This document shows positions 1 through 64,000 of a DNA stretch of 64,000 nt, piece after piece. A program made the translations under genes and the position numbers. Position 1 is the first letter of the stretch, and every line of letters begins with the position of its first letter. The stretch is from Streptomyces caelestis (GTDB lineage Bacteria > Actinomycetota > Actinomycetes > Streptomycetales > Streptomycetaceae): positions 62,001-126,000 of the forward strand of contig NZ_LGCN01000002.1 in the NCBI RefSeq assembly GCF_001279005.1. The letters are read 5' to 3'. Under the pieces are notes generated by a model. The model was not told the DNA's origin. It saw only the letters and a program-made list of their open reading frames with translations, and made no database searches.

Positions 1-76
1 CTTGCGGCGTGCGGGCATGGGGCAGCAACTCCTCGACAGCGATCACTGGATCGGGGTGGGGGGTGGTGAATCCCGT

Positions 77-102
77 GGGGGTGGCTCAGAAACTAGCCCC
101 CC
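77..102. terminator. Possible hairpin downstream of the small gene
   Basis: A G-rich tract (77-84) and a C-rich tract (95-102) can pair imperfectly around the loop. It lies downstream of the minus-strand 44-residue gene and could end its transcript. Nothing else is recognisable in 1-218: no gene with a ribosome-binding site or coding bias was found there. Confidence 0.3.
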
Positions 103-218
103 GAACCAGCGGAATCGCCTGTCGAAGGCCGCGGAGGGAGATCCTTATGGCCGCGTTAAGGGAGTGCTCAGGCTGGGATCAGGTAGGCGCCCGCCGGATC
201 GGGCGGGTGCCGGGACGG

Positions 219-353
219 TCAGCCGTCGGGCCACCAGGTGCGGGCGATGTCCTCGCGGACCTCGGGTCGTCCCGCGGGGCGCTCGTCGGCCTCCTCACGG
301 ATCCGGCGGGTGTCCGTCCTCCTCGGGGGCTTCTGCACGGTGACACGGCGCAT
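219..353 (-). CDS. 44-residue conserved-type small basic/acidic protein
   Basis: A short gene below usual length cut-offs. It encodes 44 residues beginning MRRVTVQKPPRR and ending ARTWWPDG, with many Arg and Glu and a Trp-Trp near the C-terminus. The start is supported by a near-perfect Shine-Dalgarno, GAAGGAGG, about five bases upstream of the ATG on the minus strand. There is no signal peptide or membrane segment, so it should be cytoplasmic. It diverges from the methyltransferase gene, and the interval 354-491 must hold both promoters. Function is unknown. The ribosome site and protein-like composition make it a real gene rather than a chance frame. Confidence 0.6.
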   Translation of the reverse strand: MRRVTVQKPPRRTDTRRIREEADERPAGRPEVREDIARTWWPDG

Positions 354-460
354 GGCTGCCTCCTTCGGGGTCCACCGGGTTCCGTGTTCTCACGGAGGCG
401 GACCTTTCGGGGGAGAGTTCCTCATCGGTCCCGTTCTGTCTGTGGCCGCTGTCACGAATC

Positions 461-491
461 GATTGTCAGTGGGGGGTGTCACTCTGGGGCC
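461..491 (+). promoter_or_regulatory. Candidate promoter motif before the methyltransferase
   Basis: The 30 bases before the ATG contain GATTGTCAGTGG followed by TGTCACTCTGG, ending two bases before the start codon, with no Shine-Dalgarno. I recall closely similar TTGTCAGTGG blocks before other Streptomyces genes. The close packing suggests a short or absent leader. The core AGTG/TCACT halves are also an inverted repeat. Confidence 0.35.
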
Positions 492-1112
492 ATGACGATC
501 CACGGCGGTGACGGGGCGGGTACCGACGGTGTCGACTGGGACGCGGAGGCCGCCGCGTTCGACGAGGATCCGGACCATGGGCTGCGCGATCCGGAGGTGC
601 GCGCGGCCTGGGCGGCGCGGCTGCGGGCCTGGCTGCCGGGGCGGCCCGGTGCCGTCCTCGACCTCGGCTGCGGCACCGGCAGCCTGTCCCTCCTCGCGGC
701 CGGGCGGGGGCACCGGGTGACCGGCGTCGACCGTTTTTCGGCGATGGTGGCGCTCGCCCGGGAGAAGCTCGCCGGGCGTGACGCCGTGTTCCTCGTCGGC
801 GACGCGACGGCGCCACCGGTCGGCGAGGAGCGCTACGACGCCGTCCTGGTCCGGCACGTGCTGTGGACGCTGCCCGAACCGGACCGGGCGCTGCGGCGCT
901 GGCGGGACCCGCTGCGGCCCGGAGGACGGCTGGTGCTGGTCGAGGGGGTGTGGGGGACGGTGAGCCCGGTCGGCATACCCGCCGGCCGGCTCGCCGCCCT
1001 CCTGGCCCCGCTCGGCGGGCGGGTGGGCGTGGAGCGGCTGTCCCCGGACACGGCGCTGTGGGGCCGGGACGTGGACGACGAGCGGTACGCGGTGGTCGCG
1101 GTCCCGGACTGA
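492..1112 (+). CDS. Class I SAM-dependent methyltransferase
   Basis: A 206-residue methyltransferase of the Methyltransf_11/25 type. The SAM-binding motif I, VLDLGCGTGS, lies at about residues 55-64. It is followed by the acidic ribose-binding loop (GVDRFSAM), a GDAT adenine-contact segment, and the post-motif LRPGGRLVLVE. The start is the ATG at 492; in-frame sequence further upstream lacks protein character. The substrate cannot be deduced: such proteins act on small molecules, lipids or quinones, and no neighbour points to one pathway. It converges with the DUF402 gene, 10 bases away. The fold assignment is secure. Confidence 0.85.
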   Translation: MTIHGGDGAGTDGVDWDAEAAAFDEDPDHGLRDPEVRAAWAARLRAWLPGRPGAVLDLGCGTGSLSLLAAGRGHRVTGVDRFSAMVALAREKLAGRDAVFLVGDATAPPVGEERYDAVLVRHVLWTLPEPDRALRRWRDPLRPGGRLVLVEGVWGTVSPVGIPAGRLAALLAPLGGRVGVERLSPDTALWGRDVDDERYAVVAVPD

Positions 1113-1122
1113 TCCGGCGCCC

Positions 1123-1623
1123 TCAGGCGAGCAGCGCGCCGAACCCGCCCTCGCGGGCCCGGGCGTCCAGCTCGTCGAGGGCGGCCACCGCGGCGGCCGC
1201 CGCCTCGGGATCCGTGGTGAGCAGACCGCTCGCCGCGAACTCGTCCTCGTCTAGCCGCCGTACGTCCGTGCCGTCCGCGGAGACCCATAGGTCCAGGTCG
1301 AGGTCCTCGACGACCAGCCGGCCGCCGGAGAACTCGGCCGGCCGGGTGATGTCGCAGTAGTGGCCCTTGAGGGTGCCGTCGGCGGCGCGGACCTCCTTCA
1401 CCGAGTACCACCGGTCGCGCCAGTAGTGCTCCGTGAACACGTCACCGGGTTCGAAGCGGACGAAACCGAAGTCGCGCACGCCGTCACCCGCCCAGGGGGC
1501 GCGCACGGTGGCGCGGGTGCCGTCGTCGGCGAGCAGTTCGGCCGGGTAGCGGATCTTCATCCGTCCCGCCTTGACGAGCACGACCTCCACCCGCGTCGGC
1601 CCGTCAGCCGAGTGCGCGGACAT
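1123..1623 (-). CDS. DUF402 domain protein (FomD-like fold)
   Basis: A 166-residue cytoplasmic protein with a DUF402 core at about residues 45-115. The conserved blocks are WYSVKEV, GHYCDITRPA and VVEDLDLDLWVSADG. Characterised members of this superfamily (FomD, some nucleoside diphosphatases) are metal-dependent phosphohydrolases that use the acidic residues of the ED-D-DLWV block, and these are present here. It overlaps the end of the upstream double-GNAT gene by 20 bases (1604-1623), so the two are probably co-transcribed. The precise substrate is unknown. Confidence 0.8.
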   Translation of the reverse strand: MSAHSADGPTRVEVVLVKAGRMKIRYPAELLADDGTRATVRAPWAGDGVRDFGFVRFEPGDVFTEHYWRDRWYSVKEVRAADGTLKGHYCDITRPAEFSGGRLVVEDLDLDLWVSADGTDVRRLDEDEFAASGLLTTDPEAAAAAVAALDELDARAREGGFGALLA

Positions 1624-2533
1624 ACCGCACCTCCGTTCCGCAGATCTCGTACCCGAACCACTTGTTGATCGCGATCATCGGCCCGTTCCCGGTGTCGTTG
1701 CCCGTGAACGCCTCCGTGTACCCGGCCGCGCGGGCGCGATGCAGGGAGTCGTTCTTCGCGAGCTTGGCCAGGCCCCGGCCGCGGTGGGCGCGGGCGGTGC
1801 CGGTCATGGCCGTGGCGTACCGGGTGCCGCCGTCCGTGCGGGCCGCGGAGAAGGCGGCGGGGCGGCCGTCGACCAGCGCCACCGTGGTCAGCCCGGGACT
1901 GAACAGGGGGTGCCGCCAGGTCTCCTCCAGCCAGGCCTCGTAGTCCGTGAACGCGTAGTCCACGTCACTGGGCTCGTCCGCCGTCGTCTCCGCGTCCAGT
2001 GCGAACAGCGGGCGCGGGTCACCGGCGAAGTCCGAACCCGGGCGCAGTTCCACGCCCGGCGGCGGGTCCTGCAGCGGGGGGAGGGCGCCGTTCGCCAGGT
2101 CCAGGCGGAGGAAGTGGGCGGAGCGGCTCGCACGGTAGCCGTGCGCCTCGGCGAAGGCGCGGTTGCCCGGCTCGTCCAGCACCCAGGCGAACAGCCTGGT
2201 CGCCCCGTGCGCGGCCAGGTGCTCCTCGGCGGCGCGCACCAGCAGCGTCCCGGCGCCCCGGCGGGTGTGCCCGGGGTGCACGTACACGTTGACGTTGCCC
2301 TGGCCGGGCTCGGAGCTCTCGTGGGTCAGGTGCACCTGCGCCGTGCCGATCACCTCGCCGTCGGCCACGGCGACCAGGGGCCGGTAGTGGGCGTCGGGGT
2401 GCAGGTGGCCCAGGTCGTGGGCCAGGGACTCCGGGGTGACGAGGAAGAACGGCAGCGCGGCGTGCCGGACACGGGCGAAGCCCTCGAGGTCGGCGCGGGC
2501 GTCGGGAAGAAGATCGCGAACGGTGACGGTCAT
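1604..2533 (-). CDS. Tandem GNAT N-acetyltransferase
   Basis: A 309-residue protein with two GNAT folds in tandem. The N-terminal domain has the acetyl-CoA motif A as VHPGHTRRGAGTLLV near residue 95. The C-terminal domain carries RAHRGRGLAKLAK near residue 255 and ends with the NKWFGYEICG strand common to this class. Double-GNAT actinobacterial proteins include mycothiol synthase-like enzymes and many of unknown substrate, and nothing here fixes the acceptor. The ATG at 2533 has no Shine-Dalgarno but has TAGCGT eight bases upstream, so it may be leaderless. It diverges from a GntR regulator that may control it. Confidence 0.85.
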   Translation of the reverse strand: MTVTVRDLLPDARADLEGFARVRHAALPFFLVTPESLAHDLGHLHPDAHYRPLVAVADGEVIGTAQVHLTHESSEPGQGNVNVYVHPGHTRRGAGTLLVRAAEEHLAAHGATRLFAWVLDEPGNRAFAEAHGYRASRSAHFLRLDLANGALPPLQDPPPGVELRPGSDFAGDPRPLFALDAETTADEPSDVDYAFTDYEAWLEETWRHPLFSPGLTTVALVDGRPAAFSAARTDGGTRYATAMTGTARAHRGRGLAKLAKNDSLHRARAAGYTEAFTGNDTGNGPMIAINKWFGYEICGTEVRYVRALG

Positions 2534-2541
2534 GGAGGCGC

Positions 2542-2547
2542 ACGCTA
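2542..2547 (-). promoter_or_regulatory. -10 element for a probable leaderless GNAT transcript
   Basis: On the minus strand TAGCGT lies eight bases before the ATG of the GNAT gene, the spacing expected when transcription begins at the start codon. The gene lacks a Shine-Dalgarno. The identical hexamer occurs in the same position before the gene at 59977. Confidence 0.45.
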
Positions 2548-2604
2548 CGGGGGGCGGGTTCGGGGCGCCTCTCATTTTCCGCCGGGGTGCGCGACAATCG
2601 GGCC

Positions 2605-2973
2605 GTGACCTTGAAGATCCGGATCGATGACGGCGCGCCCCCGTACGAGCAGGTACGGGCGCAGATCTCCGAGCAGGCGCGGTCGGGAGCGCTGCCCGTG
2701 GGGTACAGACTGCCGACGGTGCGGGGGCTGGCCGAGACGCTCGGGCTCGCCGCGAACACGGTGGCCAAGGCGTACCGGGCGCTGGAGGCGGACGGGGTGA
2801 TCGAGACGCGGGGGCGCAACGGGACGCTGATCGCCGCGGCGGGGGCGGCGGCGGAGCGGGAGCTGGCGTCCGCGGCGCAGGATTTCGCCGCCAGGGCGCG
2901 GCGGCTCGGCGGCTCGGAGGAGGCGGCGCTGGCTGCCGTGCGGGACGCACTGCGTGCGGCTTACGGGGCGTGA
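2605..2973 (+). CDS. YtrA-type short GntR transcriptional regulator
   Basis: A 122-residue repressor-type protein with an N-terminal winged helix of the GntR family (residues about 10-75, including GYRLPTVRGLAETLGLAANTVAKAYRALE) and a short helical C-terminal tail. It has no effector domain, as in the YtrA subfamily. The GTG at 2605 is preferred because it begins the conserved domain; an ATG-like extension upstream adds only a few residues. YtrA members usually regulate adjacent ABC transporters. Here the divergent neighbour is the double GNAT, 71 bases away, so autoregulation plus control of that gene is the likeliest arrangement. Confidence 0.85.
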   Translation: MTLKIRIDDGAPPYEQVRAQISEQARSGALPVGYRLPTVRGLAETLGLAANTVAKAYRALEADGVIETRGRNGTLIAAAGAAAERELASAAQDFAARARRLGGSEEAALAAVRDALRAAYGA

Positions 2974-3020
2974 GCGCCGTCGCGGCGGGGTTTGATCTCA
3001 GTTGCGGGTCCGTTGCGGCC

Positions 3021-3056
3021 GGTCGCGCAGTTCCCCGCGCCCCTGAGGGGTGCGGG
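3021..3056. repeat. Streptomyces intergenic repeat element
   Basis: The block GGTCGCGCAGTTCCCCGCGC followed by CCCTGAGGGGTGCG is one I recognise as a very common dispersed intergenic element in Streptomyces genomes. It contains the small hairpin CCCCTGAGGGG and lies between the ends of two convergent genes, so it may serve as a terminator or mRNA end. Confidence 0.5.
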
Positions 3057-3146
3057 TGAGCGTCGGCCGTGTCGCTTGCCCCTCGTCGGTCCTCGTACCG
3101 ATCCCCGGCGTCCCGGCGAACAGGGGTCGTACGGCCGTCGAAGCAC

Positions 3147-4241
3147 CTACAGGTACAGGCCCGCGTCCGCGTCCCCGCGGGGTTCCGGGAGGGACGTGGG
3201 GGAGGTGCCCCGGCGCAGGGCGTACAGCTCGGCCAGGGTCGCGCCCTCGCGGCCGACGCCCTCCTCGGAGCCCAGCCAGTCCGCCGCCTCCGCGCGGGTC
3301 AGCCGGCCCACCTCGATCCGGGCGAGGCAGCGGCCGGGGCGGACCACGGCCGGGTGCAGGCGCTCCAGGTCCTCGTTGGTGGTGACGCCCACCAGGACGT
3401 TGCGGCCCTGGCCGAGCAGACCGTCCGTCAGGTTCAGCAGCCGGGACAGCGCCTGCCCGGCGGTGTGCTTGGCCTCGCCCCGGATCAGCTCGTCGCAGTC
3501 CTCCAGGAGCAGCAGCCGCCAGCGGCCCTTGCCCGTCGCGTCCTCCTCGCCGATCGCGATGTCCATCAGATAGCCGACGTCACCGAAGAGCCGCTCGGGG
3601 TCCAGCACGCAGTCCACCTGGCACCAGTCCCGCCAGGACCGGGCCAGCGTGCGCAGCGCGGAGGTCTTGCCGGTGCCCGGCGGGCCGTGCAGCAGGAGCA
3701 GCCGGCCCGAGATGTCCTCGGGGGTGGTCTTCATCAGGCGGTCCATCGCGTCCGCCACCGGCGCCGTGTAGTTGGGCCGGATCTCCTCCCAGGTGCCCGC
3801 CGAGATCTGCCGGGTGGTGCGGTGCGGGCCGCGCCGCGGGGAGACGTACCAGAAGCCCATGGTGACGTTCTCCGGCTGCGGTTCGGGCTCGTCCGCCGCG
3901 CCGTCGGTGGCCTCGCCCAGGATCCTCGCGGCGAGGTCGGCGCTGGTCGCGGTGACCGTGACGTCGGCCCCCCGGTTCCAGCGGGAGACCAGCAGCGTCC
4001 AGCCCTCGCCCTCGGCCAGGGTGGCGCTGCGGTCGTCGTCCCTGGCGATCCGCAGCACCCGCGCGTTCGCGGGCAGCAGGGTCGCGCCGGAGCGTACGCG
4101 GTCGATGTTGACGGCGTGCGAGTACGGCTGCTCGCCCGTCGCGAAGCGGCCGAGGAACAGCGCGTCGACGACGTCGGACGGGGAGTCGCTGTCGTCGACG
4201 TTGAGCCGGATCGGCAGTGCGTCGTGCGGTTGCGCGGACAT
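3147..4241 (-). CDS. DUF5925/AAA-family ATPase
   Basis: A 364-residue protein with a DUF5925 N-terminal half (about residues 10-170) and a AAA+ ATPase domain. Walker A is GPPGTGKTS near residue 185. Walker B is LLLLEDCDE, and the sensor/arginine region is TNEDLERLHPAVVRPGR, which resembles FtsH/proteasomal ATPases of the classic clade. It has no membrane segment. It probably remodels or unfolds a protein partner, as known for AAA ATPases; the partner is unknown. A GTG at 4259 would add six residues (MTDHGG). I chose the ATG at 4241, which begins the conserved sequence, but neither start has a clear ribosome site. Confidence 0.82.
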   Translation of the reverse strand: MSAQPHDALPIRLNVDDSDSPSDVVDALFLGRFATGEQPYSHAVNIDRVRSGATLLPANARVLRIARDDDRSATLAEGEGWTLLVSRWNRGADVTVTATSADLAARILGEATDGAADEPEPQPENVTMGFWYVSPRRGPHRTTRQISAGTWEEIRPNYTAPVADAMDRLMKTTPEDISGRLLLLHGPPGTGKTSALRTLARSWRDWCQVDCVLDPERLFGDVGYLMDIAIGEEDATGKGRWRLLLLEDCDELIRGEAKHTAGQALSRLLNLTDGLLGQGRNVLVGVTTNEDLERLHPAVVRPGRCLARIEVGRLTRAEAADWLGSEEGVGREGATLAELYALRRGTSPTSLPEPRGDADAGLYL

Positions 4242-4311
4242 GCCGCCATGATCGGTCACACGGGCGCCGCGCGCACCCGGTTTCCGGGTGCACGCGCACG
4301 GTCGCCACGCC

Positions 4312-5112
4312 TCAGTCCGTCGGCCGGCGGATCAGCCCCCGTGCCCGCCGGGTCCGGCGCACCACCGCGTACCCCTTGGTCAGCGCGCGGTCCCGGGCGA
4401 AGGCGCGCGCGACGCCCCGCCCCTCCACCAGCCGTTCGAACGCGGCGGTGTCCGTCGACCGTCGCACCGTCACGCGCCGCAGGGCGTACGGGCCCTGGGC
4501 GCGGCGGGCGAGACCGTTGCCGACGGCGAGCGCCTGGGCGTACCCCGTCTCGCGCACCGCCCGGCGCACCCGGCGGCTGGAGTAGCCGTAGGGATACGCG
4601 AACGAGGCGGGCACGCGGCCCAGCTGGTCCGAGACGATCTCCTTGCACAGGATCAGCTCGGAGCGCAGCCGGCGGTCGTCGAGCCGGTCGAGCTGCGGGT
4701 GGCTGTGGCTGTGCCCGCCGATCTCGACGCCGGCGCCGGCCAGTTCGCGCACCTGGTCCCAGCCGAGCATGGTGTCCGGGCCGCCGCCGGTGTCGTACGG
4801 GCCCCGCAGCCAGCCGGTGGAGACGAACAGGGTGGCCGGGAAGCCGTGTTCGGCGAGCACGGGCAGCGCGTGCCGGTGCACGCCCTCGTACCCGTCGTCG
4901 AACGTCACGAGGACCGGCCGGGCGGGCAGCGGGCGGCCCGAACGCCAGCGCGCGGCCAGTTCGGCCGTGGTGACGGGGGTGAGGCCCCGGTCCGCGAGCA
5001 CCGCCATCTGCTCGGCGAACGCCCCCGGGGACACGGACAGGGCGCGGGTCGCCTCGCCGGGATCGTCCGCGACCGCGTGGTACATGAGGATCGGCACGCG
5101 TACGTCAGTCAC
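4312..5112 (-). CDS. Polysaccharide deacetylase (NodB, carbohydrate esterase 4)
   Basis: A 266-residue NodB-fold deacetylase. Motif 1 is LVTFDDGYEG (catalytic Asp and metal-ligand Asp) and motif 2 is GGHSHSHPQL (metal His pair). Later blocks FAYPYGYSSRRVRRAVRETGY match the family. These enzymes remove N-acetyl groups from cell-wall or exported glycans. No signal peptide is visible, so it may act on a cytoplasmic or lipid-linked glycan. Its GTG start overlaps the end of the upstream glycosyltransferase by eight bases, making it the third gene of a GT2-GT2-deacetylase operon. Confidence 0.88.
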   Translation of the reverse strand: MTDVRVPILMYHAVADDPGEATRALSVSPGAFAEQMAVLADRGLTPVTTAELAARWRSGRPLPARPVLVTFDDGYEGVHRHALPVLAEHGFPATLFVSTGWLRGPYDTGGGPDTMLGWDQVRELAGAGVEIGGHSHSHPQLDRLDDRRLRSELILCKEIVSDQLGRVPASFAYPYGYSSRRVRRAVRETGYAQALAVGNGLARRAQGPYALRRVTVRRSTDTAAFERLVEGRGVARAFARDRALTKGYAVVRRTRRARGLIRRPTD

Positions 5113-6103
5113 GGCCGGCCTCCGCGACGACCGCCACGGAGAACGTGACCCCGCCCCGCCGGGCCCGCACGCTCCCCACCAGGTAGCCGCCGGCCGCCGT
5201 CAGCACCCCGGCCACGATCGCCCCCGCGCGCCCCGCCCCGCCCGGACGGGCCAGCAGGGCGTCGCGCAGTCCCCGCGCCACCCCGGCCGGCAGCACGCGC
5301 GTGGTGTACCGGCGTTCGGACTCGAGCCCCTTCTTCGCCCCCACGCTGCGGGCCACCAGCGCCTTGGACAGCCCCTCGGCGTAGGTCCGCGTACGGAAGT
5401 AGCGGAAGTGTTCGCGGACTTCGGGCACCCGGTGGTGGATCACCGCGCGGTCGTCGATCAGCAGGACCGCGTCGGGGCGGGCGCGGCCGAGGCGGATGCA
5501 CAGTTCCGTCTCCTCGCCGCCCAGCGGGCGCTCGTCCCCGTCGCGTCCGATGCCGGTGGCGAAGCCGCCCGCCGCGTCGAAGGCCTCGCGCCGGAAGGAG
5601 GCGTTGCCGCCGAGCACGTTGCGCACCCGCACCCGCCCGCGCGGCAGGCCCCGGTAGGCGCAGCCCACCACCCAGTCGAACTCCTCGGGGAACCAGGCGG
5701 GCCGCCGGCCCGACGCCCAGGCGGGCTCGGTGCGCCCGCCGACCGCCATCACGCGCGGATCGTCGTACGCCTCGGCGAAGTGCTTCAGCCAGTCGCGCTC
5801 GGCCACCGCGTCGTCGTCGAGGAAGGCGACGACCTCCCCGCGCGAGGCGGCGATCCCGGTGTTGCGGCCGGCGGACAGGCCGCGGGGGCCCGTGTTGGCG
5901 AGCACCCGCACGTCGTCGGCCTCCTCGTACTCCTTGCCCAGGCGCTCCAGGAGATCCCGGTTGTGGTCGACGACCAGCAGGGTCTCCAGGGCCGGCCGTG
6001 ACTGCGCCCGCACCGAGGCGACCGCCGCGAGGACGTCCTCCCAGCGGTCCTCGGTGTAGGCGCAGATCACGACCGAGACGCCCGGGGTGCCGGGATCGCT
6101 CAA
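5105..6103 (-). CDS. Family 2 glycosyltransferase
   Basis: A 332-residue GT-A enzyme. It begins SDPGTPGVSVVICAYTEDRW, has the sugar-nucleotide/metal motif in VVAFLDDDAVAERDW near residue 105, and the acceptor-side motif GGEETELCIRLGRA near residue 210. A hydrophobic C-terminal stretch (about 290-310) may bind membrane. The start is a TTG at 6103 with GGAAGG just upstream; it overlaps the TGA of the preceding glycosyltransferase as TTGA, implying coupled translation. It probably adds a sugar to an envelope or exopolysaccharide precursor. Donor and acceptor are unknown. Confidence 0.85.
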   Translation of the reverse strand: MSDPGTPGVSVVICAYTEDRWEDVLAAVASVRAQSRPALETLLVVDHNRDLLERLGKEYEEADDVRVLANTGPRGLSAGRNTGIAASRGEVVAFLDDDAVAERDWLKHFAEAYDDPRVMAVGGRTEPAWASGRRPAWFPEEFDWVVGCAYRGLPRGRVRVRNVLGGNASFRREAFDAAGGFATGIGRDGDERPLGGEETELCIRLGRARPDAVLLIDDRAVIHHRVPEVREHFRYFRTRTYAEGLSKALVARSVGAKKGLESERRYTTRVLPAGVARGLRDALLARPGGAGRAGAIVAGVLTAAGGYLVGSVRARRGGVTFSVAVVAEAGRD

Positions 6104-6921
6104 GAGACCTTCCCCCGGACCGTGGCGAGCAGCGGCGAGGGGCGCGGACGCCGGCGCAGCGCACGCCGGTTGGAACGCTCCCCGAGGATCACTCTCAGCA
6201 CGCGCAGCCCGTCGCGCACGGCCCGCAGATTGCTCGTGCCGTGGATGCGCAGGTACTCGTGGCTGGGGATCTCCTGCACCCTGAGGCCGGCCTTGACGAC
6301 CCGGATGTTCATCAGGGTCTCGACCTCGAAGCCGGTGCAGTCGAGGTCGATCTCGTCCAGGCAGTGCCGCCAGAAGGCGTTGTAGCCGTAGCAGAGGTCG
6401 GTGTACCGGGCGCCGAACTTGCGGTTGACGACGGCGCACAGCACCCGGTTGCCCAGCATGCGGATGAACGTCATGTCGTCGGTGCCGCCGCCGTTGGCGA
6501 AGCGGGACCCCTTGGCGAAGTCCGCGCCGGAGACCAGCGCGGAGACGTAGCTGACGATCTCGTTGCCGTCCGCCGAGCCGTCCGCGTCGACCATCACGAT
6601 GATGTCGCCGGTGCAGGCCTCGAAGCCGGAGCGCAGCGCGTCCCCCTTGCCCGTGCCGCTCTGGCCGACGACCTTGACGCCGGGCCGCAGTCCGCGGGCC
6701 ACCTCGACGGTGTCGTCGGTGGAGTTGCCGTCGACCAGGACCACTTCGTGGATCCAGTCGGGAAGCGTCTTGAAGACGTACGGCAGGTTCTCCGCCTCGT
6801 TCATGGCCGGTATCACCACGCTCACCGGCGGCGCGATGGCCAGGTGGGAGGAGACGGGCCGGTACGTGCGGGCGGTCGGCGGATCCTGGTCCTCGGTCGC
6901 CGACCGCAGAACGGAACTCAT
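6100..6921 (-). CDS. DPM1-like family 2 glycosyltransferase
   Basis: A 273-residue GT2 enzyme. It has a poorly conserved first 30 residues, then VSVVIPAMNEAENLPYVF, VLVDGNSTDDT and the metal-binding VDADGSADG. The TDLCYGYNAFWR and FEVETLMNIR blocks are typical of dolichyl-phosphate mannose synthase and polyprenyl-phosphate sugar synthases. Such enzymes load a sugar from NDP onto a polyprenyl phosphate at the inner membrane face. There is no transmembrane pair at the C-terminus. It is first in the operon with the second GT2 and the deacetylase, suggesting a small pathway for a lipid-linked or secreted glycan. Confidence 0.86.
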   Translation of the reverse strand: MSSVLRSATEDQDPPTARTYRPVSSHLAIAPPVSVVIPAMNEAENLPYVFKTLPDWIHEVVLVDGNSTDDTVEVARGLRPGVKVVGQSGTGKGDALRSGFEACTGDIIVMVDADGSADGNEIVSYVSALVSGADFAKGSRFANGGGTDDMTFIRMLGNRVLCAVVNRKFGARYTDLCYGYNAFWRHCLDEIDLDCTGFEVETLMNIRVVKAGLRVQEIPSHEYLRIHGTSNLRAVRDGLRVLRVILGERSNRRALRRRPRPSPLLATVRGKVS

Positions 6922-7519
6922 GAGTCTGGTCCCTCTCGTCCGGCGGACCGCCCGCCCCTCGGGCGGCCCGGCTGTTCGTCCGGTTCGAAAGGGGGGTTCT
7001 CACCCCACGACACGACGCACGGAGCCGACGCGCACGTCAGGTGAGCTGGCAGAACTGGTCGGCCGCGAAAACGGCGGCCGGCCGCGCGGCACGGCCCGGT
7101 CACCGCCTGCGGCCACCGGGCACGGCACCCCCCTACCGCGCCCCGCGCCGGTTCGTCGCGGTCCTGAGCCCTCCCCTGGAGCCGCTTGCCGACGGACCGG
7201 TGCGAGTGAGATGTGTGACGGTATTGACGATTAAAACCGAATGGCAGGATCTGGAACGGCCGATCACGCTTTCGCCGGTTCGGCCGTTCCGTACCTCTCT
7301 TGCCCGGATGTGTGGATCCGCATGGCCGACTTTGCCCCCCGAAGTGTCGGATGCCGGGCTTCAATGTGGCGCACCCCGTAAGGGCCGTCAAGGCCCGAAA
7401 GTCCCTGCGGCCAGATTTCGTCCAGGATTGAACGGCAACAGTTTTGGCATGAACACTTCCGGTCAACACGCGTAGTTGGTACGACGGTTGCGGCAGAGAT
7501 CCTGCTCAAGGGAGGTTCC
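6922..7519. promoter_or_regulatory. 598-bp intergenic region upstream of the lipase gene
   Basis: This region holds divergent promoters and no convincing gene. It is less GC-rich than its surroundings. It contains TTGACG (7224-7229) with GGATCT 17 bases later on the plus strand. Next comes a perfect 10-base inverted repeat, GGAACGGCCG (7253-7262) and CGGCCGTTCC (7281-7290). Closer to the lipase gene is an AT-richer block at about 7433-7485 containing TTTTGGCATGAACACTTCC and GTCAACACGCGTAG, probably the lipase promoter. Confidence 0.45.
7253..7290. promoter_or_regulatory. 10-bp perfect inverted repeat, candidate operator or hairpin
   Basis: GGAACGGCCG at 7253-7262 is perfectly repeated in inverse at 7281-7290 with an 18-base spacer. 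It sits directly after a plausible -35/-10 pair at 7224-7252, so it would lie at the start of that transcript. It could be an operator or an RNA hairpin. Confidence 0.4.
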
Positions 7520-8326
7520 ATGAGACGTTCCCGAATCGTCCTCTTCCTCGGCTCGCTCCTCCTCGCCGTCACCACCGCCCTGACCGGGGCCGCGACGGCG
7601 CAGGCGTCCCCACAGGCCGCCGCGGGCGGCTATGTGGCCCTCGGCGACTCCTACGCCTCCGGTGTCGGAGCCGGCAGCTACATCTCCGGCAGCGGCGACT
7701 GCAAGCGCAGCACGAAGGCCCACCCCTACCTCTGGGCGGCCGCCAACTCCCCCTCGTCCTTCGACTTCAAGGCCTGCTCCGGCGCCCGAACGGGTGATGT
7801 CCTCTCCGGTCAGCTCGGCACGCTCTCCACCTCGACCGGCCTGGTCTCGATCAGCGTCGGCGGCAACGACGCCGGCTTCGCCGACGTCATGACGACCTGT
7901 GTGCTCCAGTCCGACAGCACCTGCCTCTCGCGGATCGCCACCGCGAAGGCGTACGTCGACTCGACGCTGCCCGGCAAGCTCGACGGCGTCTACTCGGCGA
8001 TCCGCGACCGGGCCCCCAACGCCCGCGTCGTGGTGCTCGGCTACCCCCGCTTCTACGAGCTCGGCACCTCCTGCATCGGTCTCTCCGAGACCAAGCGGAA
8101 GGCGGTCAACGACGCCGCCGACCACCTCGACAACGCCATCGCCCGGCGCGCCGGCGCCCACGGCTTCACCTTCGGCGACGTACGCGCCACCTTCACCGGC
8201 CACGAGATCTGCTCCGGCAGCTCCTGGCTGCACAGCGTGGACTGGCTCAACATCGGCAACTCGTACCACCCGACGGCCGCCGGACAGTCCGGCGGCTATC
8301 TGCCGGTGCTCGACGCGGTGGCCTGA
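7520..8326 (+). CDS. Secreted SGNH/GDSL lipase-esterase
   Basis: A 268-residue exported hydrolase. Residues 1-30 form a signal peptide (RRSRIVLFLG..., cleavage after AQA). The mature protein has block I GDSYASG with the nucleophile Ser, block III GGND, and block V with the catalytic His in SYHPT. Six Cys residues can form the three disulfides known in the Streptomyces rimosus GDSL lipase, which this closely resembles. It hydrolyses esters and lipids outside the cell. A strong AAGGGAGG ribosome site lies upstream. The gene converges with the kinase gene, leaving only three bases between stops. Confidence 0.93.
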   Translation: MRRSRIVLFLGSLLLAVTTALTGAATAQASPQAAAGGYVALGDSYASGVGAGSYISGSGDCKRSTKAHPYLWAAANSPSSFDFKACSGARTGDVLSGQLGTLSTSTGLVSISVGGNDAGFADVMTTCVLQSDSTCLSRIATAKAYVDSTLPGKLDGVYSAIRDRAPNARVVVLGYPRFYELGTSCIGLSETKRKAVNDAADHLDNAIARRAGAHGFTFGDVRATFTGHEICSGSSWLHSVDWLNIGNSYHPTAAGQSGGYLPVLDAVA

Positions 8327-8329
8327 CCC

Positions 8330-9985
8330 TCAGGACCCGTCGTCCGAACCGGAAGGAGAGGCGGAGGCCCCGTCCGGCGGGGTCTCCGTCTCGCACGTCA
8401 CCGAGAACGGCACCGTCCCGGAGGCCGTCCGCACCGGCTTTCGGACCTCCACGCCGATCTCGCTCCGATACGTCCCGGTCTCCGGGTACGTCGTCACGAC
8501 CACCGTGTCGTGCCGCGTACGCCCGCCCCCCTCGGGGAACGACAGCGTCCGCCAGCCCGGATCGTCCACCGAGCCGTCCTCGGCCACCCAGCGGTAGGAG
8601 ACCTCGGCCGGCAACCGCCCCACCGTGAACGTCGCCGTGAACGCGGGCGCCCGCTCGTGCGCCGGCGGACAGCCTCCGGAGTACTCCGTGTGCGCGCCGG
8701 TCACCGTCACCGACACCGTCTGCGGCGGGGGAGTGGACTTTCCTTTCTCCTCCTTCTCCTCCCCGCTCGCGGTGGGGGACGGCGTCGGACCGTCCGTCCT
8801 CGGCACACCGCCGTCGTCCCCGTCGTCACCGGTCCGCGCGGGCGAACTCGCCCGGTCCCCGGCCCCCTTGGCGTCGGGCTCGCCGCTCCCGCGGTCCAGC
8901 AGCGCGTACGTCAGCCCGGCCAGCGCCAGTGCCAGGACGACCGCACCCGCCACCAGGGCGATCGCGGCACGCCGGTCGCGCCCGGGCCGGCCGGCCGTGG
9001 TGGTCGCCGCTCCCGCGACCGGCGCCGGGGAAGCGGGCGCGTACGTCTTTGGCCGTGGCGGCGCGGCCACCGTCGGGGGGTACGGCGCCGAACGCGCCGT
9101 GTCCGCGCGGGGAGCGCCCCCCGCCCCGATCAGCCGCAGGTCCTGCTGCGCCCGCTCCGCCGACAGCCGCTCGGCCGGGTCCTTCCGCAACAGCCCCTCG
9201 ACGACCGGGGCGAGCGGACCGGCCCGGCGCGGGGGCGGCAACTCCTCGTCGACGATCGCCCGCAGCGTGCCGAGCGGGGTGTCCCGGCGGAAGGGCGAGT
9301 GGCCCTCGACCGCCGCGTACAGCAGCACACCGAGCGACCACAGGTCCGACCCGGGCCCGGGCGTGCGCCCCAACGCCCGCTCCGGCGCGAGGAACTCGGG
9401 CGAACCGACGACCTCCCCGGTCATGGTCAGCGCGGAGCTGCCCTCGACCATGGCGATCCCGAAGTCGGTGAGCACGACCCGCCCGTCGTTCGCGATCAGC
9501 ACGTTGGCCGGCTTCACGTCCCGGTGCAGCACCCCCGCCGCGTGCGCGGCCCGCAGTGCGCAGAGCACCTCCGCGCCGATGTGCGCGGCCCGCCGCGGCG
9601 ACAGCGGCCCCTCCGCGTCCAGCACCTCGGCCAGCGACAGACCGCGCACCAGCTCCATGACGATCCACGGCCGTCCGTCCTCGGCGGCCACGTCGTACAC
9701 CGTCACCACATTGCGGTCGGCGATCCGCGCCGCCGCCCACGCCTCCCGCTCCAGCCGGGCGTACATCCGCTCCACGTCGGACGCCGGCAGCCCGGCCGGG
9801 GCGCGCACCTCCTTGACGGCGACCTCGCGGTGCAGCACCTCGTCGCGGGCCCGCCACACGGTGCCCATGCCGCCCTCGCCCAGCGGCGACAGCAGCCGGT
9901 ACCGGCCCGCGACCACCCGTTCACCGCCCGGTTCTCCGGACACGGCGCCCCCCTTCGCAGCCGGGCGAATTCTCCCTTTCCCCAT
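8330..9985 (-). CDS. Membrane Ser/Thr protein kinase
   Basis: A 551-residue PknB-class kinase. The kinase domain (about 27-288) has the Gly loop LGEGGMGTVW, ATP Lys58 in VAVKEV, the catalytic HRDVKPANVL (Asp156) and DFG at 174-176, so it should be active. A Pro/Ala linker precedes one transmembrane helix (about 340-362). The outer ~190 residues are a Ser/Thr/Pro-rich stalk and a small beta-type domain; there are no PASTA repeats. The ATG at 9985 lacks a good ribosome site. A GTG at 9943 with AAGGGGGG upstream is a reasonable alternative. It is the last gene of the DUF4331-TPR-exporter run and may sense envelope state. Confidence 0.9.
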   Translation of the reverse strand: MGKGRIRPAAKGGAVSGEPGGERVVAGRYRLLSPLGEGGMGTVWRARDEVLHREVAVKEVRAPAGLPASDVERMYARLEREAWAAARIADRNVVTVYDVAAEDGRPWIVMELVRGLSLAEVLDAEGPLSPRRAAHIGAEVLCALRAAHAAGVLHRDVKPANVLIANDGRVVLTDFGIAMVEGSSALTMTGEVVGSPEFLAPERALGRTPGPGSDLWSLGVLLYAAVEGHSPFRRDTPLGTLRAIVDEELPPPRRAGPLAPVVEGLLRKDPAERLSAERAQQDLRLIGAGGAPRADTARSAPYPPTVAAPPRPKTYAPASPAPVAGAATTTAGRPGRDRRAAIALVAGAVVLALALAGLTYALLDRGSGEPDAKGAGDRASSPARTGDDGDDGGVPRTDGPTPSPTASGEEKEEKGKSTPPPQTVSVTVTGAHTEYSGGCPPAHERAPAFTATFTVGRLPAEVSYRWVAEDGSVDDPGWRTLSFPEGGGRTRHDTVVVTTYPETGTYRSEIGVEVRKPVRTASGTVPFSVTCETETPPDGASASPSGSDDGS

Positions 9986-9994
9986 GAAAGTAGC

Positions 9995-11503
9995 TCAGCC
10001 GAGTGCGGATGCCGCCCCCCTGAACACCAATCCGGCCCCCAGGGCCACGACGACGAACGCCGACCCCAGGGGCGCACTCCGGCGCACGAGGACCGCCCAC
10101 GGGGCCGCCGCCCAGCGGGGGCGCCGGGCCAGCAGCCCGGTCACGCCGCTGCCCGCCTTCACGACCGCGTACCCGGCCGCGGTGAGCGTCAGGGCCAGTC
10201 CGACGCCGTACGCGACGACGAGCAGCAGCCCGAACCAGGCCTGACCGAGCGCGGCGGCGCCGACCAGCACCACGACGGCGGACGGACTGGGTACCAGCCC
10301 GCCGGCGAGACCGAGCAGGATCGTGCCGCGCAGGGTGGGGGCGGTGGGGTGGGTGTGGGTGCGGCCGCCGTGGGTGTGCGTGTGTCCGTGCGGGTGCGGG
10401 TGCGGGTGCGGGTGCGGGTGACCGTGCTCGTGTTCGGGGCCGTGCTCGTGCCCGTGGTGGTGCGTGGGGTTCCGGTTGCGCAGGGCCCGGCGTACGAGGC
10501 TCGCGCCGGCCAGGGTGACGAGGACGCCGCTCGCGACGCCCAGCCAGGCGATCACCGAGGGCGCGGCGGCCGAACCGGCCGTGACCAGCAGCCCCAGGGC
10601 GACCACGCCGAGCGTGTGGGTGACCGTGACCGAGGCGGCCATGGGCAGCACGTCACGCAGCCGGGCCCGGCCTCCACGCGCCGCCGCCGTCGCGGCCATG
10701 AGGGTCTTGCCGTGACCGGGGGCGAGCGCGTGCAGCGCGCCGAGCCCGACGGCGAGCAGCAGCGCGAGCGCGGCGAAACCCGCGGTCAGGTCGCGCCGGG
10801 CGACGAGGTCGTCGAGCGCGCGGGTCCAGCGGTCGGCACCGCGCGGGAGCACGGCGGAGGCGGGCGCTTCCGCCTCCGCCTCCGCCTCCGCCAGAGCCGG
10901 GCCGCCGGGGCGGATGCGCAGGGCCGCGGCCCTGGTGTCGGCCGGGGAGGAGAGCAGCCTCTCCGGATACCGGGTCAGTTCGCCGGAGAGCGAGGCGGTC
11001 GGCACGTCCGAGGCGGTGAGCGTCGTACGGTCGCCCCGCGCGGTGATCTCCCGCCAGCCCGGCCCGGACGACGCGCCCGCCCCGCGGAAGCGGAGGTCGG
11101 CCGTTTCACCCTCGGGGAGGGGCACGGTCAGCCCGCACTCCACGCGCAGGGTGTCGAGCCCCGCCTGACCGGGCCGCACGCGCACGCGGGAGGCGCCCAC
11201 GGTGAGCGGGACCGCCCGCCCGTCGACCCGGACCTCGCTGTCCCGCGCGGCGGCGGCACAGCGCTGCCGGGCCCACGCGTCCCGGCCCAGCCGTTCGATG
11301 TCCGGCCCGGCCTGGGCGGCCGGGATCTCGGCGAGGTCCTCGACGTGGTGGACGCGGAGTTCACCGGGGGCGGCCACCAGCCCGTCGTAGCGGTTGACGG
11401 TGAAGTTGCCGAGCGGGTGCGCGCTCGCCGGGCCGGCCGGGACCAGCGCGAGCGCGCAGGCGGCGAGGACGGTGGTACCGGCGGCGATGCGGCGGGGGTT
11501 CAA
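9995..11503 (-). CDS. RcnA/HupE-like nickel-cobalt exporter with secreted N-domain
   Basis: A 502-residue membrane protein. Residues 1-28 are a signal peptide. Residues 29-230 form an extracytoplasmic domain opening HPLGNFTVN, as in HupE/UreJ-associated proteins. The C-terminal half has about six helices with the RcnA-like metal motif HALAPGHGKT (258-267) and a cytosolic loop of 17 His between residues 348 and 386. RcnA-type proteins export Ni and Co; the direction here is inferred from that motif. It starts at TTG 11503, overlapping the TPR stop as TTGA. An Ala-Glu hexanucleotide repeat lies before the membrane part. Confidence 0.85.
   Translation of the reverse strand: MNPRRIAAGTTVLAACALALVPAGPASAHPLGNFTVNRYDGLVAAPGELRVHHVEDLAEIPAAQAGPDIERLGRDAWARQRCAAAARDSEVRVDGRAVPLTVGASRVRVRPGQAGLDTLRVECGLTVPLPEGETADLRFRGAGASSGPGWREITARGDRTTLTASDVPTASLSGELTRYPERLLSSPADTRAAALRIRPGGPALAEAEAEAEAPASAVLPRGADRWTRALDDLVARRDLTAGFAALALLLAVGLGALHALAPGHGKTLMAATAAARGGRARLRDVLPMAASVTVTHTLGVVALGLLVTAGSAAAPSVIAWLGVASGVLVTLAGASLVRRALRNRNPTHHHGHEHGPEHEHGHPHPHPHPHPHGHTHTHGGRTHTHPTAPTLRGTILLGLAGGLVPSPSAVVVLVGAAALGQAWFGLLLVVAYGVGLALTLTAAGYAVVKAGSGVTGLLARRPRWAAAPWAVLVRRSAPLGSAFVVVALGAGLVFRGAASALG
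10349..10462 (-). repeat. Coding tandem repeat for the His-rich metal loop
   Basis: The loop of the exporter is encoded by tandem hexamers (GGGTGC on the plus strand, repeated about five times around 10393-10422) giving alternating His-Pro, then His-Thr and His-Gly. The region is prone to slippage in whole repeat units, which would change His number without a frameshift. Confidence 0.75.
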
Positions 11504-13338
11504 CGTGCCGCCTCCAGTTCCTTCAGCGCGGCGCGGGCCGCACGGGCGCCGGGCGGGGAGAAGCCGGGGTTCAGCTCCAGCGCGGCGGTGAGGGAGCGGC
11601 GGGCGGCGCGGTCGTGCCCGGTGGCCTTCTCGATCACGCCCCGGTGGTAGAGGAAGGCGGCGTCGCGGTAGCCGGTGGCCGTGGCGCGGCGGGCGTACGG
11701 AAGGGCCTCCTCGTCGCGGCCGTTGACGTGCAGGGCCCAGGCGAGGGCGTCCGCGGTGTGCACGCTGTGCCGCCGGTCCCACTCCGCGCGGGCCGCGCGC
11801 AGCGCCTCACCGGCGTCCCCGTGGTCGGCGGCGGCGAGCGCGGTGTCGAGGTCGGCGTCGACCCCGCCGGCCCGGGCCAGCGCGGTCCAGGCGTCGACGA
11901 GGGCGTACTGGTCGCGCGCCTTCGCGCGGTCGCCGTCGGCGCCGCGCTCCTCGTACAGTTCGCCGAGCGCGACCAGCGGGCCGGGCAGCGGGGAGCGGAC
12001 GACGACCTGCTCCAGCGTCTTCACGGCGCCCGCGCGGTCGCCGCCCGCGGCCTGTGCGCGGGCCCGGCCCTCCAGGGCGGGGAGGTAGCCGTCGTCGGCG
12101 GCGAGCGCCCGCGCGTAGTGCGTGAGAGCCGCCTCGTACTCGCCCTGGTTCCAGGCGAGTTGCCCCAGCGCGGTCGCGACGTACGCCACGTCCGCGGGCG
12201 AGGACGCGCCGTCGAGGGCCCGCCGCAGCACCTCCCGCGCGGTGCGCACGTCACCGCGCAGTTCCCGCACGTACGCGTACCGCGTGAACACGGGCACCCC
12301 CGGCCGCCTGCGGTCGGCGGTGGCGGCGGCGTCGGCGGCCTCCTCGTACCGGCCGAGTTCGACCAGCGCGTCGATGCGGGAGCACAGGGCGCGTTCGCTG
12401 TGGGGGTTCTGCTCCAGCGCCCGGTCGGCGTACGCCAGGGCGCCGGTGAAGTCGTGCCGCGCGGCGGCGAGGGCGGCCCGTCCGGCGAGGGCCCGCTCGT
12501 TGCCGGGTGCGAGCGCGAGGGAACGCTCGAGCGCCCGCTCGGCCTGCGGATAGCGCGAGGGGTCCCCCTGGGTCCGCGCCTGCTCGACGTAGGCGGTTCC
12601 GAGGGTGGCCCAGCCGCCGAAGTCCCGTGGCTGCGCCCGCAGGTGGGCCTGCAACGACCGGATTCCGGCCCCGAGGTCACCCCCGGCGAGCGCCCCGGCG
12701 GCGACCACCGGCGCGGCGCCGGCCGCCCCGGCCCGCCCCTCGTCCCGGCCGCCTTCCACCGCGACGGCCCCGGCGGTCATCGCGACGGCCAGCAGCCCGG
12801 CGCACACGGTGAGGCGCGCCCAGCGCGACCGCCGCGCGGCAGCGGAGAACCGCCGCGGCGCGCCGACCCGCTGCCCCGCGCCGCCCGCACCGGCCGGTCC
12901 GGGGTCCCGACCGTGGCCGTCGGCGCCCGCACCGGCCGGTCCGAGGTCCTCGCCCCCGCCGTCGGCGGCCGGGGCGGACGGCGCGCGGCGGCCGTCCTCG
13001 TCCTCGGGCGGGGTCCCGCACCGGCGGTGCGTCCGCCCCTCGGACACGTCCTCACCGGGGCCCGTCCGGTGCTCCGCCGCCGCTTCCCGCCCGCCGTCCG
13101 TCCGGCGGCCGTCCACCGCGCGCCGGAAGGCCGCCGGCTCGGGGCCGGCCGCCGGCACGCGCCATCGGTCCGGCTCCCGGGGCGGCGGCCCCTGGGCCCC
13201 GGGCCGGGCACGTCCCCCGTCCGGGCCGCGGCGATGCGCCGCCTCGTCCGGTGTCCTGTCGTGGCCGGGTTCCGCCGGCGAGGGCGGTTCGGCGCCGCGC
13301 CCGCCGTTCGGAGGGCTGCCGTGGGTACGCGGAGGCAT
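11500..13338 (-). CDS. Membrane-anchored tetratricopeptide repeat protein
   Basis: A 612-residue protein. It has a disordered Pro/Arg/Gly-rich N-terminal ~170 residues, one transmembrane helix (about 174-194), then about eight TPR-like helical pairs to the end (for example LGTAYVEQARTQGDPSRYPQ and ALAWALHVNGRDEEALPYARRAT). With no cleavable signal, the N-terminus should be inside and the TPR solenoid outside, where it could scaffold the DUF4331 protein or the exporter. It sits 94 bases after DUF4331 and overlaps the exporter gene by four bases. The long N-terminal tail may be partly over-predicted. Confidence 0.85.
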   Translation of the reverse strand: MPPRTHGSPPNGGRGAEPPSPAEPGHDRTPDEAAHRRGPDGGRARPGAQGPPPREPDRWRVPAAGPEPAAFRRAVDGRRTDGGREAAAEHRTGPGEDVSEGRTHRRCGTPPEDEDGRRAPSAPAADGGGEDLGPAGAGADGHGRDPGPAGAGGAGQRVGAPRRFSAAARRSRWARLTVCAGLLAVAMTAGAVAVEGGRDEGRAGAAGAAPVVAAGALAGGDLGAGIRSLQAHLRAQPRDFGGWATLGTAYVEQARTQGDPSRYPQAERALERSLALAPGNERALAGRAALAAARHDFTGALAYADRALEQNPHSERALCSRIDALVELGRYEEAADAAATADRRRPGVPVFTRYAYVRELRGDVRTAREVLRRALDGASSPADVAYVATALGQLAWNQGEYEAALTHYARALAADDGYLPALEGRARAQAAGGDRAGAVKTLEQVVVRSPLPGPLVALGELYEERGADGDRAKARDQYALVDAWTALARAGGVDADLDTALAAADHGDAGEALRAARAEWDRRHSVHTADALAWALHVNGRDEEALPYARRATATGYRDAAFLYHRGVIEKATGHDRAARRSLTAALELNPGFSPPGARAARAALKELEAAR

Positions 13339-13432
13339 GGTCCTGCTCCTCGGTCGTTGGCCGGGTGGTGCGGGGGTCGGCGGCGCGGCCCGTGCGGTGA
13401 GGACGGGCCGCGCCGGTCGGGGAGGGCCGGGG

Positions 13433-14965
13433 TCAGTACGCCCGGCCGCGCATCCGGCGCCACCACATCAGCGCCGCGCCGATCAGCAGCAGCCCGCCGG
13501 CCCCCGCACCGGCGGACGCGGCGATCAGGACCGTGTCGTCGGCCCCCTCCGCACCCGTCGGCCGCAGCGCGTCACCGAGCTGGCTGCGCACGTCGTCGCC
13601 GCCGTCCACGCCCTCGGCGAGCGGACCGCGCGACCCCTCCGTCGGGTTCGCCAGATACGGGAAGGCCGCCCCGAACTCCTTGTCGTTGGCGTCGACCGCG
13701 TCCCCCAGGTCGTTCTCCGCCCCGACCAGCTCCCCCTCGACGACCTGGAGCGAGGCGTCGATCACGTCGTCGGTGAGGCGGCGGCCGTTCGGGAAGCCGG
13801 CGGTGTCCCCGTCGAGGACACCGAGCCGCTTGGGCTCGGCGGCGGGCTTGATGGAGGTGTTGAGGCGCAACTGCTCCGACGGCGTCACGTGCGGCGGCTG
13901 GTTGAGCCCCTCGACGCCCTTCAGGAACACGTCGACCAGGTCGTCGCGAGGCCCGTCCGGCGCCGGGATCTTGTAGATCGCCTCGATGAGCTTCGGCAGC
14001 TCCGGCTCGGTGACGTTCTTCAGGAACCGCGCGTCGTCCCGGGGCGCGGACGCGTTGAACGCGTCCTTGTCCTTCAGCGGGTTGACGACCTCGTTCACCA
14101 GCGGGTTGCCCAGGCGCGAGACCTGTACGAAGTCACCCTGGGCGTTCTTGCGCTGCGTCGTCGACCAGATGCCGACGACCGGCTGCTCGTGCGACTCGGT
14201 GATGAGGCCGTTGGGCACCTGAAGGGCGATCGAGTTGACGTTGTAGCCCTTGAGGGTGTCGTTGCCGACCTCGGAGAGGTTCCCGCCGTACAGCAGGTCG
14301 AAGACCCGCAGGTCCAGGAAGAACGGGTCGTCGGCCTGCCCGGCGAACGTCTGCGCGCCCCCGGCGAGCTCGTGTACCGCCTGCTCGCGCAGGGTGTCGT
14401 AGTCCGGCATCGACGCCTTGCCGACGTTCGACGGCGCCACCGGCACGTCGTCGGCGACCTTGGTCCTCGACACCGCCTTCAGGTCGCGCAGCTTGATCAG
14501 TTCGAGGTCGTACGTCTGCGTGATGTTGAGGTCGGGGTCGTCGAGACTCTCGACCGGGCCCGTGTTGTACAGGAACGTCCTGTCGTTCTTCGTGTGGGTC
14601 CTGAACGAGTACCGGAAGACCAGGTCCTCCCGCGCGTCGCCGTCCCTGTCGACGCGCAGGTCGTACTGCGCGTCCTCGGCGAACGTGAAGAAGTTCGGTC
14701 CGCCGGCCGGCTCCTCGAAGGGGATCCAGTTCGCGATGATCGTCGTCGTGTCCGGCCTGTCGGGGCTGACGAACGCGTACAGGTCCGTGTTGTCGTACTG
14801 CGGGGCGCCCGAGACCAGCGGGGCCTCCCGGTGGCTGGAGGCGGAGGCCGCCTCGGGCCCCAGCGCGGTCGCGCCGACGGCCGCGAGCCCCCCGGCGGCC
14901 AGCGCGCCGCAGATCAGGGTCGCGAGACTCCCGCGCCCCGCACCGGTCCTGGAATCAGTTGTCAT
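13433..14965 (-). CDS. Secreted DUF4331 protein with C-terminal membrane anchor
   Basis: A 510-residue exported protein. Residues 1-42 form a signal peptide. Mature sequence begins SSHREAPLVSGAPQYDNTDLYAFVSPD, the hallmark of DUF4331, and extends to about residue 430. A C-terminal helix (about 478-500) and the basic tail WRRMRGRAY would anchor it in the membrane with the domain outside. DUF4331 has no established biochemical role. The ATG at 14965 has GGAGGA upstream; an in-frame extension is not needed. It heads the TPR-exporter-kinase gene run and diverges from the ECF sigma factor. Confidence 0.9.
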   Translation of the reverse strand: MTTDSRTGAGRGSLATLICGALAAGGLAAVGATALGPEAASASSHREAPLVSGAPQYDNTDLYAFVSPDRPDTTTIIANWIPFEEPAGGPNFFTFAEDAQYDLRVDRDGDAREDLVFRYSFRTHTKNDRTFLYNTGPVESLDDPDLNITQTYDLELIKLRDLKAVSRTKVADDVPVAPSNVGKASMPDYDTLREQAVHELAGGAQTFAGQADDPFFLDLRVFDLLYGGNLSEVGNDTLKGYNVNSIALQVPNGLITESHEQPVVGIWSTTQRKNAQGDFVQVSRLGNPLVNEVVNPLKDKDAFNASAPRDDARFLKNVTEPELPKLIEAIYKIPAPDGPRDDLVDVFLKGVEGLNQPPHVTPSEQLRLNTSIKPAAEPKRLGVLDGDTAGFPNGRRLTDDVIDASLQVVEGELVGAENDLGDAVDANDKEFGAAFPYLANPTEGSRGPLAEGVDGGDDVRSQLGDALRPTGAEGADDTVLIAASAGAGAGGLLLIGAALMWWRRMRGRAY

Positions 14966-15005
14966 GCCGTCCGTCCTCCGTGCCGACTTGCCTTGACGCA
15001 CCGGT

Positions 15006-15033
15006 CTTCGGAGCGGACGGCGGGCCGGATTGG
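15006..15033 (-). promoter_or_regulatory. Candidate SigK-type ECF promoter for the DUF4331 operon
   Basis: Reading the minus strand, CCAATCC (15027-15033) is followed after 15 bases by CCGAAG (15006-15011), about 40 bases before the DUF4331 start codon. This resembles the -35/-10 pair known for mycobacterial SigK (CCATCC and CCGAAT). The divergent gene encodes a SigK-group sigma factor. It is a sequence-level prediction only. Confidence 0.5.
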
Positions 15034-15208
15034 TCGAGTGCGGGAATTCATCCGGGCCCCCTCCCGCGGGGTCCGTACGCCCGTGGCGTTTCTCGCCGCC
15101 GACCCGCGTTTTCGGTCCCGCGATCCGTACTTACCGTCCGGAGGCTCGCTCGCCGCGCATGCCTCGTGTGACCGGGCGGCCCGCCGGGGCCGGAGAGGGG
15201 GATGCGCG

Positions 15209-15751
15209 TTGGAGGCGGACGAGCTGCTGGTGCTGGTGGCCCAAGGTGACCAGAAGGCGTTCGAGGACCTGTACGGGCTGGTCTCCGGGCCGGTGTACGG
15301 GCTGGTGCGGCGCGTGGTGCGCGATCCCGCCCAGTCCGAGGAGGTGGCCCAGGAGGTGCTGCTCGAACTCTGGCGCTCCGCCGCGCGGTTCGACCCCGGC
15401 CGGGGCAGCGCGCTGTCCTGGGTCCTCACCCTCGCCCACCGCCGCGCCGTCGACCGGGTGCGCAGCGCCCGCGCGGCCGGCGAACGCGAGCGGCGCGAGG
15501 CCCGGCGCGGCCACGGCCCCGCCTTCGACCAGGTCGCCGAGGAGGTGGAGGCCGGACTCGAACGCGAGTGGGTGCGCCGCTGCCTGGACCGCCTCACCGC
15601 ACTCCAGAGACAGTCGGTCACCCTCGCCTACTACGACGGCTATACCTACCGGGAGGTGGCCGAGCGGCTGTCGCTCCCGCTGGGCACGGTCAAGACCCGC
15701 ATGCGCGACGGACTGACCCGTCTGCGCGACTGCCTGGGAGGCGCGGCATGA
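15209..15751 (+). CDS. sigK: ECF sigma factor, SigK group (ECF19)
   Basis: A 180-residue sigma factor. Region 2 is residues about 10-80, including VVRDPAQSEEVAQEVLLELWRS and RGSALSWVLTLAHRRAVDRVR. Region 4 is about 120-175 with LTALQRQSVTLAYYDGYTYREVAERL and PLGTVKTRMRDGL. The alternative ATG at 15202 is out of frame. TTG at 15209 is chosen: it follows GGAGAGGGGG and starts the conserved part. Its stop overlaps the anti-sigma start as ATGA. Together with the RskA-type partner this matches the SigK-RskA pairs, in which the sigma is held at the membrane until a signal triggers proteolysis. Likely targets are itself and the divergent DUF4331 operon. Confidence 0.9.
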   Translation: MEADELLVLVAQGDQKAFEDLYGLVSGPVYGLVRRVVRDPAQSEEVAQEVLLELWRSAARFDPGRGSALSWVLTLAHRRAVDRVRSARAAGERERREARRGHGPAFDQVAEEVEAGLEREWVRRCLDRLTALQRQSVTLAYYDGYTYREVAERLSLPLGTVKTRMRDGLTRLRDCLGGAA

Positions 15752-16566
15752 GCCTGTTCGACCGACTGCCGCGCCGCGGGGACCCGCACTCGCTCGCCGC
15801 CCCCTACGCCCTCGACGCCCTGGAACCCGCCGAACGCGTCCGCTTCGAGAAGCACCTGACGTCCTGTGCCCGCTGCGCCGCCGAGGTGCGGGCCCTCGCC
15901 GAGGACGCCGTCCGCCTCGCCTGGTCCACGGCCGCCCCCGCCCCGGCCGCGCTGCGGGAACGGGTCCTGGCCGCCGTCCGGACCACCCCGCAGGAACCCG
16001 CGCCCCGGGAACCGGCGCGCGCGCGTGCGTCGCGGCTCCCGCCGCACGTCTGGGGCGCCGCGCCCCCGCCGCGCCCCCGCGAGCGGCGCCGCACTCCGCT
16101 GTTCGTGCCGTTCGCGACGGCCACCGCCGCCGCGGCGCTCGTCGTCGCCGCGCTCTTCGCCGTCCAGGCGGACGGGACCCGGGAGCAGCTGGACGCCGAA
16201 CGCGACCGGTCACGTGAGATCGCCCACGTTCTCGCCGCCCCGGACGCCCGTGCGAGCAGCGGCCGGGACGCGCGGGGCCGCACGATCGGAGTGATCGCTT
16301 CCGCATCGACCCGCAGCGCGGTCGTCACCCTCGGCGGATACGGCGACCCCCCGAACGGACGTGTGCGCCAGCTCTGGCTCATGGGTCCGGACGCGCGACC
16401 GCGCTCCCTGGGGCTGTTCGAGGGCGACGCGCCCCTGATCGCCTCCGGTCTGGACACCGCCGCGACGTCACTCGCCGTGACCGTCGAACCCGAGGGCGGG
16501 TCACCGCGGCCCACCTCGCAGCCCATCGTCCAACTCGCCCTGAAAACGGTCGGATTCGGAGAGTAA
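15748..16566 (+). CDS. rskA: RskA-type membrane anti-sigma factor
   Basis: A 272-residue protein. It has an N-terminal zinc anti-sigma domain with HSLAAPYALDALEPAERVRFEKHL followed by the CARCAAEV Cys pair (residues about 14-50). A Pro/Arg linker leads to a transmembrane helix (about 128-146, FATATAAAALVVAALFAV). The extracytoplasmic RskA domain (about 175-272) has VRQLWLMG and VTVEPEGGSPRPT. It binds the cognate sigma factor inside the cell and senses a signal outside. Its ATG overlaps the sigma stop (ATGA), so both are made together. The neighbouring metal exporter hints at a redox or metal stimulus, but that is inference. Confidence 0.92.
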   Translation: MSLFDRLPRRGDPHSLAAPYALDALEPAERVRFEKHLTSCARCAAEVRALAEDAVRLAWSTAAPAPAALRERVLAAVRTTPQEPAPREPARARASRLPPHVWGAAPPPRPRERRRTPLFVPFATATAAAALVVAALFAVQADGTREQLDAERDRSREIAHVLAAPDARASSGRDARGRTIGVIASASTRSAVVTLGGYGDPPNGRVRQLWLMGPDARPRSLGLFEGDAPLIASGLDTAATSLAVTVEPEGGSPRPTSQPIVQLALKTVGFGE

Positions 16567-16692
16567 TCGACGCGTGTTCGTCAACCCCCTTATGGGGAAG
16601 GTGAATCCTGTGACCTCGATACACGGGCGCCCGGCCGGGGCGATAGGGTTACCCTGCCCGGGCCGGGTGGACTCGTACGGGTGGGGAGTGAC

Positions 16693-16968
16693 ATGGAACA
16701 GATAACGGTGCGCAGCAGGGCCAGGGTCCCTGCGATCACGTGCGGTAGCAGCGCGACCAGTTCGCGCCTCGACCGTCATCTCTCGGTTCTCGGCGGGCCC
16801 GCGGTCCCGCAGCGGGAGACGGCCGAGGCGACGCTGCTGATGCGCGAGCTCATCGCGCGTGACACCGCGCACGACCGCGGTGCCAGGAGCGCGCGGGCCC
16901 GGGCGAGCCGCGTCTCGCTCTTCGCCCCGCTGCGTCGGCTGCGCCGCTCCCTGTTCGGCAGCCGGTAG
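16693..16968 (+). CDS. Conserved Streptomyces small protein, function unknown
   Basis: A 91-residue protein beginning MEQITVRSRARVPAITCG and ending PLRRLRRSLFGSR. It has a short predicted helix (about 42-60, including ETAEATLLMRELIAR) and a basic, amphipathic C-terminus that could touch membrane or nucleic acid. I recall near-identical proteins throughout the genus, suggesting a conserved role that has not been described. The ATG at 16693 follows GGGGAG at suitable distance. An upstream GTG at 16681 would add only four residues. A TAGGGT element 40 bases upstream, inside AGGGTTACCCT (16645-16655), is a possible -10. Confidence 0.75.
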   Translation: MEQITVRSRARVPAITCGSSATSSRLDRHLSVLGGPAVPQRETAEATLLMRELIARDTAHDRGARSARARASRVSLFAPLRRLRRSLFGSR

Positions 16969-17152
16969 CGCCGGCGCCCGGACGGTCCACCGCCGTCCCG
17001 GCGCGGCGCCCCGCCCCGGCCGCCCTCCCCGCGGCGGCACCCGCTCCGACACCGGCACCTCCCCGTGCCGGCGCCCCCGTTCCCACCCGGCAGTGCTCCG
17101 GGGGCGCACCGACCGGCTCCACCCTGGCAGGAACCTGACATACCGCGGGGCC

Positions 17153-17935
17153 TCACCCCCTCCCGCGCCCGTACTGCCGTACCGCCAGGGGCACGAACAC
17201 CACGAGCAGCACCGCGCACCACCCCAGTGACCCCGCGACGGGATGCGCCACCGGCCAGGCCGCCCCGTCGGGCACGGGCGCGTTGCCGAACAGGTCCCGC
17301 AGCGCCGTCGCCACCGCGCTGATCGGGTTCCACTCCGCGACCGTGCGCAGCCCGTCCGGCAGCCCCGCCGTCGGGATGTACGCGCTGGACAGCAGCGGCA
17401 GCAGGAAGGTCGCCCCGCCCAGCTGACCGGCCGCCTCCTCGTTCCGGGTGAGCAGGCCGAGGTACATCCCGATCCACACGCAGGCGAACCGGAACAGCAG
17501 CAACAGGGCGACGGCGCCCACGGCCGCGAGCGCGCCGCCCTCCACCCGCCAGCCCACCGCGAGCCCCACCAGCAGGAACGGCACCGTTCCGGCCGCCGTC
17601 ACCAGCACGTCCGCCGCCGCCTGGCCCACCGGCACGGCCGCCCGGCTCACCGGCAGCGTGCGGAACCGGTCCGTCACCCCCCGGTGGACGTCCTGCGCCG
17701 ACTGGAACATGCCGGTCATGACCCCGCCCGCCGCCGTCGCCACCAGCAGACCCGGTACCAGGAAGGACCGGTACTCCGCGCCCGGCACGGCGAGCGCGCT
17801 GCCGAAGACGTAGCCGAAGAAGAGCAGCATGCTGACGGGCATCGTCTGGGTGAGGACCAGCAGCCCCGGGTTGTTCCGCATCCGCCTCAGCTGCCGGCCG
17901 AGCATCGCGGTGCCGTCGTACGCCAACGTGCTCAT
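17153..17935 (-). CDS. ABC-2 type transporter permease (daunorubicin-resistance class)
   Basis: A 260-residue permease with six predicted helices and the ABC-2 signature region. It is of the DrrB/YadH type, which together with a DrrA-like ATPase forms a drug or lipid exporter. The start is ATG 17935, overlapping the ATPase stop (ATGA). The pair is controlled by the divergent TetR with two operators between them. The substrate is not predictable. In this class the repressor's ligand is often also the exported compound. Confidence 0.88.
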   Translation of the reverse strand: MSTLAYDGTAMLGRQLRRMRNNPGLLVLTQTMPVSMLLFFGYVFGSALAVPGAEYRSFLVPGLLVATAAGGVMTGMFQSAQDVHRGVTDRFRTLPVSRAAVPVGQAAADVLVTAAGTVPFLLVGLAVGWRVEGGALAAVGAVALLLLFRFACVWIGMYLGLLTRNEEAAGQLGGATFLLPLLSSAYIPTAGLPDGLRTVAEWNPISAVATALRDLFGNAPVPDGAAWPVAHPVAGSLGWCAVLLVVFVPLAVRQYGRGRG

Positions 17936-18903
17936 GCGGCACGCTCCTTGTCGTCGAGGGGGTGGCGGGGGCCGGATCCGCCGGTCAGCCGCAGGAACAC
18001 GTCGTCGAGGGTCGGCGGCCTGAGGCTCGCGTCGAGCAGCGGCACACCCGCCGCGTCCAGCGTGCGCACCAGGTGCGGGAGGGTGAGCGTCGGATCCTTG
18101 GTGACCGCGCCGACGGCGTTGCGCTCCCGGTCGAGGGACGGCTGCGCGCCCGTCAGCCGGTCGAGCACCCCGGCCGCCGCCACCAGTGCCTCCGCGTCCG
18201 CCACCACCACCTCGGCGTGCGCGCCGACCAGCGCCTTGAGCTCGGCCGGAGAGCCGGTGTGCGCGACCCGGCCCCGGTCCACCAGGGCGATGTCGTCGGC
18301 GAGCCGGTCGGCCTCCTCCAGGTACTGGGTGGTGAGCAGCACGGTGGCGCCCCCGCCGGCCAGCTCGCGGACCGCCTCCCAGATCAGATTGCGGCTGGCC
18401 GGGTCGAGCCCGGTCGTCGGCTCGTCCAGGAACAGCACCTCGGGACGGCGGATCAGGCTCGCCGCCAGGTCCAGCCGGCGCCGCATGCCGCCCGACCAGC
18501 CGGACGCCGGCCGGTCGGCCGCCTCCGTCAGTCCGAAGCGCTCCAGCAGTTCGGCGGCCCGCCCGGCCGCCCCGCCCACCCGGTGCAGCCGGGCGAACAG
18601 GCGCAGGTTCTCGCGGCCCGTGAGGTCCCCGTCGATCGAGGTGTCCTGGCCCGTGACGCCGATCCTGCGCCGTACGGCGGCGGCCTCCCGCAGGAGGTCG
18701 TGGCCCGCGATCCGCGCGGAGCCCGCGTCGGGCCGCGCCAGCGTGGTCAGCAGCCGGACGGCCGTCGTCTTGCCCGCCCCGTTGGGCCCGAGCACCCCGC
18801 ACACCGTGCCCTCGGCCACCGCCAGATCCAGCCCGCGCAGGGCGTGGACCTCCCCGAAGCGCTTCTCCAGACCCTCACTAAGTACACCGTACGTAGTAGT
18901 CAT
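17932..18903 (-). CDS. ABC transporter ATP-binding protein, DrrA family
   Basis: A 323-residue ATPase. Walker A is GPNGAGKTT near residue 41, signature SGGMRRRL near 136, Walker B EVLFLDEPT near 156, and the H-loop is replaced by TQYLEEAD (DrrA type). The last ~90 residues form the DrrA C-terminal domain ending LDDVFLRLTGG. It powers the adjacent permease. The start MTTTYGVL at 18903 is preferred over a longer start at 18921 because one operator would otherwise be inside the coding region. The palindromic operator begins only six bases inside the reading frame. Confidence 0.9.
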   Translation of the reverse strand: MTTTYGVLSEGLEKRFGEVHALRGLDLAVAEGTVCGVLGPNGAGKTTAVRLLTTLARPDAGSARIAGHDLLREAAAVRRRIGVTGQDTSIDGDLTGRENLRLFARLHRVGGAAGRAAELLERFGLTEAADRPASGWSGGMRRRLDLAASLIRRPEVLFLDEPTTGLDPASRNLIWEAVRELAGGGATVLLTTQYLEEADRLADDIALVDRGRVAHTGSPAELKALVGAHAEVVVADAEALVAAAGVLDRLTGAQPSLDRERNAVGAVTKDPTLTLPHLVRTLDAAGVPLLDASLRPPTLDDVFLRLTGGSGPRHPLDDKERAA

Positions 18904-18938
18904 GGGGCGACCATAGCGCACTACGTACGGTGTACGTA
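18879..18938. promoter_or_regulatory. Twin TetR operators between ABC exporter and tetR
   Basis: Two copies of a 17-base palindrome occur 43 bases apart. Copy 2 (18922-18938) is perfect: TACGTAC-GGT-GTACGTA. Copy 1 (18879-18895) is TAAGTAC-ACC-GTACGTA, one mismatch, in the opposite orientation. Together they make a perfect 16-base inverted repeat (18882-18897 and 18920-18935). They cover the start of the ATPase gene and the leader of tetR, so one repressor can silence both directions. Confidence 0.75.
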
Positions 18939-18966
18939 ACTACGATGGTGGAAGAGGTGATGACCG

Positions 18967-19680
18967 ATGGCGGGCCGAGCGGCCGAACCCCAAGTGATCT
19001 GGGCGCGCCCCGAGCGCACCGGCCGTGGACCCCGACCGGCGCACACGCGCGCCGACATCGCGGCGGCGGCGGTGCGGATCGCGGACGCCGAGGGTCTGGA
19101 CGCGGTCTCCATGCGCCGCGTCGCCGCCGAACTGGGCTGCGGCACCATGTCGCTGTACAACTACGTCCCCCGCAAGGAGGATCTGTACGAGCTGATGGTG
19201 GACGCGGCCGGAGGCGAGCACGAGCTGTGGGAGCCCAGCGGCGACTGGCGCGCCGACATGCTCCGGGTGGCCCACCAGACCCGCGCGCTGATGCACCGCC
19301 ACCCGTGGCTGCCGCGGCTGATGTCGCCGGTCCACGGCTTCAGCCCCAACTCCCTGCGCTACCTCGAACACTGCCTGGCCTGCCTGGACCCGCTCCCCGC
19401 GCCCTACGGCACCAAGCTGGAGCTGATCGCGATGCTGAACGGCATCGTGACGACCTACGTCACCAACGAGCTGGCCACCGCCGAACGCACCCGCTCGCTG
19501 CCCTGGTCGCAGGAGCGGGAGGACGCGATCCGGATCGCCTACCTGGGCGGCAGGATCGCGACCGGTGCGTACCCGCGGATGGCGGCGGCCTTCGCGGAGG
19601 ACGCCGGGCCGATCGATCTGGAGGCGGTGTTCGACCGGGCGCTCGGCCGGGTGCTCGACGGCTTCGAGCCCCGCGGCTGA
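18967..19680 (+). CDS. TetR-family repressor of the ABC exporter
   Basis: A 237-residue regulator. The TetR helix-turn-helix is at about 26-72 (RADIAAAAVRIADAEGLDAV then MRRVAAELGCGTMSLYNYV). The C-terminal domain is of the TetR_C_1 (tetracycline/drug-sensing) class. It is divergent from the exporter genes with palindromic operators between them, the classical drug-efflux layout. GGAAGAGG lies nine bases before the chosen ATG. The ligand is unknown. Confidence 0.9.
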   Translation: MAGRAAEPQVIWARPERTGRGPRPAHTRADIAAAAVRIADAEGLDAVSMRRVAAELGCGTMSLYNYVPRKEDLYELMVDAAGGEHELWEPSGDWRADMLRVAHQTRALMHRHPWLPRLMSPVHGFSPNSLRYLEHCLACLDPLPAPYGTKLELIAMLNGIVTTYVTNELATAERTRSLPWSQEREDAIRIAYLGGRIATGAYPRMAAAFAEDAGPIDLEAVFDRALGRVLDGFEPRG

Positions 19681-19683
19681 CCC

Positions 19684-20868
19684 TCAGATCAGCGCGAGCT
19701 GGCCCTCCGGCCCCTCCTCGCGGGCGTCCAGCACCGAGGCGGGGCGACGTGCGGAGGGGTGCACCGGGAGCACGCCCGCCGTGTGCAGCTCGGCCGGTGT
19801 GATCGGGTCGGGGACGGCCGGGCCCGTCAACGCGGCCTGTTGCGGGCGCAGTTCGGCCAGCAGGGCGAGGACCGTGATCAGTTCCAGCAGCTCCGAGGTC
19901 CAGCTCTGGGGCCAGTGGGCCGGTCGGATCGCGGCCAGGGTGCCCGGCTCGGCCGGCTCCGTGCGGGCCGCCAACCACCGCTCCAGCACCCGGACACCGC
20001 CGGCCTCGAAGTCCCAGGCCCCGTGCGGCACCGGGGAGATGCGGCCGTCGCCGAGCAGCAGGGCCTCCTCGTCCCGGTCGTAGTCCACGGTCACCGGCCG
20101 GGAGGACAGCGGGGCGCGCACGTACGGGCGGCGCCCGCCGGGAAGCCGGGGACGCTCCCCGTCGCGCCGTGACAGCCACAGCATCCGGCGGCCCACCGCG
20201 ACGCCCCGCGCCCACACGCCGGCGTCCCCGGTGAGCGGCACCGCGGGCCCGGCCGGCGTGACGTGCGCCGCCGCCATCGCCCAGGCGAGGACGTCCACCG
20301 GCGAGGCGTCCCGGCCGAGCCTGGCGGCGAGGTGTTCCGTCAGGCCCGGGGCCAGGTTCGGCTCCGCGGCGCCCGGCCGGCGGTACAGCGGGCGGACGCG
20401 GCCGGCGCGCAGCAGCGGCAGCAGGGAAGTCGCCAGCAGGGGAGGGCCGGTGAGGTCCCGGGCGGTGCCCGCCTCCACGACGAAGACCTGCCGCTCGTCC
20501 GCCACCCGCCACAGCTCCGGCCGGGCCGCGTCGATCAGCCGCTGGTCGGGGATCAGCCACTGCTCGTCGAACGGGCCGTGCAGCACCCGTACCGGCTCGG
20601 GGCACGGGCCCGACGCGCGGGCCAGCCTCTCCGTGCCGCCGCCGCGTCCCGGCAGCTGTCCGACCGCGGTGTACGGCGTCCGGGAACGGGTCGACCCGAA
20701 CAGCGCCTCGCGGTCCGGCCCCTCGGCCTTCACCAGGGCGTTCCAACGGGCCTTCAGGGACGCCGCGTCGGGGGCCGCCGGCCACCCCCGGCCGAGCCGC
20801 GGCGGTGCGACGGACCACGGCATGAGGTCCGCCAGCAGCGGAGCGTCGTCGTGCGTCACGCAGGGCAT
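19684..20868 (-). CDS. Type ISP restriction-modification C-terminal domain protein, orphan
   Basis: A 394-residue protein that matches, as I recall, the family annotated as type ISP restriction/modification enzyme (specificity domain) in Streptomyces. Visible blocks include RSRTPYTAVGQLPG, PVRVLHGPFDEQWLIPDQRLIDAARPELWRV and EGDRISPVP-like segments. The helicase, nuclease and methyltransferase parts of true type ISP enzymes are absent, so it cannot be a complete restriction enzyme. It is third in a run with hmgA and a GntR regulator (23-base gap), an odd partner. The ATG at 20868 is used; a GTG at 20859 is equally possible. Confidence 0.7.
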   Translation of the reverse strand: MPCVTHDDAPLLADLMPWSVAPPRLGRGWPAAPDAASLKARWNALVKAEGPDREALFGSTRSRTPYTAVGQLPGRGGGTERLARASGPCPEPVRVLHGPFDEQWLIPDQRLIDAARPELWRVADERQVFVVEAGTARDLTGPPLLATSLLPLLRAGRVRPLYRRPGAAEPNLAPGLTEHLAARLGRDASPVDVLAWAMAAAHVTPAGPAVPLTGDAGVWARGVAVGRRMLWLSRRDGERPRLPGGRRPYVRAPLSSRPVTVDYDRDEEALLLGDGRISPVPHGAWDFEAGGVRVLERWLAARTEPAEPGTLAAIRPAHWPQSWTSELLELITVLALLAELRPQQAALTGPAVPDPITPAELHTAGVLPVHPSARRPASVLDAREEGPEGQLALI

Positions 20869-20891
20869 CGTACGACCTGTGGGACGGCGGA

Positions 20892-21641
20892 TCAGGTGGC
20901 GTCCAGCGTCACCGTGAAGGAGAAGCGGTCGCCCCGGTAGTGGATGACGGCCACGTCCAAGGGGCGGCCGTCGGTGTCGTAGGTGACGCCCGTGTAGTGC
21001 AGGATCGGGCTGAGCAGCGGCACTCGGAGCAGCCGTGCCGTCTCCGGGTCCGCGAGCCGCGCCTCCACCGTGTCCGTGATGCGGCTGATGTCCGCCCCGA
21101 CGACGTCCCGCAGCACCTTGGTCATCGGCCACCGCACCAGGTCGTCCAGGTCGATGCGGGCGGCCAGTTCGGGGCGGACCCAGTTGCGGGCGTGGTTGGT
21201 CGGCTCGCCCGTCTTCTCGTCGCTGCGCAACCGGTGGTAGGCCGCCGCCTCGGACAGGTCCGGGAAGTACTCGGCGATCCCCGTCGGCACCGGCGCCGGA
21301 CCGTGTTCCAGCAGTTCGGTCGTCATGCCGGACTGCTGGGCGACGATCGCGTCCACCGAGCCCAGCAGCCGCACCGGGGCGCCCCGCCGGGCGTCGGGCT
21401 CGATGAACGTGCCGCGCCTGCGGTGGCGGGTGATCAGCCCCTCGTCCTCCAGTTCCTTCAGCGCCTGCCGCATGGTCAGCACGCTCACCCCGTAGTGCCC
21501 GGCCAGTCGTTCCTCGGTGGGCAGGCGCAGGGGGTCCTGGGGCGAGCGGCCGAGGATCGAGGCGCGCAGCGACTGCGACACCTGATACCAGAGCGGCAAC
21601 TTGCGGTTCAGGACGATCGAATCCGGAGCGAAGGAGGTCAC
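20892..21641 (-). CDS. GntR-family regulator with UTRA domain (HutC class)
   Basis: A 249-residue regulator. The winged helix (about 15-82) contains RLPTEERLAGHYGVSVLTMRQALKELEDEG. The UTRA effector domain (about 105-245) ends with HYRGDRFSFTV, typical for the HutC subfamily. It lies 27 bases after hmgA on the same strand and is probably in its operon, so it may respond to a tyrosine or homogentisate pathway intermediate. That link is inferred from position only. Confidence 0.88.
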   Translation of the reverse strand: MTSFAPDSIVLNRKLPLWYQVSQSLRASILGRSPQDPLRLPTEERLAGHYGVSVLTMRQALKELEDEGLITRHRRRGTFIEPDARRGAPVRLLGSVDAIVAQQSGMTTELLEHGPAPVPTGIAEYFPDLSEAAAYHRLRSDEKTGEPTNHARNWVRPELAARIDLDDLVRWPMTKVLRDVVGADISRITDTVEARLADPETARLLRVPLLSPILHYTGVTYDTDGRPLDVAVIHYRGDRFSFTVTLDAT

Positions 21642-21668
21642 GGGCTATCCGTACCGGTCGGGGAACGT

Positions 21669-23021
21669 TCAGCGCAACGGCTGGAAGTGACGCTCGAGCC
21701 CTTGCCACACCGCGTCGTAGTCCTGTTGCAGGTGTTCCGCCCGCGCCGCATGGGGGGTCAGCGACACCGGCCAGCGGGTCTCGAACATGAAGGCCAGACC
21801 GTCGTCGATCTTCTGCGGGCGCAGCTCCGCGGCGCTCGCCCGGTCGAACGTCTCCCGGTCGGGGCCGTGCGCCGACATCATGTTGTGCAGCGAGCCCCCG
21901 CCCGGCACGAAGCCCTCCGCCTTCGCGTCGTACGCGCCCTCGATCAGGCCCATGTACTCGCTCATCACGTTCCGGTGGAAGTACGGCGGCCGGAAGGTGT
22001 CCTCGCCCACCAGCCAGCGCGGCGCGAAGACCACGAAGTCCACCCCGGCCAGACCCGGGGTGTCGCTCGGAGACGTCAGCACCGTGAAGATCGACGGGTC
22101 CGGATGGTCGTACGAGATGGTGCCCATCACATTGAAGCGGCGCAGATCGTAGGCGTAGGGCACATGGTTGCCGTGCCAGGCGACGACATCCAGCGGGGAG
22201 TGGTCGTAGGTGGCCGACCACAGGTTGCCGCAGAACTTGTTCACCACCTCCACCGGCCCCTCGACGTCCTCGTACGCGGCGACGGGCGCCCGGAAGTCCC
22301 GGGCGTTGGCCAGCCCGTTGGCGCCGATCGGGCCGAGCTCGGGGAGCCGGAACGCCGCCCCGTAGTTCTCGCACACATAACCGCGGGCGGATTCCTCAAG
22401 GAGGTCCACACGGAACCGCACCCCACGAGGAATCAAAGCGATGTGTCCCGGCTCCACATGCAGCAGTCCGAACTCCGTGCGCAGCAGCAGCCCGCCGCGC
22501 TCGGGGACGATCAGCAGTTCGCCGTCGGCGTCACTGAAAACGCGGTCCATCGAGGCGGTGGCGTGGTACAGGTGCACGGCCATGCCGGTGCGCTGGGCGA
22601 CGTCGCCGTTGCCGCCCAGGGTCCACAGTCCGGCCAGGAAGTCGGTGCCCCGGGCGGGCTCCGGCAGCGGGTTCCAGCGCAGCCGGTTGGGGTCGGGCAC
22701 GGTCTGGGTGAAGGGCGCGGTGCGCAGCGACCCGTTGCCCGTGCGGGTGAACGCCGGGTGGGCGGCCGACGGGCGGATCCGGTACAGCCAGGAGCGGCGG
22801 TTCTCCGCGCGGGGCTCGGTGAACGCCGTACCGCTCAGCTGCTCCGCGTACAGCCCGAGCGGTGCGCGCTGCGGCGCGTTGCGGCCCTCGGGCAGGGCGC
22901 CCGGGACCGCCTCGGAGCTGTGCTCGTTGCCGAAACCGGAGAGGTGTTCCAGCCCTTCGGCGACCTTGCGCGCTCCCTCGTGCTCGAACGCGCTCGCGCG
23001 GGTGGTGCCCCCATCGCTCAT
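21669..23021 (-). CDS. hmgA: Homogentisate 1,2-dioxygenase
   Basis: A 450-residue cupin dioxygenase of full family length. The iron ligands are visible: [11 protein letters not shown] supplies His (about 349) and Glu (about 355), and MMSAHGPD supplies His (about 380). The start [12 protein letters not shown] and [10 protein letters not shown] blocks are diagnostic. It opens the ring of homogentisate to maleylacetoacetate in tyrosine and phenylalanine breakdown. GGGAG lies upstream of the ATG. Downstream maleylacetoacetate isomerase and fumarylacetoacetase genes are not in the window. Confidence 0.96.
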
Positions 23022-23044
23022 GCCCGGTGCTCCCTTGCGGTCGG

Positions 23045-23068
23045 ATTCCTATGCAACACCGTAGGATT
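23045..23068. promoter_or_regulatory. Candidate operator upstream of hmgA
   Basis: ATTCCTA (23045-23051) and TAGGATT (23062-23068) form an inverted repeat with a ten-base spacer and one mismatch, 24 bases upstream of the hmgA start. The spacing is one helical turn between half-site centres plus a half-site, as for dimeric repressors. It lies between hmgA and the divergent lipoprotein gene. Confidence 0.45.
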
Positions 23069-23195
23069 GCGGTTTCCGCGGCGCAAGAGGGCCGGGCGAT
23101 CTCCGTTCCCGCCGGGCTCCTCCTCTCGGCGGAGGACGCGGAACCCGACTTCAGGGGGATCCGTCGGGTCGCATCCGTGTTCTACGCTCCCGGGC

Positions 23196-23693
23196 ATGTC
23201 GTGGACGCGGAGCATGATCACCGCGCTCGCGGTCTGTGTCGCACTCCTGGCCGGATCCGCGGGCTGCGCCCCGGGGGACGCCCGGGAACAGGGCGGGAAG
23301 CCCCCCTCACCGGCCGGCGAACTCCTGGACGCGCGGGACGAGGAGGGCCGCCCCTACCGGGAGGTGGACGAGACGGACGCGCCCGCCGTCGGTGTCGAGG
23401 TCGCCCCCGACGCCGACGGCGGCTGGGACGTACGGCTGACCGTGCGCAACTTCCGCTTCTCACCGGACGGCGCCGGCGGGCGCGCGGTGGCCGGCCGCGG
23501 CCTGGCGCACCTCGCACTGAACGGCCGCCGCGTCGCCCTGCTGCGCACCCCCGAGCACCACCTCCCCGGCCACTCCGTCCCGCGCGGCACGCACCACGTC
23601 ACCGTCCGCCTCCACGCCGACGACGGCTCGGTGTGGGCCGTGGACGGCGAGCCCGTGGAGAGCACGGCCGACATCACGGTGTCGGACCGCTAG
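23196..23693 (+). CDS. Putative secreted lipoprotein, function unknown
   Basis: A 165-residue exported protein. Residues 1-21 look like a signal sequence ending in LLAGSAGC, a lipobox-like site with Cys at about 21. The mature part has a flexible Gly/Pro/Asp-rich start and a beta-rich domain (about 68-165: DVRLTVRNFRFSPD, HLALNGRRVALLR, GTHHVTVRLHADDGSVWAVDG), resembling an Ig-like or cupredoxin-type fold but without a clear copper motif. It should sit on the outer membrane face. It diverges from hmgA. No function is assigned. Confidence 0.72.
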   Translation: MSWTRSMITALAVCVALLAGSAGCAPGDAREQGGKPPSPAGELLDARDEEGRPYREVDETDAPAVGVEVAPDADGGWDVRLTVRNFRFSPDGAGGRAVAGRGLAHLALNGRRVALLRTPEHHLPGHSVPRGTHHVTVRLHADDGSVWAVDGEPVESTADITVSDR

Positions 23694-23698
23694 CCGGC

Positions 23699-23721
23699 CC
23701 CGGCCCGGGCGGCGGGCCGGG
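23699..23721. terminator. Hairpin after the lipoprotein gene
   Basis: CCCGGCCCG (23699-23707) and CGGGCCGGG (23713-23721) form a nine-base perfect stem with a five-base loop, six bases after the lipoprotein stop codon. There is no U-tract, as is common in Streptomyces terminators. Confidence 0.5.
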
Positions 23722-23808
23722 CGCGACGGCGCCCCCGGCACAGGCGCGCGGAACGGACGGGCGGGACCGCGGTGGAGGGCGAGGTTCACCGGGCGGGGGC
23801 GAGCGGGC

Positions 23809-24429
23809 ATGATGAGCCCCGTGCCCCACGCGACATCGCTCCGTCGAGCGCCGGTGCAGCGGCGCAGCGCCGAACGGCTGGCCAGGATCCTCGACGCCTG
23901 CGCCGCACTCCTCGACGAGGTCGGCTACGACGAGCTCAGCACCCGTGCCGTCGCCCAGCGCGCCGACGTGCCCATCGGCTCCGTCTACCGCTTCTTCGGC
24001 AACAAGCGCCAGATGGCCGACGCGCTGGCCCAGCGCAATCTGGAACGCTTCACGGAACGGGTCGCCGAACGCCTCGGGGGCACCGGGGACCGGGGCTGGC
24101 GGCACGCCGTGGACGTCGTGCTCGACGAGTACCTCGACATGAAGCGCACCGCCCCCGGCTTCTCCCTCGTCGACTTCGGCCACCGGATACCCGTCGGCGC
24201 CCGCCGCGCCGAACCCAACCACCGCGTCGCCGGCCGCCTCACCGACCTGCTCTCCGGCCACCTCGGCCGCGAGGCCGACGACGACCTGCGGCGCACCGTC
24301 CTCGTCGCCGTCGAGACCGCCGACGCCCTCGTCCACCTGGCGTTCCGGATGGCGCCCGAGGGGGACGAGAAGGTCATCGGCGAGTTGCGGGAGATGCTGC
24401 GGGCCCATCTGGCCCGGACGCTGGACTGA
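23809..24429 (+). CDS. TetR-family regulator
   Basis: A 206-residue regulator with the TetR helix-turn-helix at about 20-66 (RILDACAALLDEVGYDEL then TRAVAQRADVPIGSVYRFFGNK). Its C-terminal domain resembles those of fatty-acid/antibiotic-responsive TetRs. Starts at 23809, 23812 or GTG 23821 are possible. A perfect palindrome at 24459-24476 lies just downstream and before the molybdopterin oxidoreductase, which suggests that gene as its target. Confidence 0.82.
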   Translation: MMSPVPHATSLRRAPVQRRSAERLARILDACAALLDEVGYDELSTRAVAQRADVPIGSVYRFFGNKRQMADALAQRNLERFTERVAERLGGTGDRGWRHAVDVVLDEYLDMKRTAPGFSLVDFGHRIPVGARRAEPNHRVAGRLTDLLSGHLGREADDDLRRTVLVAVETADALVHLAFRMAPEGDEKVIGELREMLRAHLARTLD

Positions 24430-24458
24430 GCCGCCCCCGGCGGCCCCCTCCCCTCCGT

Positions 24459-24476
24459 GCATACCGGTCGGTATGC
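24459..24476. promoter_or_regulatory. Perfect 18-bp palindrome, probable TetR operator
   Basis: GCATACCG-GT-CGGTATGC at 24459-24476 is an 8-2-8 inverted repeat without mismatch, 46 bases before the start codon of the oxidoreductase and 30 bases after the tetR stop. Its form fits TetR-family operators. Confidence 0.6.
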
Positions 24477-24522
24477 TCGGCCCGTCCGCGCGTCACCGCA
24501 GTCGCCGTACCCGGGAGGCCCC

Positions 24523-26787
24523 GTGCCCCGCACCGCCCTTCGTATCTGCCCCTTGTGCGAGGCCACCTGCGGCCTGACGCTCACCATCGACGACGGCCGG
24601 GTCACCGGCGCCCGCGGTGACCGCGACGACGTGTTCAGCAAGGGCTTCGTCTGCCCCAAGGGGGCCGCCTTCGGAGCCGTCGACTCCGACCCCGACCGGC
24701 TGCGCACCCCGCTCGTCCGCGTCGACGGGGAACTGCGCGAGGCCACCTGGGCGGAGGCGTTCGACGCCGTGGCCGCCGGGATACGGACCGTCGTCGAGCG
24801 GCACGGACCGCACGCCGTCGGCCTCGTCCTGGGCAACCCCAACGTCCACACCGTGGCCGGCGCCCTCTACCCGCCCGTCCTCGTCGCCGGGCTCGGCACC
24901 CGCAGCCTGTTCACCGCCTCCACGGTCGACCAGATGCCCAAACACGTCTCCAGCGGACTGCTCTTCGGCGACGCGAACGCCATCCCCGTACCCGACCTCG
25001 ACCGCACCGACCACCTGCTGCTGATCGGCGCCAACCCCCTGGAGTCCAACGGCAGCCTGTGCACCGCCCCCGACTTCCCCGGCCGGCTCAAGGCCCTCAA
25101 GGCCCGCGGCGGCACCCTCACCGTCATCGACCCGCGCCGCACCCGCACCGCCCGCCTCGCCGACCGGCACCTCGCCGTCCGCCCCGGCACCGACGCGCTG
25201 CTCCTCGCGGCGATGGCGCACACCCTGCTCGACGAGGGCCTCGCCGACCTCGGCGAGCGGGCGCCGCACATCCAAGGACTCGACGAACTCACCGCCGCGC
25301 TGCGGGACTTCACACCCGAAGCGGTCTCCGGCGCCTGCGACGTCGACGCGGAGACCCTCCGCACCCTCGCCCGGGAACTCGCCGCCGCCCCCACCGCCGC
25401 CGTCTACGGCCGCATCGGCAGCTGCACCGTCCCGCACGGCACCCTCGCCAGCTGGCTCGTCGACGTCCTCAACATCCTCACCGGCAACCTCGACCGGCCC
25501 GGCGGCGCCCTCTTCCCGCAGGCCGCCACCGACAAGACCCCGCGCCCCGCCGGACCCGGCCGCGGCTTCGCCCTCGGACGCTGGCACTCCCGGGTGAGCC
25601 GGCACCCCGAGGCCAAGGGCGAACTGCCGCTGTCCGCCCTCGCCGAGGAGATCGACACCCCCACCGACGAGGGCGAGCCGGTACGCGCCCTCATCGCCGT
25701 CGCCGCCAACCCGGTGCTCTCCGCCCCGGACGGCGACCGGCTCGACAGGGCGCTCGGCTCGCTCGACTTCATGGTGAGCGTCGACCCGTACCTCAACGAG
25801 ACCTCACGCCACGCCGACGTCGTCCTGCCGCCGCCCCCGCCCGCGCAGAGCCCGCACCACGACTTCGCCTTCAACACCCTCGCCGTGCGCAACCAGGTCC
25901 GTTACACCCGCCCCGCCGTCCCCCTGGAGCCCGGCCGCATGGCCGAGACCGAGATCCTGGCCCGGCTCGTCCTCGCCGCGACCGGCATGCACGGCGCCGA
26001 CCCCGAAGCCGTGGACGCCATGGTGATCGACCAGACCCTCGCCAAGGCGGTCCGGGAACCGCGCTCCCCGGTGCACGGCCGCGACCCGAAGGACCTCGCC
26101 TCCCTGCTCACCGGTGAGAACGGCCCCGAACGGCGCCTCGACATGATGCTGCGCCTCGGCCCCTACGGCGACGGCTTCGGCGCCGACCCGGACGGGCTCA
26201 CCCTGGACAGGCTGCTCGCCCACCCGCACGGCATCGACCTCGGCCCCCTGCGCCCACGACTGCCCCAGCCGCTGAAGACCCGCAGCGGCAAGGTCGAACT
26301 GCTGCCGGACCCGATCGCCGCCGACCTCCCGCGCCTGCGCGCCGCCCTGGACGACCGCCCCGCCGGGCTCGTCCTCGTCGGCCGCCGCCACCTGCGCTCC
26401 AACAACAGCTGGATGCACAACGTGCCCGCCCTCACCGGCGGCTCCAACCGCTGCACCCTGCACCTCCACCCCGAGGACGCCGAACGCCTCGGCGTACGGG
26501 ACGGACAGCCGGTGCGGATCAAGGGCGCCGGGGGAGAGGTGACCGCCCCCGCCGAGGTCACCGACGGTGTGCGCCCGGGGGTCGTGAGCCTGCCGCACGG
26601 CTGGGGCCACGACCGGCCCGGCACCCGTACGCGGCACGCCGCCGCCGACCCCGGCGCCAACGTCAACCAGCTCCTCGACGGCAGCCTCCTCGACCCGCTG
26701 TCGGGCAACGCCGTCCTCAACGGGGTCCCCGTCGAAGTGGCCCCCCTGGCCGCCGCCGTGACCAAAACGTTCGGCGCTCTGACCTGA
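24523..26787 (+). CDS. Molybdopterin-dependent oxidoreductase with [4Fe-4S] centre
   Basis: A 754-residue enzyme of the formate dehydrogenase/nitrate reductase (DMSO reductase) superfamily. The N-terminal cluster motif is CPLCEATCGLTL followed by KGFVCPKG (four Cys). The Mo-bisMGD domains fill the middle (IGANPLESNGS, VIDPRRTRTA). The C-terminal molydop-binding domain (about 610-754) has NNSWMHN and LHPEDAERLGVRDGQ. There is no Tat signal, so it is cytoplasmic. The physiological substrate cannot be predicted. It starts at GTG 24523, four bases after GGGAGG. It stands alone, without small subunits. Confidence 0.9.
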   Translation: MPRTALRICPLCEATCGLTLTIDDGRVTGARGDRDDVFSKGFVCPKGAAFGAVDSDPDRLRTPLVRVDGELREATWAEAFDAVAAGIRTVVERHGPHAVGLVLGNPNVHTVAGALYPPVLVAGLGTRSLFTASTVDQMPKHVSSGLLFGDANAIPVPDLDRTDHLLLIGANPLESNGSLCTAPDFPGRLKALKARGGTLTVIDPRRTRTARLADRHLAVRPGTDALLLAAMAHTLLDEGLADLGERAPHIQGLDELTAALRDFTPEAVSGACDVDAETLRTLARELAAAPTAAVYGRIGSCTVPHGTLASWLVDVLNILTGNLDRPGGALFPQAATDKTPRPAGPGRGFALGRWHSRVSRHPEAKGELPLSALAEEIDTPTDEGEPVRALIAVAANPVLSAPDGDRLDRALGSLDFMVSVDPYLNETSRHADVVLPPPPPAQSPHHDFAFNTLAVRNQVRYTRPAVPLEPGRMAETEILARLVLAATGMHGADPEAVDAMVIDQTLAKAVREPRSPVHGRDPKDLASLLTGENGPERRLDMMLRLGPYGDGFGADPDGLTLDRLLAHPHGIDLGPLRPRLPQPLKTRSGKVELLPDPIAADLPRLRAALDDRPAGLVLVGRRHLRSNNSWMHNVPALTGGSNRCTLHLHPEDAERLGVRDGQPVRIKGAGGEVTAPAEVTDGVRPGVVSLPHGWGHDRPGTRTRHAAADPGANVNQLLDGSLLDPLSGNAVLNGVPVEVAPLAAAVTKTFGALT

Positions 26788-26835
26788 GCAAAGCTGTGAC
26801 CTGGGGTTTTGCGCTTATTGCTCGCAGGTGAACGT

Positions 26836-26913
26836 CTTGTTGACGCCGCTTTACGGAACCTAACGTCGACGCACCGCCGGCCCTGGTGGGATGTTCAAGG
26901 GCGAACGTTAGGT
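26836..26913 (+). promoter_or_regulatory. Candidate promoter and 9-bp inverted repeat before the citrate transporter
   Basis: TTGTTG and TAACGT (26861-26866) are spaced by 18 bases and may be -35 and -10. The -10 lies inside ACCTAACGT (26858-26866), repeated in perfect inverse at 26905-26913 (ACGTTAGGT) nine bases before the ATG. Dimer binding to both halves, or pairing in the mRNA, would affect expression. Confidence 0.4.
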
Positions 26914-26921
26914 ATCCACTC

Positions 26922-28331
26922 ATGCTGACCATCCTCGGCTTCGCCATGATCGCGACCTTCCTGGTCCTGATCATGCTGAAGAAGATGTCGCCGATCGCGG
27001 CGCTCGTGCTGATCCCCGCGCTGTTCTGCGTGTTCGTCGGCAAGGGCGCCCACCTCGGCGACTACGTCATCGACGGCGTCTCCAGCCTCGCGCCCACCGC
27101 GGCGATGCTCATGTTCGCGATCGTCTACTTCGGTGTGATGATCGACGTCGGACTCTTCGACCCGATCGTCCGCGGCATCCTCCGGTTCTGCAGGGCGGAC
27201 CCGATGCGGATCGTCGTCGGCACCGCGCTGCTCGCCGCGATCGTGTCGCTGGACGGCGACGGCTCCACCACCTTCATGATCACCGTCTCGGCGATGTATC
27301 CGCTGTACAAGCGCCTGAAGATGAGCCTGGTCGTGATGACCGGTGTCGCCGCCATGGCCAACGGCGTGATGAACACCCTCCCCTGGGGCGGCCCGACGGC
27401 CCGCGCGGCGACCGCGCTCAAGCTCGACGCCGGCGACATCTTCGTCCCGATGATCCCCGCCCTGCTGGTCGGCCTGGTGGGCGTCGTCGTCCTCGCGTAC
27501 GTGCTCGGGCTGCGCGAGCGCAGGCGGCTGGGCGTGCTGACGCTGGACGAGGCGCTGGTCGAGGAGGAGGCCGAGGAGACGGAGACCGTGCTGGTCGGCG
27601 CGGGTTTTGCCGGCGGCCCCGGCAAGGGCGCCCGGCCCACCGGCGGCTCCGGCGCCGGCCCGGACGCCGACGCGGAGGAGGACGACGACTTCCAGGGCCT
27701 CGACCCGGACCGCCCCACCCTGCGGCCCAGGCTCTACTGGTTCAACGCGCTGCTCACGGTCGCCCTGCTCACCTCCATGATCATGGAGGTGCTGCCGATC
27801 CCGGTGCTGTTCCTGCTCGGCGCCGCCCTCGCGCTCTCCGTCAACTTCCCGCACATCCCCGACCAGAAGGCCCGCCTCGCGGCCCACGCCGACAACGTCC
27901 TCAACGTCTCCGGCATGGTCTTCGCCGCCGCCGTCTTCACCGGCGTCCTCCAGGGCACCGGCATGGTCGACCACATGGCCGAGTGGATGGTGGACGTCAT
28001 CCCCGACGGCATGGGCCCGCACATGGCCCTGGTCACCGGTGTGCTGAGCCTGCCGCTGACGTACTTCATGTCCAACGACGGCTTCTACTTCGGCGTCCTG
28101 CCCGTCCTCGCCGAAGCCGGCGCCGCGCACGGCGTCTCCCCGCTGGAGATGGCCCGCGCCTCCCTCGTCGGCCAGCCGCTGCACATGTCCAGCCCGCTCG
28201 TCCCCGCGGTGTACGTCCTGGTCGGCATGGCCAGGGTCGAGTTCGGCGACCACACCCGGTTCGTGGTGAAGTGGGCGGCCACGATCTGCCTGGTGATCCT
28301 CGCGGCCGGAATCCTGTTCGGCACCATCTGA
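26922..28331 (+). CDS. CitMHS-family citrate transporter
   Basis: A 469-residue membrane transporter with about 12 helices interrupted by a large acidic cytosolic loop (about residues 205-265, with EEEAEETETV and DADAEEDDDFQGLDPD). CitMHS family marks include SLDGDGSTTFMIT, NTLPWGGPTARAATAL and MSNDGFYFGVLPVLAEAG. Members import citrate complexed with a divalent metal; from memory, the S. coelicolor homologue CitSc takes up iron-citrate among others. The ribosome site is weak (TTAGG). An inverted repeat flanks the promoter. The MFS gene 37 bases downstream may be co-transcribed. Confidence 0.93.
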   Translation: MLTILGFAMIATFLVLIMLKKMSPIAALVLIPALFCVFVGKGAHLGDYVIDGVSSLAPTAAMLMFAIVYFGVMIDVGLFDPIVRGILRFCRADPMRIVVGTALLAAIVSLDGDGSTTFMITVSAMYPLYKRLKMSLVVMTGVAAMANGVMNTLPWGGPTARAATALKLDAGDIFVPMIPALLVGLVGVVVLAYVLGLRERRRLGVLTLDEALVEEEAEETETVLVGAGFAGGPGKGARPTGGSGAGPDADAEEDDDFQGLDPDRPTLRPRLYWFNALLTVALLTSMIMEVLPIPVLFLLGAALALSVNFPHIPDQKARLAAHADNVLNVSGMVFAAAVFTGVLQGTGMVDHMAEWMVDVIPDGMGPHMALVTGVLSLPLTYFMSNDGFYFGVLPVLAEAGAAHGVSPLEMARASLVGQPLHMSSPLVPAVYVLVGMARVEFGDHTRFVVKWAATICLVILAAGILFGTI

Positions 28332-28368
28332 TCCGGACACCCGGACCACCGTCAGGAAGGACCCGATC

Positions 28369-29598
28369 ATGACGCCCGGTGGGAACCGCGGCTGGCTGCT
28401 CCGCCTCGTCATCGCCTTCGGCTTCGCGCAGGGGGCGGTGTCGATGGCCCGGCCCGCCGTCTCCTACCGGGCGCTGGCACTGGGCGCGGACGAGCGGGCG
28501 ATCGGCGTGATCGCGGGCGTGTACGCGCTGCTGCCGCTGTTCGCCGCCGTACCGCTCGGCCGGCGCACCGACCACGGCCGCTGCGCGCCCCTGCTCCCGG
28601 TCGGCGTGGTGCTCGTCTCCGGCGGCTGCGCGCTGAGCGGCCTGGCCGGCTCACTGGGGACGATGGCCCTGTGGAGCGGGGTGATGGGCCTCGGCCACCT
28701 CTGTTTCGTCATCGGCGCGCAGTCCCTCGTCGCCCGCCAGTCCGCGCCGCACGAACAGGACCGCAACTTCGGCCACTTCACCATCGGCGCCTCGCTCGGC
28801 CAGTTGGTCGGCCCCATCGCGGCGGGCGCGCTGATCGGCGCGGACATGGCCCGGACCAGCGCGCTCGCCCTGCTGGTGGCGGGAGCGGGCGGAGCCGTCG
28901 CGCTCACCTCGCTGTGGCGCATCGAGCGGCCCGGCGCCCCGAAGCCCCGTGCGGAACAGGACGCACGGGTGCCGGTACGGGGCATCCTGCGGGCCCGGGG
29001 CGTCCCCGCGGGCATCCTCATCAGCCTGGCCGTGCTGTCCGCGACCGACATCCTCACGGCCTACCTCCCGGTGGTCGGCGAGCACCGGGGCATCGACCCG
29101 GCCGTCGTCGGCCTGCTGCTCAGCCTCCGCGCGGCGGCCACCATCGCCTGCCGGCTGGTCCTCACCCCACTGCTGCGCCTGCTCGGCCGTATGGTGCTGC
29201 TGACGGCGACCTGCCTGCTGGCGGCGCTGCTGTGCGCGGGCGTCGCGCTGCCGCTGCCGGTCTGGGCGCTGGCCCCGGTCCTGGCGGTCCTCGGCTTCTG
29301 CCTGGGCGTCGGTCAGCCGCTGTCCATGACGACGGTCGTCCAGGCCGCCCCCGCCGAGGCCCGCTCCACCGCCCTCGCCCTGCGCCTCACCGGCAACCGC
29401 CTGGGCCAGGTCGCCGCACCCGCGGCGGCCGGCCTGATCGCGGGGGCCGCGGGTGCGGCGGCCCCGTTCGTGATGCTCGGCGCCCTGCTGTTCCTGGCGT
29501 CGGGCGTCGCCCTGCGCACCCCGCCCCGGCCGGCGGAGGACCCGCCGTCCGCCCGGAAGGGCGCCGACGCCCGACCCCGACGCCGTACGGCCCGCTAG
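28369..29598 (+). CDS. Major facilitator superfamily transporter
   Basis: A 409-residue protein with twelve predicted helices, a short cytosolic N-terminus and a disordered basic C-terminus. The MFS loop 2-3 motif is reduced (PLGRRTDHGR near residue 65). It belongs to the drug/metabolite efflux type rather than sugar uptake. It follows the CitMHS gene on the same strand, so it may act on a citrate-related or siderophore-like compound, but this rests on position alone. Confidence 0.85.
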   Translation: MTPGGNRGWLLRLVIAFGFAQGAVSMARPAVSYRALALGADERAIGVIAGVYALLPLFAAVPLGRRTDHGRCAPLLPVGVVLVSGGCALSGLAGSLGTMALWSGVMGLGHLCFVIGAQSLVARQSAPHEQDRNFGHFTIGASLGQLVGPIAAGALIGADMARTSALALLVAGAGGAVALTSLWRIERPGAPKPRAEQDARVPVRGILRARGVPAGILISLAVLSATDILTAYLPVVGEHRGIDPAVVGLLLSLRAAATIACRLVLTPLLRLLGRMVLLTATCLLAALLCAGVALPLPVWALAPVLAVLGFCLGVGQPLSMTTVVQAAPAEARSTALALRLTGNRLGQVAAPAAAGLIAGAAGAAAPFVMLGALLFLASGVALRTPPRPAEDPPSARKGADARPRRRTAR

Positions 29599-30026
29599 CC
29601 GGTGTCCGACGGGCACGTCCGCACGGGCGGGACGGCGCGATCACACACGCCGCCCCCGGGAAGCGGGCTGTGCGCACATGTGCCGTGCACACATGGCGGG
29701 GGGCCACAAGTTTCTGCTCGTCCTGTCCGGTGTCGCCGTTCTCGCCGTTCTCACCGTCGGGGGACGCGTCTGCGTCGTCCGGGCGGCCGCTCGGGAAGCG
29801 GCGGCAGTGGGAGCGGCGGGGACGACTGACGCGGAACACCGGTCACCCCGTCGAATCCGGACGTCCGCTTTCTCACCTGCTGGACCGGAGCGCCCCGATC
29901 CCGCCCGGCATCTTCCCCCGGCTGCTACTTTCCGTTAGCTTCCGTGACTCACGCGCCCCGTGCGGCCCGCACGGGGCGTTCCGAACGCGGAGCACCAGCG
30001 CCCTGATCCGCCCCGGGGGCACCCTC
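29599..30026. other. 428-bp intergenic region before the orphan ABC ATPase
   Basis: I find no convincing gene here. A hydrophobic frame near 29693-29938 lacks a ribosome site and degenerates into Pro/Arg-rich sequence. A ten-base palindrome GCACATGTGC lies at 29674-29683, and a strong hairpin at 29954-29978. The promoter of the downstream ATPase gene should be within this stretch, but no clear -35/-10 was found. Confidence 0.5.
29954..29978. terminator. 11-bp stem-loop with three-base loop
   Basis: CGCCCCGTGCG (29954-29964) and CGCACGGGGCG (29968-29978) form a perfect stem followed by TT. It is upstream of the ABC ATPase gene and could end transcripts from the MFS gene. Confidence 0.55.
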
Positions 30027-31373
30027 ATGACACGCGCCATCTCCCTGCACGACGTGAGCAAGGCATACACGCGAGGCGTCCGCGTGGTGGACCGGCTGTC
30101 GCTGGACATCGCGCCCGGTGAGTTCCTCGTCCTGCTCGGCCCCTCCGGCTGCGGCAAGTCCACCGTGCTCCGGATGATCGCCGGACTGGAGGACATCGAC
30201 GAGGGCCGGCTGTTCCTCGACGGCGAGTACGGCAACGACCTGCCCCCCTCCGACCGGGACATGGCGATGGTGTTCCAGAACTTCGCCCTGTACCCGAGCA
30301 TGACCAGCCGCGACAACATAGGCTTCCCGCTGCGCATCGAGTCCCCCGGCGCCGACCCGGCCCCGCGCGTGGACGCCACCGCCCGCATGCTCGGCATCGA
30401 GGACCTCCTCGACCGCTTCCCCGCCCAGCTCTCCGGCGGTGAACGCCAACGGGTCGCCATGGGCCGGGCCATCGCCCGCCACCCCTCCGCCTTCCTGATG
30501 GACGAGCCGCTGTCCAACCTCGACGCCAAGCTCCGCAACCGGCTGCGCGCCGAGATCTCCCAGCTCACCCGGGAGCTGGGCGTCACCACCGTCTACGTCA
30601 CCCACGACCAGTCCGAGGCCATGTCGCTCGGCGACCGCGTCGCCGTCCTGCGCGGCGGCGTCCTCCAGCAGGTCGGCACCCCGCGCACGGTGTACTCCCT
30701 GCCGGGCAACGTCTTCGTCGCCGCGTTCATCGGCACCCCGCGCATCAACCTGCTGCGCGGCCTGGTGCGCGCCCCGCTCGACGGGGCGATGACCATCAGC
30801 CTCGGCAAACAGTTCCTGCGGCTGCCCGAACCGCTGTCCCCGGACCACCGGTTGCTGCGGGTGCAGCAGGGCCGCGAGGTCATCGTGGGCCTGCGCCCGG
30901 AGGCCGTACGGATCGCCAAGCCGTCCGCCGCGCGGACCGGGGAGGTGGCGCTCACCGGCCTGGTGGAGCACCTGGAGTTCCAGGGCCACGAGGTCCTCGT
31001 CCACTTCGACACCGGCTCCCGCCCCGCCGTCGTCCCCGACCTCGAGGCCCCGCACCCGCGGCCCGAGCGCCCGGACCGGCGCCGCCGCCGCGAGGGCACG
31101 GCCCTGCACCGGCTGCGGGAACGGGTCGGCGCGCTGCGCGCGGGACCGGCGGCGGCGCCGCCCCGGCCCGGACCGCCGGATCCGGCGCCCGCCTCCGCCC
31201 CCGCCGGGCCCCGCGTGCCCGGCGACCTCGTCGTCCGCACCACCCCCGACATCCGCCTCCGGCACGGCATGCAGGTACCGCTCCTGGTCGACCTCGCCCA
31301 TCTCTTCGTCTTCGACCGGAGCGGCGAACGGATCTGCCCGAACCCGGCGCGGCTGCCCGACCTGGAGGAGTGA
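30027..31373 (+). CDS. MsiK/UgpC-type sugar ABC transporter ATPase, orphan
   Basis: A 448-residue ATPase. Walker A is GPSGCGKST near 39, Q-loop VFQNFALYP, signature LSGGERQR near 135, Walker B AFLMDEP and switch His THDQ. The C-terminal TOBE region is interrupted by a Pro/Arg-rich insert of roughly 65 residues (about 333-398). MsiK-like ATPases are about 375 residues, so the insert accounts for the extra length. No permease or binding-protein gene is adjacent, so it is an orphan that may serve distant carbohydrate permeases. The ATG at 30027 lacks a strong ribosome site. Confidence 0.88.
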   Translation: MTRAISLHDVSKAYTRGVRVVDRLSLDIAPGEFLVLLGPSGCGKSTVLRMIAGLEDIDEGRLFLDGEYGNDLPPSDRDMAMVFQNFALYPSMTSRDNIGFPLRIESPGADPAPRVDATARMLGIEDLLDRFPAQLSGGERQRVAMGRAIARHPSAFLMDEPLSNLDAKLRNRLRAEISQLTRELGVTTVYVTHDQSEAMSLGDRVAVLRGGVLQQVGTPRTVYSLPGNVFVAAFIGTPRINLLRGLVRAPLDGAMTISLGKQFLRLPEPLSPDHRLLRVQQGREVIVGLRPEAVRIAKPSAARTGEVALTGLVEHLEFQGHEVLVHFDTGSRPAVVPDLEAPHPRPERPDRRRRREGTALHRLRERVGALRAGPAAAPPRPGPPDPAPASAPAGPRVPGDLVVRTTPDIRLRHGMQVPLLVDLAHLFVFDRSGERICPNPARLPDLEE

Positions 31374-31402
31374 CACCGGCCGCGGAGACCTCTGGCGCGG
31401 GA

Positions 31403-31421
31403 AAACTAACACCGCTAGTTT
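31403..31421. promoter_or_regulatory. TetR operator upstream of aldehyde dehydrogenase
   Basis: AAACTA-ACACCGC-TAGTTT is a perfect 6-7-6 inverted repeat 58 bases before the aldehyde dehydrogenase start. It matches the operator at 36573-36591 in 17 of 21 bases when that site is read on the other strand. This implies control by the TetR encoded at 35905-36546. Confidence 0.65.
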
Positions 31422-31479
31422 AGAACCTCGCACGAGACTGAGCGGTCGGACACCGACACCCCGCCCCGGAGGAAGCGCG

Positions 31480-32868
31480 ATGAAGGCACACGACGGCATG
31501 TACATCGACGGCGCCTGGCGCCCCGCCGCCGGCCCGGACGTGATCGAGGTGGTGAACCCGGCCGACGAACGGGTGATCGCCACCGTCCCCGCGGGCACCG
31601 TGGAGGACGTCGACGCCGCCGTGCGCGCCGCACGCGCCGCCCTTCCCGGCTGGGCCGCCACCCCGCCCGCCGAGCGCGCCGCCCGGCTGGCCGCGCTGCG
31701 GGACGGGCTGGTGGCCCGGCGGGACGAGATCGCCGAGACGGTGACCGCCGAACTCGGCTCGCCCCTGAAGCTCTCGCAGACCGTCCACGCGGGCGTGCCG
31801 ATCGCCGTGACCGGCTCGTACGCCGAGCTGGCGGCGACGTACGCCTTCGAGGAGAGGACGGGCAACTCGACGGTGTTCCACGAGCCCGTCGGTGTGGTCG
31901 GCGCGATCACCCCCTGGAACTACCCGCTGCACCAGATCGTCGCCAAGACCGCCCCCGCCCTCGCGGCCGGCTGCACCGTCGTCGTCAAGCCGGCCGAGGA
32001 CACCCCGCTGGTCGCGCGGCTGTTCGCCCGGGCCGTGCACGAGGCAGGGATCCCGGCGGGCGTGTTCAACCTCGTCACCGGCCTCGGCCCGGTGGCCGGT
32101 CAGGCCCTGGCCGAGCACCCGGGCGTCGACCTGCTCTCCTTCACCGGCTCCACCGCCGTCGGCCGCCGCATCGGCGCGATCGCGACCGGCATGGTGAAGA
32201 AGGTCGCCCTGGAACTCGGCGGCAAGTCCGCCAACGTCATCCTGCCCGGCGCCGACCTGGCCCGCGCGGTCAACGTCGGCGTCGCCAACGTCATGTCCAA
32301 CTCCGGGCAGACATGCAGCGCCTGGACCCGCATGCTGGTCCACCGCGACCAGTACGACGAGGCCGTGGAACTCGCCGCGGCCGCCGCCGCGAAGTACGGC
32401 GACCGCATCGGCCCGCTCGTCAACGCCGGCCAGCGGGAACGCGTGCGCGGTTACATCGAGAAGGGCGTGGCCGAGGGGGCCCGGCTGGTCGCGGGCGGCC
32501 CCGACTCCCCGCACGAGAGGGGCTACCACGTCAGCCCCACCGTCTTCGCCGACGTCACCCCGGAGATGACCATCGCCCAGGAGGAGATCTTCGGCCCCGT
32601 CCTGTCGGTCCTGCGCTACGCGGACGAGGAGGACGCCCTGCGCATCGCCAACGGCACCGTCTACGGCCTGGCCGGCGCCGTCTGGGCCGGCGACGAGGCG
32701 GAGGCGGTGGCCTTCGCCCGCCGCATGGAGACCGGCCAGGTCGACATCAACGGCGGCCGCTTCAACCCCCTCGCGCCCTTCGGCGGTTACAAGCAGTCCG
32801 GTGTGGGCCGCGAACTCGGCGCACACGGCCTGACCGAGTACCTCCAGACCAAGTCCCTCCAGTTCTAG
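31480..32868 (+). CDS. NAD(P)-dependent aldehyde dehydrogenase
   Basis: A 462-residue ALDH. The nucleotide-binding ITPWNYPL is near 143, the base Glu in LELGGKSAN near 247, the catalytic Cys in SNSGQTCSAWTR near 281, and EEIFGPVLSV and PFGGYKQSGVGRELG at the C-terminus. It oxidises an aldehyde to its acid. GGAGGAAGC precedes the ATG. With the alcohol dehydrogenase 16 bases downstream it forms a two-step alcohol-aldehyde-acid route, and the shared operator ties it to the acyl-CoA dehydrogenase at 36651. Confidence 0.93.
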   Translation: MKAHDGMYIDGAWRPAAGPDVIEVVNPADERVIATVPAGTVEDVDAAVRAARAALPGWAATPPAERAARLAALRDGLVARRDEIAETVTAELGSPLKLSQTVHAGVPIAVTGSYAELAATYAFEERTGNSTVFHEPVGVVGAITPWNYPLHQIVAKTAPALAAGCTVVVKPAEDTPLVARLFARAVHEAGIPAGVFNLVTGLGPVAGQALAEHPGVDLLSFTGSTAVGRRIGAIATGMVKKVALELGGKSANVILPGADLARAVNVGVANVMSNSGQTCSAWTRMLVHRDQYDEAVELAAAAAAKYGDRIGPLVNAGQRERVRGYIEKGVAEGARLVAGGPDSPHERGYHVSPTVFADVTPEMTIAQEEIFGPVLSVLRYADEEDALRIANGTVYGLAGAVWAGDEAEAVAFARRMETGQVDINGGRFNPLAPFGGYKQSGVGRELGAHGLTEYLQTKSLQF

Positions 32869-32884
32869 GGGAGTCGTCACCACC

Positions 32885-33970
32885 ATGGCCGTACGTGCCG
32901 CTGTCCTGCCCGCCGTCGGTGCCCCGCTGGAGATCACCGGGATCGACCTGCCCGAACCCGGCCCCGGCCGGGTCCGCGTCCGGCTCGCCGCCGCCGGCGT
33001 CTGCCACTCCGACCTGTCCCTGTCCGACGGCACCATGCGCCTGCCGGTCCCGGCCGTCCTCGGCCACGAGGGCGCCGGCACGGTCGTCGCCGTCGGCGAG
33101 GGCGTCACCCATGTCGCGCCCGGCGACGGCGTGGTCCTCAACTGGGCGCCCTCCTGCGGCGCCTGCCCCGCCTGCGCGCGCGGCGAGGTCTGGCTGTGCG
33201 CGGGCGCCCTGGCCGGGGCCGCCGAGGTGCACGCCCGCCGCGCCGACGACGGCACCGACCTGTACCCGGGGCTGAACGTCGCCGCGTTCGCCGAGGAGAC
33301 GGTGGTGTCCGCCTCCTGCGTGCTGCCCGCCCCGGACGGCGTCCCGCTCACCGACGCCGCGCTGCTGGGCTGCGCGGTGCTCACCGGCTACGGCGCCGTG
33401 CACCACTCCGCGAAGGTGCGCCCGGGGGAGACGGTCGCGGTGTTCGGTGTCGGGGGAGTGGGCCTCGCGGCGCTCCAGTCGGCCCGGATCGCGGGCGCGT
33501 CCACGATCGTCGCGGTCGACGTCTCCCCGCGGAAGGAGGAGCTGGCCCGGTCCGCGGGCGCCACCGACTACCTCGTCGCCTCCGACACCACGGCCCGCGA
33601 GATCCGCGCCCTCACCGGCGGGGAGGGGGTGGACGCGGCCGTGGAGTGCGTCGGCCGCGCGACCGCCATCCGCACGGCCTGGGAGTCCACCCGGCGCGGC
33701 GGACGCACCACGGTCGTCGGCATCGGCGGCAAGGACCAGCAGGTCACGTTCAACGCCCTGGAGATCTTCCACTGGGGCCGCACCCTCTCCGGCTGCGTCT
33801 ACGGCGACTCCGACCCGGCCCGCGACCTCCCGGTCCTCGCCGGACACATCCGGGCCGGCCGTCTCGACCCGGGAGCCCTGGTCACCGAACACATCGCCCT
33901 GGACGGCATCCCGGCCGCCTTCGACACCATGCTGGCGGGCAAGGGCGGACGGGCCCTGGTGGTCTTCTAG
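32885..33970 (+). CDS. Zinc-dependent alcohol dehydrogenase (class III-like MDR)
   Basis: A 361-residue medium-chain dehydrogenase. Catalytic zinc ligands are in GVCHSDL and GHEGAG. The structural zinc Cys set is present in CGACPACARGEVWLC. The Rossmann motif is VFGVGGVGLAALQ near 185. It most resembles the zinc-dependent ADH class that acts on short or aromatic alcohols. It shares an operon with the aldehyde dehydrogenase. Its stop overlaps that of the convergent DMT transporter by four bases, leaving no room for a terminator. Confidence 0.92.
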   Translation: MAVRAAVLPAVGAPLEITGIDLPEPGPGRVRVRLAAAGVCHSDLSLSDGTMRLPVPAVLGHEGAGTVVAVGEGVTHVAPGDGVVLNWAPSCGACPACARGEVWLCAGALAGAAEVHARRADDGTDLYPGLNVAAFAEETVVSASCVLPAPDGVPLTDAALLGCAVLTGYGAVHHSAKVRPGETVAVFGVGGVGLAALQSARIAGASTIVAVDVSPRKEELARSAGATDYLVASDTTAREIRALTGGEGVDAAVECVGRATAIRTAWESTRRGGRTTVVGIGGKDQQVTFNALEIFHWGRTLSGCVYGDSDPARDLPVLAGHIRAGRLDPGALVTEHIALDGIPAAFDTMLAGKGGRALVVF

Positions 33971-34965
33971 GGACGTCGTCCGGATCTCGCCCGGGTCCGG
34001 ACGACCGGCCCCCGGCCGGACTCGCGGGCGGTCTCCTCCCGGGCGCCCGGGGGCGCGGCCGCCCGCGCCGCCGCCCCCGACCGGGACCGGGACACCGCCA
34101 CGCCGGCGAGACACAGGGCACCGCCCACCAGCGTGAGCGGGCCCGGCACCTCGCCGAGCGCCAGCCATGACATCAGCACGACCAGCGCGGGCACCGCGTA
34201 CGTCGTCGCGCCCATCCGGCTCGCGGTCGTACGGGCCAGTGCGTAGGCCCAGGTGGTGAAGGCCAGGGCGGTCGGGAAGACGCCCAGATAGACCATGTCG
34301 AGCGTGGCGGAGACGGGCGCGTCGGCGGCCTCCTCCACGAGCCGCCCGGCGAACGGCAGACAGGCCACCGCCCCGACCAGGCACCCGTACGTCGTCACCT
34401 GCAGCGGGCTCGCCGCGCCCAGCGCCGGCTTCTGCGCGACCACCCCGCCCGCGTAGGCCACGGCCGCCAGCAGGCACAGCACCACCCCGAGCACCGAGGA
34501 CTCGCCCCCGCCGGACATCGACAGTCCCACAGTCACCGCACCGGCGAACGACACGGCCATCCCCGCCAGCAGCCTCGGCGGCACCGAGTCCCCGAGCAGC
34601 CGGGCCCCGAGCAGCGCGATGAGGATCGGCCCGGTGTTCACCACCAGCGCCGCCGTGCCGGCGTCGACCAGCTGCTCGCCCCAGTTCAGGGCCACCATGT
34701 AGAACCCGAACCAGAGCACCCCCGATATCAGGATCCCGCGCCGGGCCGGCCGGGGCGGCAGCCCTTCCCGCCGCAGCAGACAGATCACCCCCAGCGTCAG
34801 CGCGCCGGCCAGCAGCCGTCCGAGCGCGAGCGCCCCCGGCGAGTACGCGGCCCCCGCGCTGCGGATGGACACGAAGGCGGACGCCCACAGCACGACGGTG
34901 GCACCGGCCGCGCAGGCCGCGAGCACCTCCGTGCGACGGGCGGGGTGAGGGACGGGGGTGCGCAT
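33967..34965 (-). CDS. EamA/DMT-family transporter
   Basis: A 332-residue membrane protein with ten predicted helices in two EamA repeats, of the RhaT/YdcZ class that exports amino acids or metabolites. The marks include GLSMSGGGES between the repeats and the closing PLTLVGGALCLAGVAVS. The Arg/Ala-rich tail is cytosolic. Its ATG at 34965 follows the ArsR gene by 65 bases, on the same strand, so the regulator is probably transcribed with it. Confidence 0.88.
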   Translation of the reverse strand: MRTPVPHPARRTEVLAACAAGATVVLWASAFVSIRSAGAAYSPGALALGRLLAGALTLGVICLLRREGLPPRPARRGILISGVLWFGFYMVALNWGEQLVDAGTAALVVNTGPILIALLGARLLGDSVPPRLLAGMAVSFAGAVTVGLSMSGGGESSVLGVVLCLLAAVAYAGGVVAQKPALGAASPLQVTTYGCLVGAVACLPFAGRLVEEAADAPVSATLDMVYLGVFPTALAFTTWAYALARTTASRMGATTYAVPALVVLMSWLALGEVPGPLTLVGGALCLAGVAVSRSRSGAAARAAAPPGAREETARESGRGPVVRTRARSGRRP

Positions 34966-35030
34966 CGTGCTCCTGAGGTCAGAAGGGTCGAGGGGTGGGA
35001 TGTTCGCGGATCCCGGACGGGGCCCGGCCG

Positions 35031-35741
35031 TCACCGGAGGGCCCCCGCGTCGATCCCCAGCAGTCCGGACAGCGCGCGTTCGCCCGCCTCCGTCACCTTC
35101 ACCGCCCGCTCGGAGCCGATGCGCACGCACCACCCCGTCTCCAGGGCGTGCCGGCACAGGGCCGCGCCGGCCACTCCGGCGAGATGGGGGCGGCGTTCCG
35201 TCCAGTCCAGGCAGGCGCGGGCCAGCGGTCGCCGTCCGCGGCGGTCCAGGCCGATGCCCGCCGCGGCGAACCAGCGCACACCCGCGTCCGTGAGCGCGAA
35301 CCCGGTGTCCCGGAGCAGCAGCCCCCGCGCGGCGAAGGCGTCCGTGACGGCGATGCCGAGCCGCCCGGCGAGATGGTCGTAGCAGGTCCGCCCGCGGGCC
35401 ATGGCGGACCCGGCGCCCGCCTGCCGCAGCGTGCGCGGGCGCTCGGCGGCAGCCGGGGACACCTGCGCGGCCAGGTCCTCCACCAGCTGCGCGACCCGCG
35501 CGTCGGCCAGCCGTACGTACCGGTGCCGCCCCTGCCGTTCCTCGGCCAGCAGCCCGCCCGCGACCAGTTTGCCCAGGTGCTCGCTCAGTGTGGAGGCGGC
35601 GACACCGGCGTGCCGGGCCAGCTCGCCCGCCGTCCAGGCCCGCCCGTCCAGCAGCGCCAGCAGGCACGCGGCCCGCGTCTCGTCGGCGGCCAGCGCGGCG
35701 AGCCGCGCGAGACCGGCAGCCCGGGGATCCCTGGTGGTCAT
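35031..35741 (-). CDS. ArsR-family winged-helix regulator
   Basis: A 236-residue protein with an ArsR HTH in the first ~90 residues (TAGELARHAGVAASTLSEHLGKLVAGGLLAEERQGRHRYVRL) and a long C-terminal domain. The C-domain carries a Cys (residue about 117) in RGRTCYDHLAGRLG, a block I know from larger ArsR regulators that control DMT exporters. The ATG at 35741 has GGAGG seven bases upstream. It probably regulates its own operon with the downstream DMT transporter. Confidence 0.88.
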   Translation of the reverse strand: MTTRDPRAAGLARLAALAADETRAACLLALLDGRAWTAGELARHAGVAASTLSEHLGKLVAGGLLAEERQGRHRYVRLADARVAQLVEDLAAQVSPAAAERPRTLRQAGAGSAMARGRTCYDHLAGRLGIAVTDAFAARGLLLRDTGFALTDAGVRWFAAAGIGLDRRGRRPLARACLDWTERRPHLAGVAGAALCRHALETGWCVRIGSERAVKVTEAGERALSGLLGIDAGALR

Positions 35742-35904
35742 GCCCTCCAGCATGCGGCACGGACACTTCGGCCCCCGCCGAAGCGTCCGCGCCCTCAAGG
35801 CGCACGGGACCGTGCCGTCGTGCGGCCACCGCCGCGCGGGCGCGACCGGCCACGAAGGCGCCGCGGACGATCGACGGCGCATCGCCGCGCTCCCGGCGGA
35901 GCGC

Positions 35905-36546
35905 TCAGGCGCCGGTCCGCGCCTGCTCGTACTGCAGTGCCAGCCCGTCCAGCAGCGCCGTGAGTCCCGCCTCGAAGGCCCGCTCGTCGACCTTCTCCTG
36001 CTGTTCGGCGAGCAGATGGGCCTGCCCGAGGTGCGGGTAGTCGGCGGGGTCGTAGGCGCTGGCGTCGTCCACGAAGCCGCCCGCGAAGGAGCCGAGCGCG
36101 GAGCCCATGATGAAGTACCGCATCAGCGCGCCGATGGAGGTGGCCTGCGCGGGCGGCCAGCCGGCCGCGACCATCGCGCCGTAGACCGCGTCGGCCAGCC
36201 GCAGCGCCGCCGGACGGCGGCCGGGGCCGCGGGCCAGGACCGGGACGATGTTCGGGTGGTCGCGCAGCGCGGCCCGGTAGGAGACCGCCCAGTCGTGCAG
36301 CGCGGTCCGCCAGTCCCGGCCGTCCTCGAACATCGACAGGTCGACCAGCGCGCTCACCGAGTCGGCCACCGCCTCCAGGATCTCGTCCTTGGTGCGGAAG
36401 TGGTTGTAGAGCGAGGGCCCGCTCACCCCCAGTTCCGCGGCGAGCCGGCGCGTGGAGACGGCCGCGAGGCCCTCCGCGTCCACCAGCGCACGGGCCGTAC
36501 CGACGATCCGGTCGGTGCTGAGCAAGGGCTTGCGCGGTCGGGCCAT
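35905..36546 (-). CDS. TetR-family regulator of alcohol/acyl-CoA genes
   Basis: A 213-residue regulator with HTH at about 10-56 (TDRIVGTARALVDAEGLAAV then TRRLAAELGVSGPSLYNHFRTK) and a TetR_C domain. It is divergent from the acyl-CoA dehydrogenase, and the operator at 36573-36591 sits in the shared promoter region. A near-copy 5 kb away precedes the aldehyde dehydrogenase. I chose MARPRKPLL as the start; an upstream ATG at 36555 adds three residues. The ligand is likely an acyl-CoA or its product, by analogy with other TetR regulators of acyl-CoA dehydrogenases. Confidence 0.9.
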   Translation of the reverse strand: MARPRKPLLSTDRIVGTARALVDAEGLAAVSTRRLAAELGVSGPSLYNHFRTKDEILEAVADSVSALVDLSMFEDGRDWRTALHDWAVSYRAALRDHPNIVPVLARGPGRRPAALRLADAVYGAMVAAGWPPAQATSIGALMRYFIMGSALGSFAGGFVDDASAYDPADYPHLGQAHLLAEQQEKVDERAFEAGLTALLDGLALQYEQARTGA

Positions 36547-36572
36547 GGCGCACATAGTAGGACCGCGACAGT

Positions 36573-36591
36573 AAACTAGCAGTGCTAATTT
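36573..36591. promoter_or_regulatory. TetR operator between tetR and acyl-CoA dehydrogenase
   Basis: AAACTA-GCAGTGC-TAATTT, a 6-7-6 inverted repeat with one mismatch, lies between the divergent starts of tetR (36546) and the dehydrogenase (36651). It closely matches the site at 31403-31421. Confidence 0.7.
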
Positions 36592-36650
36592 AAGGGTGCA
36601 CGGTCTTCCGGACGTGCACGGCAAGCGGATCCCCCATGGAGTGACTCGGT

Positions 36651-37802
36651 ATGAACCTGGAGCTCAGCGAGGAGCAGGAGGCCGTCCGCCGGCTCGCCCG
36701 GGACTTCGTGGAGCGCGAGGTCGCGCCCCACGCCACCGCCTGGGACCGCGCCGAGGAGGTCGACCGCGGCATCGTGAAGAAGCTCGGCGGGGTCGGCTTC
36801 CTGGGGCTGACGATCGACGAGGAGTACGGCGGCAGCGGCGGCGACCACCTCGCGTACTGCCTGGTCACCGAGGAACTGGGCCGCGGCGACTCGTCCGTGC
36901 GCGGCATCGTCTCCGTCTCCCTCGGCCTGGTCGCCAAGACGATCGCCGCCTGGGGGAGCGAGGAGCAGAAGCGCGCCTGGCTGCCGGGCCTCACCTCCGG
37001 GGAGCACGTCGGCTGCTTCGGCCTCACCGAGCCGGGCACCGGCTCCGACGCCGGGAACCTCACCACCCGCGCGGTGCGCGACGGCGACGAGTACGTCGTC
37101 AACGGCACCAAGATGTTCATCACCAACGGCACCTGGGCCGACGTCGTCCTGCTCTTCGCCCGCTCGACCGACGCCCCCGGCCACAAGGGCGTCTCCGCCT
37201 TCCTCGTCCCCGCCGACACCCCCGGCCTGACCCGCCGCGCCGTCCACGGCAAGCTCGGCCTGCGCGGCCAGGCCACCGCGGAACTGGTCCTCGAGGACGT
37301 GCGCGTGCCCGCCTCCGCGATGCTGGGCGAGGAGGGCAAGGGCTTCTCGGTCGCCATGTCCGCCCTCGCCAAGGGCCGGATGTCGGTCGCGGCCGGCTGC
37401 GTCGGCATAGCGCAGGCCGCCCTGGACGCGGCCGTGCGGTACGCGGGGGAGCGGGAGCAGTTCGGGAAGAGCATCGCCCGGCACCAGCTCGTCCAGGAAC
37501 TGATCAGCGACATCGCCGTGGACGTCGACGCGGCCCGGCTGCTCACCTGGCGGGTGGCCGACCTGATCGACCGGGGCCGGCCCTTCGCCGTCGAGTCCTC
37601 CAAGGCCAAGCTCTTCGCCTCGGAGGCGGCGGTCCGCGCCGCCAACAACGCCCTGCAGGTCTTCGGCGGCTACGGCTACATCGACGAGTACCCGGCCGGC
37701 AAGCTCCTGCGCGACGCGCGCGTGATGACCCTCTACGAGGGCACCAGCCAGATCCAGAAGCTGGTCATCGGACGTGCGCTGACCGGGGTCTCGGCGTTCT
37801 GA
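36651..37802 (+). CDS. Acyl-CoA dehydrogenase
   Basis: A 383-residue FAD enzyme of normal length. The FAD/substrate region is GCFGLTEPGTGSDAGNL. The catalytic Glu is in LYEGTSQIQKLVIGR near 367. VFGGYGYIDEYPAGKLLRDARV is the C-terminal signature. It introduces a trans-2 double bond into an acyl-CoA, passing electrons to ETF. It begins MNLELSEEQEAVRRLARDFV. It is divergent from its TetR regulator and followed by a long palindrome. Confidence 0.94.
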   Translation: MNLELSEEQEAVRRLARDFVEREVAPHATAWDRAEEVDRGIVKKLGGVGFLGLTIDEEYGGSGGDHLAYCLVTEELGRGDSSVRGIVSVSLGLVAKTIAAWGSEEQKRAWLPGLTSGEHVGCFGLTEPGTGSDAGNLTTRAVRDGDEYVVNGTKMFITNGTWADVVLLFARSTDAPGHKGVSAFLVPADTPGLTRRAVHGKLGLRGQATAELVLEDVRVPASAMLGEEGKGFSVAMSALAKGRMSVAAGCVGIAQAALDAAVRYAGEREQFGKSIARHQLVQELISDIAVDVDAARLLTWRVADLIDRGRPFAVESSKAKLFASEAAVRAANNALQVFGGYGYIDEYPAGKLLRDARVMTLYEGTSQIQKLVIGRALTGVSAF

Positions 37803-37821
37803 GTACGCTCTGAGTACCCGA

Positions 37822-37847
37822 GCGGATGTGGCCGCGGCCACATCCGC
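37822..37847. terminator. 26-bp perfect palindrome (likely terminator)
   Basis: The interval reads identically on both strands: GCGGATGTGGCCG is followed directly by its inverse. It lies 19 bases after the acyl-CoA dehydrogenase stop and 14 bases before the next start codon. A 13-base stem with almost no loop suggests a terminator or a cruciform or repressor site for the downstream gene. Confidence 0.5.
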
Positions 37848-37861
37848 CGATGCTGGTCCCC

Positions 37862-38149
37862 ATGAGCGACACACCGGTCAAGCAGCAGAGCACGGCCGCC
37901 TTCCACGGCCAGGCCGTCGCGTCCTTCGCAGTGGCCATGGGCGCCACCGCGGTCGGCATCTTCAACCTCGACACCGACGCCTGGGTCCGCGCCTTCCTGG
38001 GCATCGCCGTCCTGTACCTCGTCACCTCCGCCTTCACCCTGGCCAAGGTCGTCCGCGACCGCCAGGAGGCCGGGCAGATCGTCAACCGGGTCGACCAGGC
38101 CCGCCTGGAGAAGCTGCTCGCCGAGCACGACCCGCTGCAGAAGCTGTGA
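37862..38149 (+). CDS. YiaA/YiaB-type small membrane protein
   Basis: A 95-residue protein with two hydrophobic helices (about 17-35 and 45-64), separated by the short NLDTDAWVR loop, and a charged C-terminus with a helix (DRQEAGQIVNRVDQARLEKLLAEHDP). The pattern fits the YiaAB two-helix domain, of unknown function, in the cell membrane. The ATG at 37862 begins MSDTPVKQQSTAAF; an upstream in-frame ATG adds residues inside the palindrome and is less likely. Confidence 0.8.
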   Translation: MSDTPVKQQSTAAFHGQAVASFAVAMGATAVGIFNLDTDAWVRAFLGIAVLYLVTSAFTLAKVVRDRQEAGQIVNRVDQARLEKLLAEHDPLQKL

Positions 38150-38160
38150 CGACGGGCACG

Positions 38161-38176
38161 CTAAGCGAGCGCTCAC
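38161..38176. promoter_or_regulatory. TetR operator, copy 1 (before tetR)
   Basis: CTAAGCG-AG-CGCTCAC is a 7-2-7 inverted repeat with two mismatches, 44 bases before the TetR gene at 38221. Its architecture equals the perfect copy at 39367-39382 (CTAAGCA-AC-TGCTTAG). Confidence 0.55.
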
Positions 38177-38220
38177 CCTTGCCGGTATGGTGGTGGCCCT
38201 GCCAGCGAATGAGGTGAGCG

Positions 38221-38865
38221 ATGAGTACGGCGGAGGAGACGGCCGGCGCCGAGGCGCAGCCGTGGGGTGAGGTCACGCCCGACGCGGCCCGGCGGTTGCT
38301 GCTCGCCGCCGTGGAGGCGTTCGCGGAGCGCGGCTACCACGCCACGACGACCCGCGACATCGCGGGCCGCGCCGGGATGAGCCCGGCCGCGCTCTACATC
38401 CACTACAGGACCAAGGAAGAGCTGCTCCACCGCATCAGCAGGATCGGCCACGAGAAGGCCGTCGCGATCCTGCGCACGGCGGCCCGCGCCGAGGGCACCC
38501 CGACCCGGCGGCTCGCCGAGGCGGTCAGCTCCTTCGTCCGCTGGCACGCGGGGGGCCGCACCACCGCCAGGGTCGTGCAGTACGAGCTCGACTCGCTCGG
38601 TCCCGAGGCCCGCGCCGAGATCCTCGGACTGCGCCGGCAGGTCGACGCCGAGGTGCGCGGGCTCATCGAGGAGGGCGTGCGTTCGGGCGAGTTCGACGTC
38701 ATCGACGTCCAGGGCACCACGCTCGCGGTGCTCTCCCTGTGCATCGACGTGGCCCGCTGGTTCAACGTCGACGGCCCCCGCACCCCCGAGGAGGTCGGCG
38801 CGCTCTACGCCGACCTCGTGCTCCGGATGGTCGGGGCCGGGGAGGCCGGCCCCGCTCAGAGGTAG
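38221..38865 (+). CDS. TetR-family regulator (fatty-acid type)
   Basis: A 214-residue regulator with HTH at about 22-66 (AARRLLLAAVEAFAERGYHAT then TRDIAGRAGMSPAALYIHYRTK). The C-terminal domain begins LLHRISRIGHEKAVAIL and resembles KstR2/FadR-type TetR proteins that bind acyl-CoAs. It converges with the MaoC gene, stops 9 bases apart by overlap (38856-38865), and matching CTAAGC operators precede both genes. The GAGGTGAGCG before the ATG is a good ribosome site. Confidence 0.9.
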   Translation: MSTAEETAGAEAQPWGEVTPDAARRLLLAAVEAFAERGYHATTTRDIAGRAGMSPAALYIHYRTKEELLHRISRIGHEKAVAILRTAARAEGTPTRRLAEAVSSFVRWHAGGRTTARVVQYELDSLGPEARAEILGLRRQVDAEVRGLIEEGVRSGEFDVIDVQGTTLAVLSLCIDVARWFNVDGPRTPEEVGALYADLVLRMVGAGEAGPAQR

Positions 38866-39317
38866 TAGCGGGCCACCGACTCGGCCACGCACACCGGCTT
38901 GTCGCCGTCCTCGCGCTCCACGGTGAACGCCGTGGCCACCTGGACGCCGCCCGGCACCTCGTCGACGGAGGTGATCGTCGCGGTGGCGCGCACCCGCGAG
39001 CCGACCGGGACCGGCGCGGGGAAGCGCACCTTGTTGGTGCCGTAGTTGACGCCCATCCTCACGCCCTCGACGGAGATCAGCTGCGGGCCGAACAGCGGCA
39101 GCAGCGACAGCGTCAGGTAACCGTGCGCGATGGTCGTCCCGAACGGTCCCGCCGCGGCCTTCTCCGGGTCGACGTGGATCCACTGGTGGTCCCCGGTGGC
39201 CTCGGCGAACAGGTTGATCCGCTTCTGGTCGACCTCCAGCCAGTCGGTGTACCCCAGCTGCTCGCCCACCGCCGCCCTCAGGTCGTCGACGGACGTGAAG
39301 ATCCTCGGCTCTGCCAT
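38856..39317 (-). CDS. MaoC-family enoyl-CoA hydratase (hotdog fold)
   Basis: A 153-residue hydratase. The catalytic Asp/His are in ATGDHQWIHVDPEKA near 51-65, followed by FGTTIAHGYLTLSLLP. Single-domain R-hydratases of this type hydrate trans-2-enoyl-CoA. The start MAEPRIFTSVDDLR is 50 bases from the operator at 39367-39382, which should place it under the adjacent TetR. It may supply the hydration step for the acyl-CoA dehydrogenase products nearby. Confidence 0.92.
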   Translation of the reverse strand: MAEPRIFTSVDDLRAAVGEQLGYTDWLEVDQKRINLFAEATGDHQWIHVDPEKAAAGPFGTTIAHGYLTLSLLPLFGPQLISVEGVRMGVNYGTNKVRFPAPVPVGSRVRATATITSVDEVPGGVQVATAFTVEREDGDKPVCVAESVARYYL

Positions 39318-39366
39318 GTCCCGGCCTCTCGCGTCACGTAGTCGCAGCGCACCGGTGTGCGCATGC

Positions 39367-39382
39367 CTAAGCAACTGCTTAG
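39367..39382. promoter_or_regulatory. TetR operator, copy 2 (before maoC)
   Basis: CTAAGCA-AC-TGCTTAG at 39367-39382 is a perfect 7-2-7 palindrome in the promoter of the MaoC gene; the divergent soxR starts 66 bases away. It matches the site before the TetR gene (38161). Confidence 0.7.
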
Positions 39383-39447
39383 CATGGTGCGCCGGGCGGT
39401 CCCTGTCAACGACGGCCGTCCGCCGGACGGGTGAGTAGGGTTCGGGG

Positions 39448-39942
39448 GTGCCCCAGCTTCCCGAGAAGATCCACGAGCTCACGGTCGGCCGGCTCTCCGC
39501 ACGCAGCGGCGCCGCCGTCTCGGCCCTGCGCTTCTACGAGTCCAAAGGTCTGATCAGCAGCCGCCGCACCGCGGGCAACCAGCGCCGCTACAGCCGTGAC
39601 ACCCTGCGCCGGGTCGCCTTCATCCGCGCCGCCCAGCGCGTCGGCATCCCGCTCGCCACGATCCGCGAGGCGCTCGCCGAACTGCCCGAGGGGCGCACGC
39701 CCACCCGCGACGACTGGGCGCGCCTGTCCGAGGCGTGGCGCTCCGAGCTGGACGAGCGCATCAAGCGGCTCAACCGGCTGCGCGACCACCTCACGGACTG
39801 CATCGGCTGCGGCTGCCTCTCCCTGGACAGCTGCGTCCTGTCCAACCCGGACGACGTCTTCGGCGACCGCCTGACGGGCTCCCGCCTGCTGGCGGAAACC
39901 GGCGGCACGCGCCGCGCCGACCGGCCGGGGGTCAAGCGGTGA
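39448..39942 (+). CDS. soxR: Redox-sensing MerR regulator SoxR
   Basis: A 164-residue MerR-family protein. The N-terminal HTH (about 10-55) has [21 protein letters not shown] and [16 protein letters not shown]. The dimer helix follows. The [2Fe-2S] ligands are Cys118, 121, 123 and 129 in [12 protein letters not shown], the SoxR signature. In Streptomyces, SoxR responds to redox-active secondary metabolites and not mainly to superoxide. No soxS is present, as expected for the genus. The C-terminal extension is short. Confidence 0.95.
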
Positions 39943-40116
39943 GCCCGGCCGTGCTCCCGTGACCGCGGGCCGTCGCGCCTCCCTCGACCGGGCGCGGCCG
40001 AGAGCGGGGAGGCTCCCCGTGAGCGCCGGCAGGCGGACCGTGCCGCCCGGGCGCTCCCCGGGGGGCCGGGGGGCGCGGCACCCCCTGCGCCCCCCTGCCC
40101 CCTCGCTCCCCGCCTC

Positions 40117-40719
40117 TCAGGCCGACACCAGCAGCCTCGCCCTGCGGGCGTCCGCCAGGGCCCCCGCGGTGAGCACGGGGCGCGGCACCAGGATTCCGCA
40201 GTCCGCGCAGACCGGGCCCGTCGACGGCTCGTGGTCCAGGTCGAAACGCCACACGAGCCGTTCCCCCCGGCACACGGGGCAGGCCGTACCCGGCGCGCGC
40301 TCCAGCGCGGCTATCAGCCGCCGCAGCACCTCGGCCAGCGGCTCGCGCGGATGCACCCGCGGATCGTCGCACCAGGCCACGCCGAAACCGCCCCAGGTCA
40401 GCCGGTGCCAGTCGTCCACGCTGCCGGGCCTGCGCAGCCCGTCGTGCTTCTCCTTCCTGCGGCGCTCGGCGAACTCCACCTCATAGGCCAGCCAGACCGC
40501 CCGGGCCTCCTCCAGTTCGTCCAGTGCGGCCACGAGCCGCGCCGGGTCGACGGAGCGGTCCTCGGGATCGAACCCGGCCCGCGAGCACAGATGGTCCCAG
40601 GTCGCCCTGTGCCCGTAAGGAGCGAATCGCTCGAGGCACTTGCGCAGCGAGTAGCGCCGCAGCGCCGGATCGCACCGCGGATCTCGGACCTGTCTCGCCA
40701 GACTCCGGAAACCGGCCAT
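40117..40719 (-). CDS. Conserved hypothetical protein with C-terminal zinc ribbon
   Basis: A 200-residue protein. The C-terminal part holds two Cys pairs, CPVCRGE and CADCGI (about 152-180), which form a likely zinc ribbon. The middle region has RLTWGGFGVAWCDDP and helical Arg/Glu-rich sequence. There is no membrane or signal segment. A strong GGAGGTGCAGGACG ribosome site lies before the ATG. I do not recognise the family; the zinc ribbon suggests nucleic-acid or protein binding. Its end converges with soxR. Confidence 0.7.
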   Translation of the reverse strand: MAGFRSLARQVRDPRCDPALRRYSLRKCLERFAPYGHRATWDHLCSRAGFDPEDRSVDPARLVAALDELEEARAVWLAYEVEFAERRRKEKHDGLRRPGSVDDWHRLTWGGFGVAWCDDPRVHPREPLAEVLRRLIAALERAPGTACPVCRGERLVWRFDLDHEPSTGPVCADCGILVPRPVLTAGALADARRARLLVSA

Positions 40720-41078
40720 CGTCCTGCACCTCCGTCACACCTGCACCTGTAATCCGGTCACTTCGGCGTCGTCGAACGGACGTCGCCGAATAGACGTATC
40801 GACACGCGAATCGGCTCCCTCCTCTTTTCGATGGCCCCCACCAGCCGGCCGCGGGAACTCATGGGCCGACTCCCTTGAACCCTGCTTCAGTTGTGGTCGT
40901 CCACGGGGGCGCCGGCGGTCATCCGCTCCGTGTGCTCCCCCGGGGGGAGAAAAGTCCTTCCTCGACAGTCTGAGAACTCCCGGCGGCTTCCACGGGTTCC
41001 TGAAGACCCCGTCGATATGCACGCCCGACGCAAAACGGCGGCGGGGCGCCGCCCGCCGCCGTCCCGCACCCTGCGCTC
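40720..41078. other. 359-bp intergenic region
   Basis: No standard gene. It is AT-richer than its surroundings and includes a 34-codon frame on the minus strand (see 40758-40862), a C-rich tract CTCCCCCGGGGGGAG near 40938 (a hairpin), and no clear promoter. It carries the promoter of the zinc-ribbon gene on the minus strand. Confidence 0.4.
40758..40862 (-). CDS. Possible 34-residue small protein or leader peptide
   Basis: A minus-strand frame beginning MSSRGRLVGAIEKRR and ending LFGDVRSTTPK, with GGGAG seven bases before the ATG. It lies upstream of the zinc-ribbon gene. It uses two codons rare in this genome (ATA and CTA) and shows no known homology. Either a short real gene, a leader peptide, or chance. 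Confidence 0.25.
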   Translation of the reverse strand: MSSRGRLVGAIEKRREPIRVSIRLFGDVRSTTPK

Positions 41079-42329
41079 TCAGCGGTAGAGCAGGTACCCC
41101 CGCCGCGTCCTCCGGAACCCCGCCAGCTCCTCCTGCCAGCCGGCCACCACCTCGTCCGTGTCCGCGCCCGCGTCGATCATGGTGCGTACGCGCGTGGAGC
41201 CGGTGAGCTTGTCGATCCAGTCGTCCGCACGCCAGGCGAAACCGCTCCACGACCGCTTGGCGGTGATCAGCAGTCCGATCCCCGTCCGCACCGGATCGAA
41301 CGCCTCCCGGTCGTGCACGTGCACCTGGACGCCCCCGACGGTCCTCCCCTGGAACTTGGAGAACGTCGGCGTGAAGTACGCCTCCCGGAAGCGGACGCCC
41401 TCCAGCCCCAGCGCGTTCGCCCCGTCCGCCCAGCGCCCGTCGATCCCCTCCGCACCCAGCAGCTCGAACGGCCGGGTGGTCCCGCGCCCCTCCGACAGGT
41501 TCGTCCCCTCGAACAGGCACGTCCCCGAGTACACCAGCGCCGTCTCCGGCGTCGGCATGTTCGGGCTCGGCGGCACCCACGGCAGCCCGGAGGCGTCGTA
41601 GAAGTCCGACCGCTTCCAGCCCGACATGGTCACGGTCTCCAGCGGCGCCGGCGTCGTCAGGAACTCCCCGTTGAACAGCAGGGCCAGCTCCGCCACCGTC
41701 ATCCCGTGCGCCTGGGAGATCGGCTGCCGCCCGACGAACGTCGCGAACTCCTCGTGCAGCACCGGGCCCAGCGCGGCCCGCCCGGTCACCGGGTTCGGCC
41801 GGTCGAGGACGACGAACCGCCTGCCCGCGAGCGCGGCCGCCTCCATGCAGTCGAACAGCGTCCAGATGTACGTGTAGAACCGCGCGCCGACGTCCTGGAC
41901 GTCGAAGACGACCGTGTCCACGCCGGACGCCGCGAAGACGTCGGCGAGCGCCTGACCGCTCTTCAGGTACGTGTCGTAGACGGGCAGGCCGGTCGCCGGG
42001 TCGTCGTGGCGGCCCTCCGCGCCGCCCGCCTGGGCGGTGCCCCGGAAGCCGTGCTCGGGTCCGAAGACGGCGGTCAGGTCCACCCGGTCGTCGGCGTGCA
42101 TCACGTCGACGATGTGCCGTGCGTCCCGGGTGACGCCCGTCGGGTTGGTGACCACGCCCACACGCCGGCCGTCGAGCAGGGCGTAGCCGTCCGCGGCGAG
42201 CCGTTCGAACCCGGTGCGCAGCCGTCGGCCGCCTCCGTGCGCCGGTCCCGAAGCGGCGGCGGCCGGTGCGGCGGAGGCCGCGGCCGCGGCCGCGGTGGTG
42301 GCGAGCAGGCTCCGTCTGGACAGCTTCAT
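41079..42329 (-). CDS. Secreted DUF1343 exo-beta-N-acetylmuramidase (NamZ-like)
   Basis: A 416-residue exported protein. The N-terminus MKLSRRSLLATTAAAAAA is a twin-arginine-like signal. The DUF1343/GH171 domain follows: RVGVVTNPTG, VFGPEHGFRG, FDVQDVGARFYTY, VLDRPNPVTG and the C-terminal SEGRGTTRPFELLGAEG. Characterised NamZ releases terminal MurNAc from peptidoglycan fragments, so cell-wall recycling or turnover outside the cytoplasm is likely. GGAGG precedes the ATG. It stands alone. Confidence 0.9.
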   Translation of the reverse strand: MKLSRRSLLATTAAAAAASAAPAAAASGPAHGGGRRLRTGFERLAADGYALLDGRRVGVVTNPTGVTRDARHIVDVMHADDRVDLTAVFGPEHGFRGTAQAGGAEGRHDDPATGLPVYDTYLKSGQALADVFAASGVDTVVFDVQDVGARFYTYIWTLFDCMEAAALAGRRFVVLDRPNPVTGRAALGPVLHEEFATFVGRQPISQAHGMTVAELALLFNGEFLTTPAPLETVTMSGWKRSDFYDASGLPWVPPSPNMPTPETALVYSGTCLFEGTNLSEGRGTTRPFELLGAEGIDGRWADGANALGLEGVRFREAYFTPTFSKFQGRTVGGVQVHVHDREAFDPVRTGIGLLITAKRSWSGFAWRADDWIDKLTGSTRVRTMIDAGADTDEVVAGWQEELAGFRRTRRGYLLYR

Positions 42330-42440
42330 GCGGTGACCTCCGTGATCGCGGCGGGTGTCATGCGCACGCACGCTAGCGCGCCCGACCGCCCCGGGGAACG
42401 AACCGGACCGGACCCGCGCGGAACACCCCTTCCACCGCGC

Positions 42441-42458
42441 ATACCGACCGGTTAGTCT
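42441..42458. promoter_or_regulatory. TetR operator before the SDR gene
   Basis: ATACCGACCGGT followed by TAGTCT forms an imperfect palindrome around ACC/GGT. The first 12 bases are identical to the reverse complement of 46806-46817, the site before the phosphotransferase. It lies 40 bases upstream of the SDR start. Confidence 0.6.
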
Positions 42459-42497
42459 GACGCCGGTAGCCGCTGGGAGCCGCGTCGAAGGAGACCG

Positions 42498-43271
42498 ATG
42501 GTGCAAGCCGGGCAGGGTGCGAAGGTGGTCGTCACGGGAGCCGGGGGCGGCATCGGGGCGGCGCTGGCCCGCCGCTTCGCCGACCGGGGGGCGCGGGTCG
42601 TCGTCAACGACCTGGACGCCGACCGCGCGAAGGCCGTCGCCGAGGAGATCGGCGGCCTGGCCGTTGCGGGCGACGCCTCCTCGATCGTCGCCGAGGCCCG
42701 TGACGCGCTCGGCGGCACGGTCGACGTGTACTGCGCCAACGCGGGCGTCGGCCGCGGCGGCGGGGAGCCGGGAGAGCCGCTCGACGAGCAGGGCTGGGCA
42801 CTCTCCTGGGACGTCAACGTCATGGCGCACGTCCGCGCGGCGCACGCGCTGCTCCCGGACTGGCTGGAGCGCGGCAGCGGACGCTTCGTCTCCACCGTCT
42901 CCGCCGCCGGACTGCTCACCATGATCGGCACCGCCCCCTACAGCGTCACCAAGCACGGCGCCTACGCCTTCGCCGAGTGGCTGTCGCTGACGTACCGCCA
43001 CCGCGGGGTGAAGGTCCACGCGATCTGCCCGCAGGGCGTGCGCACCGACATGCTCGACGCCAGCGGCAGCGCGGGCGAGCTGGTCCTCAAGCCGACCGCG
43101 ATCGAACCGGAGGACGTGGCCGACGCCCTCTTCCGCGGCATCGAGGAGGACCGCTTCCTGATCCTCCCGCACCCGGAGGTCGCCGAGTACTACCGGGCCC
43201 GCGCCGCCGACCCCGACCGCTGGATCTCCGGCATGAACCGCATCCAGCAGCACTGGGAGGCCACCCGGTGA
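42498..43271 (+). CDS. Short-chain dehydrogenase/reductase
   Basis: A 257-residue SDR. The NAD(P) loop is VTGAGGGIGAALA near 12-24, NAG motif CANAGVG, catalytic Ser in STVSAAG, and YSVTKHG for Tyr-Lys. It probably oxidises or reduces a hydroxy/keto acyl-CoA in the same pathway as the next genes. Its TGA overlaps the GTG of the degraded acyl-CoA ligase (GTGA), showing they were once one operon. Confidence 0.9.
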   Translation: MVQAGQGAKVVVTGAGGGIGAALARRFADRGARVVVNDLDADRAKAVAEEIGGLAVAGDASSIVAEARDALGGTVDVYCANAGVGRGGGEPGEPLDEQGWALSWDVNVMAHVRAAHALLPDWLERGSGRFVSTVSAAGLLTMIGTAPYSVTKHGAYAFAEWLSLTYRHRGVKVHAICPQGVRTDMLDASGSAGELVLKPTAIEPEDVADALFRGIEEDRFLILPHPEVAEYYRARAADPDRWISGMNRIQQHWEATR

Positions 43272-43838
43272 CCGCCTCCGGCCACGCCGAACCCGGGCCG
43301 GCCCTCCTCACCGACGTCCGGCGCGCCACCGTGGAGCTTGCCGGCTCCCTGGTGCACGCCCCGCGCCGCGCGGTGTCCGAGACCCCCGACCGCGACTTCC
43401 CCGCCCACTTCGCCGGCCGCCCGGCCCACCGCGAGGCCGACGAACTCGGCGGGACGGACCCGAGGGCCGGCTGTGCGCCGTCGGCCGCGAGAAGGACATG
43501 ACCAGCGCGTTCGCCGGGGCCCGGGGGTGTCCCCCGGAGAACGCGGCAAGGCGGGACCGCGCGAGGCCGAGGACGTGCTCCACACGCGCCCGGCGGTGCG
43601 CGAGGCGGCCGTCGTGGGCGCGCCCGGCGGACACCGCGGGGAGACCGTCAAGGCCTTCGTCGGCCCGCGCCCCGGCGCCGGGACGGACCCGGCCTCGCTC
43701 GCCGCGTACGGCAAGGAGAGACTGGCCGCCTGCACGTGGCCGTGCCAGGCGGAGATCCTGCCGGAGCCGCCGAGGACGGCCAGTGGGAGGATCCTCCGGC
43801 GGGAACCGCGTTCCCCGGCCCACGAGAACGAGCAGTGA
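43268..43838 (+). pseudogene. Degraded acyl-CoA synthetase (AMP-binding ligase)
   Basis: Remains of an AMP-dependent acyl-CoA ligase, about 190 codons compared with about 500-550 in intact enzymes. The N-terminal piece (43268 on) breaks after roughly 78 codons. The motif LCAVGREKDM, which corresponds to the VGRxKDMI hinge motif, is in another frame. A third frame holds the C-terminal domain: EDVLHTRPAVREAAVVGAP, GGHRGETVKAFV and PRTASGRILRRE (normally LPKTxSGKILRRE). At least two frameshifts and a large internal deletion have removed the adenylate-forming core. It cannot make active enzyme. Confidence 0.85.
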
Positions 43839-43851
43839 CAAGGAAAGGCGG

Positions 43852-44454
43852 GTGGCGGCAGTGCCCAGGACGATGGACGGTGACGGAGCTCCTGTACCGC
43901 AGCGGCTCCTGGCCGCCGCCACCCGGCTCTTCGCCGAGCGCGGCTACGACCGCACCTCGGTACAGGAGATCGTCGAGGCGGCCGGCGTCACCAAGGGGGC
44001 GCTCTACCACTACTTCGGCTCCAAGGACGACCTGCTGCACGAGGTGTACGCGCGCGTGCTGCGCCTCCAGCAGGAACGCCTGGACCGCTTCGCGGACGCC
44101 GACGAGCCGGTCGAGAAGCGGCTGCGCGGTGCGGCGGCCGACGTCGTCGTCACCACGATCGAGAACCTCGACGACGCGTCGATCTTCTTCCGGTCCATGC
44201 ACCACCTCGGCCCGGAGAAGAACAAGCAGGTGCGCGCGGAGCGCCGCCGCTACCACGAACGCTTCCGCGCGCTGATCGAGGAGGGCCAGCGGGAGGGCGT
44301 CTTCTCGACGGCGACCCCGGCCGACCTGGTGGTCGACTACCACTTCGGCTCCGTGCACCACCTGTCGACCTGGTACCGCCCCGAGGGCCCGCTCAGCCCG
44401 CAGGAGGTCGCCGACCACCTGGCGGACCTGCTGCTGCGGGCCCTGCGCCCCTGA
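43852..44454 (+). CDS. TetR-family regulator of the acyl-CoA module
   Basis: A 200-residue regulator with HTH at about 17-62 (RLLAAATRLFAERGYDRTSV then QEIVEAAGVTKGALYHYFGSK). The C-terminal domain resembles AcrR-type repressors that bind acyl-CoAs. It follows the ligase remnant by 13 bases. The start GTG 43852 has GGAAAGG at short distance; GTG 43861 and ATG 43873 are alternatives. It is the best candidate to bind the ACCGACCGGT sites at 42441 and 46800. Confidence 0.88.
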   Translation: MAAVPRTMDGDGAPVPQRLLAAATRLFAERGYDRTSVQEIVEAAGVTKGALYHYFGSKDDLLHEVYARVLRLQQERLDRFADADEPVEKRLRGAAADVVVTTIENLDDASIFFRSMHHLGPEKNKQVRAERRRYHERFRALIEEGQREGVFSTATPADLVVDYHFGSVHHLSTWYRPEGPLSPQEVADHLADLLLRALRP

Positions 44455-44471
44455 GCCGGCCCGTCCCCCCA

Positions 44472-44509
44472 CGGCCCGTGGCCCGTCGGCGCCGGCGGGC
44501 CACGGGCCG
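44472..44509. terminator. Bidirectional terminator between tetR and acyl-CoA dehydrogenase
   Basis: CGGCCCGTGGCCCG (44472-44485) pairs perfectly with CGGGCCACGGGCCG (44496-44509) around a ten-base GC-rich loop, between two convergent stops (44454 and 44518). Confidence 0.75.
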
Positions 44510-44517
44510 CTGCGGGC

Positions 44518-45732
44518 TCACAGGTACTTCTTCAGCTCCCGGCGCGCCAGCGACCGCTGGTGCACCTCGTCCGGGCCGTCGGCGATCATCAGCGTGCGGG
44601 CGCCGGCGTACAGCTCGGCCAGCGGGAAGTCCTGGCTGACCCCGCCCGCGCCGTACAGCTGGATCGCGCGGTCGAGGATGGAGACGACCGTGCGCGGGGT
44701 GGCGATCTTGATGGCCTGGATCTCCGTGTGGGCGCCCCGGTTGCCGACGGTGTCCATCATCCAGGCCGTCTTCAGCACCAGCAGCCGCAGCTGCTCGACC
44801 GCCACGCGCGCGTCGGCGATCCAGTTCTGCACCACGCCCTGCTGCGCCAGCGCCTTGCCGAAGGCGTCACGCGACACCGCCCGCCGGCACATCAGCTCGA
44901 CGGCCCGCTCGGCCATGCCGATCAGCCGCATGCAGTGGTGGATCCGGCCCGGACCGAGCCGGGCCTGCGCGATGGCGAAACCGCCGCCCTCCTCGCCGAT
45001 CAGGTTCGACACCGGCACGCGCGCGTGGTCGAAGACCACCTCGGCGTGCCCGCCGTGGTAGTGGTCCTCGTAGCCGAACACCTGCATGGCGCGCTCGATC
45101 GTGACGCCCGGGGTGTCGCGCGGGACCAGCACCATGGACTGCTGACGGCGGATGTCCGCCCCGTCCGGGTCGGTCTTGCCCATCACGATGAAGACGGCGC
45201 AGTCCGGGTGCATCGCCCCGGAGATGTACCACTTGCGGCCGGTGATGACGTACTCGTCGCCGTCCCGCTCGATGCGGGTGGTGATGTTGGTGGCGTCGGA
45301 GGAGGCCACCTCCGGCTCGGTCATCGCGAACGCCGAGCGGATCTCACCGGCCAGCAGCGGCTGGAGCCACTGCTTCTTCTGCGCCTCGTCGCCGAACTGC
45401 GCCAGCACCTCCATGTTCCCGGTGTCGGGCGCCGCGCAGTTGGTGACGGTCGGCGCGATCTGCGGGGACCGGCCCATGATCTCGGCGAGCGGCGCGTACT
45501 GGAGGTTCGTCAGACCGGCGCCGTACTCGGAGTCGGGCAGGAACAGGTTCCACAGCCCCTGCCGGCGGGCCTCGGCCTTCAGCTCCTCCACCACGGGGAC
45601 GTTCCGCCACGGCGAGTCCAACCCGGCACGCTGCTCGTGGGCGACCGCTTCGGCCGGGTAAACGTACTCGTCCATGAAGGCGAGCAGCTTGGCGCGCAGC
45701 TCCTCGGTGCGCGCGTCGAACGCGAAGTCCAT
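44518..45732 (-). CDS. Acyl-CoA dehydrogenase, ACAD10/11-like
   Basis: A 404-residue acyl-CoA dehydrogenase. The flavin region FAMTEPEVASSDATNI and the helix REELAARRL-like segments are typical of the ACAD10/11 class. In place of the usual catalytic YEGTxQI the C-terminal block is MIADGPDEVHQRSLARRELK, so the base position holds Asp instead of Glu. It lies six bases downstream of the phosphotransferase on the same strand, the two activities that are fused in mammalian ACAD10/11. It probably handles a 4-hydroxyacyl-CoA-derived intermediate. Confidence 0.92.
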   Translation of the reverse strand: MDFAFDARTEELRAKLLAFMDEYVYPAEAVAHEQRAGLDSPWRNVPVVEELKAEARRQGLWNLFLPDSEYGAGLTNLQYAPLAEIMGRSPQIAPTVTNCAAPDTGNMEVLAQFGDEAQKKQWLQPLLAGEIRSAFAMTEPEVASSDATNITTRIERDGDEYVITGRKWYISGAMHPDCAVFIVMGKTDPDGADIRRQQSMVLVPRDTPGVTIERAMQVFGYEDHYHGGHAEVVFDHARVPVSNLIGEEGGGFAIAQARLGPGRIHHCMRLIGMAERAVELMCRRAVSRDAFGKALAQQGVVQNWIADARVAVEQLRLLVLKTAWMMDTVGNRGAHTEIQAIKIATPRTVVSILDRAIQLYGAGGVSQDFPLAELYAGARTLMIADGPDEVHQRSLARRELKKYL

Positions 45733-45738
45733 GGTTCG

Positions 45739-46761
45739 TCAGCCTTCCTGAAGGGTGGTCAGACCGTGCCGGATGAAGACCGGGACCAGATCGCCGATGC
45801 GGTCGAAGCCGCGGCCCACCGTCCGGCCCAGCGTGTAGCGGTAGTGGATGCCCTCCAGGATCACGGCGAGCTTGAACCAGGCGAACGCCGTGTACCAGGA
45901 CACCGCGGAGACGTCGCGCCCCGACCGCGCGGCGTACCGCTCGATCAGCTCGGCGGGCGTGGGGTGCCCGGGCGCCTCGGCGGTCGTGGAGACGGGGGAG
46001 TCCGGCGTGCCCAGCGGCATGCTGTACATCACCAGCAGCCCCAGGTCCGTCAGCGGATCGCCGAGCGTGGACATCTCCCAGTCGAGGACGGCCTTGATCG
46101 CGTCGTCCTCCCCGATCAGCACGTTGTCGAGGCGGTAGTCGCCGTGCACCACGGCGGGCGCGGGGGAGACGGGCAGTTCGCGCCCGAGTGCCGCCTGCAG
46201 CTCGTCGATGCCGGCCAGCTCCCGGTTGCGGGAGGCGTCCAGCTGCTTGCCCCAGCGCCGCAGCTGCCGGTCCAGGAACCCCTCGGGCCGGCCGAAGTCG
46301 GCGAGACCCACCTCGCCGGGCTCCACCGCGTGCAGCTCGACCAGCGTGTCCACCAGGTTCAGCACCGCGTCCCGGGTGCGCCCGGCGCCGAGCGGGGCGA
46401 GCTGGCCGGCCGTCCGGTACGGGGTGCCCTCGACGAAGTCCATGACGTAGAACGGCGCCCCGAGCACCTCCTCGTCCTCGCACAGCAGTACGGTGCGCGG
46501 CACCGGCACGGCGGTCGGGTGCAGCGCGCTGATCACCCGGTGCTCGCGCTTCATGTCGTGCGCGGTGGCCAGGACGTGGCCGAGCGGGGGACGCCGTACG
46601 ACCCACCGGGAGCTGTCGTCGGAGACCGCGTACGTGAGGTTCGACCTGCCGCCCTCGATCAGCCGGCCGGTGAGCGTGCCGTTCACCAGGCCGGGCCGCT
46701 CCCGTTCGAGCAGGCCGCGCAGCCGGTCGAGATCGAGTCCGGGCGGGTGGTCGGTGCTCAT
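45739..46761 (-). CDS. APH-fold phosphotransferase, LvaA/ACAD10-11 kinase-like
   Basis: A 340-residue kinase of the aminoglycoside-phosphotransferase fold. The catalytic loop is VHGDYRLDNVLIGEDD (Asp) and the metal DWE motif is VLDWEMSTLGDPLTDLG. The N-lobe Gly strand is GRLIEGGRSNLTYAVSDD. In this operon position with an acyl-CoA dehydrogenase, the known relatives phosphorylate the 4-hydroxyl of acyl-CoAs (LvaA in Pseudomonas, ACAD10/11 kinase domain). It has no relation to antibiotic resistance here. GTG-type leader TAGGAGCGACG precedes the ATG at 46761. Confidence 0.9.
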   Translation of the reverse strand: MSTDHPPGLDLDRLRGLLERERPGLVNGTLTGRLIEGGRSNLTYAVSDDSSRWVVRRPPLGHVLATAHDMKREHRVISALHPTAVPVPRTVLLCEDEEVLGAPFYVMDFVEGTPYRTAGQLAPLGAGRTRDAVLNLVDTLVELHAVEPGEVGLADFGRPEGFLDRQLRRWGKQLDASRNRELAGIDELQAALGRELPVSPAPAVVHGDYRLDNVLIGEDDAIKAVLDWEMSTLGDPLTDLGLLVMYSMPLGTPDSPVSTTAEAPGHPTPAELIERYAARSGRDVSAVSWYTAFAWFKLAVILEGIHYRYTLGRTVGRGFDRIGDLVPVFIRHGLTTLQEG

Positions 46762-46799
46762 CGTCGCTCCTACGGGCAGGAAACAGTACCCGCCTTATG

Positions 46800-46817
46800 A
46801 TGCCGACCGGTCGGTAT
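46800..46817. promoter_or_regulatory. TetR operator between kinase gene and quinone oxidoreductase
   Basis: ATGCCGACCGGTCGGTAT has a perfect 12-base centre, CCGACCGGTCGG, with one mismatch outside. It lies 39 bases upstream of the kinase ATG (minus strand) and 129 before the oxidoreductase. It shares ATACCGACCGGT with the site before the SDR gene. Confidence 0.65.
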
Positions 46818-46945
46818 GCCGTCCAGAGCGGCGGCCGAACGTGATCGGGGCCACGAGGGGCGCGCCTCGTCCGGCCGCCACGCCAATGGCGTATATCGAG
46901 CCACTCGGCTTGCACGGCGCGCACGGACACCGGAGGGTCGGACCC

Positions 46946-47875
46946 ATGAAGGCGATCAGCTACGCACGGTACGGCGGCCCCGAAGTACTCGGCCTCGGGG
47001 AGGTCGACGACCCCAGGGTCGGCCCCGACTCGGTCCTGGTGAAGGTGCGGGCGGCGGCCGTCAACCCGGTCGACTGGAAGTGCCGGGAGGGTTATCTCGA
47101 CCCGGTCCTCCAGCCGGTGTTCCCCGTCGTCCCCGGCTGGGACGTCTCGGGCGTGGTCGTCCGGCCGGGCCCCGCCGCACCGGAGTTCGCCGTCGGCGAC
47201 GAGGTCATCGGCTACGTGCGCCAGGACGTCCTCTCGCACGGCACCTTCGCCGAGTACGTGGCCGCCCCGGTGCGCGCCCTCGCGCGCAAGCCGCGCGCCC
47301 TGTCCTTCGAGGAGGCGGCCGGCCTCCCGCTCGCGGGGCTCACCGCGTACCAGGTGCTGCACCGCGTCCTCGAGGTCAAGCGGGGCGAGACCGTCCTGGT
47401 GCACGCCGCGGCCGGCGGCGTCGGATCCATCGCCGTCCAGCTCGCCGCCCACCTCGGCGCCCGGGTCATCGGCACGGCGAGCGAGCGCAACCACGACTTC
47501 GTGCGCGGGCTGGGCGGGGAGCCGGTGAGCTACGGCGAGGGCCTGGCCGAACGGGTCCGGGGGCTGGCGCCCGAGGGCGTGGACGCGGTGTTCGACACGG
47601 TGGGCGGCGACGCCCTCAGGGCCTCCGCGAACCTGCTGGCCCCCGAGGGCCGCCTGGCCTCGATCACCGACCCCGAGGTGGTGGACTACGGCGGCCGCTA
47701 CTGGTTCGTCCGCCCCGACCCCCAGGACCTCCAGCACCTCTCCGACCTGGCGGACCAGGGCACGGTCACCGTCCACGTCTCGGAAACCCTCCCCCTGGAG
47801 CGAGCGGCGGACGCCCACCGCCTGAGCCAGGAGGGGCGTACCCGCGGCAAGATCGTGGTGACGGTGAACGAATAG
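46946..47875 (+). CDS. NADPH quinone oxidoreductase-like MDR protein
   Basis: A 309-residue zinc-free medium-chain reductase. The N-terminal GroES-like part contains VNPVDWKCREGYLDP and PGWDVSGVV. The Rossmann motif is VHAAAGGVGSIAVQLA. The C-terminal part VHVSETLPLERAADAHRL is typical of the quinone oxidoreductase/crotonyl reductase class. GGAGGG lies upstream of the ATG. It is divergent from the kinase gene and near the same operator, so it may belong to the same regulon. Confidence 0.9.
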   Translation: MKAISYARYGGPEVLGLGEVDDPRVGPDSVLVKVRAAAVNPVDWKCREGYLDPVLQPVFPVVPGWDVSGVVVRPGPAAPEFAVGDEVIGYVRQDVLSHGTFAEYVAAPVRALARKPRALSFEEAAGLPLAGLTAYQVLHRVLEVKRGETVLVHAAAGGVGSIAVQLAAHLGARVIGTASERNHDFVRGLGGEPVSYGEGLAERVRGLAPEGVDAVFDTVGGDALRASANLLAPEGRLASITDPEVVDYGGRYWFVRPDPQDLQHLSDLADQGTVTVHVSETLPLERAADAHRLSQEGRTRGKIVVTVNE

Positions 47876-47888
47876 CCCCGCCCGGCAT

Positions 47889-47957
47889 TCACAGCCCGTC
47901 CGGCGTCTGAGGACGAGGCCCGCAGGGCCGAAGGGGGGCCGGGGGCGCAGCCCCCGG
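47889..47957. repeat. Streptomyces dispersed intergenic repeat with hairpin
   Basis: CAGCCCGTCCGGCGTCTGAG and GACGAGGC (47892-47919) form a block I recognise as a frequent Streptomyces intergenic element. It is followed by a perfect stem, CCGGGGGC at 47939-47946 and GCCCCCGG at 47950-47957, that can end transcription of the quinone oxidoreductase gene. Confidence 0.6.
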
Positions 47958-48010
47958 GGACGGGAAGGGACGGGGCGGCGGGGGCGAAAAACCCACCGCA
48001 CGCCCCCGCA

Positions 48011-48349
48011 TCACCCCGACCCGACGAGCACTGCCCCGCACCCGGCCATGGCCACCGTGCAGATCACCGCCACCGCCGCGTACGGCGGCACGAGCGCCGC
48101 GGGTTCACTCACCGCCGCCAGCCCTCGGATCCGCCGGTGGGCGATCCACAGAAACCCCAGCCAGCAGGCACAGCACAGCGCGCACGCCACCGCCCCGGCC
48201 CCCGGCACCCCACCCGCCAGCGCCGTCTTCACGGCCAGCACCGCCGCGACCGTGGCCGACAGCGTCGTACGCCGCCACGCGAGCCGGGTCCGCTCGGGCT
48301 GCAGCCCCGGATCCCGCTCCGCGGCGGTCCGAGCCGCCGCCCCGCTCAC
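48011..48349 (-). CDS. DUF202 membrane protein, second of a pair
   Basis: A 112-residue protein with three hydrophobic helices. It begins VSGAAARTAAERDPGLQPERTRLAWRRT; the ERTRLAWRRT core is the DUF202 signature before helix 1. Its GTG overlaps the stop of the upstream DUF202 gene (GTGA), so the two are translated together and probably form a complex. The function of DUF202 proteins is unsettled. An upstream in-frame part of the frame is shadow of the other gene. Confidence 0.85.
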   Translation of the reverse strand: MSGAAARTAAERDPGLQPERTRLAWRRTTLSATVAAVLAVKTALAGGVPGAGAVACALCCACWLGFLWIAHRRIRGLAAVSEPAALVPPYAAVAVICTVAMAGCGAVLVGSG

Positions 48350-48738
48350 CCGTCCCACCCGAAGAACACCGCGGCGACCATCGCCACGGCCACCACCGCC
48401 ACCACGAGACCCAGCAGCGCCGGGAACCGCGACACCGGCAGGTCCTCCCCGCGCCGCATCGCCCGCTCGCACCGCACCCAGTGGTTGACCGCCCGCAACG
48501 CGCACAGCGCCCCCGCGGCCAGCAGCGCCAGTGCCAGCCCGACCCGCCACGCCCAGCGCAGGTCCGGCAGGAACTGGTCCACGGCGAACCCGCCCCCGAT
48601 CAACGCGAGCGCGGTGCGCAACCACGCGAGGAACGTCCGCTCGTTCGCCAGCGAGAACCGGTAGTCGGGCGTGTCGCCCTCCCGCCGTACCTCGCCGGGC
48701 GCGAACCACAACCGGACGTTCCGCACAATGTCGATCAC
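48346..48738 (-). CDS. DUF202 (YidH-type) membrane protein
   Basis: A 130-residue protein with about three transmembrane helices. It carries the DUF202 core SLANERTFLAWLRTALALIGGGFAVDQF and a basic loop RCERAMRRGEDLP between helices 2 and 3. It is the first gene of a two-gene operon. E. coli YidH is the named relative; its role remains unclear. Confidence 0.9.
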   Translation of the reverse strand: MIDIVRNVRLWFAPGEVRREGDTPDYRFSLANERTFLAWLRTALALIGGGFAVDQFLPDLRWAWRVGLALALLAAGALCALRAVNHWVRCERAMRRGEDLPVSRFPALLGLVVAVVAVAMVAAVFFGWDG

Positions 48739-48798
48739 GCGGGCGACCCTACCGGGGCCGCCCCCGCGCCGGACCGACGGCCGGGGACGGAGCCCTGC

Positions 48799-49347
48799 TC
48801 AGTCCCCGCCCCGGCGCGACGGGTCCGACCGCTCGGCCCGCCCCGACCGCTGCGCCGTGAGCCGCTCGTACGCCGCCAGCCCGTCCGGGGTCCACTCCCA
48901 CTCCCCGAGCCGCCGCTCCAGCTCCGCCTCCGGCAGGAAGTCCCCCCAGGCCACCTCCTCCGCCTGCGGCCGTACGGGCCGGTCGCACCGCACCTCGTAC
49001 ACCGCCGACCACCAGCTGTGGCCGGCCCCGTCGTCGTACAGGAACGTGAAGAGGCGCTCGGGGCGAGGCAGTCCGCGCACGCCCAGTTCCTCCTCGGCCT
49101 CGCGCAGCGCGGCCTCGTCGTAGCTCTCGCCCGCGCCGACGACCCCGCCGACGAACATGTCGTACAGGGAGGGGAAGACCTGTTTGGTGGTGGTACGGCG
49201 GTGCACGAAGACCCGCCCCTCGGCGTCCCGGGCGAGGACGAAGACGCAGCGGTGGCGCAGACCCCGCGCGTAGGCCTCCCCGCGCGGGGACCGCCCGACC
49301 ACCCGGTCGTTCTCGTCGACGATGTCGATGATCTCCTCGGTGCTCAT
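48799..49347 (-). CDS. NUDIX hydrolase
   Basis: A 182-residue protein. The Nudix box is at about residues 67-89: GGVVGAGESYDEAALREAEEELG, which supplies the metal-binding Glu residues (REAEEELG). The N-terminal MSTEEIIDIVDENDRVVGRSPRGEAY and HRCVFVLARDAEGRVFVHRRT resemble the isopentenyl-diphosphate isomerase/YfcD-like subclass. The substrate is not determined. ATG at 49347. Confidence 0.9.
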   Translation of the reverse strand: MSTEEIIDIVDENDRVVGRSPRGEAYARGLRHRCVFVLARDAEGRVFVHRRTTTKQVFPSLYDMFVGGVVGAGESYDEAALREAEEELGVRGLPRPERLFTFLYDDGAGHSWWSAVYEVRCDRPVRPQAEEVAWGDFLPEAELERRLGEWEWTPDGLAAYERLTAQRSGRAERSDPSRRGGD

Positions 49348-49602
49348 ACGGCCATCCAAGCAGCGGCCGGCCCCTGCCCGGCCGCTCGCCCCACCCGGGC
49401 GGCCTTTCAGCCCGGACGTCACCGGCAGGCCTCCTGTGGCCGCAGTTGACGCGAGTAACGCAGGGGACGCCCTTGACGCGATCCGTTGGCGGGCGGTTTG
49501 CTGTGCGTGACCGGTCCGTGGCGTTCGGCAGCCGACCACTGCCGTACCGACCACCCGCCGCGAGCCGGTGACCACACGAAGAACGCGTGAGGAAGTCCCG
49601 CG

Positions 49603-50553
49603 GTGCCTCCACCCCCGCCTCCCCTCGGCCGTGCCCGCAGACGGACGGCACAGGCCTTCGACGAGGCCCTCGACGACGCCGAACTCGTCGCCGCGCGGAC
49701 CGCGCTGGCCCAGGGCCGATGGCAGAACACCCGCTCGCTGCTGGTCCGCACGGGGGAGGACTGGGACCGCCGGGGCCACCGCGTCACGGTGCTCGCCCGG
49801 GAGTCGTACTGCGTCCCCTGGGCCCGCGAGTGGCTGCTCGCCGAACCCGACTCCGGTGACGCGTCCGTGCTGCTCGCCCTGGCCCAGGTGCGGCGCGCGC
49901 TGCAGGGCAGGGAGAAACCGGTTCGTGCCCGCGAGGCCTGCCGCCGGGCGGCGGAGCTCGCGCCCGCCGACCCCACCCCCTGGCTCGGACTGCTCCTGCT
50001 GGAGTGCGTCCAGGGGGCCGAGGGGGACGTGGTCCGGCTCTTCGAGCAGATCCGCACCCGGTACGCGGACCACCACCACGCCCACCACCTGCTGGTCGCC
50101 TGGCTCGCCGAGCGCCGCGTGGAGGCGGGCCCGGACCCGCTGCACGAGGTGTACGACTTCGCCAACTGGGCCGCCGAACAGGCCCCCGCCGACTCGCCGC
50201 TGGCGATGCTGCCGGTCATCGCGCACGCCGAGCGCTACCGCGCCCTGGCCGCCGCCGGACACGAACCCGCCGACCCGGTCGCCTCCGGCCACTGGGTCGG
50301 CCGTCGCGCCCGGCAGGTGATGAAGGCCGCCTTCGACTGGTGGCTGGAGTGGGAGCACGAAGGCCACCCGCGCCGCCTGGTCGACCTCAACTTCCTCGCC
50401 CACGCCAAGGTCTGCGAGGGCCGGGGCGCCGAGGCGGCCGCCCTCTTCCACCGCATCGGCGACCACGCCACGCCCGCCCCCTGGTCGTACCCCGGCCGTG
50501 ACGCCCTGACCGCCTTCCGCACCGCCCGCGCCGCAGCCCTGGGCACGGCCTGA
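49603..50553 (+). CDS. Conserved hypothetical, TPR-like helical protein
   Basis: A 316-residue cytoplasmic protein, mostly alpha-helical, with TPR-like pairs (AREACRRAAELAPADPTPWLGLLLLECVQG). Near its C-terminus it has WLEWEHEGHPRRLVDLNFLAHAKVCEG and FHRIGDHATPAPWSYPG. I do not recognise an experimental function. GAGGAAG precedes the GTG start. It is 51 bases before the amino acid permease and could be in its operon. Confidence 0.75.
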   Translation: MPPPPPPLGRARRRTAQAFDEALDDAELVAARTALAQGRWQNTRSLLVRTGEDWDRRGHRVTVLARESYCVPWAREWLLAEPDSGDASVLLALAQVRRALQGREKPVRAREACRRAAELAPADPTPWLGLLLLECVQGAEGDVVRLFEQIRTRYADHHHAHHLLVAWLAERRVEAGPDPLHEVYDFANWAAEQAPADSPLAMLPVIAHAERYRALAAAGHEPADPVASGHWVGRRARQVMKAAFDWWLEWEHEGHPRRLVDLNFLAHAKVCEGRGAEAAALFHRIGDHATPAPWSYPGRDALTAFRTARAAALGTA

Positions 50554-50604
50554 CCCCGGCCCCCCACCCGCCGCAACCACCACCGACCCAAGGACGGTCT
50601 CGAG

Positions 50605-52152
50605 ATGACGACGGACAGTTCGAGCACGCGCACGAGCAGAGCGACAGCCGACGGCATCAGCACCTTCAAGGGGCAGGAACGCGCCCTGCGCGCCGACCGC
50701 CTCGGCACGGGGGGCCTGCTGCTCTCCGTCCTCGCCGCGACCGCCCCCCTCATGGTGGTCGCGGGTGTCATGCCCACCACATTCGCGGTGATGGGCATCG
50801 TCGGCCAGCCGCTGCTCTTCGTGGCCCTCGGCGTCGTCCTGGTCCTCTTCAGCCTCGGCTACGCCGAGATGAGCCGGCACGTCCACAACGCCGGCGCCTT
50901 CTACGCCTACATCTCCCGCGGACTCGGCGGCACCGCCGGAGCGGGCGCCGCGCTCGTCGCGCTCGTCGCCTACAACTCCCTCCAGGTCGGCATCTACGGC
51001 ATCTTCGGCTTCGAGGTCTCCGGCCTCCTCGCCACCTACGCCGACCTCGAGGTCGCCTGGTGGATACCGGCGCTGGTGGCCGTGCTCGCCGTCGGCGCGC
51101 TGGGCTGGCTGAAGATCGACGTCAACGCGCGCCTGCTCGGCGTGCTGCTGGTCATCGAGGTGCTGCTGGTCGTCGTCTTCGACATCGCCGCCGTCGCCGA
51201 CCCCGGGAAGGAGGGCCTGTCGCTGCACGCCTTCGACCCGGACACGCTCACCGGCGCCGGCGTCGGCACCGCCCTGTGCTTCTGCATCGCCGCCTTCCTC
51301 GGCTTCGAACAGGCTCCCGTCTACGCCGAGGAGACCAGCAGGCCGCACGAGGTCGTGCCGCGCGTGATGTTCCTCGCGGTCACCGGCGTCGCCGTCTTCT
51401 TCGCCCTCAGCAGCTGGGCGCTCACCGTCGCCACCGGCCCCTCCGGGATCGTCGGCGCCTCCCGGGAGCAGAGCGCGGGACTGCTGTTCTTCCTCACCGA
51501 GGACCGGCTCGGCTCCACCTTCACCGACGTCCTGCACGTCCTCTTCGTGACCGGCATGTTCGCGGCCATGCTCAGCTTCCACAACGTCGTCGCCCGGTAC
51601 GCCTTCGCCATGGGCCGCGAGGGCCTGCTCCCCGCCGCCTTCGGCCGCACCACCGGCGCCAGCGGCGCCCCCGGCACCGGCTCCCTGCTCCAGACCGTCG
51701 TCGCCGCCGTGCTCGTCCTCGCCTTCGCGCTCACCGACGACAAGCCGACCGGCGACCCGACCGCGCCGGTCCTGCACCTGTTCACCTGGGGCGGCAACGT
51801 CGGCGCGCTCGGCGTGATCGTGCTGATGGCCATCGCCTCCCTGTCCGTCGTCGTCTTCTTCGTCCGGCGCGGCGCCGCGGGCGCGCAGAGCCGGCGGCTG
51901 GTCACCTCCGCGCTGGCGGGGATCGCCCTGGCCGTCATCGCGGGCTACACGGTCAAGGACTTCGACGTCCTGGTCGGCGCCGGCCCCGGCTCCGCGCTGA
52001 GCTGGATCCTGCCCGGCATCATCGGGCTCGCCCTGGTCGCCGGCCTGGTCCAGGGCGCCGTCCTGCGCGCCCGCGCCCCCGAGAAGCACGCCCGCATCGG
52101 GCTCGGCAACGAGGCGTTCCGGCTGGAGAAGGAGGCCGAGCGCACCTCGTAG
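50605..52152 (+). CDS. APC-superfamily amino acid permease
   Basis: A 515-residue transporter with about 12 helices and cytosolic N- and C-tails. Features include LLLSVLAATAPLMVVAG in helix 1 and CFCIAAFLGFEQAPVYAEETSRPHEVVPRVMF in helix 6, the usual APC substrate region. The substrate is an amino acid or related amine; which one is not predictable. A 17-base-stem bidirectional terminator follows. Confidence 0.92.
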   Translation: MTTDSSSTRTSRATADGISTFKGQERALRADRLGTGGLLLSVLAATAPLMVVAGVMPTTFAVMGIVGQPLLFVALGVVLVLFSLGYAEMSRHVHNAGAFYAYISRGLGGTAGAGAALVALVAYNSLQVGIYGIFGFEVSGLLATYADLEVAWWIPALVAVLAVGALGWLKIDVNARLLGVLLVIEVLLVVVFDIAAVADPGKEGLSLHAFDPDTLTGAGVGTALCFCIAAFLGFEQAPVYAEETSRPHEVVPRVMFLAVTGVAVFFALSSWALTVATGPSGIVGASREQSAGLLFFLTEDRLGSTFTDVLHVLFVTGMFAAMLSFHNVVARYAFAMGREGLLPAAFGRTTGASGAPGTGSLLQTVVAAVLVLAFALTDDKPTGDPTAPVLHLFTWGGNVGALGVIVLMAIASLSVVVFFVRRGAAGAQSRRLVTSALAGIALAVIAGYTVKDFDVLVGAGPGSALSWILPGIIGLALVAGLVQGAVLRARAPEKHARIGLGNEAFRLEKEAERTS

Positions 52153-52177
52153 GGCGCCGTCGCGCCCCCGGACGCGC

Positions 52178-52214
52178 AAGGGCCCCGGCACCTCGACGAG
52201 GTGCCGGGGCCCTT
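52178..52214. terminator. Bidirectional terminator, 17-bp perfect stem
   Basis: AAGGGCCCCGGCACCTC (52178-52194) and GAGGTGCCGGGGCCCTT (52198-52214) with loop GAC. It separates the convergent permease (ends 52152) and gluconate permease (ends 52248) and carries A/T runs at both ends, as a two-way intrinsic terminator needs. Confidence 0.9.
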
Positions 52215-52247
52215 GGCCGGCGTGCGCCGGAAGGCGCGGCCGTACGC

Positions 52248-53645
52248 CTAGATGATCAGTGACAGCAGCAGCACCAGACCGCCGGCGACCACCGAGATGA
52301 TCGTCTCCATGATCGACCAGGTCTTGATCGTCTGTCCGACGTTCAGCCCGAAGTACTCCTTCACCAGCCAGAACCCGGCGTCGTTGACGTGGCTGAAGAA
52401 CAGCGAACCGGCGCCGATCGCCAGCACCAGCAGGGCCGCGTGCGTGGTCGACATGTCGGCCGCCAGCGGCGCCACCAGACCGGCCGCCGAGACGGTCGCC
52501 ACCGTCGCCGAACCGGTCGCCAGCCGGATCGCCACCGCGATCAGCCAGGCCAGCAGCAGCGCCGGGATCGACCAGTCCTCGGAGATCTCCAGGATCATCC
52601 GGCCCACACCGGTGTCGATCAGGGTCTGCTTGAAACCGCCGCCCGCGCCGACGATCAGCAGGATGCCCGCGATCGGCACGAGCCCCTTCTCGACCAGCTG
52701 CGAGATCCGCTCCCGGCTGAACCCGGCGGGCACGCCCAGGGTGAAGATGCCGACCAGCACGGCCGCGAGCAGCGCGATCAGCGGGGAGCCGATCACGTCG
52801 AACACGCGCTGCACCTGGTGCTCGGGGTCGTCGATGACGATGTCGACCAGCGCCTTGGCCAGCATCAGCACGACCGGCAGCAGGATCGTGGCCAGCGTCG
52901 CGCCGAAGCCGGGACGCTTCTCCAGGTCCTCGGAGGGCCGCTGCGGGATCATCCGCTCCGGGGCGGGGACGTCGACCCAGCGGGCGGCGTACTTCGAGAA
53001 CAGCGGACCGGCGATGACGACCGTCGGTATCGCGACGAGCACGCCCAGCGCCAGCGTCACCCCGAGGTTGGCGCCGACCGCGTCGATCGCGATCAGCGGA
53101 CCGGGGTGCGGTGGGACCAGACCGTGCATCACGGACAGACCGGCGAGCGCCGGGATGCCGATGCGCATCAGGGAGTAGTTGCCGCGCTTGGCGACCATCA
53201 GCACCACCGGGATCAGCAGCACCACGCCGACCTCGAAGAACAGCGGCAGACCGATCACCGAGGCGATCAGCACCATCGCCCATGGCATGGTGCGGCCGCT
53301 CGCCTTCGCGAGGATGGTGTCGACGATCTGGTCGGCGCCGCCGGAGTCGGCGAGCAGCTTGCCCAGGATCGCGCCGAGGGCGATCAGCACGCCCACGCCG
53401 GCGACGGTGGAGCCGAGTCCGGCACTGAAGCTGGTGATCACCTTGTCGAGCGGCGCGCCGGCGAACGCGCCGAGCGCCAGCGAGCCGATGGTCAGCGACA
53501 GGAAGGCGTGCAGCTTGAACTTGGTGATGAGCAGGACGATGACGGCGATGCCCAGCAGCACGGCGATGCCCAGCTGGGCGTGGCCGGCCGAGGTGATCGG
53601 CTCGGGTGCGTCCGCTGCCAGCATCTCAACGCTGAGTCTGGTCAC
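52248..53645 (-). CDS. gntP: Gluconate:H+ symporter, GntP family
   Basis: A 465-residue permease with 12-14 helices. It carries GntP hallmarks LKHLFLSLT-like helix starts, GGADQIVDTILAKASGRTMPWAMVL, HGLVPPHPGPLIA and FSHVNDAGFWLVKEYFGL. It imports gluconate for phosphorylation by GntK. GTG at 53645. It forms an operon with gntK (85-base gap) under the divergent FadR-type regulator. Confidence 0.95.
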   Translation of the reverse strand: MTRLSVEMLAADAPEPITSAGHAQLGIAVLLGIAVIVLLITKFKLHAFLSLTIGSLALGAFAGAPLDKVITSFSAGLGSTVAGVGVLIALGAILGKLLADSGGADQIVDTILAKASGRTMPWAMVLIASVIGLPLFFEVGVVLLIPVVLMVAKRGNYSLMRIGIPALAGLSVMHGLVPPHPGPLIAIDAVGANLGVTLALGVLVAIPTVVIAGPLFSKYAARWVDVPAPERMIPQRPSEDLEKRPGFGATLATILLPVVLMLAKALVDIVIDDPEHQVQRVFDVIGSPLIALLAAVLVGIFTLGVPAGFSRERISQLVEKGLVPIAGILLIVGAGGGFKQTLIDTGVGRMILEISEDWSIPALLLAWLIAVAIRLATGSATVATVSAAGLVAPLAADMSTTHAALLVLAIGAGSLFFSHVNDAGFWLVKEYFGLNVGQTIKTWSIMETIISVVAGGLVLLLSLII

Positions 53646-53730
53646 GGTGGTTCCTTGTGTGTGCAGGGGGGAGTCGGGGAGGAACCGGGGAGGTGGGGGG
53701 CGCCCCGGGAACTGGGGTCCGGTCAGGGAC

Positions 53731-54249
53731 CTACGGGGTGGGCTCGGGGAGGGCGTTCAGGGCGGTGGCCGCCCGTTCGCTGATCTCCTCGGGGCTGCCC
53801 GTCACGTCCACGGCGACTCCGGCCTCGTCCGGCTCCAGCGGCTGGAGCGTGGCGAACTGGGAGTCGAGCAGCGCCGTGGGCATGAAGTGGCCCTGCCGGT
53901 GCGACATCCGGTCCTCGACGAGCGCGCGGTCACCGGTGAGGTGCACGAAGACCACGCCGGGCGCGGCGGCCCGCAGCCGGTCGCGGTACGACCGCTTCAG
54001 CGCGGAGCAGCTGACCACCCCGCCGAGACCGGCCCGGCCGTGGGCCCAGTCGCCGATGGCGTCGAGCCAGGGCCACCGGTCGTCGTCGGTGAGCGGGGTG
54101 CCGGCCGACATCTTGGCGATGTTGGCCGGCGGGTGGAAATCGTCGCCCTCGGCGTACGGGACGCCGAACCGGGCCGCGAGCAGGGGACCGATGGTGGTCT
54201 TCCCGGTGCCCGCGACGCCCATGACCACGACGACATGGGGGGTGTTCAT
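53731..54249 (-). CDS. gntK: Gluconokinase
   Basis: A 172-residue kinase. The P-loop is GVAGTGKTT near residue 8-16, and the family blocks EGDDFHPPANIAKMSAGTPLTDDDRWPWL, SCSALKRSYRDRLR and HFMPTALLDSQFATLQP are all present. It makes 6-phosphogluconate for the pentose phosphate/Entner-Doudoroff branch. ATG at 54249 follows GAGGCAGCG. First gene of the gluconate operon, with gntP. Confidence 0.95.
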   Translation of the reverse strand: MNTPHVVVVMGVAGTGKTTIGPLLAARFGVPYAEGDDFHPPANIAKMSAGTPLTDDDRWPWLDAIGDWAHGRAGLGGVVSCSALKRSYRDRLRAAAPGVVFVHLTGDRALVEDRMSHRQGHFMPTALLDSQFATLQPLEPDEAGVAVDVTGSPEEISERAATALNALPEPTP

Positions 54250-54341
54250 CGCTGCCTCGCTGTCTGATGTCTTCGTCGACACGTGATGTCGACGCAACTG
54301 AAGCTCATTAGGTACGACGAATTCAAGAGTCTGTGACATAT

Positions 54342-54352
54342 AAGTCTGACTT
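54342..54352. promoter_or_regulatory. Operator of the FadR-type gluconate regulator
   Basis: AAGT-CTG-ACTT is a perfect 4-3-4 inverted repeat with the GT-N3-AC core of the FadR subfamily. It sits between gntK and the divergent regulator, at an AT-rich stretch (ACATATAAGTC...TTTTTG). Confidence 0.6.
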
Positions 54353-54386
54353 TTTGTTCCCGTGATCCGCCCCGTACTCTGAGTGC

Positions 54387-55088
54387 ATGAGCACCACGGG
54401 CCGGGGGCTGCACGGCCGCGTACTGGACACCCTCGGCCCCGAGATCACCGCGGGGGAGTACCCGCCCGGCAGCGTCCTGCGCACCGACGAACTCGCGCAC
54501 CGTTTCGACGTGTCGCGCTCCGTGATGCGTGAGGTCGTCCGCGTCCTGGAGTCCATGCACCTGGTCGAGTCCCGGCGCCGCGTGGGCGTGACGGTCCTGC
54601 CGGCCCACGAGTGGAACGTGTACGACCCCCAGGTCATCCGCTGGCGCCTGGCCGGCGCGGACCGCCCCCGCCAGCTGCGCTCCCTCACGGTGCTGCGCTC
54701 GGCGATCGAGCCGGTCGCGGCGGGCCTGGCCGCCCGCAACGCCACCCCCGAGCAGTGCGCCGAACTGACCGAGTGCGCCCTCGGCATGGTCGCCAACTCC
54801 AGCGGTCACCGGCTGGAGGGGTACCTCTTCCACGACGTGGCGTTCCACCGCGTGATCCTGACCGCCTCCGGCAACGAGATGTTCGCCCGCCTCGGCGACG
54901 TCGTGGCCGAGGTGCTGTCCGGCCGCACCCACCACGAGGTGATGTTCGAGGACCCCGACCCCGCCGCCGTCACCCTGCACGTCCAGCTCGCGGAGGCGGT
55001 CCGCGAACGCGACGCCGCCCGCGCGGAGAAGCTGACCCGCGAGATCACCGAGGGCGCCCTCCAGGAACTGGACATCCTGGCGCCCTGA
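54387..55088 (+). CDS. gntR: GntR-family gluconate regulator with FCD domain
   Basis: A 233-residue regulator. The winged helix (about 8-75) has SVLRTDELAHRFDVSRSVMREVVRVLESM. The FCD effector domain (about 95-228) has metal-coordinating LFHDVAFHRVILTASGN and LHVQLAEAVRERD, where Asp/His residues usually bind Zn or Ni. It probably represses gntKP until gluconate or 6-phosphogluconate is bound. Divergent from gntK. Confidence 0.92.
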   Translation: MSTTGRGLHGRVLDTLGPEITAGEYPPGSVLRTDELAHRFDVSRSVMREVVRVLESMHLVESRRRVGVTVLPAHEWNVYDPQVIRWRLAGADRPRQLRSLTVLRSAIEPVAAGLAARNATPEQCAELTECALGMVANSSGHRLEGYLFHDVAFHRVILTASGNEMFARLGDVVAEVLSGRTHHEVMFEDPDPAAVTLHVQLAEAVRERDAARAEKLTREITEGALQELDILAP

Positions 55089-55110
55089 CCGCGCCGCCGC
55101 CGGGCACCGG

Positions 55111-55494
55111 TCAGGCGTCGAAACGCTCGCGTGCCCGCTCGATGTGACCGAGGTGCTCGTGGGTCCAGCCGCACATCGCGTCGACCGTGGTGCGCAGGCC
55201 CCGGCCCGGCCCGGTGAGGGTGTACTCGACCCGCGGCGGCACGGTGGGGTGCACCTTCCGCTCGACCAGGCCGTTGCGCTCCAGCATGCGCAGGTTCTGG
55301 GTGAGCATCTTGTGGCTGACGCCCTCGACCTCGTCGCGCACCTCGCTGAAGCGCAGGGTGCGCTCGCCGAGCGCCTCGATGATCAGGAGCGCCCACTTGT
55401 TGGCGACGTCCGAGAAGATCTCCCGCGCCAGGGAGTCCGCGCGCCTGAGGTCGGCGTCCCCGGGCAGGCCCTTGAGCGGATGCTTGGTCACCAT
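55111..55494 (-). CDS. HxlR-family regulator
   Basis: A 127-residue winged-helix regulator. It has the HxlR core SDVANKWALLIIEALGERTLRFSEVRDEVEGVSHKMLTQNLRMLERNGLV and PPRVEYTLTGPGRGL. It converges with gntR 22 bases away, and is divergent from the Rid gene. The shared 100-base intergenic space carries GGAACTG/CAGTTTCC (55534-55557), an inexact inverted repeat, and AGTCACC twice (55505, 55559), possible binding sites. Confidence 0.9.
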   Translation of the reverse strand: MVTKHPLKGLPGDADLRRADSLAREIFSDVANKWALLIIEALGERTLRFSEVRDEVEGVSHKMLTQNLRMLERNGLVERKVHPTVPPRVEYTLTGPGRGLRTTVDAMCGWTHEHLGHIERARERFDA

Positions 55495-55594
55495 CAGGTT
55501 CCTCAGTCACCGAAAAGTGCGTTCTTCCAGGCCGGAACTGACTCTCCTACAGTTTCCGAGTCACCACAAGAGAGTGAACGGAAGGGCAAGTTCC

Positions 55595-55996
55595 ATGGCT
55601 GCCAGTGAGGTCTTCGCCTTCGGCGTGCCGGCCGAGAGCGACTTCGGCTACGCACAGGCGATCAGGTCCGGCGAGCTGATCCACGTCTCCGGACAGCTCG
55701 CGTTCGACGAGGCGGGCGAGTTCCTCCACGCGGGCGACTTCGCCGCCCAGCTCGAGCGGACCCACGCCAACATGGACAGGGTCCTGGGCCACTACGGCGC
55801 CACCCGGAACCAGATCGTCTCGCAGACCCTGTACGCGGTGGACCTGCGGCACAACGCCGTCGCGGCGGCGGAGGGCAACCTCGCGTACTTCGGCGACCAC
55901 CGCCCGGCCGCCACGGTCGTGGGCGTCACCGAACTGACCCTGCCCGGCCAGGTCGTCGAGATCGCTTTCGTCATCGACACGAAGCTGCCCGCCTGA
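55595..55996 (+). CDS. Rid-family protein lacking the RidA arginine
   Basis: A 133-residue YjgF/YER057c/UK114-fold protein, probably trimeric. RidA proper uses an Arg in PARSCVEV. Here the block is RPAATVVGVTELTLPGQVVEIAFVID, with Ala in place of that Arg, so it should not deaminate 2-aminoacrylate imines like RidA. It belongs to one of the other Rid clades. It is divergent from the HxlR gene, which is likely its regulator. Confidence 0.88.
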   Translation: MAASEVFAFGVPAESDFGYAQAIRSGELIHVSGQLAFDEAGEFLHAGDFAAQLERTHANMDRVLGHYGATRNQIVSQTLYAVDLRHNAVAAAEGNLAYFGDHRPAATVVGVTELTLPGQVVEIAFVIDTKLPA

Positions 55997-56182
55997 GGCC
56001 CGTTCCCCGCACGCCCCACCGCCTCGCGGACCGTCCGCCGGGCCGCGTCGTCCTCACACCCGGTCACCCGCACCGCCGACGCGCACAGGGCGATGGAGAG
56101 GAGGCGACCGGCGAAGCGCCGGTGGACGTCGACGACACCGCGTCCCGATCCCGGCGCCGGGACGGCCGACTCGCCCCCGGCC

Positions 56183-56557
56183 TCAGCTCAGGAAGTCCCC
56201 GTCGACGTACACCCAGGCTCCGTCGACCCGCTCGAACCGGCTGCGCTCGTGCAGCGAGCCGCCCCGGTAGGAAGCCCGGAACGTCACCGTCCCGTCGGTG
56301 TGGAAGGCGGACCCGCCGTCGGTGTCCAGGATCTCCAGCCCGGTCCAGCGCGTCCCGGGATCGAGGTCGATCCGCTCCGGTCGCGTCCGCGGATGCCAGG
56401 TCCGCAGCAGGTAGGCCCCGTCCCGCCGCACGAACGCGCAGTACCGCGACCGCATCAGCCGCTCGGCGGTGGGCGCGGCGGCGGTCCCGGAGTGAAAGCG
56501 CCCGCAGCAGTCCTCGTACGCCTCGGGGAGCCCGCAGGGACAGGGACGTATGGTCAT
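56183..56557 (-). CDS. YchJ-family protein (UPF0225)
   Basis: A 124-residue protein. The N-terminal zinc motif is CPCGLPEAYEDCCGRFHSG (Cys-rich SEC-C-like), followed by the NTF2-like YchJ core MRSRYCAFVRRDGAYLLRTWHPRTRPE and the end FRASYRGGSLHERSRFERVDGAWVYVDG. Molecular function is unknown. The start MTIRPCPCG was chosen since the upstream extension is part of the tRNA-terminator region. Confidence 0.9.
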   Translation of the reverse strand: MTIRPCPCGLPEAYEDCCGRFHSGTAAAPTAERLMRSRYCAFVRRDGAYLLRTWHPRTRPERIDLDPGTRWTGLEILDTDGGSAFHTDGTVTFRASYRGGSLHERSRFERVDGAWVYVDGDFLS

Positions 56558-56580
56558 GGTCGGCCTCCGCGACAACGCCC

Positions 56581-56610
56581 GAGGGCCGCGACCTCGTGGT
56601 CGCGGCCCTC
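56581..56610. terminator. Hairpin between tRNA-Leu and YchJ
   Basis: GAGGGCCGCGACC (56581-56593) and GGTCGCGGCCCTC (56598-56610) make a perfect 13-base stem with a four-base loop TCGT, immediately downstream of tRNA-Leu on the minus strand. Confidence 0.75.
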
Positions 56611-56620
56611 GCGCTTCTTG

Positions 56621-56705
56621 TGTCCGAGGGGGGACTTGAACCCCCACGCCCGATAAAGGGCACTAGCACCTCAAGCTAGCGCGTCTGCCATTCCGCCACC
56701 CGGAC
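56621..56705 (-). tRNA. tRNA-Leu (anticodon GAG)
   Basis: An 85-base class II tRNA with a long variable arm. The minus strand begins GTCCGGGTGGCGGAATGGCA. Acceptor arms are GTCCGGG and CTCGGAC, with A as discriminator. The anticodon loop reads CTTGAGG, giving anticodon GAG (codons CUC/CUU). The T arm has GGGGGTTCAAGTCCCCC. CCA is not encoded. It lies between YchJ and the M20 peptidase. Confidence 0.95.
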
Positions 56706-56905
56706 AAGGTGTCTGTCGCGCGGGTTTCCCCCCGCGGCGACGTCGTAAACATTACCAGGTGTTCCGGGCGGTCGATCACCCCCGCCCGGCCGCGTCGTCG
56801 TGGGAACGGCGGACGACGGGCCGGGCCGGGTCTTGGGGCACGCCCGCGGGGGAGGGAGGATGAGGACGACCCACCAGCGCGAACACCAGCAGCGGGAGGA
56901 AGCAC

Positions 56906-58231
56906 GTGAGCGAGACGGACACGGCCAGGAGCGTCACCGGTGAGGACGAGGTCGTGGACCTCTGCCGCGAGCTGATCCGGATCGACACCAGCAACTACGG
57001 CGACCACTCGGGCCCCGGCGAGCGCAAGGCGGCCGAGTACGTCGCCGAGAAGCTCGCCGAGGTGGGCCTGGAACCGGAGATCTTCGAGTCGCACCCCGGA
57101 CGCGCCTCCACGGTGGCCCGGATCGAGGGCGAGGACCCGTCCCGGCCCGCGCTGCTCATCCACGGCCACACGGACGTCGTACCGGCCAACGCCGTCGACT
57201 GGACCCACCACCCCTTCTCCGGCGAGATCGCCGACGGATGCGTGTGGGGGCGCGGGGCCGTCGACATGAAGGACATGGACGCGATGACCCTCGCGGTCGT
57301 CCGCGACCGGCTGCGCAGCGGACGCAAGCCCCCGCGCGACGTCGTCCTCGCCTTCCTCGCCGACGAGGAGGCCGGCGGCACGTACGGCGCCCGCCACCTG
57401 GTCGACAACCACCCGCACCTCTTCGAGGGCGTCACCGAGGCGATCAGCGAGGTGGGCGGCTTCTCGTTCACCGTCAGCGAGCAGCGCCGCCTGTATCTGA
57501 TCCAGACGGCCGAGAAGGGCATGCACTGGATGAAGCTGACCGTGGCCGGCACCGCCGGGCACGGGTCGATGATCCACCGCGACAACGCCATCACCGAGCT
57601 GTCGGAGGCCGTCGCGCGCCTCGGCCGGCACACCTTCCCGGTCCGCGTCACGAAGACGACCCGGGCCTTCCTCGACGAACTGGGCGACGCCCTCGGGACC
57701 GAGCTCGACCCGGAGGACATGGAGGGGACCCTCGCGAAGCTCGGCGGCATCGCCAAGCTCATCGGCGCGACGCTGAGCAACACCGCCAATCCCACCCAGC
57801 TGGGCGCGGGCTACAAGGTCAACGTCATCCCGGGCGAGGCGACCGCGCACGTGGACGGCCGTTTCCTGCCCGGACACGAGGAGGAGTTCCTCGCCGACCT
57901 CGACCGGATCCTCGGTCCGAAGGTGCGGCGCGAGGACGTCCACTCCGACAAGGCCGTCGAGACCACGTTCGACGGAGCCCTCGTGGACGCGATGCAGTCC
58001 GCGCTGGTGGCCGAGGACCCGGCCGCGAAGGCCATCCCGTACATGCTCTCCGGCGGCACGGACGCCAAGTCCTTCGACGACCTCGGTATCCGGGGCTTCG
58101 GCTTCGCGCCGCTGAAGCTGCCCCCGGAGCTGGACTTCGCCGGCATGTTCCACGGGGTCGACGAGCGGGTGCCGGTGGACGGTCTGAAGTTCGGCGTGCG
58201 GGTGCTCGACCGCTTCCTCGACGCGAGCTGA
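56906..58231 (+). CDS. M20/M25/M40-family metallopeptidase
   Basis: A 441-residue dizinc peptidase/deacylase. Metal and catalytic residues are in IHGHTDVVPAN (His, Asp), RGAVDMKDMDA (Asp), DEEAGGTYGARHLV (catalytic Glu and metal Glu) and MFHGVDERVPVDG (final His). The dimerisation domain lies in the middle. It cleaves a peptide or N-acyl amino acid; the substrate is unknown. No signal peptide, so cytoplasmic. GTG at 56906 with GGGAGGA upstream. Confidence 0.94.
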   Translation: MSETDTARSVTGEDEVVDLCRELIRIDTSNYGDHSGPGERKAAEYVAEKLAEVGLEPEIFESHPGRASTVARIEGEDPSRPALLIHGHTDVVPANAVDWTHHPFSGEIADGCVWGRGAVDMKDMDAMTLAVVRDRLRSGRKPPRDVVLAFLADEEAGGTYGARHLVDNHPHLFEGVTEAISEVGGFSFTVSEQRRLYLIQTAEKGMHWMKLTVAGTAGHGSMIHRDNAITELSEAVARLGRHTFPVRVTKTTRAFLDELGDALGTELDPEDMEGTLAKLGGIAKLIGATLSNTANPTQLGAGYKVNVIPGEATAHVDGRFLPGHEEEFLADLDRILGPKVRREDVHSDKAVETTFDGALVDAMQSALVAEDPAAKAIPYMLSGGTDAKSFDDLGIRGFGFAPLKLPPELDFAGMFHGVDERVPVDGLKFGVRVLDRFLDAS

Positions 58232-58274
58232 GACGGTTACCCGATGACCTCAATAATCGCCCAGACGTGCGGAG

Positions 58275-58304
58275 TTGACTGAAAAGAGTGAATGCGACGA
58301 TAAG
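58275..58304 (+). promoter_or_regulatory. Candidate chpH promoter
   Basis: TTGACT (58275-58280) and GATAAG (58299-58304) are separated by 18 bases, about 80 bases before the chpH ATG. In S. coelicolor chpH is reported to depend on sigma BldN; no clear BldN site was found here, so a housekeeping-type promoter is only one possibility. Confidence 0.4.
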
Positions 58305-58383
58305 CTCGTAGCCTCATTACTCCGTCCTCGTTAGCCGTGATGTGATCCGCGACTTTGGATCGCTTTGCCAACAAGGAGGAATA

Positions 58384-58617
58384 ATGCTCAAGAAGATCGT
58401 CGCCGTCGCGGCTGCCACCGGTGGTCTGGTTCTCGCGGGCGCGGGCATGGCCGCCGCCGACTCCGGTGCCCAGGGTGCCGCCGTGCACTCCCCGGGTGTC
58501 CTTTCCGGCAACGTCGTGCAGGCCCCGATCCACGTCCCCGTGAACGTCTGCGGCAACACGATCTCCGTGATCGGGCTGCTGAACCCCGCCTTCGGCAACG
58601 TCTGCATCAACAAGTGA
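58384..58617 (+). CDS. chpH: Short chaplin ChpH
   Basis: A 77-residue secreted amphipathic protein. Residues 1-25 form a signal peptide (cleavage after AAA). The mature chaplin domain contains DSGAQGAAVHSPGVLSGN, VNVCGNTISVIGLLNPAFGN and VCINK, with the Cys pair (56 and 74) conserved in short chaplins. It assembles into amyloid-like fibres that make aerial hyphae and spores hydrophobic. AAGGAGG lies upstream. A strong hairpin follows, separating it from the long chaplin gene. Confidence 0.96.
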   Translation: MLKKIVAVAAATGGLVLAGAGMAAADSGAQGAAVHSPGVLSGNVVQAPIHVPVNVCGNTISVIGLLNPAFGNVCINK

Positions 58618-58660
58618 CGTCGTGCCTCGCCCTCTAGGGAACGCCCGCTGAGGGCTTGAG

Positions 58661-58705
58661 CCCGTCGGCCCCGGAGCGCGCGCCATGTGCTCCGGGGCCG
58701 ACGGG
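58661..58705. terminator. Strong hairpin between chpH and chpC
   Basis: CCCGTCGGCCCCGGAGC (58661-58677) and GCTCCGGGGCCGACGGG (58689-58705) form a perfect 17-base stem with an 11-base loop. It ends the chpH transcript, so chpC likely has its own promoter. Confidence 0.85.
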
Positions 58706-58783
58706 TCTCACCGAACGTCGGAACACCGGGAATCCTGCGGAACGCCGATTCCCGGCACCAGGTCGAAGGCAGGGATTTCAGCA

Positions 58784-59668
58784 ATGCGACAGGTCACCCG
58801 CAAGGGCCTGATGACGATGGCGGCGGCCACGGGCGTCCTCGCCGCCGCGGGCGGGGTCGCCCACGCCGACTCCGGCGCGGCGGGCCATGCCGCCGGCTCG
58901 CCCGGTGTGGGCTCCGGGAACACGGTGCAGGCGCCGGTGGACGTGCCGGTGAACGTCTGCGGCAACACGGTCAATGTCGTCGGTGTCCTCAACCCGTCCG
59001 TGGGGAACTCCTGCGCCAACCAGGGTGGCTCCTCCTCGGGCGGCCACGGCGGCTCCGGCGGCCACGGCGGCGCGCACGCCGACGGCCACGCCGCCGGCTC
59101 GCCCGGCGTGCTCTCCGGGAACACGGTGCAGGTGCCGGTGCACGCGCCGGTCAACGTCTGCGGCAACACGGTCAATGTCGTCGGTGTCCTCAACCCGTCC
59201 GTGGGGAACTCCTGCGCCAACCAGGGCGGGGCCCCCTCGCCGGGGGGCCACGGCGGCTCGCACGCCGACGGACACACCGGCTCGCCCGGCGTGGGCTCCG
59301 GCAACCACATCCAGGTCCCGATCCACGTCCCGGTGAACGTCTGCGGCAACAGCGTCGACATCCTCGGCGCCGGCAACGCCACCGAGGGCGGCGGCTGCGC
59401 GAACGGCGGCTCGGACCGCGACACCCCGGGACAGCCCGGCGAACCGGGCGGCCCCGGCAGCCCCGGGCGCCCCGGCGACGGGCCGGGCACCCCGGACCGC
59501 CCGTCGGCCGACGACCCGCGGGGCGTCCACTCCCTCACCCGGCCCCGGCACGACGCACAGCTCGCGCAGACCGGCAGCGAGCTGCCGATGGGCCTCGTCC
59601 TGCCCGTCGGCGCGGGCGCGCTGCTCGCCGGCGCGGTCCTCTACCGCAAGGCGCGGACCGCCGCGTGA
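58784..59668 (+). CDS. chpC: Long chaplin with three chaplin domains, ChpC-like
   Basis: A 294-residue sortase-anchored protein. Residues 1-28 form a signal peptide. Three chaplin domains follow, with Cys pairs 59/77, 126/144 and 187/205; domains 1 and 2 are nearly identical and domain 3 is diverged. Gly/His-rich linkers separate them. A collagen-like Pro-Gly tract (213-240) leads to the sortase motif LAQTG (260-264), a hydrophobic helix and KARTAA tail. S. coelicolor long chaplins (ChpA-C) are described with two domains, so three is unusual. Placement beside chpH identifies it as the ChpC position. Confidence 0.93.
   Translation: MRQVTRKGLMTMAAATGVLAAAGGVAHADSGAAGHAAGSPGVGSGNTVQAPVDVPVNVCGNTVNVVGVLNPSVGNSCANQGGSSSGGHGGSGGHGGAHADGHAAGSPGVLSGNTVQVPVHAPVNVCGNTVNVVGVLNPSVGNSCANQGGAPSPGGHGGSHADGHTGSPGVGSGNHIQVPIHVPVNVCGNSVDILGAGNATEGGGCANGGSDRDTPGQPGEPGGPGSPGRPGDGPGTPDRPSADDPRGVHSLTRPRHDAQLAQTGSELPMGLVLPVGAGALLAGAVLYRKARTAA
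58952..59226 (+). repeat. Identical 74-base direct repeats within the long chaplin gene
   Basis: Bases 58952-59025 are identical to 59153-59226 over 74 bases, 201 bases (67 codons) apart. They encode the core NVCGNTVNVVGVLNPSVGNS. Even third positions are conserved, which points to recent duplication or gene conversion between the two domains. Confidence 0.85.
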
Positions 59669-59674
59669 CGCCGG

Positions 59675-59718
59675 ACACACGGAGCGGACCCCGCGATCGC
59701 GGGGTCCGCTCCGTGTGT
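59675..59718. terminator. 44-bp perfect palindrome, bidirectional terminator
   Basis: ACACACGGAGCGGACCCCGC is the left arm start; 59675-59696 and 59697-59718 are perfect inverse copies, 22 bases each with no loop. It lies between chpC (ends 59668) and the convergent DUF5703 gene (ends 59741). Confidence 0.85.
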
Positions 59719-59740
59719 GATTCCGGTCGGGTGTCGAGGA

Positions 59741-59929
59741 TCACCAGGTGGCGCGCACCTGGCGGATGATCCGCCTCCGCAGCCGCACCCTGCGACTGCC
59801 GTCACGCATCAGCGTCAGGCGGTACAACTCCCAGTGACCGTACTCCGCATGGTCCGTCAGTAGACGTGCCGTCTCGTTGCGGGAGACCCCGCGCGGTACG
59901 TGCACGTCGACAAATTCGTATTCCGGCAT
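59741..59929 (-). CDS. DUF5703 family small protein
   Basis: A 62-residue protein, MPEYEFVDVHVPRGVSRNETAR, with central HWELYRLTLMRDG and a basic tail RRRIIRQVRATW. This is the DUF5703 pattern conserved in Streptomyces. No function is known. It diverges from the acidic protein gene at 59977, with 47 bases between start codons. Its upstream region has no ribosome site, so leaderless initiation is possible. Confidence 0.85.
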   Translation of the reverse strand: MPEYEFVDVHVPRGVSRNETARLLTDHAEYGHWELYRLTLMRDGSRRVRLRRRIIRQVRATW

Positions 59930-59963
59930 CGCATCTATTGTGCGGTCCGGGCCCCGGTACGGA

Positions 59964-59969
59964 TAGCGT
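59964..59969 (+). promoter_or_regulatory. -10 element TAGCGT of a probable leaderless gene
   Basis: TAGCGT lies seven bases before the ATG of the acidic protein gene and there is no Shine-Dalgarno. Same hexamer and spacing as before the GNAT gene at 2533. Confidence 0.5.
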
Positions 59970-59976
59970 CTGCACT

Positions 59977-60651
59977 ATGTCTGATGCTGCGCAGCCCACC
60001 GCTGCCGAGGTACGCGCCGCCGCCGAGGCGGTGAAGACCGCGCTCGACCGCCACCTGGCCGCGGTCGAACGCCGGTCGGGGGAGGACGACCCGGCCGTCT
60101 ACGAGGCGTTCAACCAGCTGGCCGCGGCCGCGGAGGCGTACGACGAACTGCTCTACGACCGCTACGACGAGGTCACCCCCTTCGAGATCCCCGGCGCGGA
60201 GGACACGCCGCCGTACACCGGCCCCGATGAGCCGGCCGCGCTCAGTGTGCTGATCCGCCGCGACTACGCCGTCGTGGAACCCCAGCGGCTGCGCGCGCAC
60301 GCCCAGCGGATCGAGGCGGCGGACGACGAGAGCGCGGAGGTGTCAGGCACCGTCCACGGCGCGCTCGGCCTGCTGTTCGGCGAGTTCGAGCCGGACGAGA
60401 TCGCCTCCCGGCACAAGGAGTTCGGGCTGGAGGAGGGCGACTCCACGCTCTGGGTGACGGCATCGGACGACCCGGCGGAACCCGGCGAGTGGCTGGAGGC
60501 GCCGTTCGAGCAGGTGGACCCGCAGCGGGTGGTGTGCCGCTTCGACGTCAGCGCGGTCTTCGACGACGAGGAGGACCTCGACGACGAGGACGAGCTCGAC
60601 CCGAGCCTGGACGAGGACGAGGACCTGGAACCCCTCGACACGGACCGCTGA
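59977..60651 (+). CDS. Conserved hypothetical protein with acidic C-terminal tail
   Basis: A 224-residue cytoplasmic protein. The N-terminal half is helical (VRAAAEAVKTALDRHLAAVERRS). A middle region has LSVLIRRDYAVVEPQRLRAHAQR. The last 30 residues are almost entirely Asp/Glu (DDEEDLDDEDELDPSLDEDED), typical of nucleic-acid mimics, chaperone-binding or metal-binding tails. I do not recognise a named family. A 12-base stem terminator follows at 60669. Confidence 0.78.
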   Translation: MSDAAQPTAAEVRAAAEAVKTALDRHLAAVERRSGEDDPAVYEAFNQLAAAAEAYDELLYDRYDEVTPFEIPGAEDTPPYTGPDEPAALSVLIRRDYAVVEPQRLRAHAQRIEAADDESAEVSGTVHGALGLLFGEFEPDEIASRHKEFGLEEGDSTLWVTASDDPAEPGEWLEAPFEQVDPQRVVCRFDVSAVFDDEEDLDDEDELDPSLDEDEDLEPLDTDR

Positions 60652-60668
60652 CCGCACCCGCCCCGCAC

Positions 60669-60695
60669 GGCGGCGGCACCCCCGGTGCCGCCGCC
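60669..60695. terminator. 12-bp stem-loop between convergent genes
   Basis: GGCGGCGGCACC (60669-60680), loop CCC, and GGTGCCGCCGCC (60684-60695) lie between the stops at 60651 and 60716. Confidence 0.75.
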
Positions 60696-60715
60696 CGCGC
60701 ACCTACGGGCCCGGC

Positions 60716-62773
60716 TCAGCCCTCCGTCACCGGGACCTGCGGGGCCAGCAGCACCGGCAACCGGGTGGTCCGCGGCTTCGCCGGCACCTCGGCCACGGCA
60801 CGCGGCAGCGCCTGCTCCGCACCGTGCACCACGGACAGATGCCGGTCGGCCCGGCTGAACGCCGTGTACACCCACGGCCGGCTCAGCGCCTGCACGGCGT
60901 CACCGGGCAGCACCACGACCACCGCGGGCCACCGGCAGCCCACCGCCTGGTGCGCGGTCAGCGCCCACCCGTGCCGCAGGGACGGTTCCACCCGCTCCCT
61001 GGGTACGACGACCTCCTCGCCGCCGCACTCCAGATGCAGCCCCTCGCCGTCGGCCCGCACCACGCGGCCCGGCAGCGTACGTCCCGGAACGGGGGAGTAG
61101 GCGACCCGGTCACCCGGATCGAACCCGCCGAAGCGCCCCGGCCCTGGATTCAGCCGTTCCTTCAGCGCGGCGTTCAGTACCCGCGTGCCCACCGCACCCC
61201 CGTGCCCCGGGGTGATCACCTGGGTCTCCTCGGCCGGCACCCCGATGGCACGTGGCACCGAGTCCACCACCAGCTGCACGGTCCGGTGCACGGCCTCTCC
61301 GGCGTCCCGCACCGGCACGATCACGACCTCCTTGCCGGGCGCCGCCACCGGGTTCAGCTCGCCGACTCCGACCCCCGAGACCAGCTCGCCCAGCGGGCCG
61401 GGATCCGGCCGCCGCGAGGCGACCTGCGGGCAGACCCGCGCCGCCAGCAGATCCGCGAACACCCGCCCGGGCCCCGCCGACCACAGCACTCCCGGATCCC
61501 CGGCCAGCACCAGCCGCGCCCCGTCCGGCAGCGACTCCGTCACCAGCGCGGCGGTCTCGACGTCCAGCTGCGGGGCGTCGAGCACCACCAGCAGATCCAC
61601 GTCCAGCGCCCCGTCGGCGTCCCGCCCGGGCCCCTCGGCACCGGACAGCAGCCCCGCGACGGTGGCGACCCCGGTCCCCTCGACCAGGCCCGCGAACCGG
61701 GCGCGCCCGACCGGACCGTGGGCGGCGGCCCAGACCCGCAGCCCCAGACCCCGCGCGGCGCGCACCAGGGCCGCCGGCTCGGCCAGCGAGGCCTCCCCAC
61801 CGGTGTGCAGCACCAGCCCGTGCCCGGCGACCGCCCGGATCAGCCCACCCGCGGAGCCCTCCGCCGAGACGGCCGCACGCTCCCACTCCTCGCCCGCACC
61901 GTCCTGCGCGGTCACGGAGTCGACCAGGCGGGCCAGTCCGTCGGCCAGACTCTCCTCGGCCAGCGCACACCGCTCCAGCCCCACCAGCACCCGCACCGGC
62001 GGCTCCCCGTCCTCCTCGGCGCCGCCGGCGTCGCCGACGGCGTCCTGGAAGACGAGCACGTCCCCCTCCGCGATGGCGTTCTGCACGGCCTCCTCGGCCT
62101 CGGGCACTTTCTGCCGCCCCAGCGCGGCGACCAGCGCGGCCATGTCCAGCACGGTGTGCCCGGCCAGCGCGGCCTGCTCCAGCAGCCACACGGTGACCGC
62201 CCGCCCCCGCCGCTCGTCGTCCGGCCCGGCCCCGAGCAACGCCCGGGCGAACCCGTCCGCCTGCTCGGGCCGCACCCCGGGGACCCGCAGCAGCTGCCAG
62301 GGATCGGCGCGCAGCACGTCGGCGCCCCCGTCCCCGAGCACACCGGCGGCCTGTACGGCGATCCCCTCCGGCGCGCCCCCCTGGACCAGCACCCCCCGCA
62401 GGTCCTCGACGGCGCCGGCGGCGGGAGCCACCGGCCCCGGCGCCGCGGCCGGAACCCGGCGCACGGGCTCGGGAGCGGGCCGCCGCGGCGCGGGCGCGGC
62501 CTCCGCGAACACGGCGACGGCCGGCTTCTCCCCGCTCTCCACGGCCCGCACGGCGGCCAGCAGATCCGCGGCCGTGCCGCTCAGCTTGCCCCCGGCCTCG
62601 ATCGGCCCCTGCCGCTCCGCCTTCCGCCGCTCGATCCGCTCCCGCTCCAGGCGCTGCGCGGCCAGCTCGGCCTCGGCCTCGGACACCTGCGCGGCCTCGG
62701 ACACCTCCGTGCCCTCGGCAGACGTCCCCGGCTCCTCGGCGTCCTCCGCGGTCTCGGGCGGCTCCGTGCTCAC
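60716..62773 (-). CDS. RecD2-like protein with degenerate Walker A and B motifs
   Basis: A 685-residue protein laid out like RecD2 helicases. It has a charged coiled-coil-like N-terminus, a helix-hairpin-helix segment (LLRVPGVRPEQADGFARAL, about 161-179), two RecA-like lobes, and the UvrD_C_2 end HGWALTAHQAVGCRWPAVVV...WVYTAFSRADRHLSVV. The ATP loop is HTGGEASLAE at 323-332, where true enzymes have GGPGTGKTT, so the catalytic Lys is missing. The Walker B is VVLDAPQL at 396-403, lacking the DE pair. It probably binds DNA or a partner without helicase activity. Its GTG overlaps the AKR stop (GTGA). Confidence 0.85.
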   Translation of the reverse strand: MSTEPPETAEDAEEPGTSAEGTEVSEAAQVSEAEAELAAQRLERERIERRKAERQGPIEAGGKLSGTAADLLAAVRAVESGEKPAVAVFAEAAPAPRRPAPEPVRRVPAAAPGPVAPAAGAVEDLRGVLVQGGAPEGIAVQAAGVLGDGGADVLRADPWQLLRVPGVRPEQADGFARALLGAGPDDERRGRAVTVWLLEQAALAGHTVLDMAALVAALGRQKVPEAEEAVQNAIAEGDVLVFQDAVGDAGGAEEDGEPPVRVLVGLERCALAEESLADGLARLVDSVTAQDGAGEEWERAAVSAEGSAGGLIRAVAGHGLVLHTGGEASLAEPAALVRAARGLGLRVWAAAHGPVGRARFAGLVEGTGVATVAGLLSGAEGPGRDADGALDVDLLVVLDAPQLDVETAALVTESLPDGARLVLAGDPGVLWSAGPGRVFADLLAARVCPQVASRRPDPGPLGELVSGVGVGELNPVAAPGKEVVIVPVRDAGEAVHRTVQLVVDSVPRAIGVPAEETQVITPGHGGAVGTRVLNAALKERLNPGPGRFGGFDPGDRVAYSPVPGRTLPGRVVRADGEGLHLECGGEEVVVPRERVEPSLRHGWALTAHQAVGCRWPAVVVVLPGDAVQALSRPWVYTAFSRADRHLSVVHGAEQALPRAVAEVPAKPRTTRLPVLLAPQVPVTEG

Positions 62774-63756
62774 AGCGTGCTCCAGTCGTGATCGGGATAG
62801 CGGTGCACGGGCGCCGACACGTCGTCGAGAGCCCGGCAGATCTCGTCAGGAAGACTAAGGGCCTCCACTGACAACGCCGCCGTGAGCTGCTGCGCGGTGC
62901 GCGCGCCGACGACGGGGGCGGCCACACCGGGCCGGTCACGGACCCAGGCGAGGGCCACCTGCAGCGCGGTCACGGCGAGCCCGTCCGCCGCCGTGGTCAC
63001 GGCGTCCACGATGCGGCTCGCCGTGTCGTCGAGATACGGCGCGACGAACGGGGCGAGGTGCTGCGAGGCGCCCCGGGAATCCACCGGGGCGGCGTCGTTG
63101 CGGTACTTGCCGGTGAGCACGCCCCGGCCGAGCGGCGAGGACGGCAACAGCCCGATCCCCAGGTCGAGGGCGGCGGGAAGGACCTCGCGCTCGACGCCCC
63201 GCTGGAGCAGCGAGTACTCCATCTGGGTGCTCGCCAGCCGGGTCCGCGTCCCCGGCGCGGCGAGCTGCCAGGTCGCCGCCTTGGCCAGCTGCCAGCCGCA
63301 GAAGTCGGAGACCCCGGCGTAGCGCACGCGCCCGCTGCCGACGGCGGTGTCGAGCGCGGCGAGCGTCTCGTCCAGCGGGGTGGCGGGGTCGTAGGCGTGG
63401 ACGTGCCACACGTCGACGTAGTCGGTACCGAGGCGGGCGAGCGAGGCGTCCAGGGCGGAGAGCAGATGGCCGCGCGAGCCGTCGACCCGGCGGTCCGGGT
63501 CGGCCACGCTCCCGGCCTTCGTCGAGATGACGAGGTCCCGGCGGGGCACGAGTCCGTCCATCAGCCTGCCGAGCAGGTACTCGGACTCTCCGTCGCCGTA
63601 CACGTCGGCGGTGTCGACGAGGGTCCCGCCGGCTTCCCAGAAGGTCTTCAAGAGGTCCGCGGCGTCGTGCTCGTCGGTGTCCCGACCCCAGGTCAGAGTC
63701 CCGAGCCCGATCCGGGACACACGCAGGCCGGTACGGCCGAGATGCCTCTGCTCCAT
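62770..63756 (-). CDS. Aldo/keto reductase
   Basis: A 328-residue NADPH-dependent (beta/alpha)8 reductase. The catalytic tetrad is visible: Asp-Tyr in VDTADVYGDGESE, Lys in DLVISTKAGS and His in VDVWHVHAYD. The C-terminal SPLGRGVLTGKY and GARTAQQLTAALS are typical. It reduces an aldehyde or ketone of unknown nature. It is upstream of, and overlaps by four bases, the RecD2-like gene. Confidence 0.92.
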   Translation of the reverse strand: MEQRHLGRTGLRVSRIGLGTLTWGRDTDEHDAADLLKTFWEAGGTLVDTADVYGDGESEYLLGRLMDGLVPRRDLVISTKAGSVADPDRRVDGSRGHLLSALDASLARLGTDYVDVWHVHAYDPATPLDETLAALDTAVGSGRVRYAGVSDFCGWQLAKAATWQLAAPGTRTRLASTQMEYSLLQRGVEREVLPAALDLGIGLLPSSPLGRGVLTGKYRNDAAPVDSRGASQHLAPFVAPYLDDTASRIVDAVTTAADGLAVTALQVALAWVRDRPGVAAPVVGARTAQQLTAALSVEALSLPDEICRALDDVSAPVHRYPDHDWSTL

Positions 63757-64000
63757 GAACGCCGAGATTACTGGCCGGAGCCTTGGGCGTGGGGACCTGT
63801 GGACAAGGGATTTCCGGTCGGTCCGACGCCGGCGCGGGCCGACCTCTCCACGTGCCCCGGCGTCGTACGGGGTGCCCCGTGCCGGTGCCGACCGGCTGGT
63901 GTCAGCGCGGCCCGGCGCTTGTGGGGGGCGTCGCGCCCACCCGTGCCGCTCTGCGGCACGACTGCCCGCGGCTGACGCGGCATGCGGCTGCCCGCAGAGG
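63757..64000. other. Region at the window end with no recognised gene
   Basis: The last 244 bases show no start codon with a ribosome site and no clear coding signal on either strand. They probably contain the promoter of the aldo/keto reductase, and possibly the end of a gene beyond the window. Confidence 0.5.

Follow-up and report, generated by a model that had tools for sequence, protein, structure and literature searches.

The stretch of Streptomyces caelestis DNA analyzed here, 64 kb in length and henceforth called the window, contains adjacent genes for a kinase of the APH fold and a protein of the acyl-CoA dehydrogenase (ACAD) fold, together with an SDR gene, the remnant of an acyl-CoA ligase and a gene for a TetR-family regulator (Table 1). 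The kinase and ACAD reading frames are separated by a spacer of 6 bases (45733–45738), confirming the first-pass annotation. That annotation had also placed an SDR, a TetR and a broken ligase alongside, and this holds: the SDR and TetR frames are both open in the window, and the ligase pieces lie in different frames. The Pfam domains found are APH in the kinase, the N-terminal, middle and C-terminal ACAD domains in the dehydrogenase, adh_short in the SDR, and TetR_N and TetR_C_24 in the regulator.

Table 1. Features of the locus, with positions in the window
Feature	Position	Strand	Remarks
APH-fold kinase, candidate 4-hydroxyacyl-CoA kinase (counterpart of LvaA and the ACAD10/11 kinase domain)	45739..46761	-	340 aa
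ACAD10/11-LvaC type enzyme of the acyl-CoA dehydrogenase fold, predicted to be phospho-eliminating	44518..45732	-	404 aa
SDR oxidoreductase, candidate 4-oxoacyl-CoA reductase (putative LvaD role)	42498..43271	+	PF00106 122.5 bits
FadD-like acyl-CoA ligase remnant	43268..43838	+	two frames, ~400 central residues missing
TetR-family regulator, candidate module repressor	43852..44454	+	200 aa; PF00440 81.6 bits, PF17932 108 bits
Operator ATGCCGACCGGTCGGTAT, upstream of the kinase-ACAD pair	46800..46817	.	conserved in 39/40 loci
Operator ATACCGACCGGTTAGTCT, upstream of SDR-ligase-TetR	42441..42458	.	35/35 loci with upstream DNA in hand
MDR protein	46946..47875		best NCBIfam hit PIG3-type quinone oxidoreductase, 176 bits, cut-off 297

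The comparison used 40 Streptomyces loci: 39 genomes contributed their main copy, and genome G098 a second copy that has diverged (L078). The kinase-ACAD pair is adjacent in all 40, an SDR is present in 37 and a TetR in 38. A reductase had also been counted into the module; the gene is indeed present, and is of the MDR type, but an MDR gene lies within the fetched 3 kb in just 20 of the 40 relatives' loci (two being cut by an edge). Its membership in the module is therefore not taken as demonstrated.

The ligase has a more irregular history. The two pieces in the window match residues 9–71 and 471–564 of a relative's ligase. An SDR and a TetR stand in order in 37 relatives. Between those two genes the ligase is uninterrupted in 32 (a single match to the relative's ligase, longer than 480 residues), broken over three frames in one (L056) and absent from four (L053, L059, L073 and L075). 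In G012 the ligase is split, with residues 2–329 beside the SDR (L119) and 373–560 beside the TetR (L064), 1.8 Mb apart. Loss or breakage of the ligase thus looks recurrent among Streptomyces. The ligase of L040 resembles long-chain-fatty-acid CoA ligases, and is below the cut-off for each of the best 25 of 108 NCBIfam models. The S. caelestis genome holds 13 other ligase matches, each no more than 40% identical. Among clusters from outside Streptomyces, the two proteins closest to the SDR share 26 and 41% identity with it. The set of kinase, ACAD, SDR and acyl-CoA ligase known from lva is found at the level of the genus, with a ligase remnant in the window itself.

Relationship of the kinase and dehydrogenase to ACAD10/11

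Mammalian ACAD10 and ACAD11 offer the closest characterized point of reference. In these proteins the kinase is reported to phosphorylate 4-hydroxyacyl-CoA and not the free acid, and the dehydrogenase domain to convert the 4-phosphoacyl-CoA into 2-enoyl-CoA, with FAD present and no added electron acceptor; both reactions are described as demonstrated, and bacterial orthologues as able to substitute for either domain (PMC11342911, PMC12440821). The first-pass annotation had called the dehydrogenase ACAD10/11-like, had pointed out that the two domains are fused in ACAD10 and ACAD11, and had proposed that both proteins be compared with that family. Run against mouse ACAD11, the comparison agrees in both residues and identity for the two proteins, the kinase being 35.5% and the dehydrogenase 53.9% identical.

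The dehydrogenase matches the ACAD11 structure 8v3u with E = 2.3e-134, and after 4hr3 and the ACAD11 entries the next solved ACAD is 1ukw, at E = 7.8e-40. Its residues R258, R263, H266-C267-M268-R269 and D385 map onto R626, R631, HCMR 634–637 and D753 of ACAD11. Thus the signature of the ACAD10/11-LvaC dehydrogenases is complete, with its upstream Arg, the HCMR motif and the catalytic Asp. The ACAD11 paper ties HCMR to phosphate binding (PMC11342911, PMC12440821). In the kinase D208, N213 and R165 correspond to the catalytic D220 and N225 and to the CoA-pocket Arg176 of ACAD11. Both proteins thus have residues that the ACAD10/11 paper singles out as distinctive of this type. The R86 of the ACAD11 paper is unmatched by number, and an Arg beside the αC Glu is present (R72-E73). 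The kinase scores 224 bits with 9o56, 163 with 3dxp and 161 with ACAD11, compared with 42 for 25-HSK and 33 for Rv3168. In a small tree the kinase falls among 17 rows that we grouped as ACAD-paired (ACAD11 and bacterial kinases, but not LvaA), and these stand apart (92/82) from two long-branch outgroup rows, which are APH proteins of the same genome and were obtained from seven intended. ACAD11 was absent among the 50 VIA rows listed, which carries no weight against the fold, and there was no Pseudomonas name among the best 120 matches of the second protein search. Relatives of the kinase are named in their sources as phosphotransferase, aminoglycoside phosphotransferase (APT) family kinase and even acyl-CoA dehydrogenase. 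Proteins of the ACAD10/11 type often carry names for other functions.

How widespread is the pair? We analyzed 101 genomes classed in the genus of the window, requiring E of 1e-40 for the kinase query and 1e-100 for the ACAD query. Both proteins are matched in the same 97 genomes and neither is matched in the remaining four, so that nearly all of this Streptomyces sample has the pair. In 96 of the 97 the genes are adjacent on the same strand with the kinase first, and the gap, which includes the kinase stop codon, has a median of 10 bases and a range of 5–261. In the one exception, G079, the only copies are diverged and lie ~7 kb apart. The kinase match is fragmented or partial in three of the 96 (G017, G041 and G043). 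The signature residues of both proteins are complete in all 40 Streptomyces loci, including the equivalent of kinase Arg176. Taking all 66 examined loci together, 62 retain the full ACAD signature (exceptions L097, L108, L117 and L118), and of the 49 with a kinase 48 have every residue of the kinase signature (exception L118).

Relatives of both proteins are found well outside Streptomyces. A sample of 149 genomes from the phylum has the ACAD in 54, the kinase in 60 and both in 50 (Fisher p = 1e-24, uncorrected for kinship). Beyond Streptomyces the two lie within 1 kb of each other in just 7 of 46 genomes having both. In each of six plasmid loci, chosen among 60 listed of 257 records, genes for the kinase, the ACAD and an SDR lie near one another; four of the loci are proteobacterial, one is from Streptomyces and one from Rhodococcus. 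The holders of homologues named in the paper on the lva genes are Alpha-, Beta- and Gammaproteobacteria (PMC6692424). Within the CC-licensed literature, the titles and abstract openings among the matches listed gave no description of this module in Streptomyces.

Operators and their targets

The same operator was said by the first-pass annotation to precede the SDR and kinase genes. This is borne out: ATACCGACCGGTCGGTAT has exactly two sites in the window at up to three mismatches, that before the SDR with three and that before the kinase with one, where 0.01 are expected by chance and none of 100 shuffles had two. Both are well conserved in the relatives. The kinase-side operator is nearly always ATGCCGAC[CT][AG]GTCGGTAT, with at least 15 of 18 positions matched in 39 of 40 loci (the miss being the second copy L078). 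That on the SDR side is mostly ATACCGAC[CT]GGTTAGTCT, matched at 14 or more of 18 positions in 35 of 35 loci, a count that left out two loci cut before the site and three without an SDR. A search of 61 whole genomes with ATNCCGACYRGTYRGTMT found 112 sites, spread over 57 of the genomes, against two for the reversed control. Of these sites 101 are within 15 kb of the kinase and 11 are far away. The four genomes without a site comprise three that lack the module (G035, G037 and G051) and one fragmentary assembly (G050). The displaced SDR of G012, 1.8 Mb away, has retained its own operator.

Both operators may belong to the TetR of the module, given its position and their conservation together. 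The sequence is nearly equal to ACCGACCGGTCGGTT, the operator reported for PaaR, a repressor of TetR type that is released by phenylacetyl-CoA (PMC9493321). Relaxed matching over the S. caelestis genome gave eight sites, of which two are those of the module, one lies at an LLM gene and one a short way ahead of a gene (L091) that reads like an enoyl-CoA hydratase gene; the other four had no clear target on brief inspection.

The LLM gene recurs among the far sites, five of which (in G000, G009, G011, G013 and G027) precede one LLM-class oxidoreductase gene, whose product scores 230 bits with the F420-dependent family TIGR03619 (cut-off 167). The remaining far sites lie at SDR genes elsewhere in G012 and G024, and probably likewise in G008, with single sites in G024, G040 and G049. 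Judged by eye from its translation, the gene adjoining the LLM oxidoreductase reads like an FO synthase. With a weight matrix built from the module operators only, we scanned the best 30 LLM loci of the 47 gene-bearing genomes among the 61. An operator is found within 200 bases upstream in 12 of the 30, with scores of 8.9–31.3 and seven of them at –52, and in none of 60 controls; the discovery set accounts for five of these 12, leaving seven new ones. The other 18 loci score below zero, and no control stretch of the 60 scores above –5.2. In 13 loci the LLM protein shares 82.9% identity or more with that of S. caelestis, and all 12 operator-bearing loci are among these. Confined in this way, the LLM operator looks like a clade-specific extension of the targets.

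A proposed pathway and its alternatives

We consider it probable that these genes form, taken as a whole, a Streptomyces module for the breakdown of 4-hydroxyacyl-CoA, repressed by the TetR through the two operators. The earlier reading of a 4-hydroxy-acid module is supported: the signature residues, the pairing in 96 of 97 genomes and the conserved operators all speak for it, with the reactions assigned by analogy. A 4-oxo acid reduced by the SDR, or a 4-hydroxy acid directly, would enter the pathway, and the FadD-like ligase would make the CoA thioester. With ATP the kinase would then place a phosphate on the 4-hydroxyl of the 4-hydroxyacyl-CoA, and the ACAD10/11-type enzyme, using FAD with no net oxidation, would eliminate it to leave a 2-enoyl-CoA for β-oxidation. 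The TetR would repress both transcription units, and an acyl-CoA of the pathway would release it. The signature residues and the pairing lead us to assign the two central steps here, so that the kinase and phospho-elimination reactions are those predicted from ACAD10/11 and LvaA/C. After the model of the lva operon, the SDR might be a 4-oxoacyl-CoA reductase and the ligase the activating enzyme; an acyl-CoA inducer and a 4-hydroxy acid as the natural substrate are likewise tentative proposals. As the ligase is lost in S. caelestis, another would have to serve there. In Pseudomonas putida, growth on levulinate is reported to persist when LvaE is missing (PMC6692424), so a strain that has lost its dedicated ligase could still run the pathway.

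The operator at the LLM gene suggests that formation of the 4-hydroxy acid may be preceded by a step that depends on F420H2. The LLM gene lies beside an FO synthase-like gene; its enzyme would use F420H2 to reduce, for instance, a 4-oxo- or 4-hydroxy-2-enoyl compound and would in this way supply the kinase-ACAD pair. A parallel is the mammalian route from 4-hydroxynonenal. That the module is wired to coenzyme F420 in part of Streptomyces is a tentative proposal, to which we give less than even chances; the site at the LLM gene could also belong to a different TetR whose operator is similar.

Could the pair serve some other chemistry? The substrate of the kinase might be some other lipid with a hydroxyl group (a steroid side chain or tertiary alcohol, for instance), or else a non-CoA alcohol, with the ACAD taking the phosphorylated product. 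We think this unlikely, in view of the wide gap in kinase score that separates 9o56 and ACAD11 from 25-HSK and Rv3168, the presence in the partner ACAD of the HCMR motif that the ACAD11 paper links to phosphate binding, and the retention of the Arg176 equivalent in every Streptomyces locus. Nor can an ordinary acyl-CoA dehydrogenase lying by chance next to an unrelated APH kinase of resistance or maintenance be given any real credence. The Pfam names of both proteins are generic and none of the NCBIfam models listed reaches its cut-off for either, which speaks for such a chance pairing, but the Asp at the catalytic position and HCMR in the ACAD, the almost invariable adjacency, and the fact that all four genomes without one protein are also without the other are hard to reconcile with it.

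Opened lactones are 4-hydroxy acids, so the module might instead degrade or recycle γ-butyrolactone or butenolide signals, with the TetR as a distant autoregulator receptor. The occurrence in 97 of 101 genomes of the genus would suit such a role, as would the fact that ScbR_bind_reg is the top NCBIfam hit for the TetR. Yet at 70 bits that hit is far under its cut-off of 150, and among solved relatives 3vpr (92 bits, the best) and KstR2 (61) both exceed CprB (44). The ArpA/CprB site (PMC4150764) and the AvaR1 motif (PMC5744401), as given in those reports, fit the operator poorly, and it is the PaaR operator that fits closely instead (PMC9493321). The kinase and ACAD, moreover, have their relatives well beyond the genus. 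We regard a signal-recycling role as very improbable, and the reading of the TetR and operator as a γ-butyrolactone receptor and its site is not supported.

Comparison with known systems

If the 4-hydroxyacyl-CoA module is as we propose, its near-universality suggests that members of the genus routinely feed on 4-hydroxy or 4-oxo acids or γ-lactones, or form them as by-products. Descriptions of the ACAD10/11 reaction date from 2024–2025, and the split-gene Streptomyces version offers a two-protein system for this unusual FAD phospho-elimination. The module also offers a TetR circuit whose inducer could be sought by a binding assay.

The Streptomyces pair shares its signature residues and both predicted activities with mammalian ACAD10 and ACAD11 (8v3u, 8v3v). 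It differs in consisting of two separate genes with no fusion, in having a conserved TetR-type operator upstream, and in lacking the HAD domain of ACAD10. The lva operon of P. putida (LvaA, LvaB, LvaC, LvaD, LvaE and LvaR) has the same gene set of kinase, ACAD, SDR and ligase, and its reactions as reported would serve in the Streptomyces module (PMC6692424, PMC9628823). However, the Streptomyces cluster has a TetR gene where lva has LvaR, and its ligase is broken in S. caelestis. A cluster in P. citronellolis is reported without LvaB, the partner of the kinase (PMC6692424). In Thermus thermophilus TTHB017-012 a ligase, SDR, ACAD and phosphotransferase are described in a row, with the TetR-family FadR binding in front (PMC5597230). 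The FadR operator TTRNACYNRGTNYAA is unlike that of Streptomyces, and its authors call the effect of FadR on that operon unclear, with weak fold changes (PMC5597230). The PaaR regulon of Burkholderia cenocepacia has a nearly identical operator, a TetR-type repressor and an acyl-CoA ligand such as is proposed here; the genes placed under PaaR control there are those of phenylacetate (PMC9493321).

Operator sites at other genes

The module operator, the conserved site found before the kinase and SDR genes, also precedes the gene for an F420-dependent LLM oxidoreductase in 12 of the 30 fetched loci. This arrangement is seen in the strain's own genome (locus L089) and likewise at L123, L124, L125 and L127, and at all five the LLM oxidoreductase gene adjoins a gene that reads like an FO synthase. 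Two single extra operators lie elsewhere: one where an AMP-binding ligase gene begins, with a gene reading like a biotin carboxylase after it, and one before an oxidoreductase gene of the ADH_N_2 family. There is also a weaker match, and about 50 bases beyond it begins a gene that reads like an enoyl-CoA hydratase.

Coordinates of operator-associated and neighbouring features
Feature	Locus or sequence	Position
Operator with LLM oxidoreductase gene	L089, own genome (G000:C176)	4998-5939
Operator at AMP-binding ligase gene	L126	G049:C1:9441681
Operator before ADH_N_2 gene	L122	G024:C26:30352
Weaker operator match	L091, own genome	about 5001-5013
NamZ-type gene	window	41079-42329
Ligase remnant	window	43268-43838

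The ligase and the neighbouring NamZ-type gene

The C-terminal motif of the ligase remnant is GRILRR, whereas the ligases of two relatives (L039 and L040) have GKILRR, the lysine of which is catalytic. In genome G012 the ligase gene is split by rearrangement into two parts 1.8 Mb apart; the front part lies beside the SDR gene and operator (L119), and the rear part beside the TetR gene (L064). In the window a gene for a NamZ-type exo-beta-N-acetylmuramidase adjoins the SDR gene and is divergent from it, an arrangement that many of the 40 loci from relatives share. No functional link between the two was seen.

The kinase-dehydrogenase pair on plasmids and outside Streptomyces

A plasmid of Streptomyces cathayae (NZ_CP121683.1, locus L096) carries a copy of the kinase-dehydrogenase pair together with an SDR gene, flanked by IS3 transposase genes. 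In other Actinomycetota, 17 of 20 loci (L099-L118) have no kinase near the ACAD10/11-type dehydrogenase within the fetched stretch of up to 5 kb on each side; most of the genomes with such kinase-less loci carry the kinase elsewhere. On plasmid pRHL2 of Rhodococcus jostii RHA1 (L097) the gene order is kinase-TetR-SDR-dehydrogenase-SDR, and the dehydrogenase has HGMW instead of HCMR. This cluster perhaps performs related chemistry.
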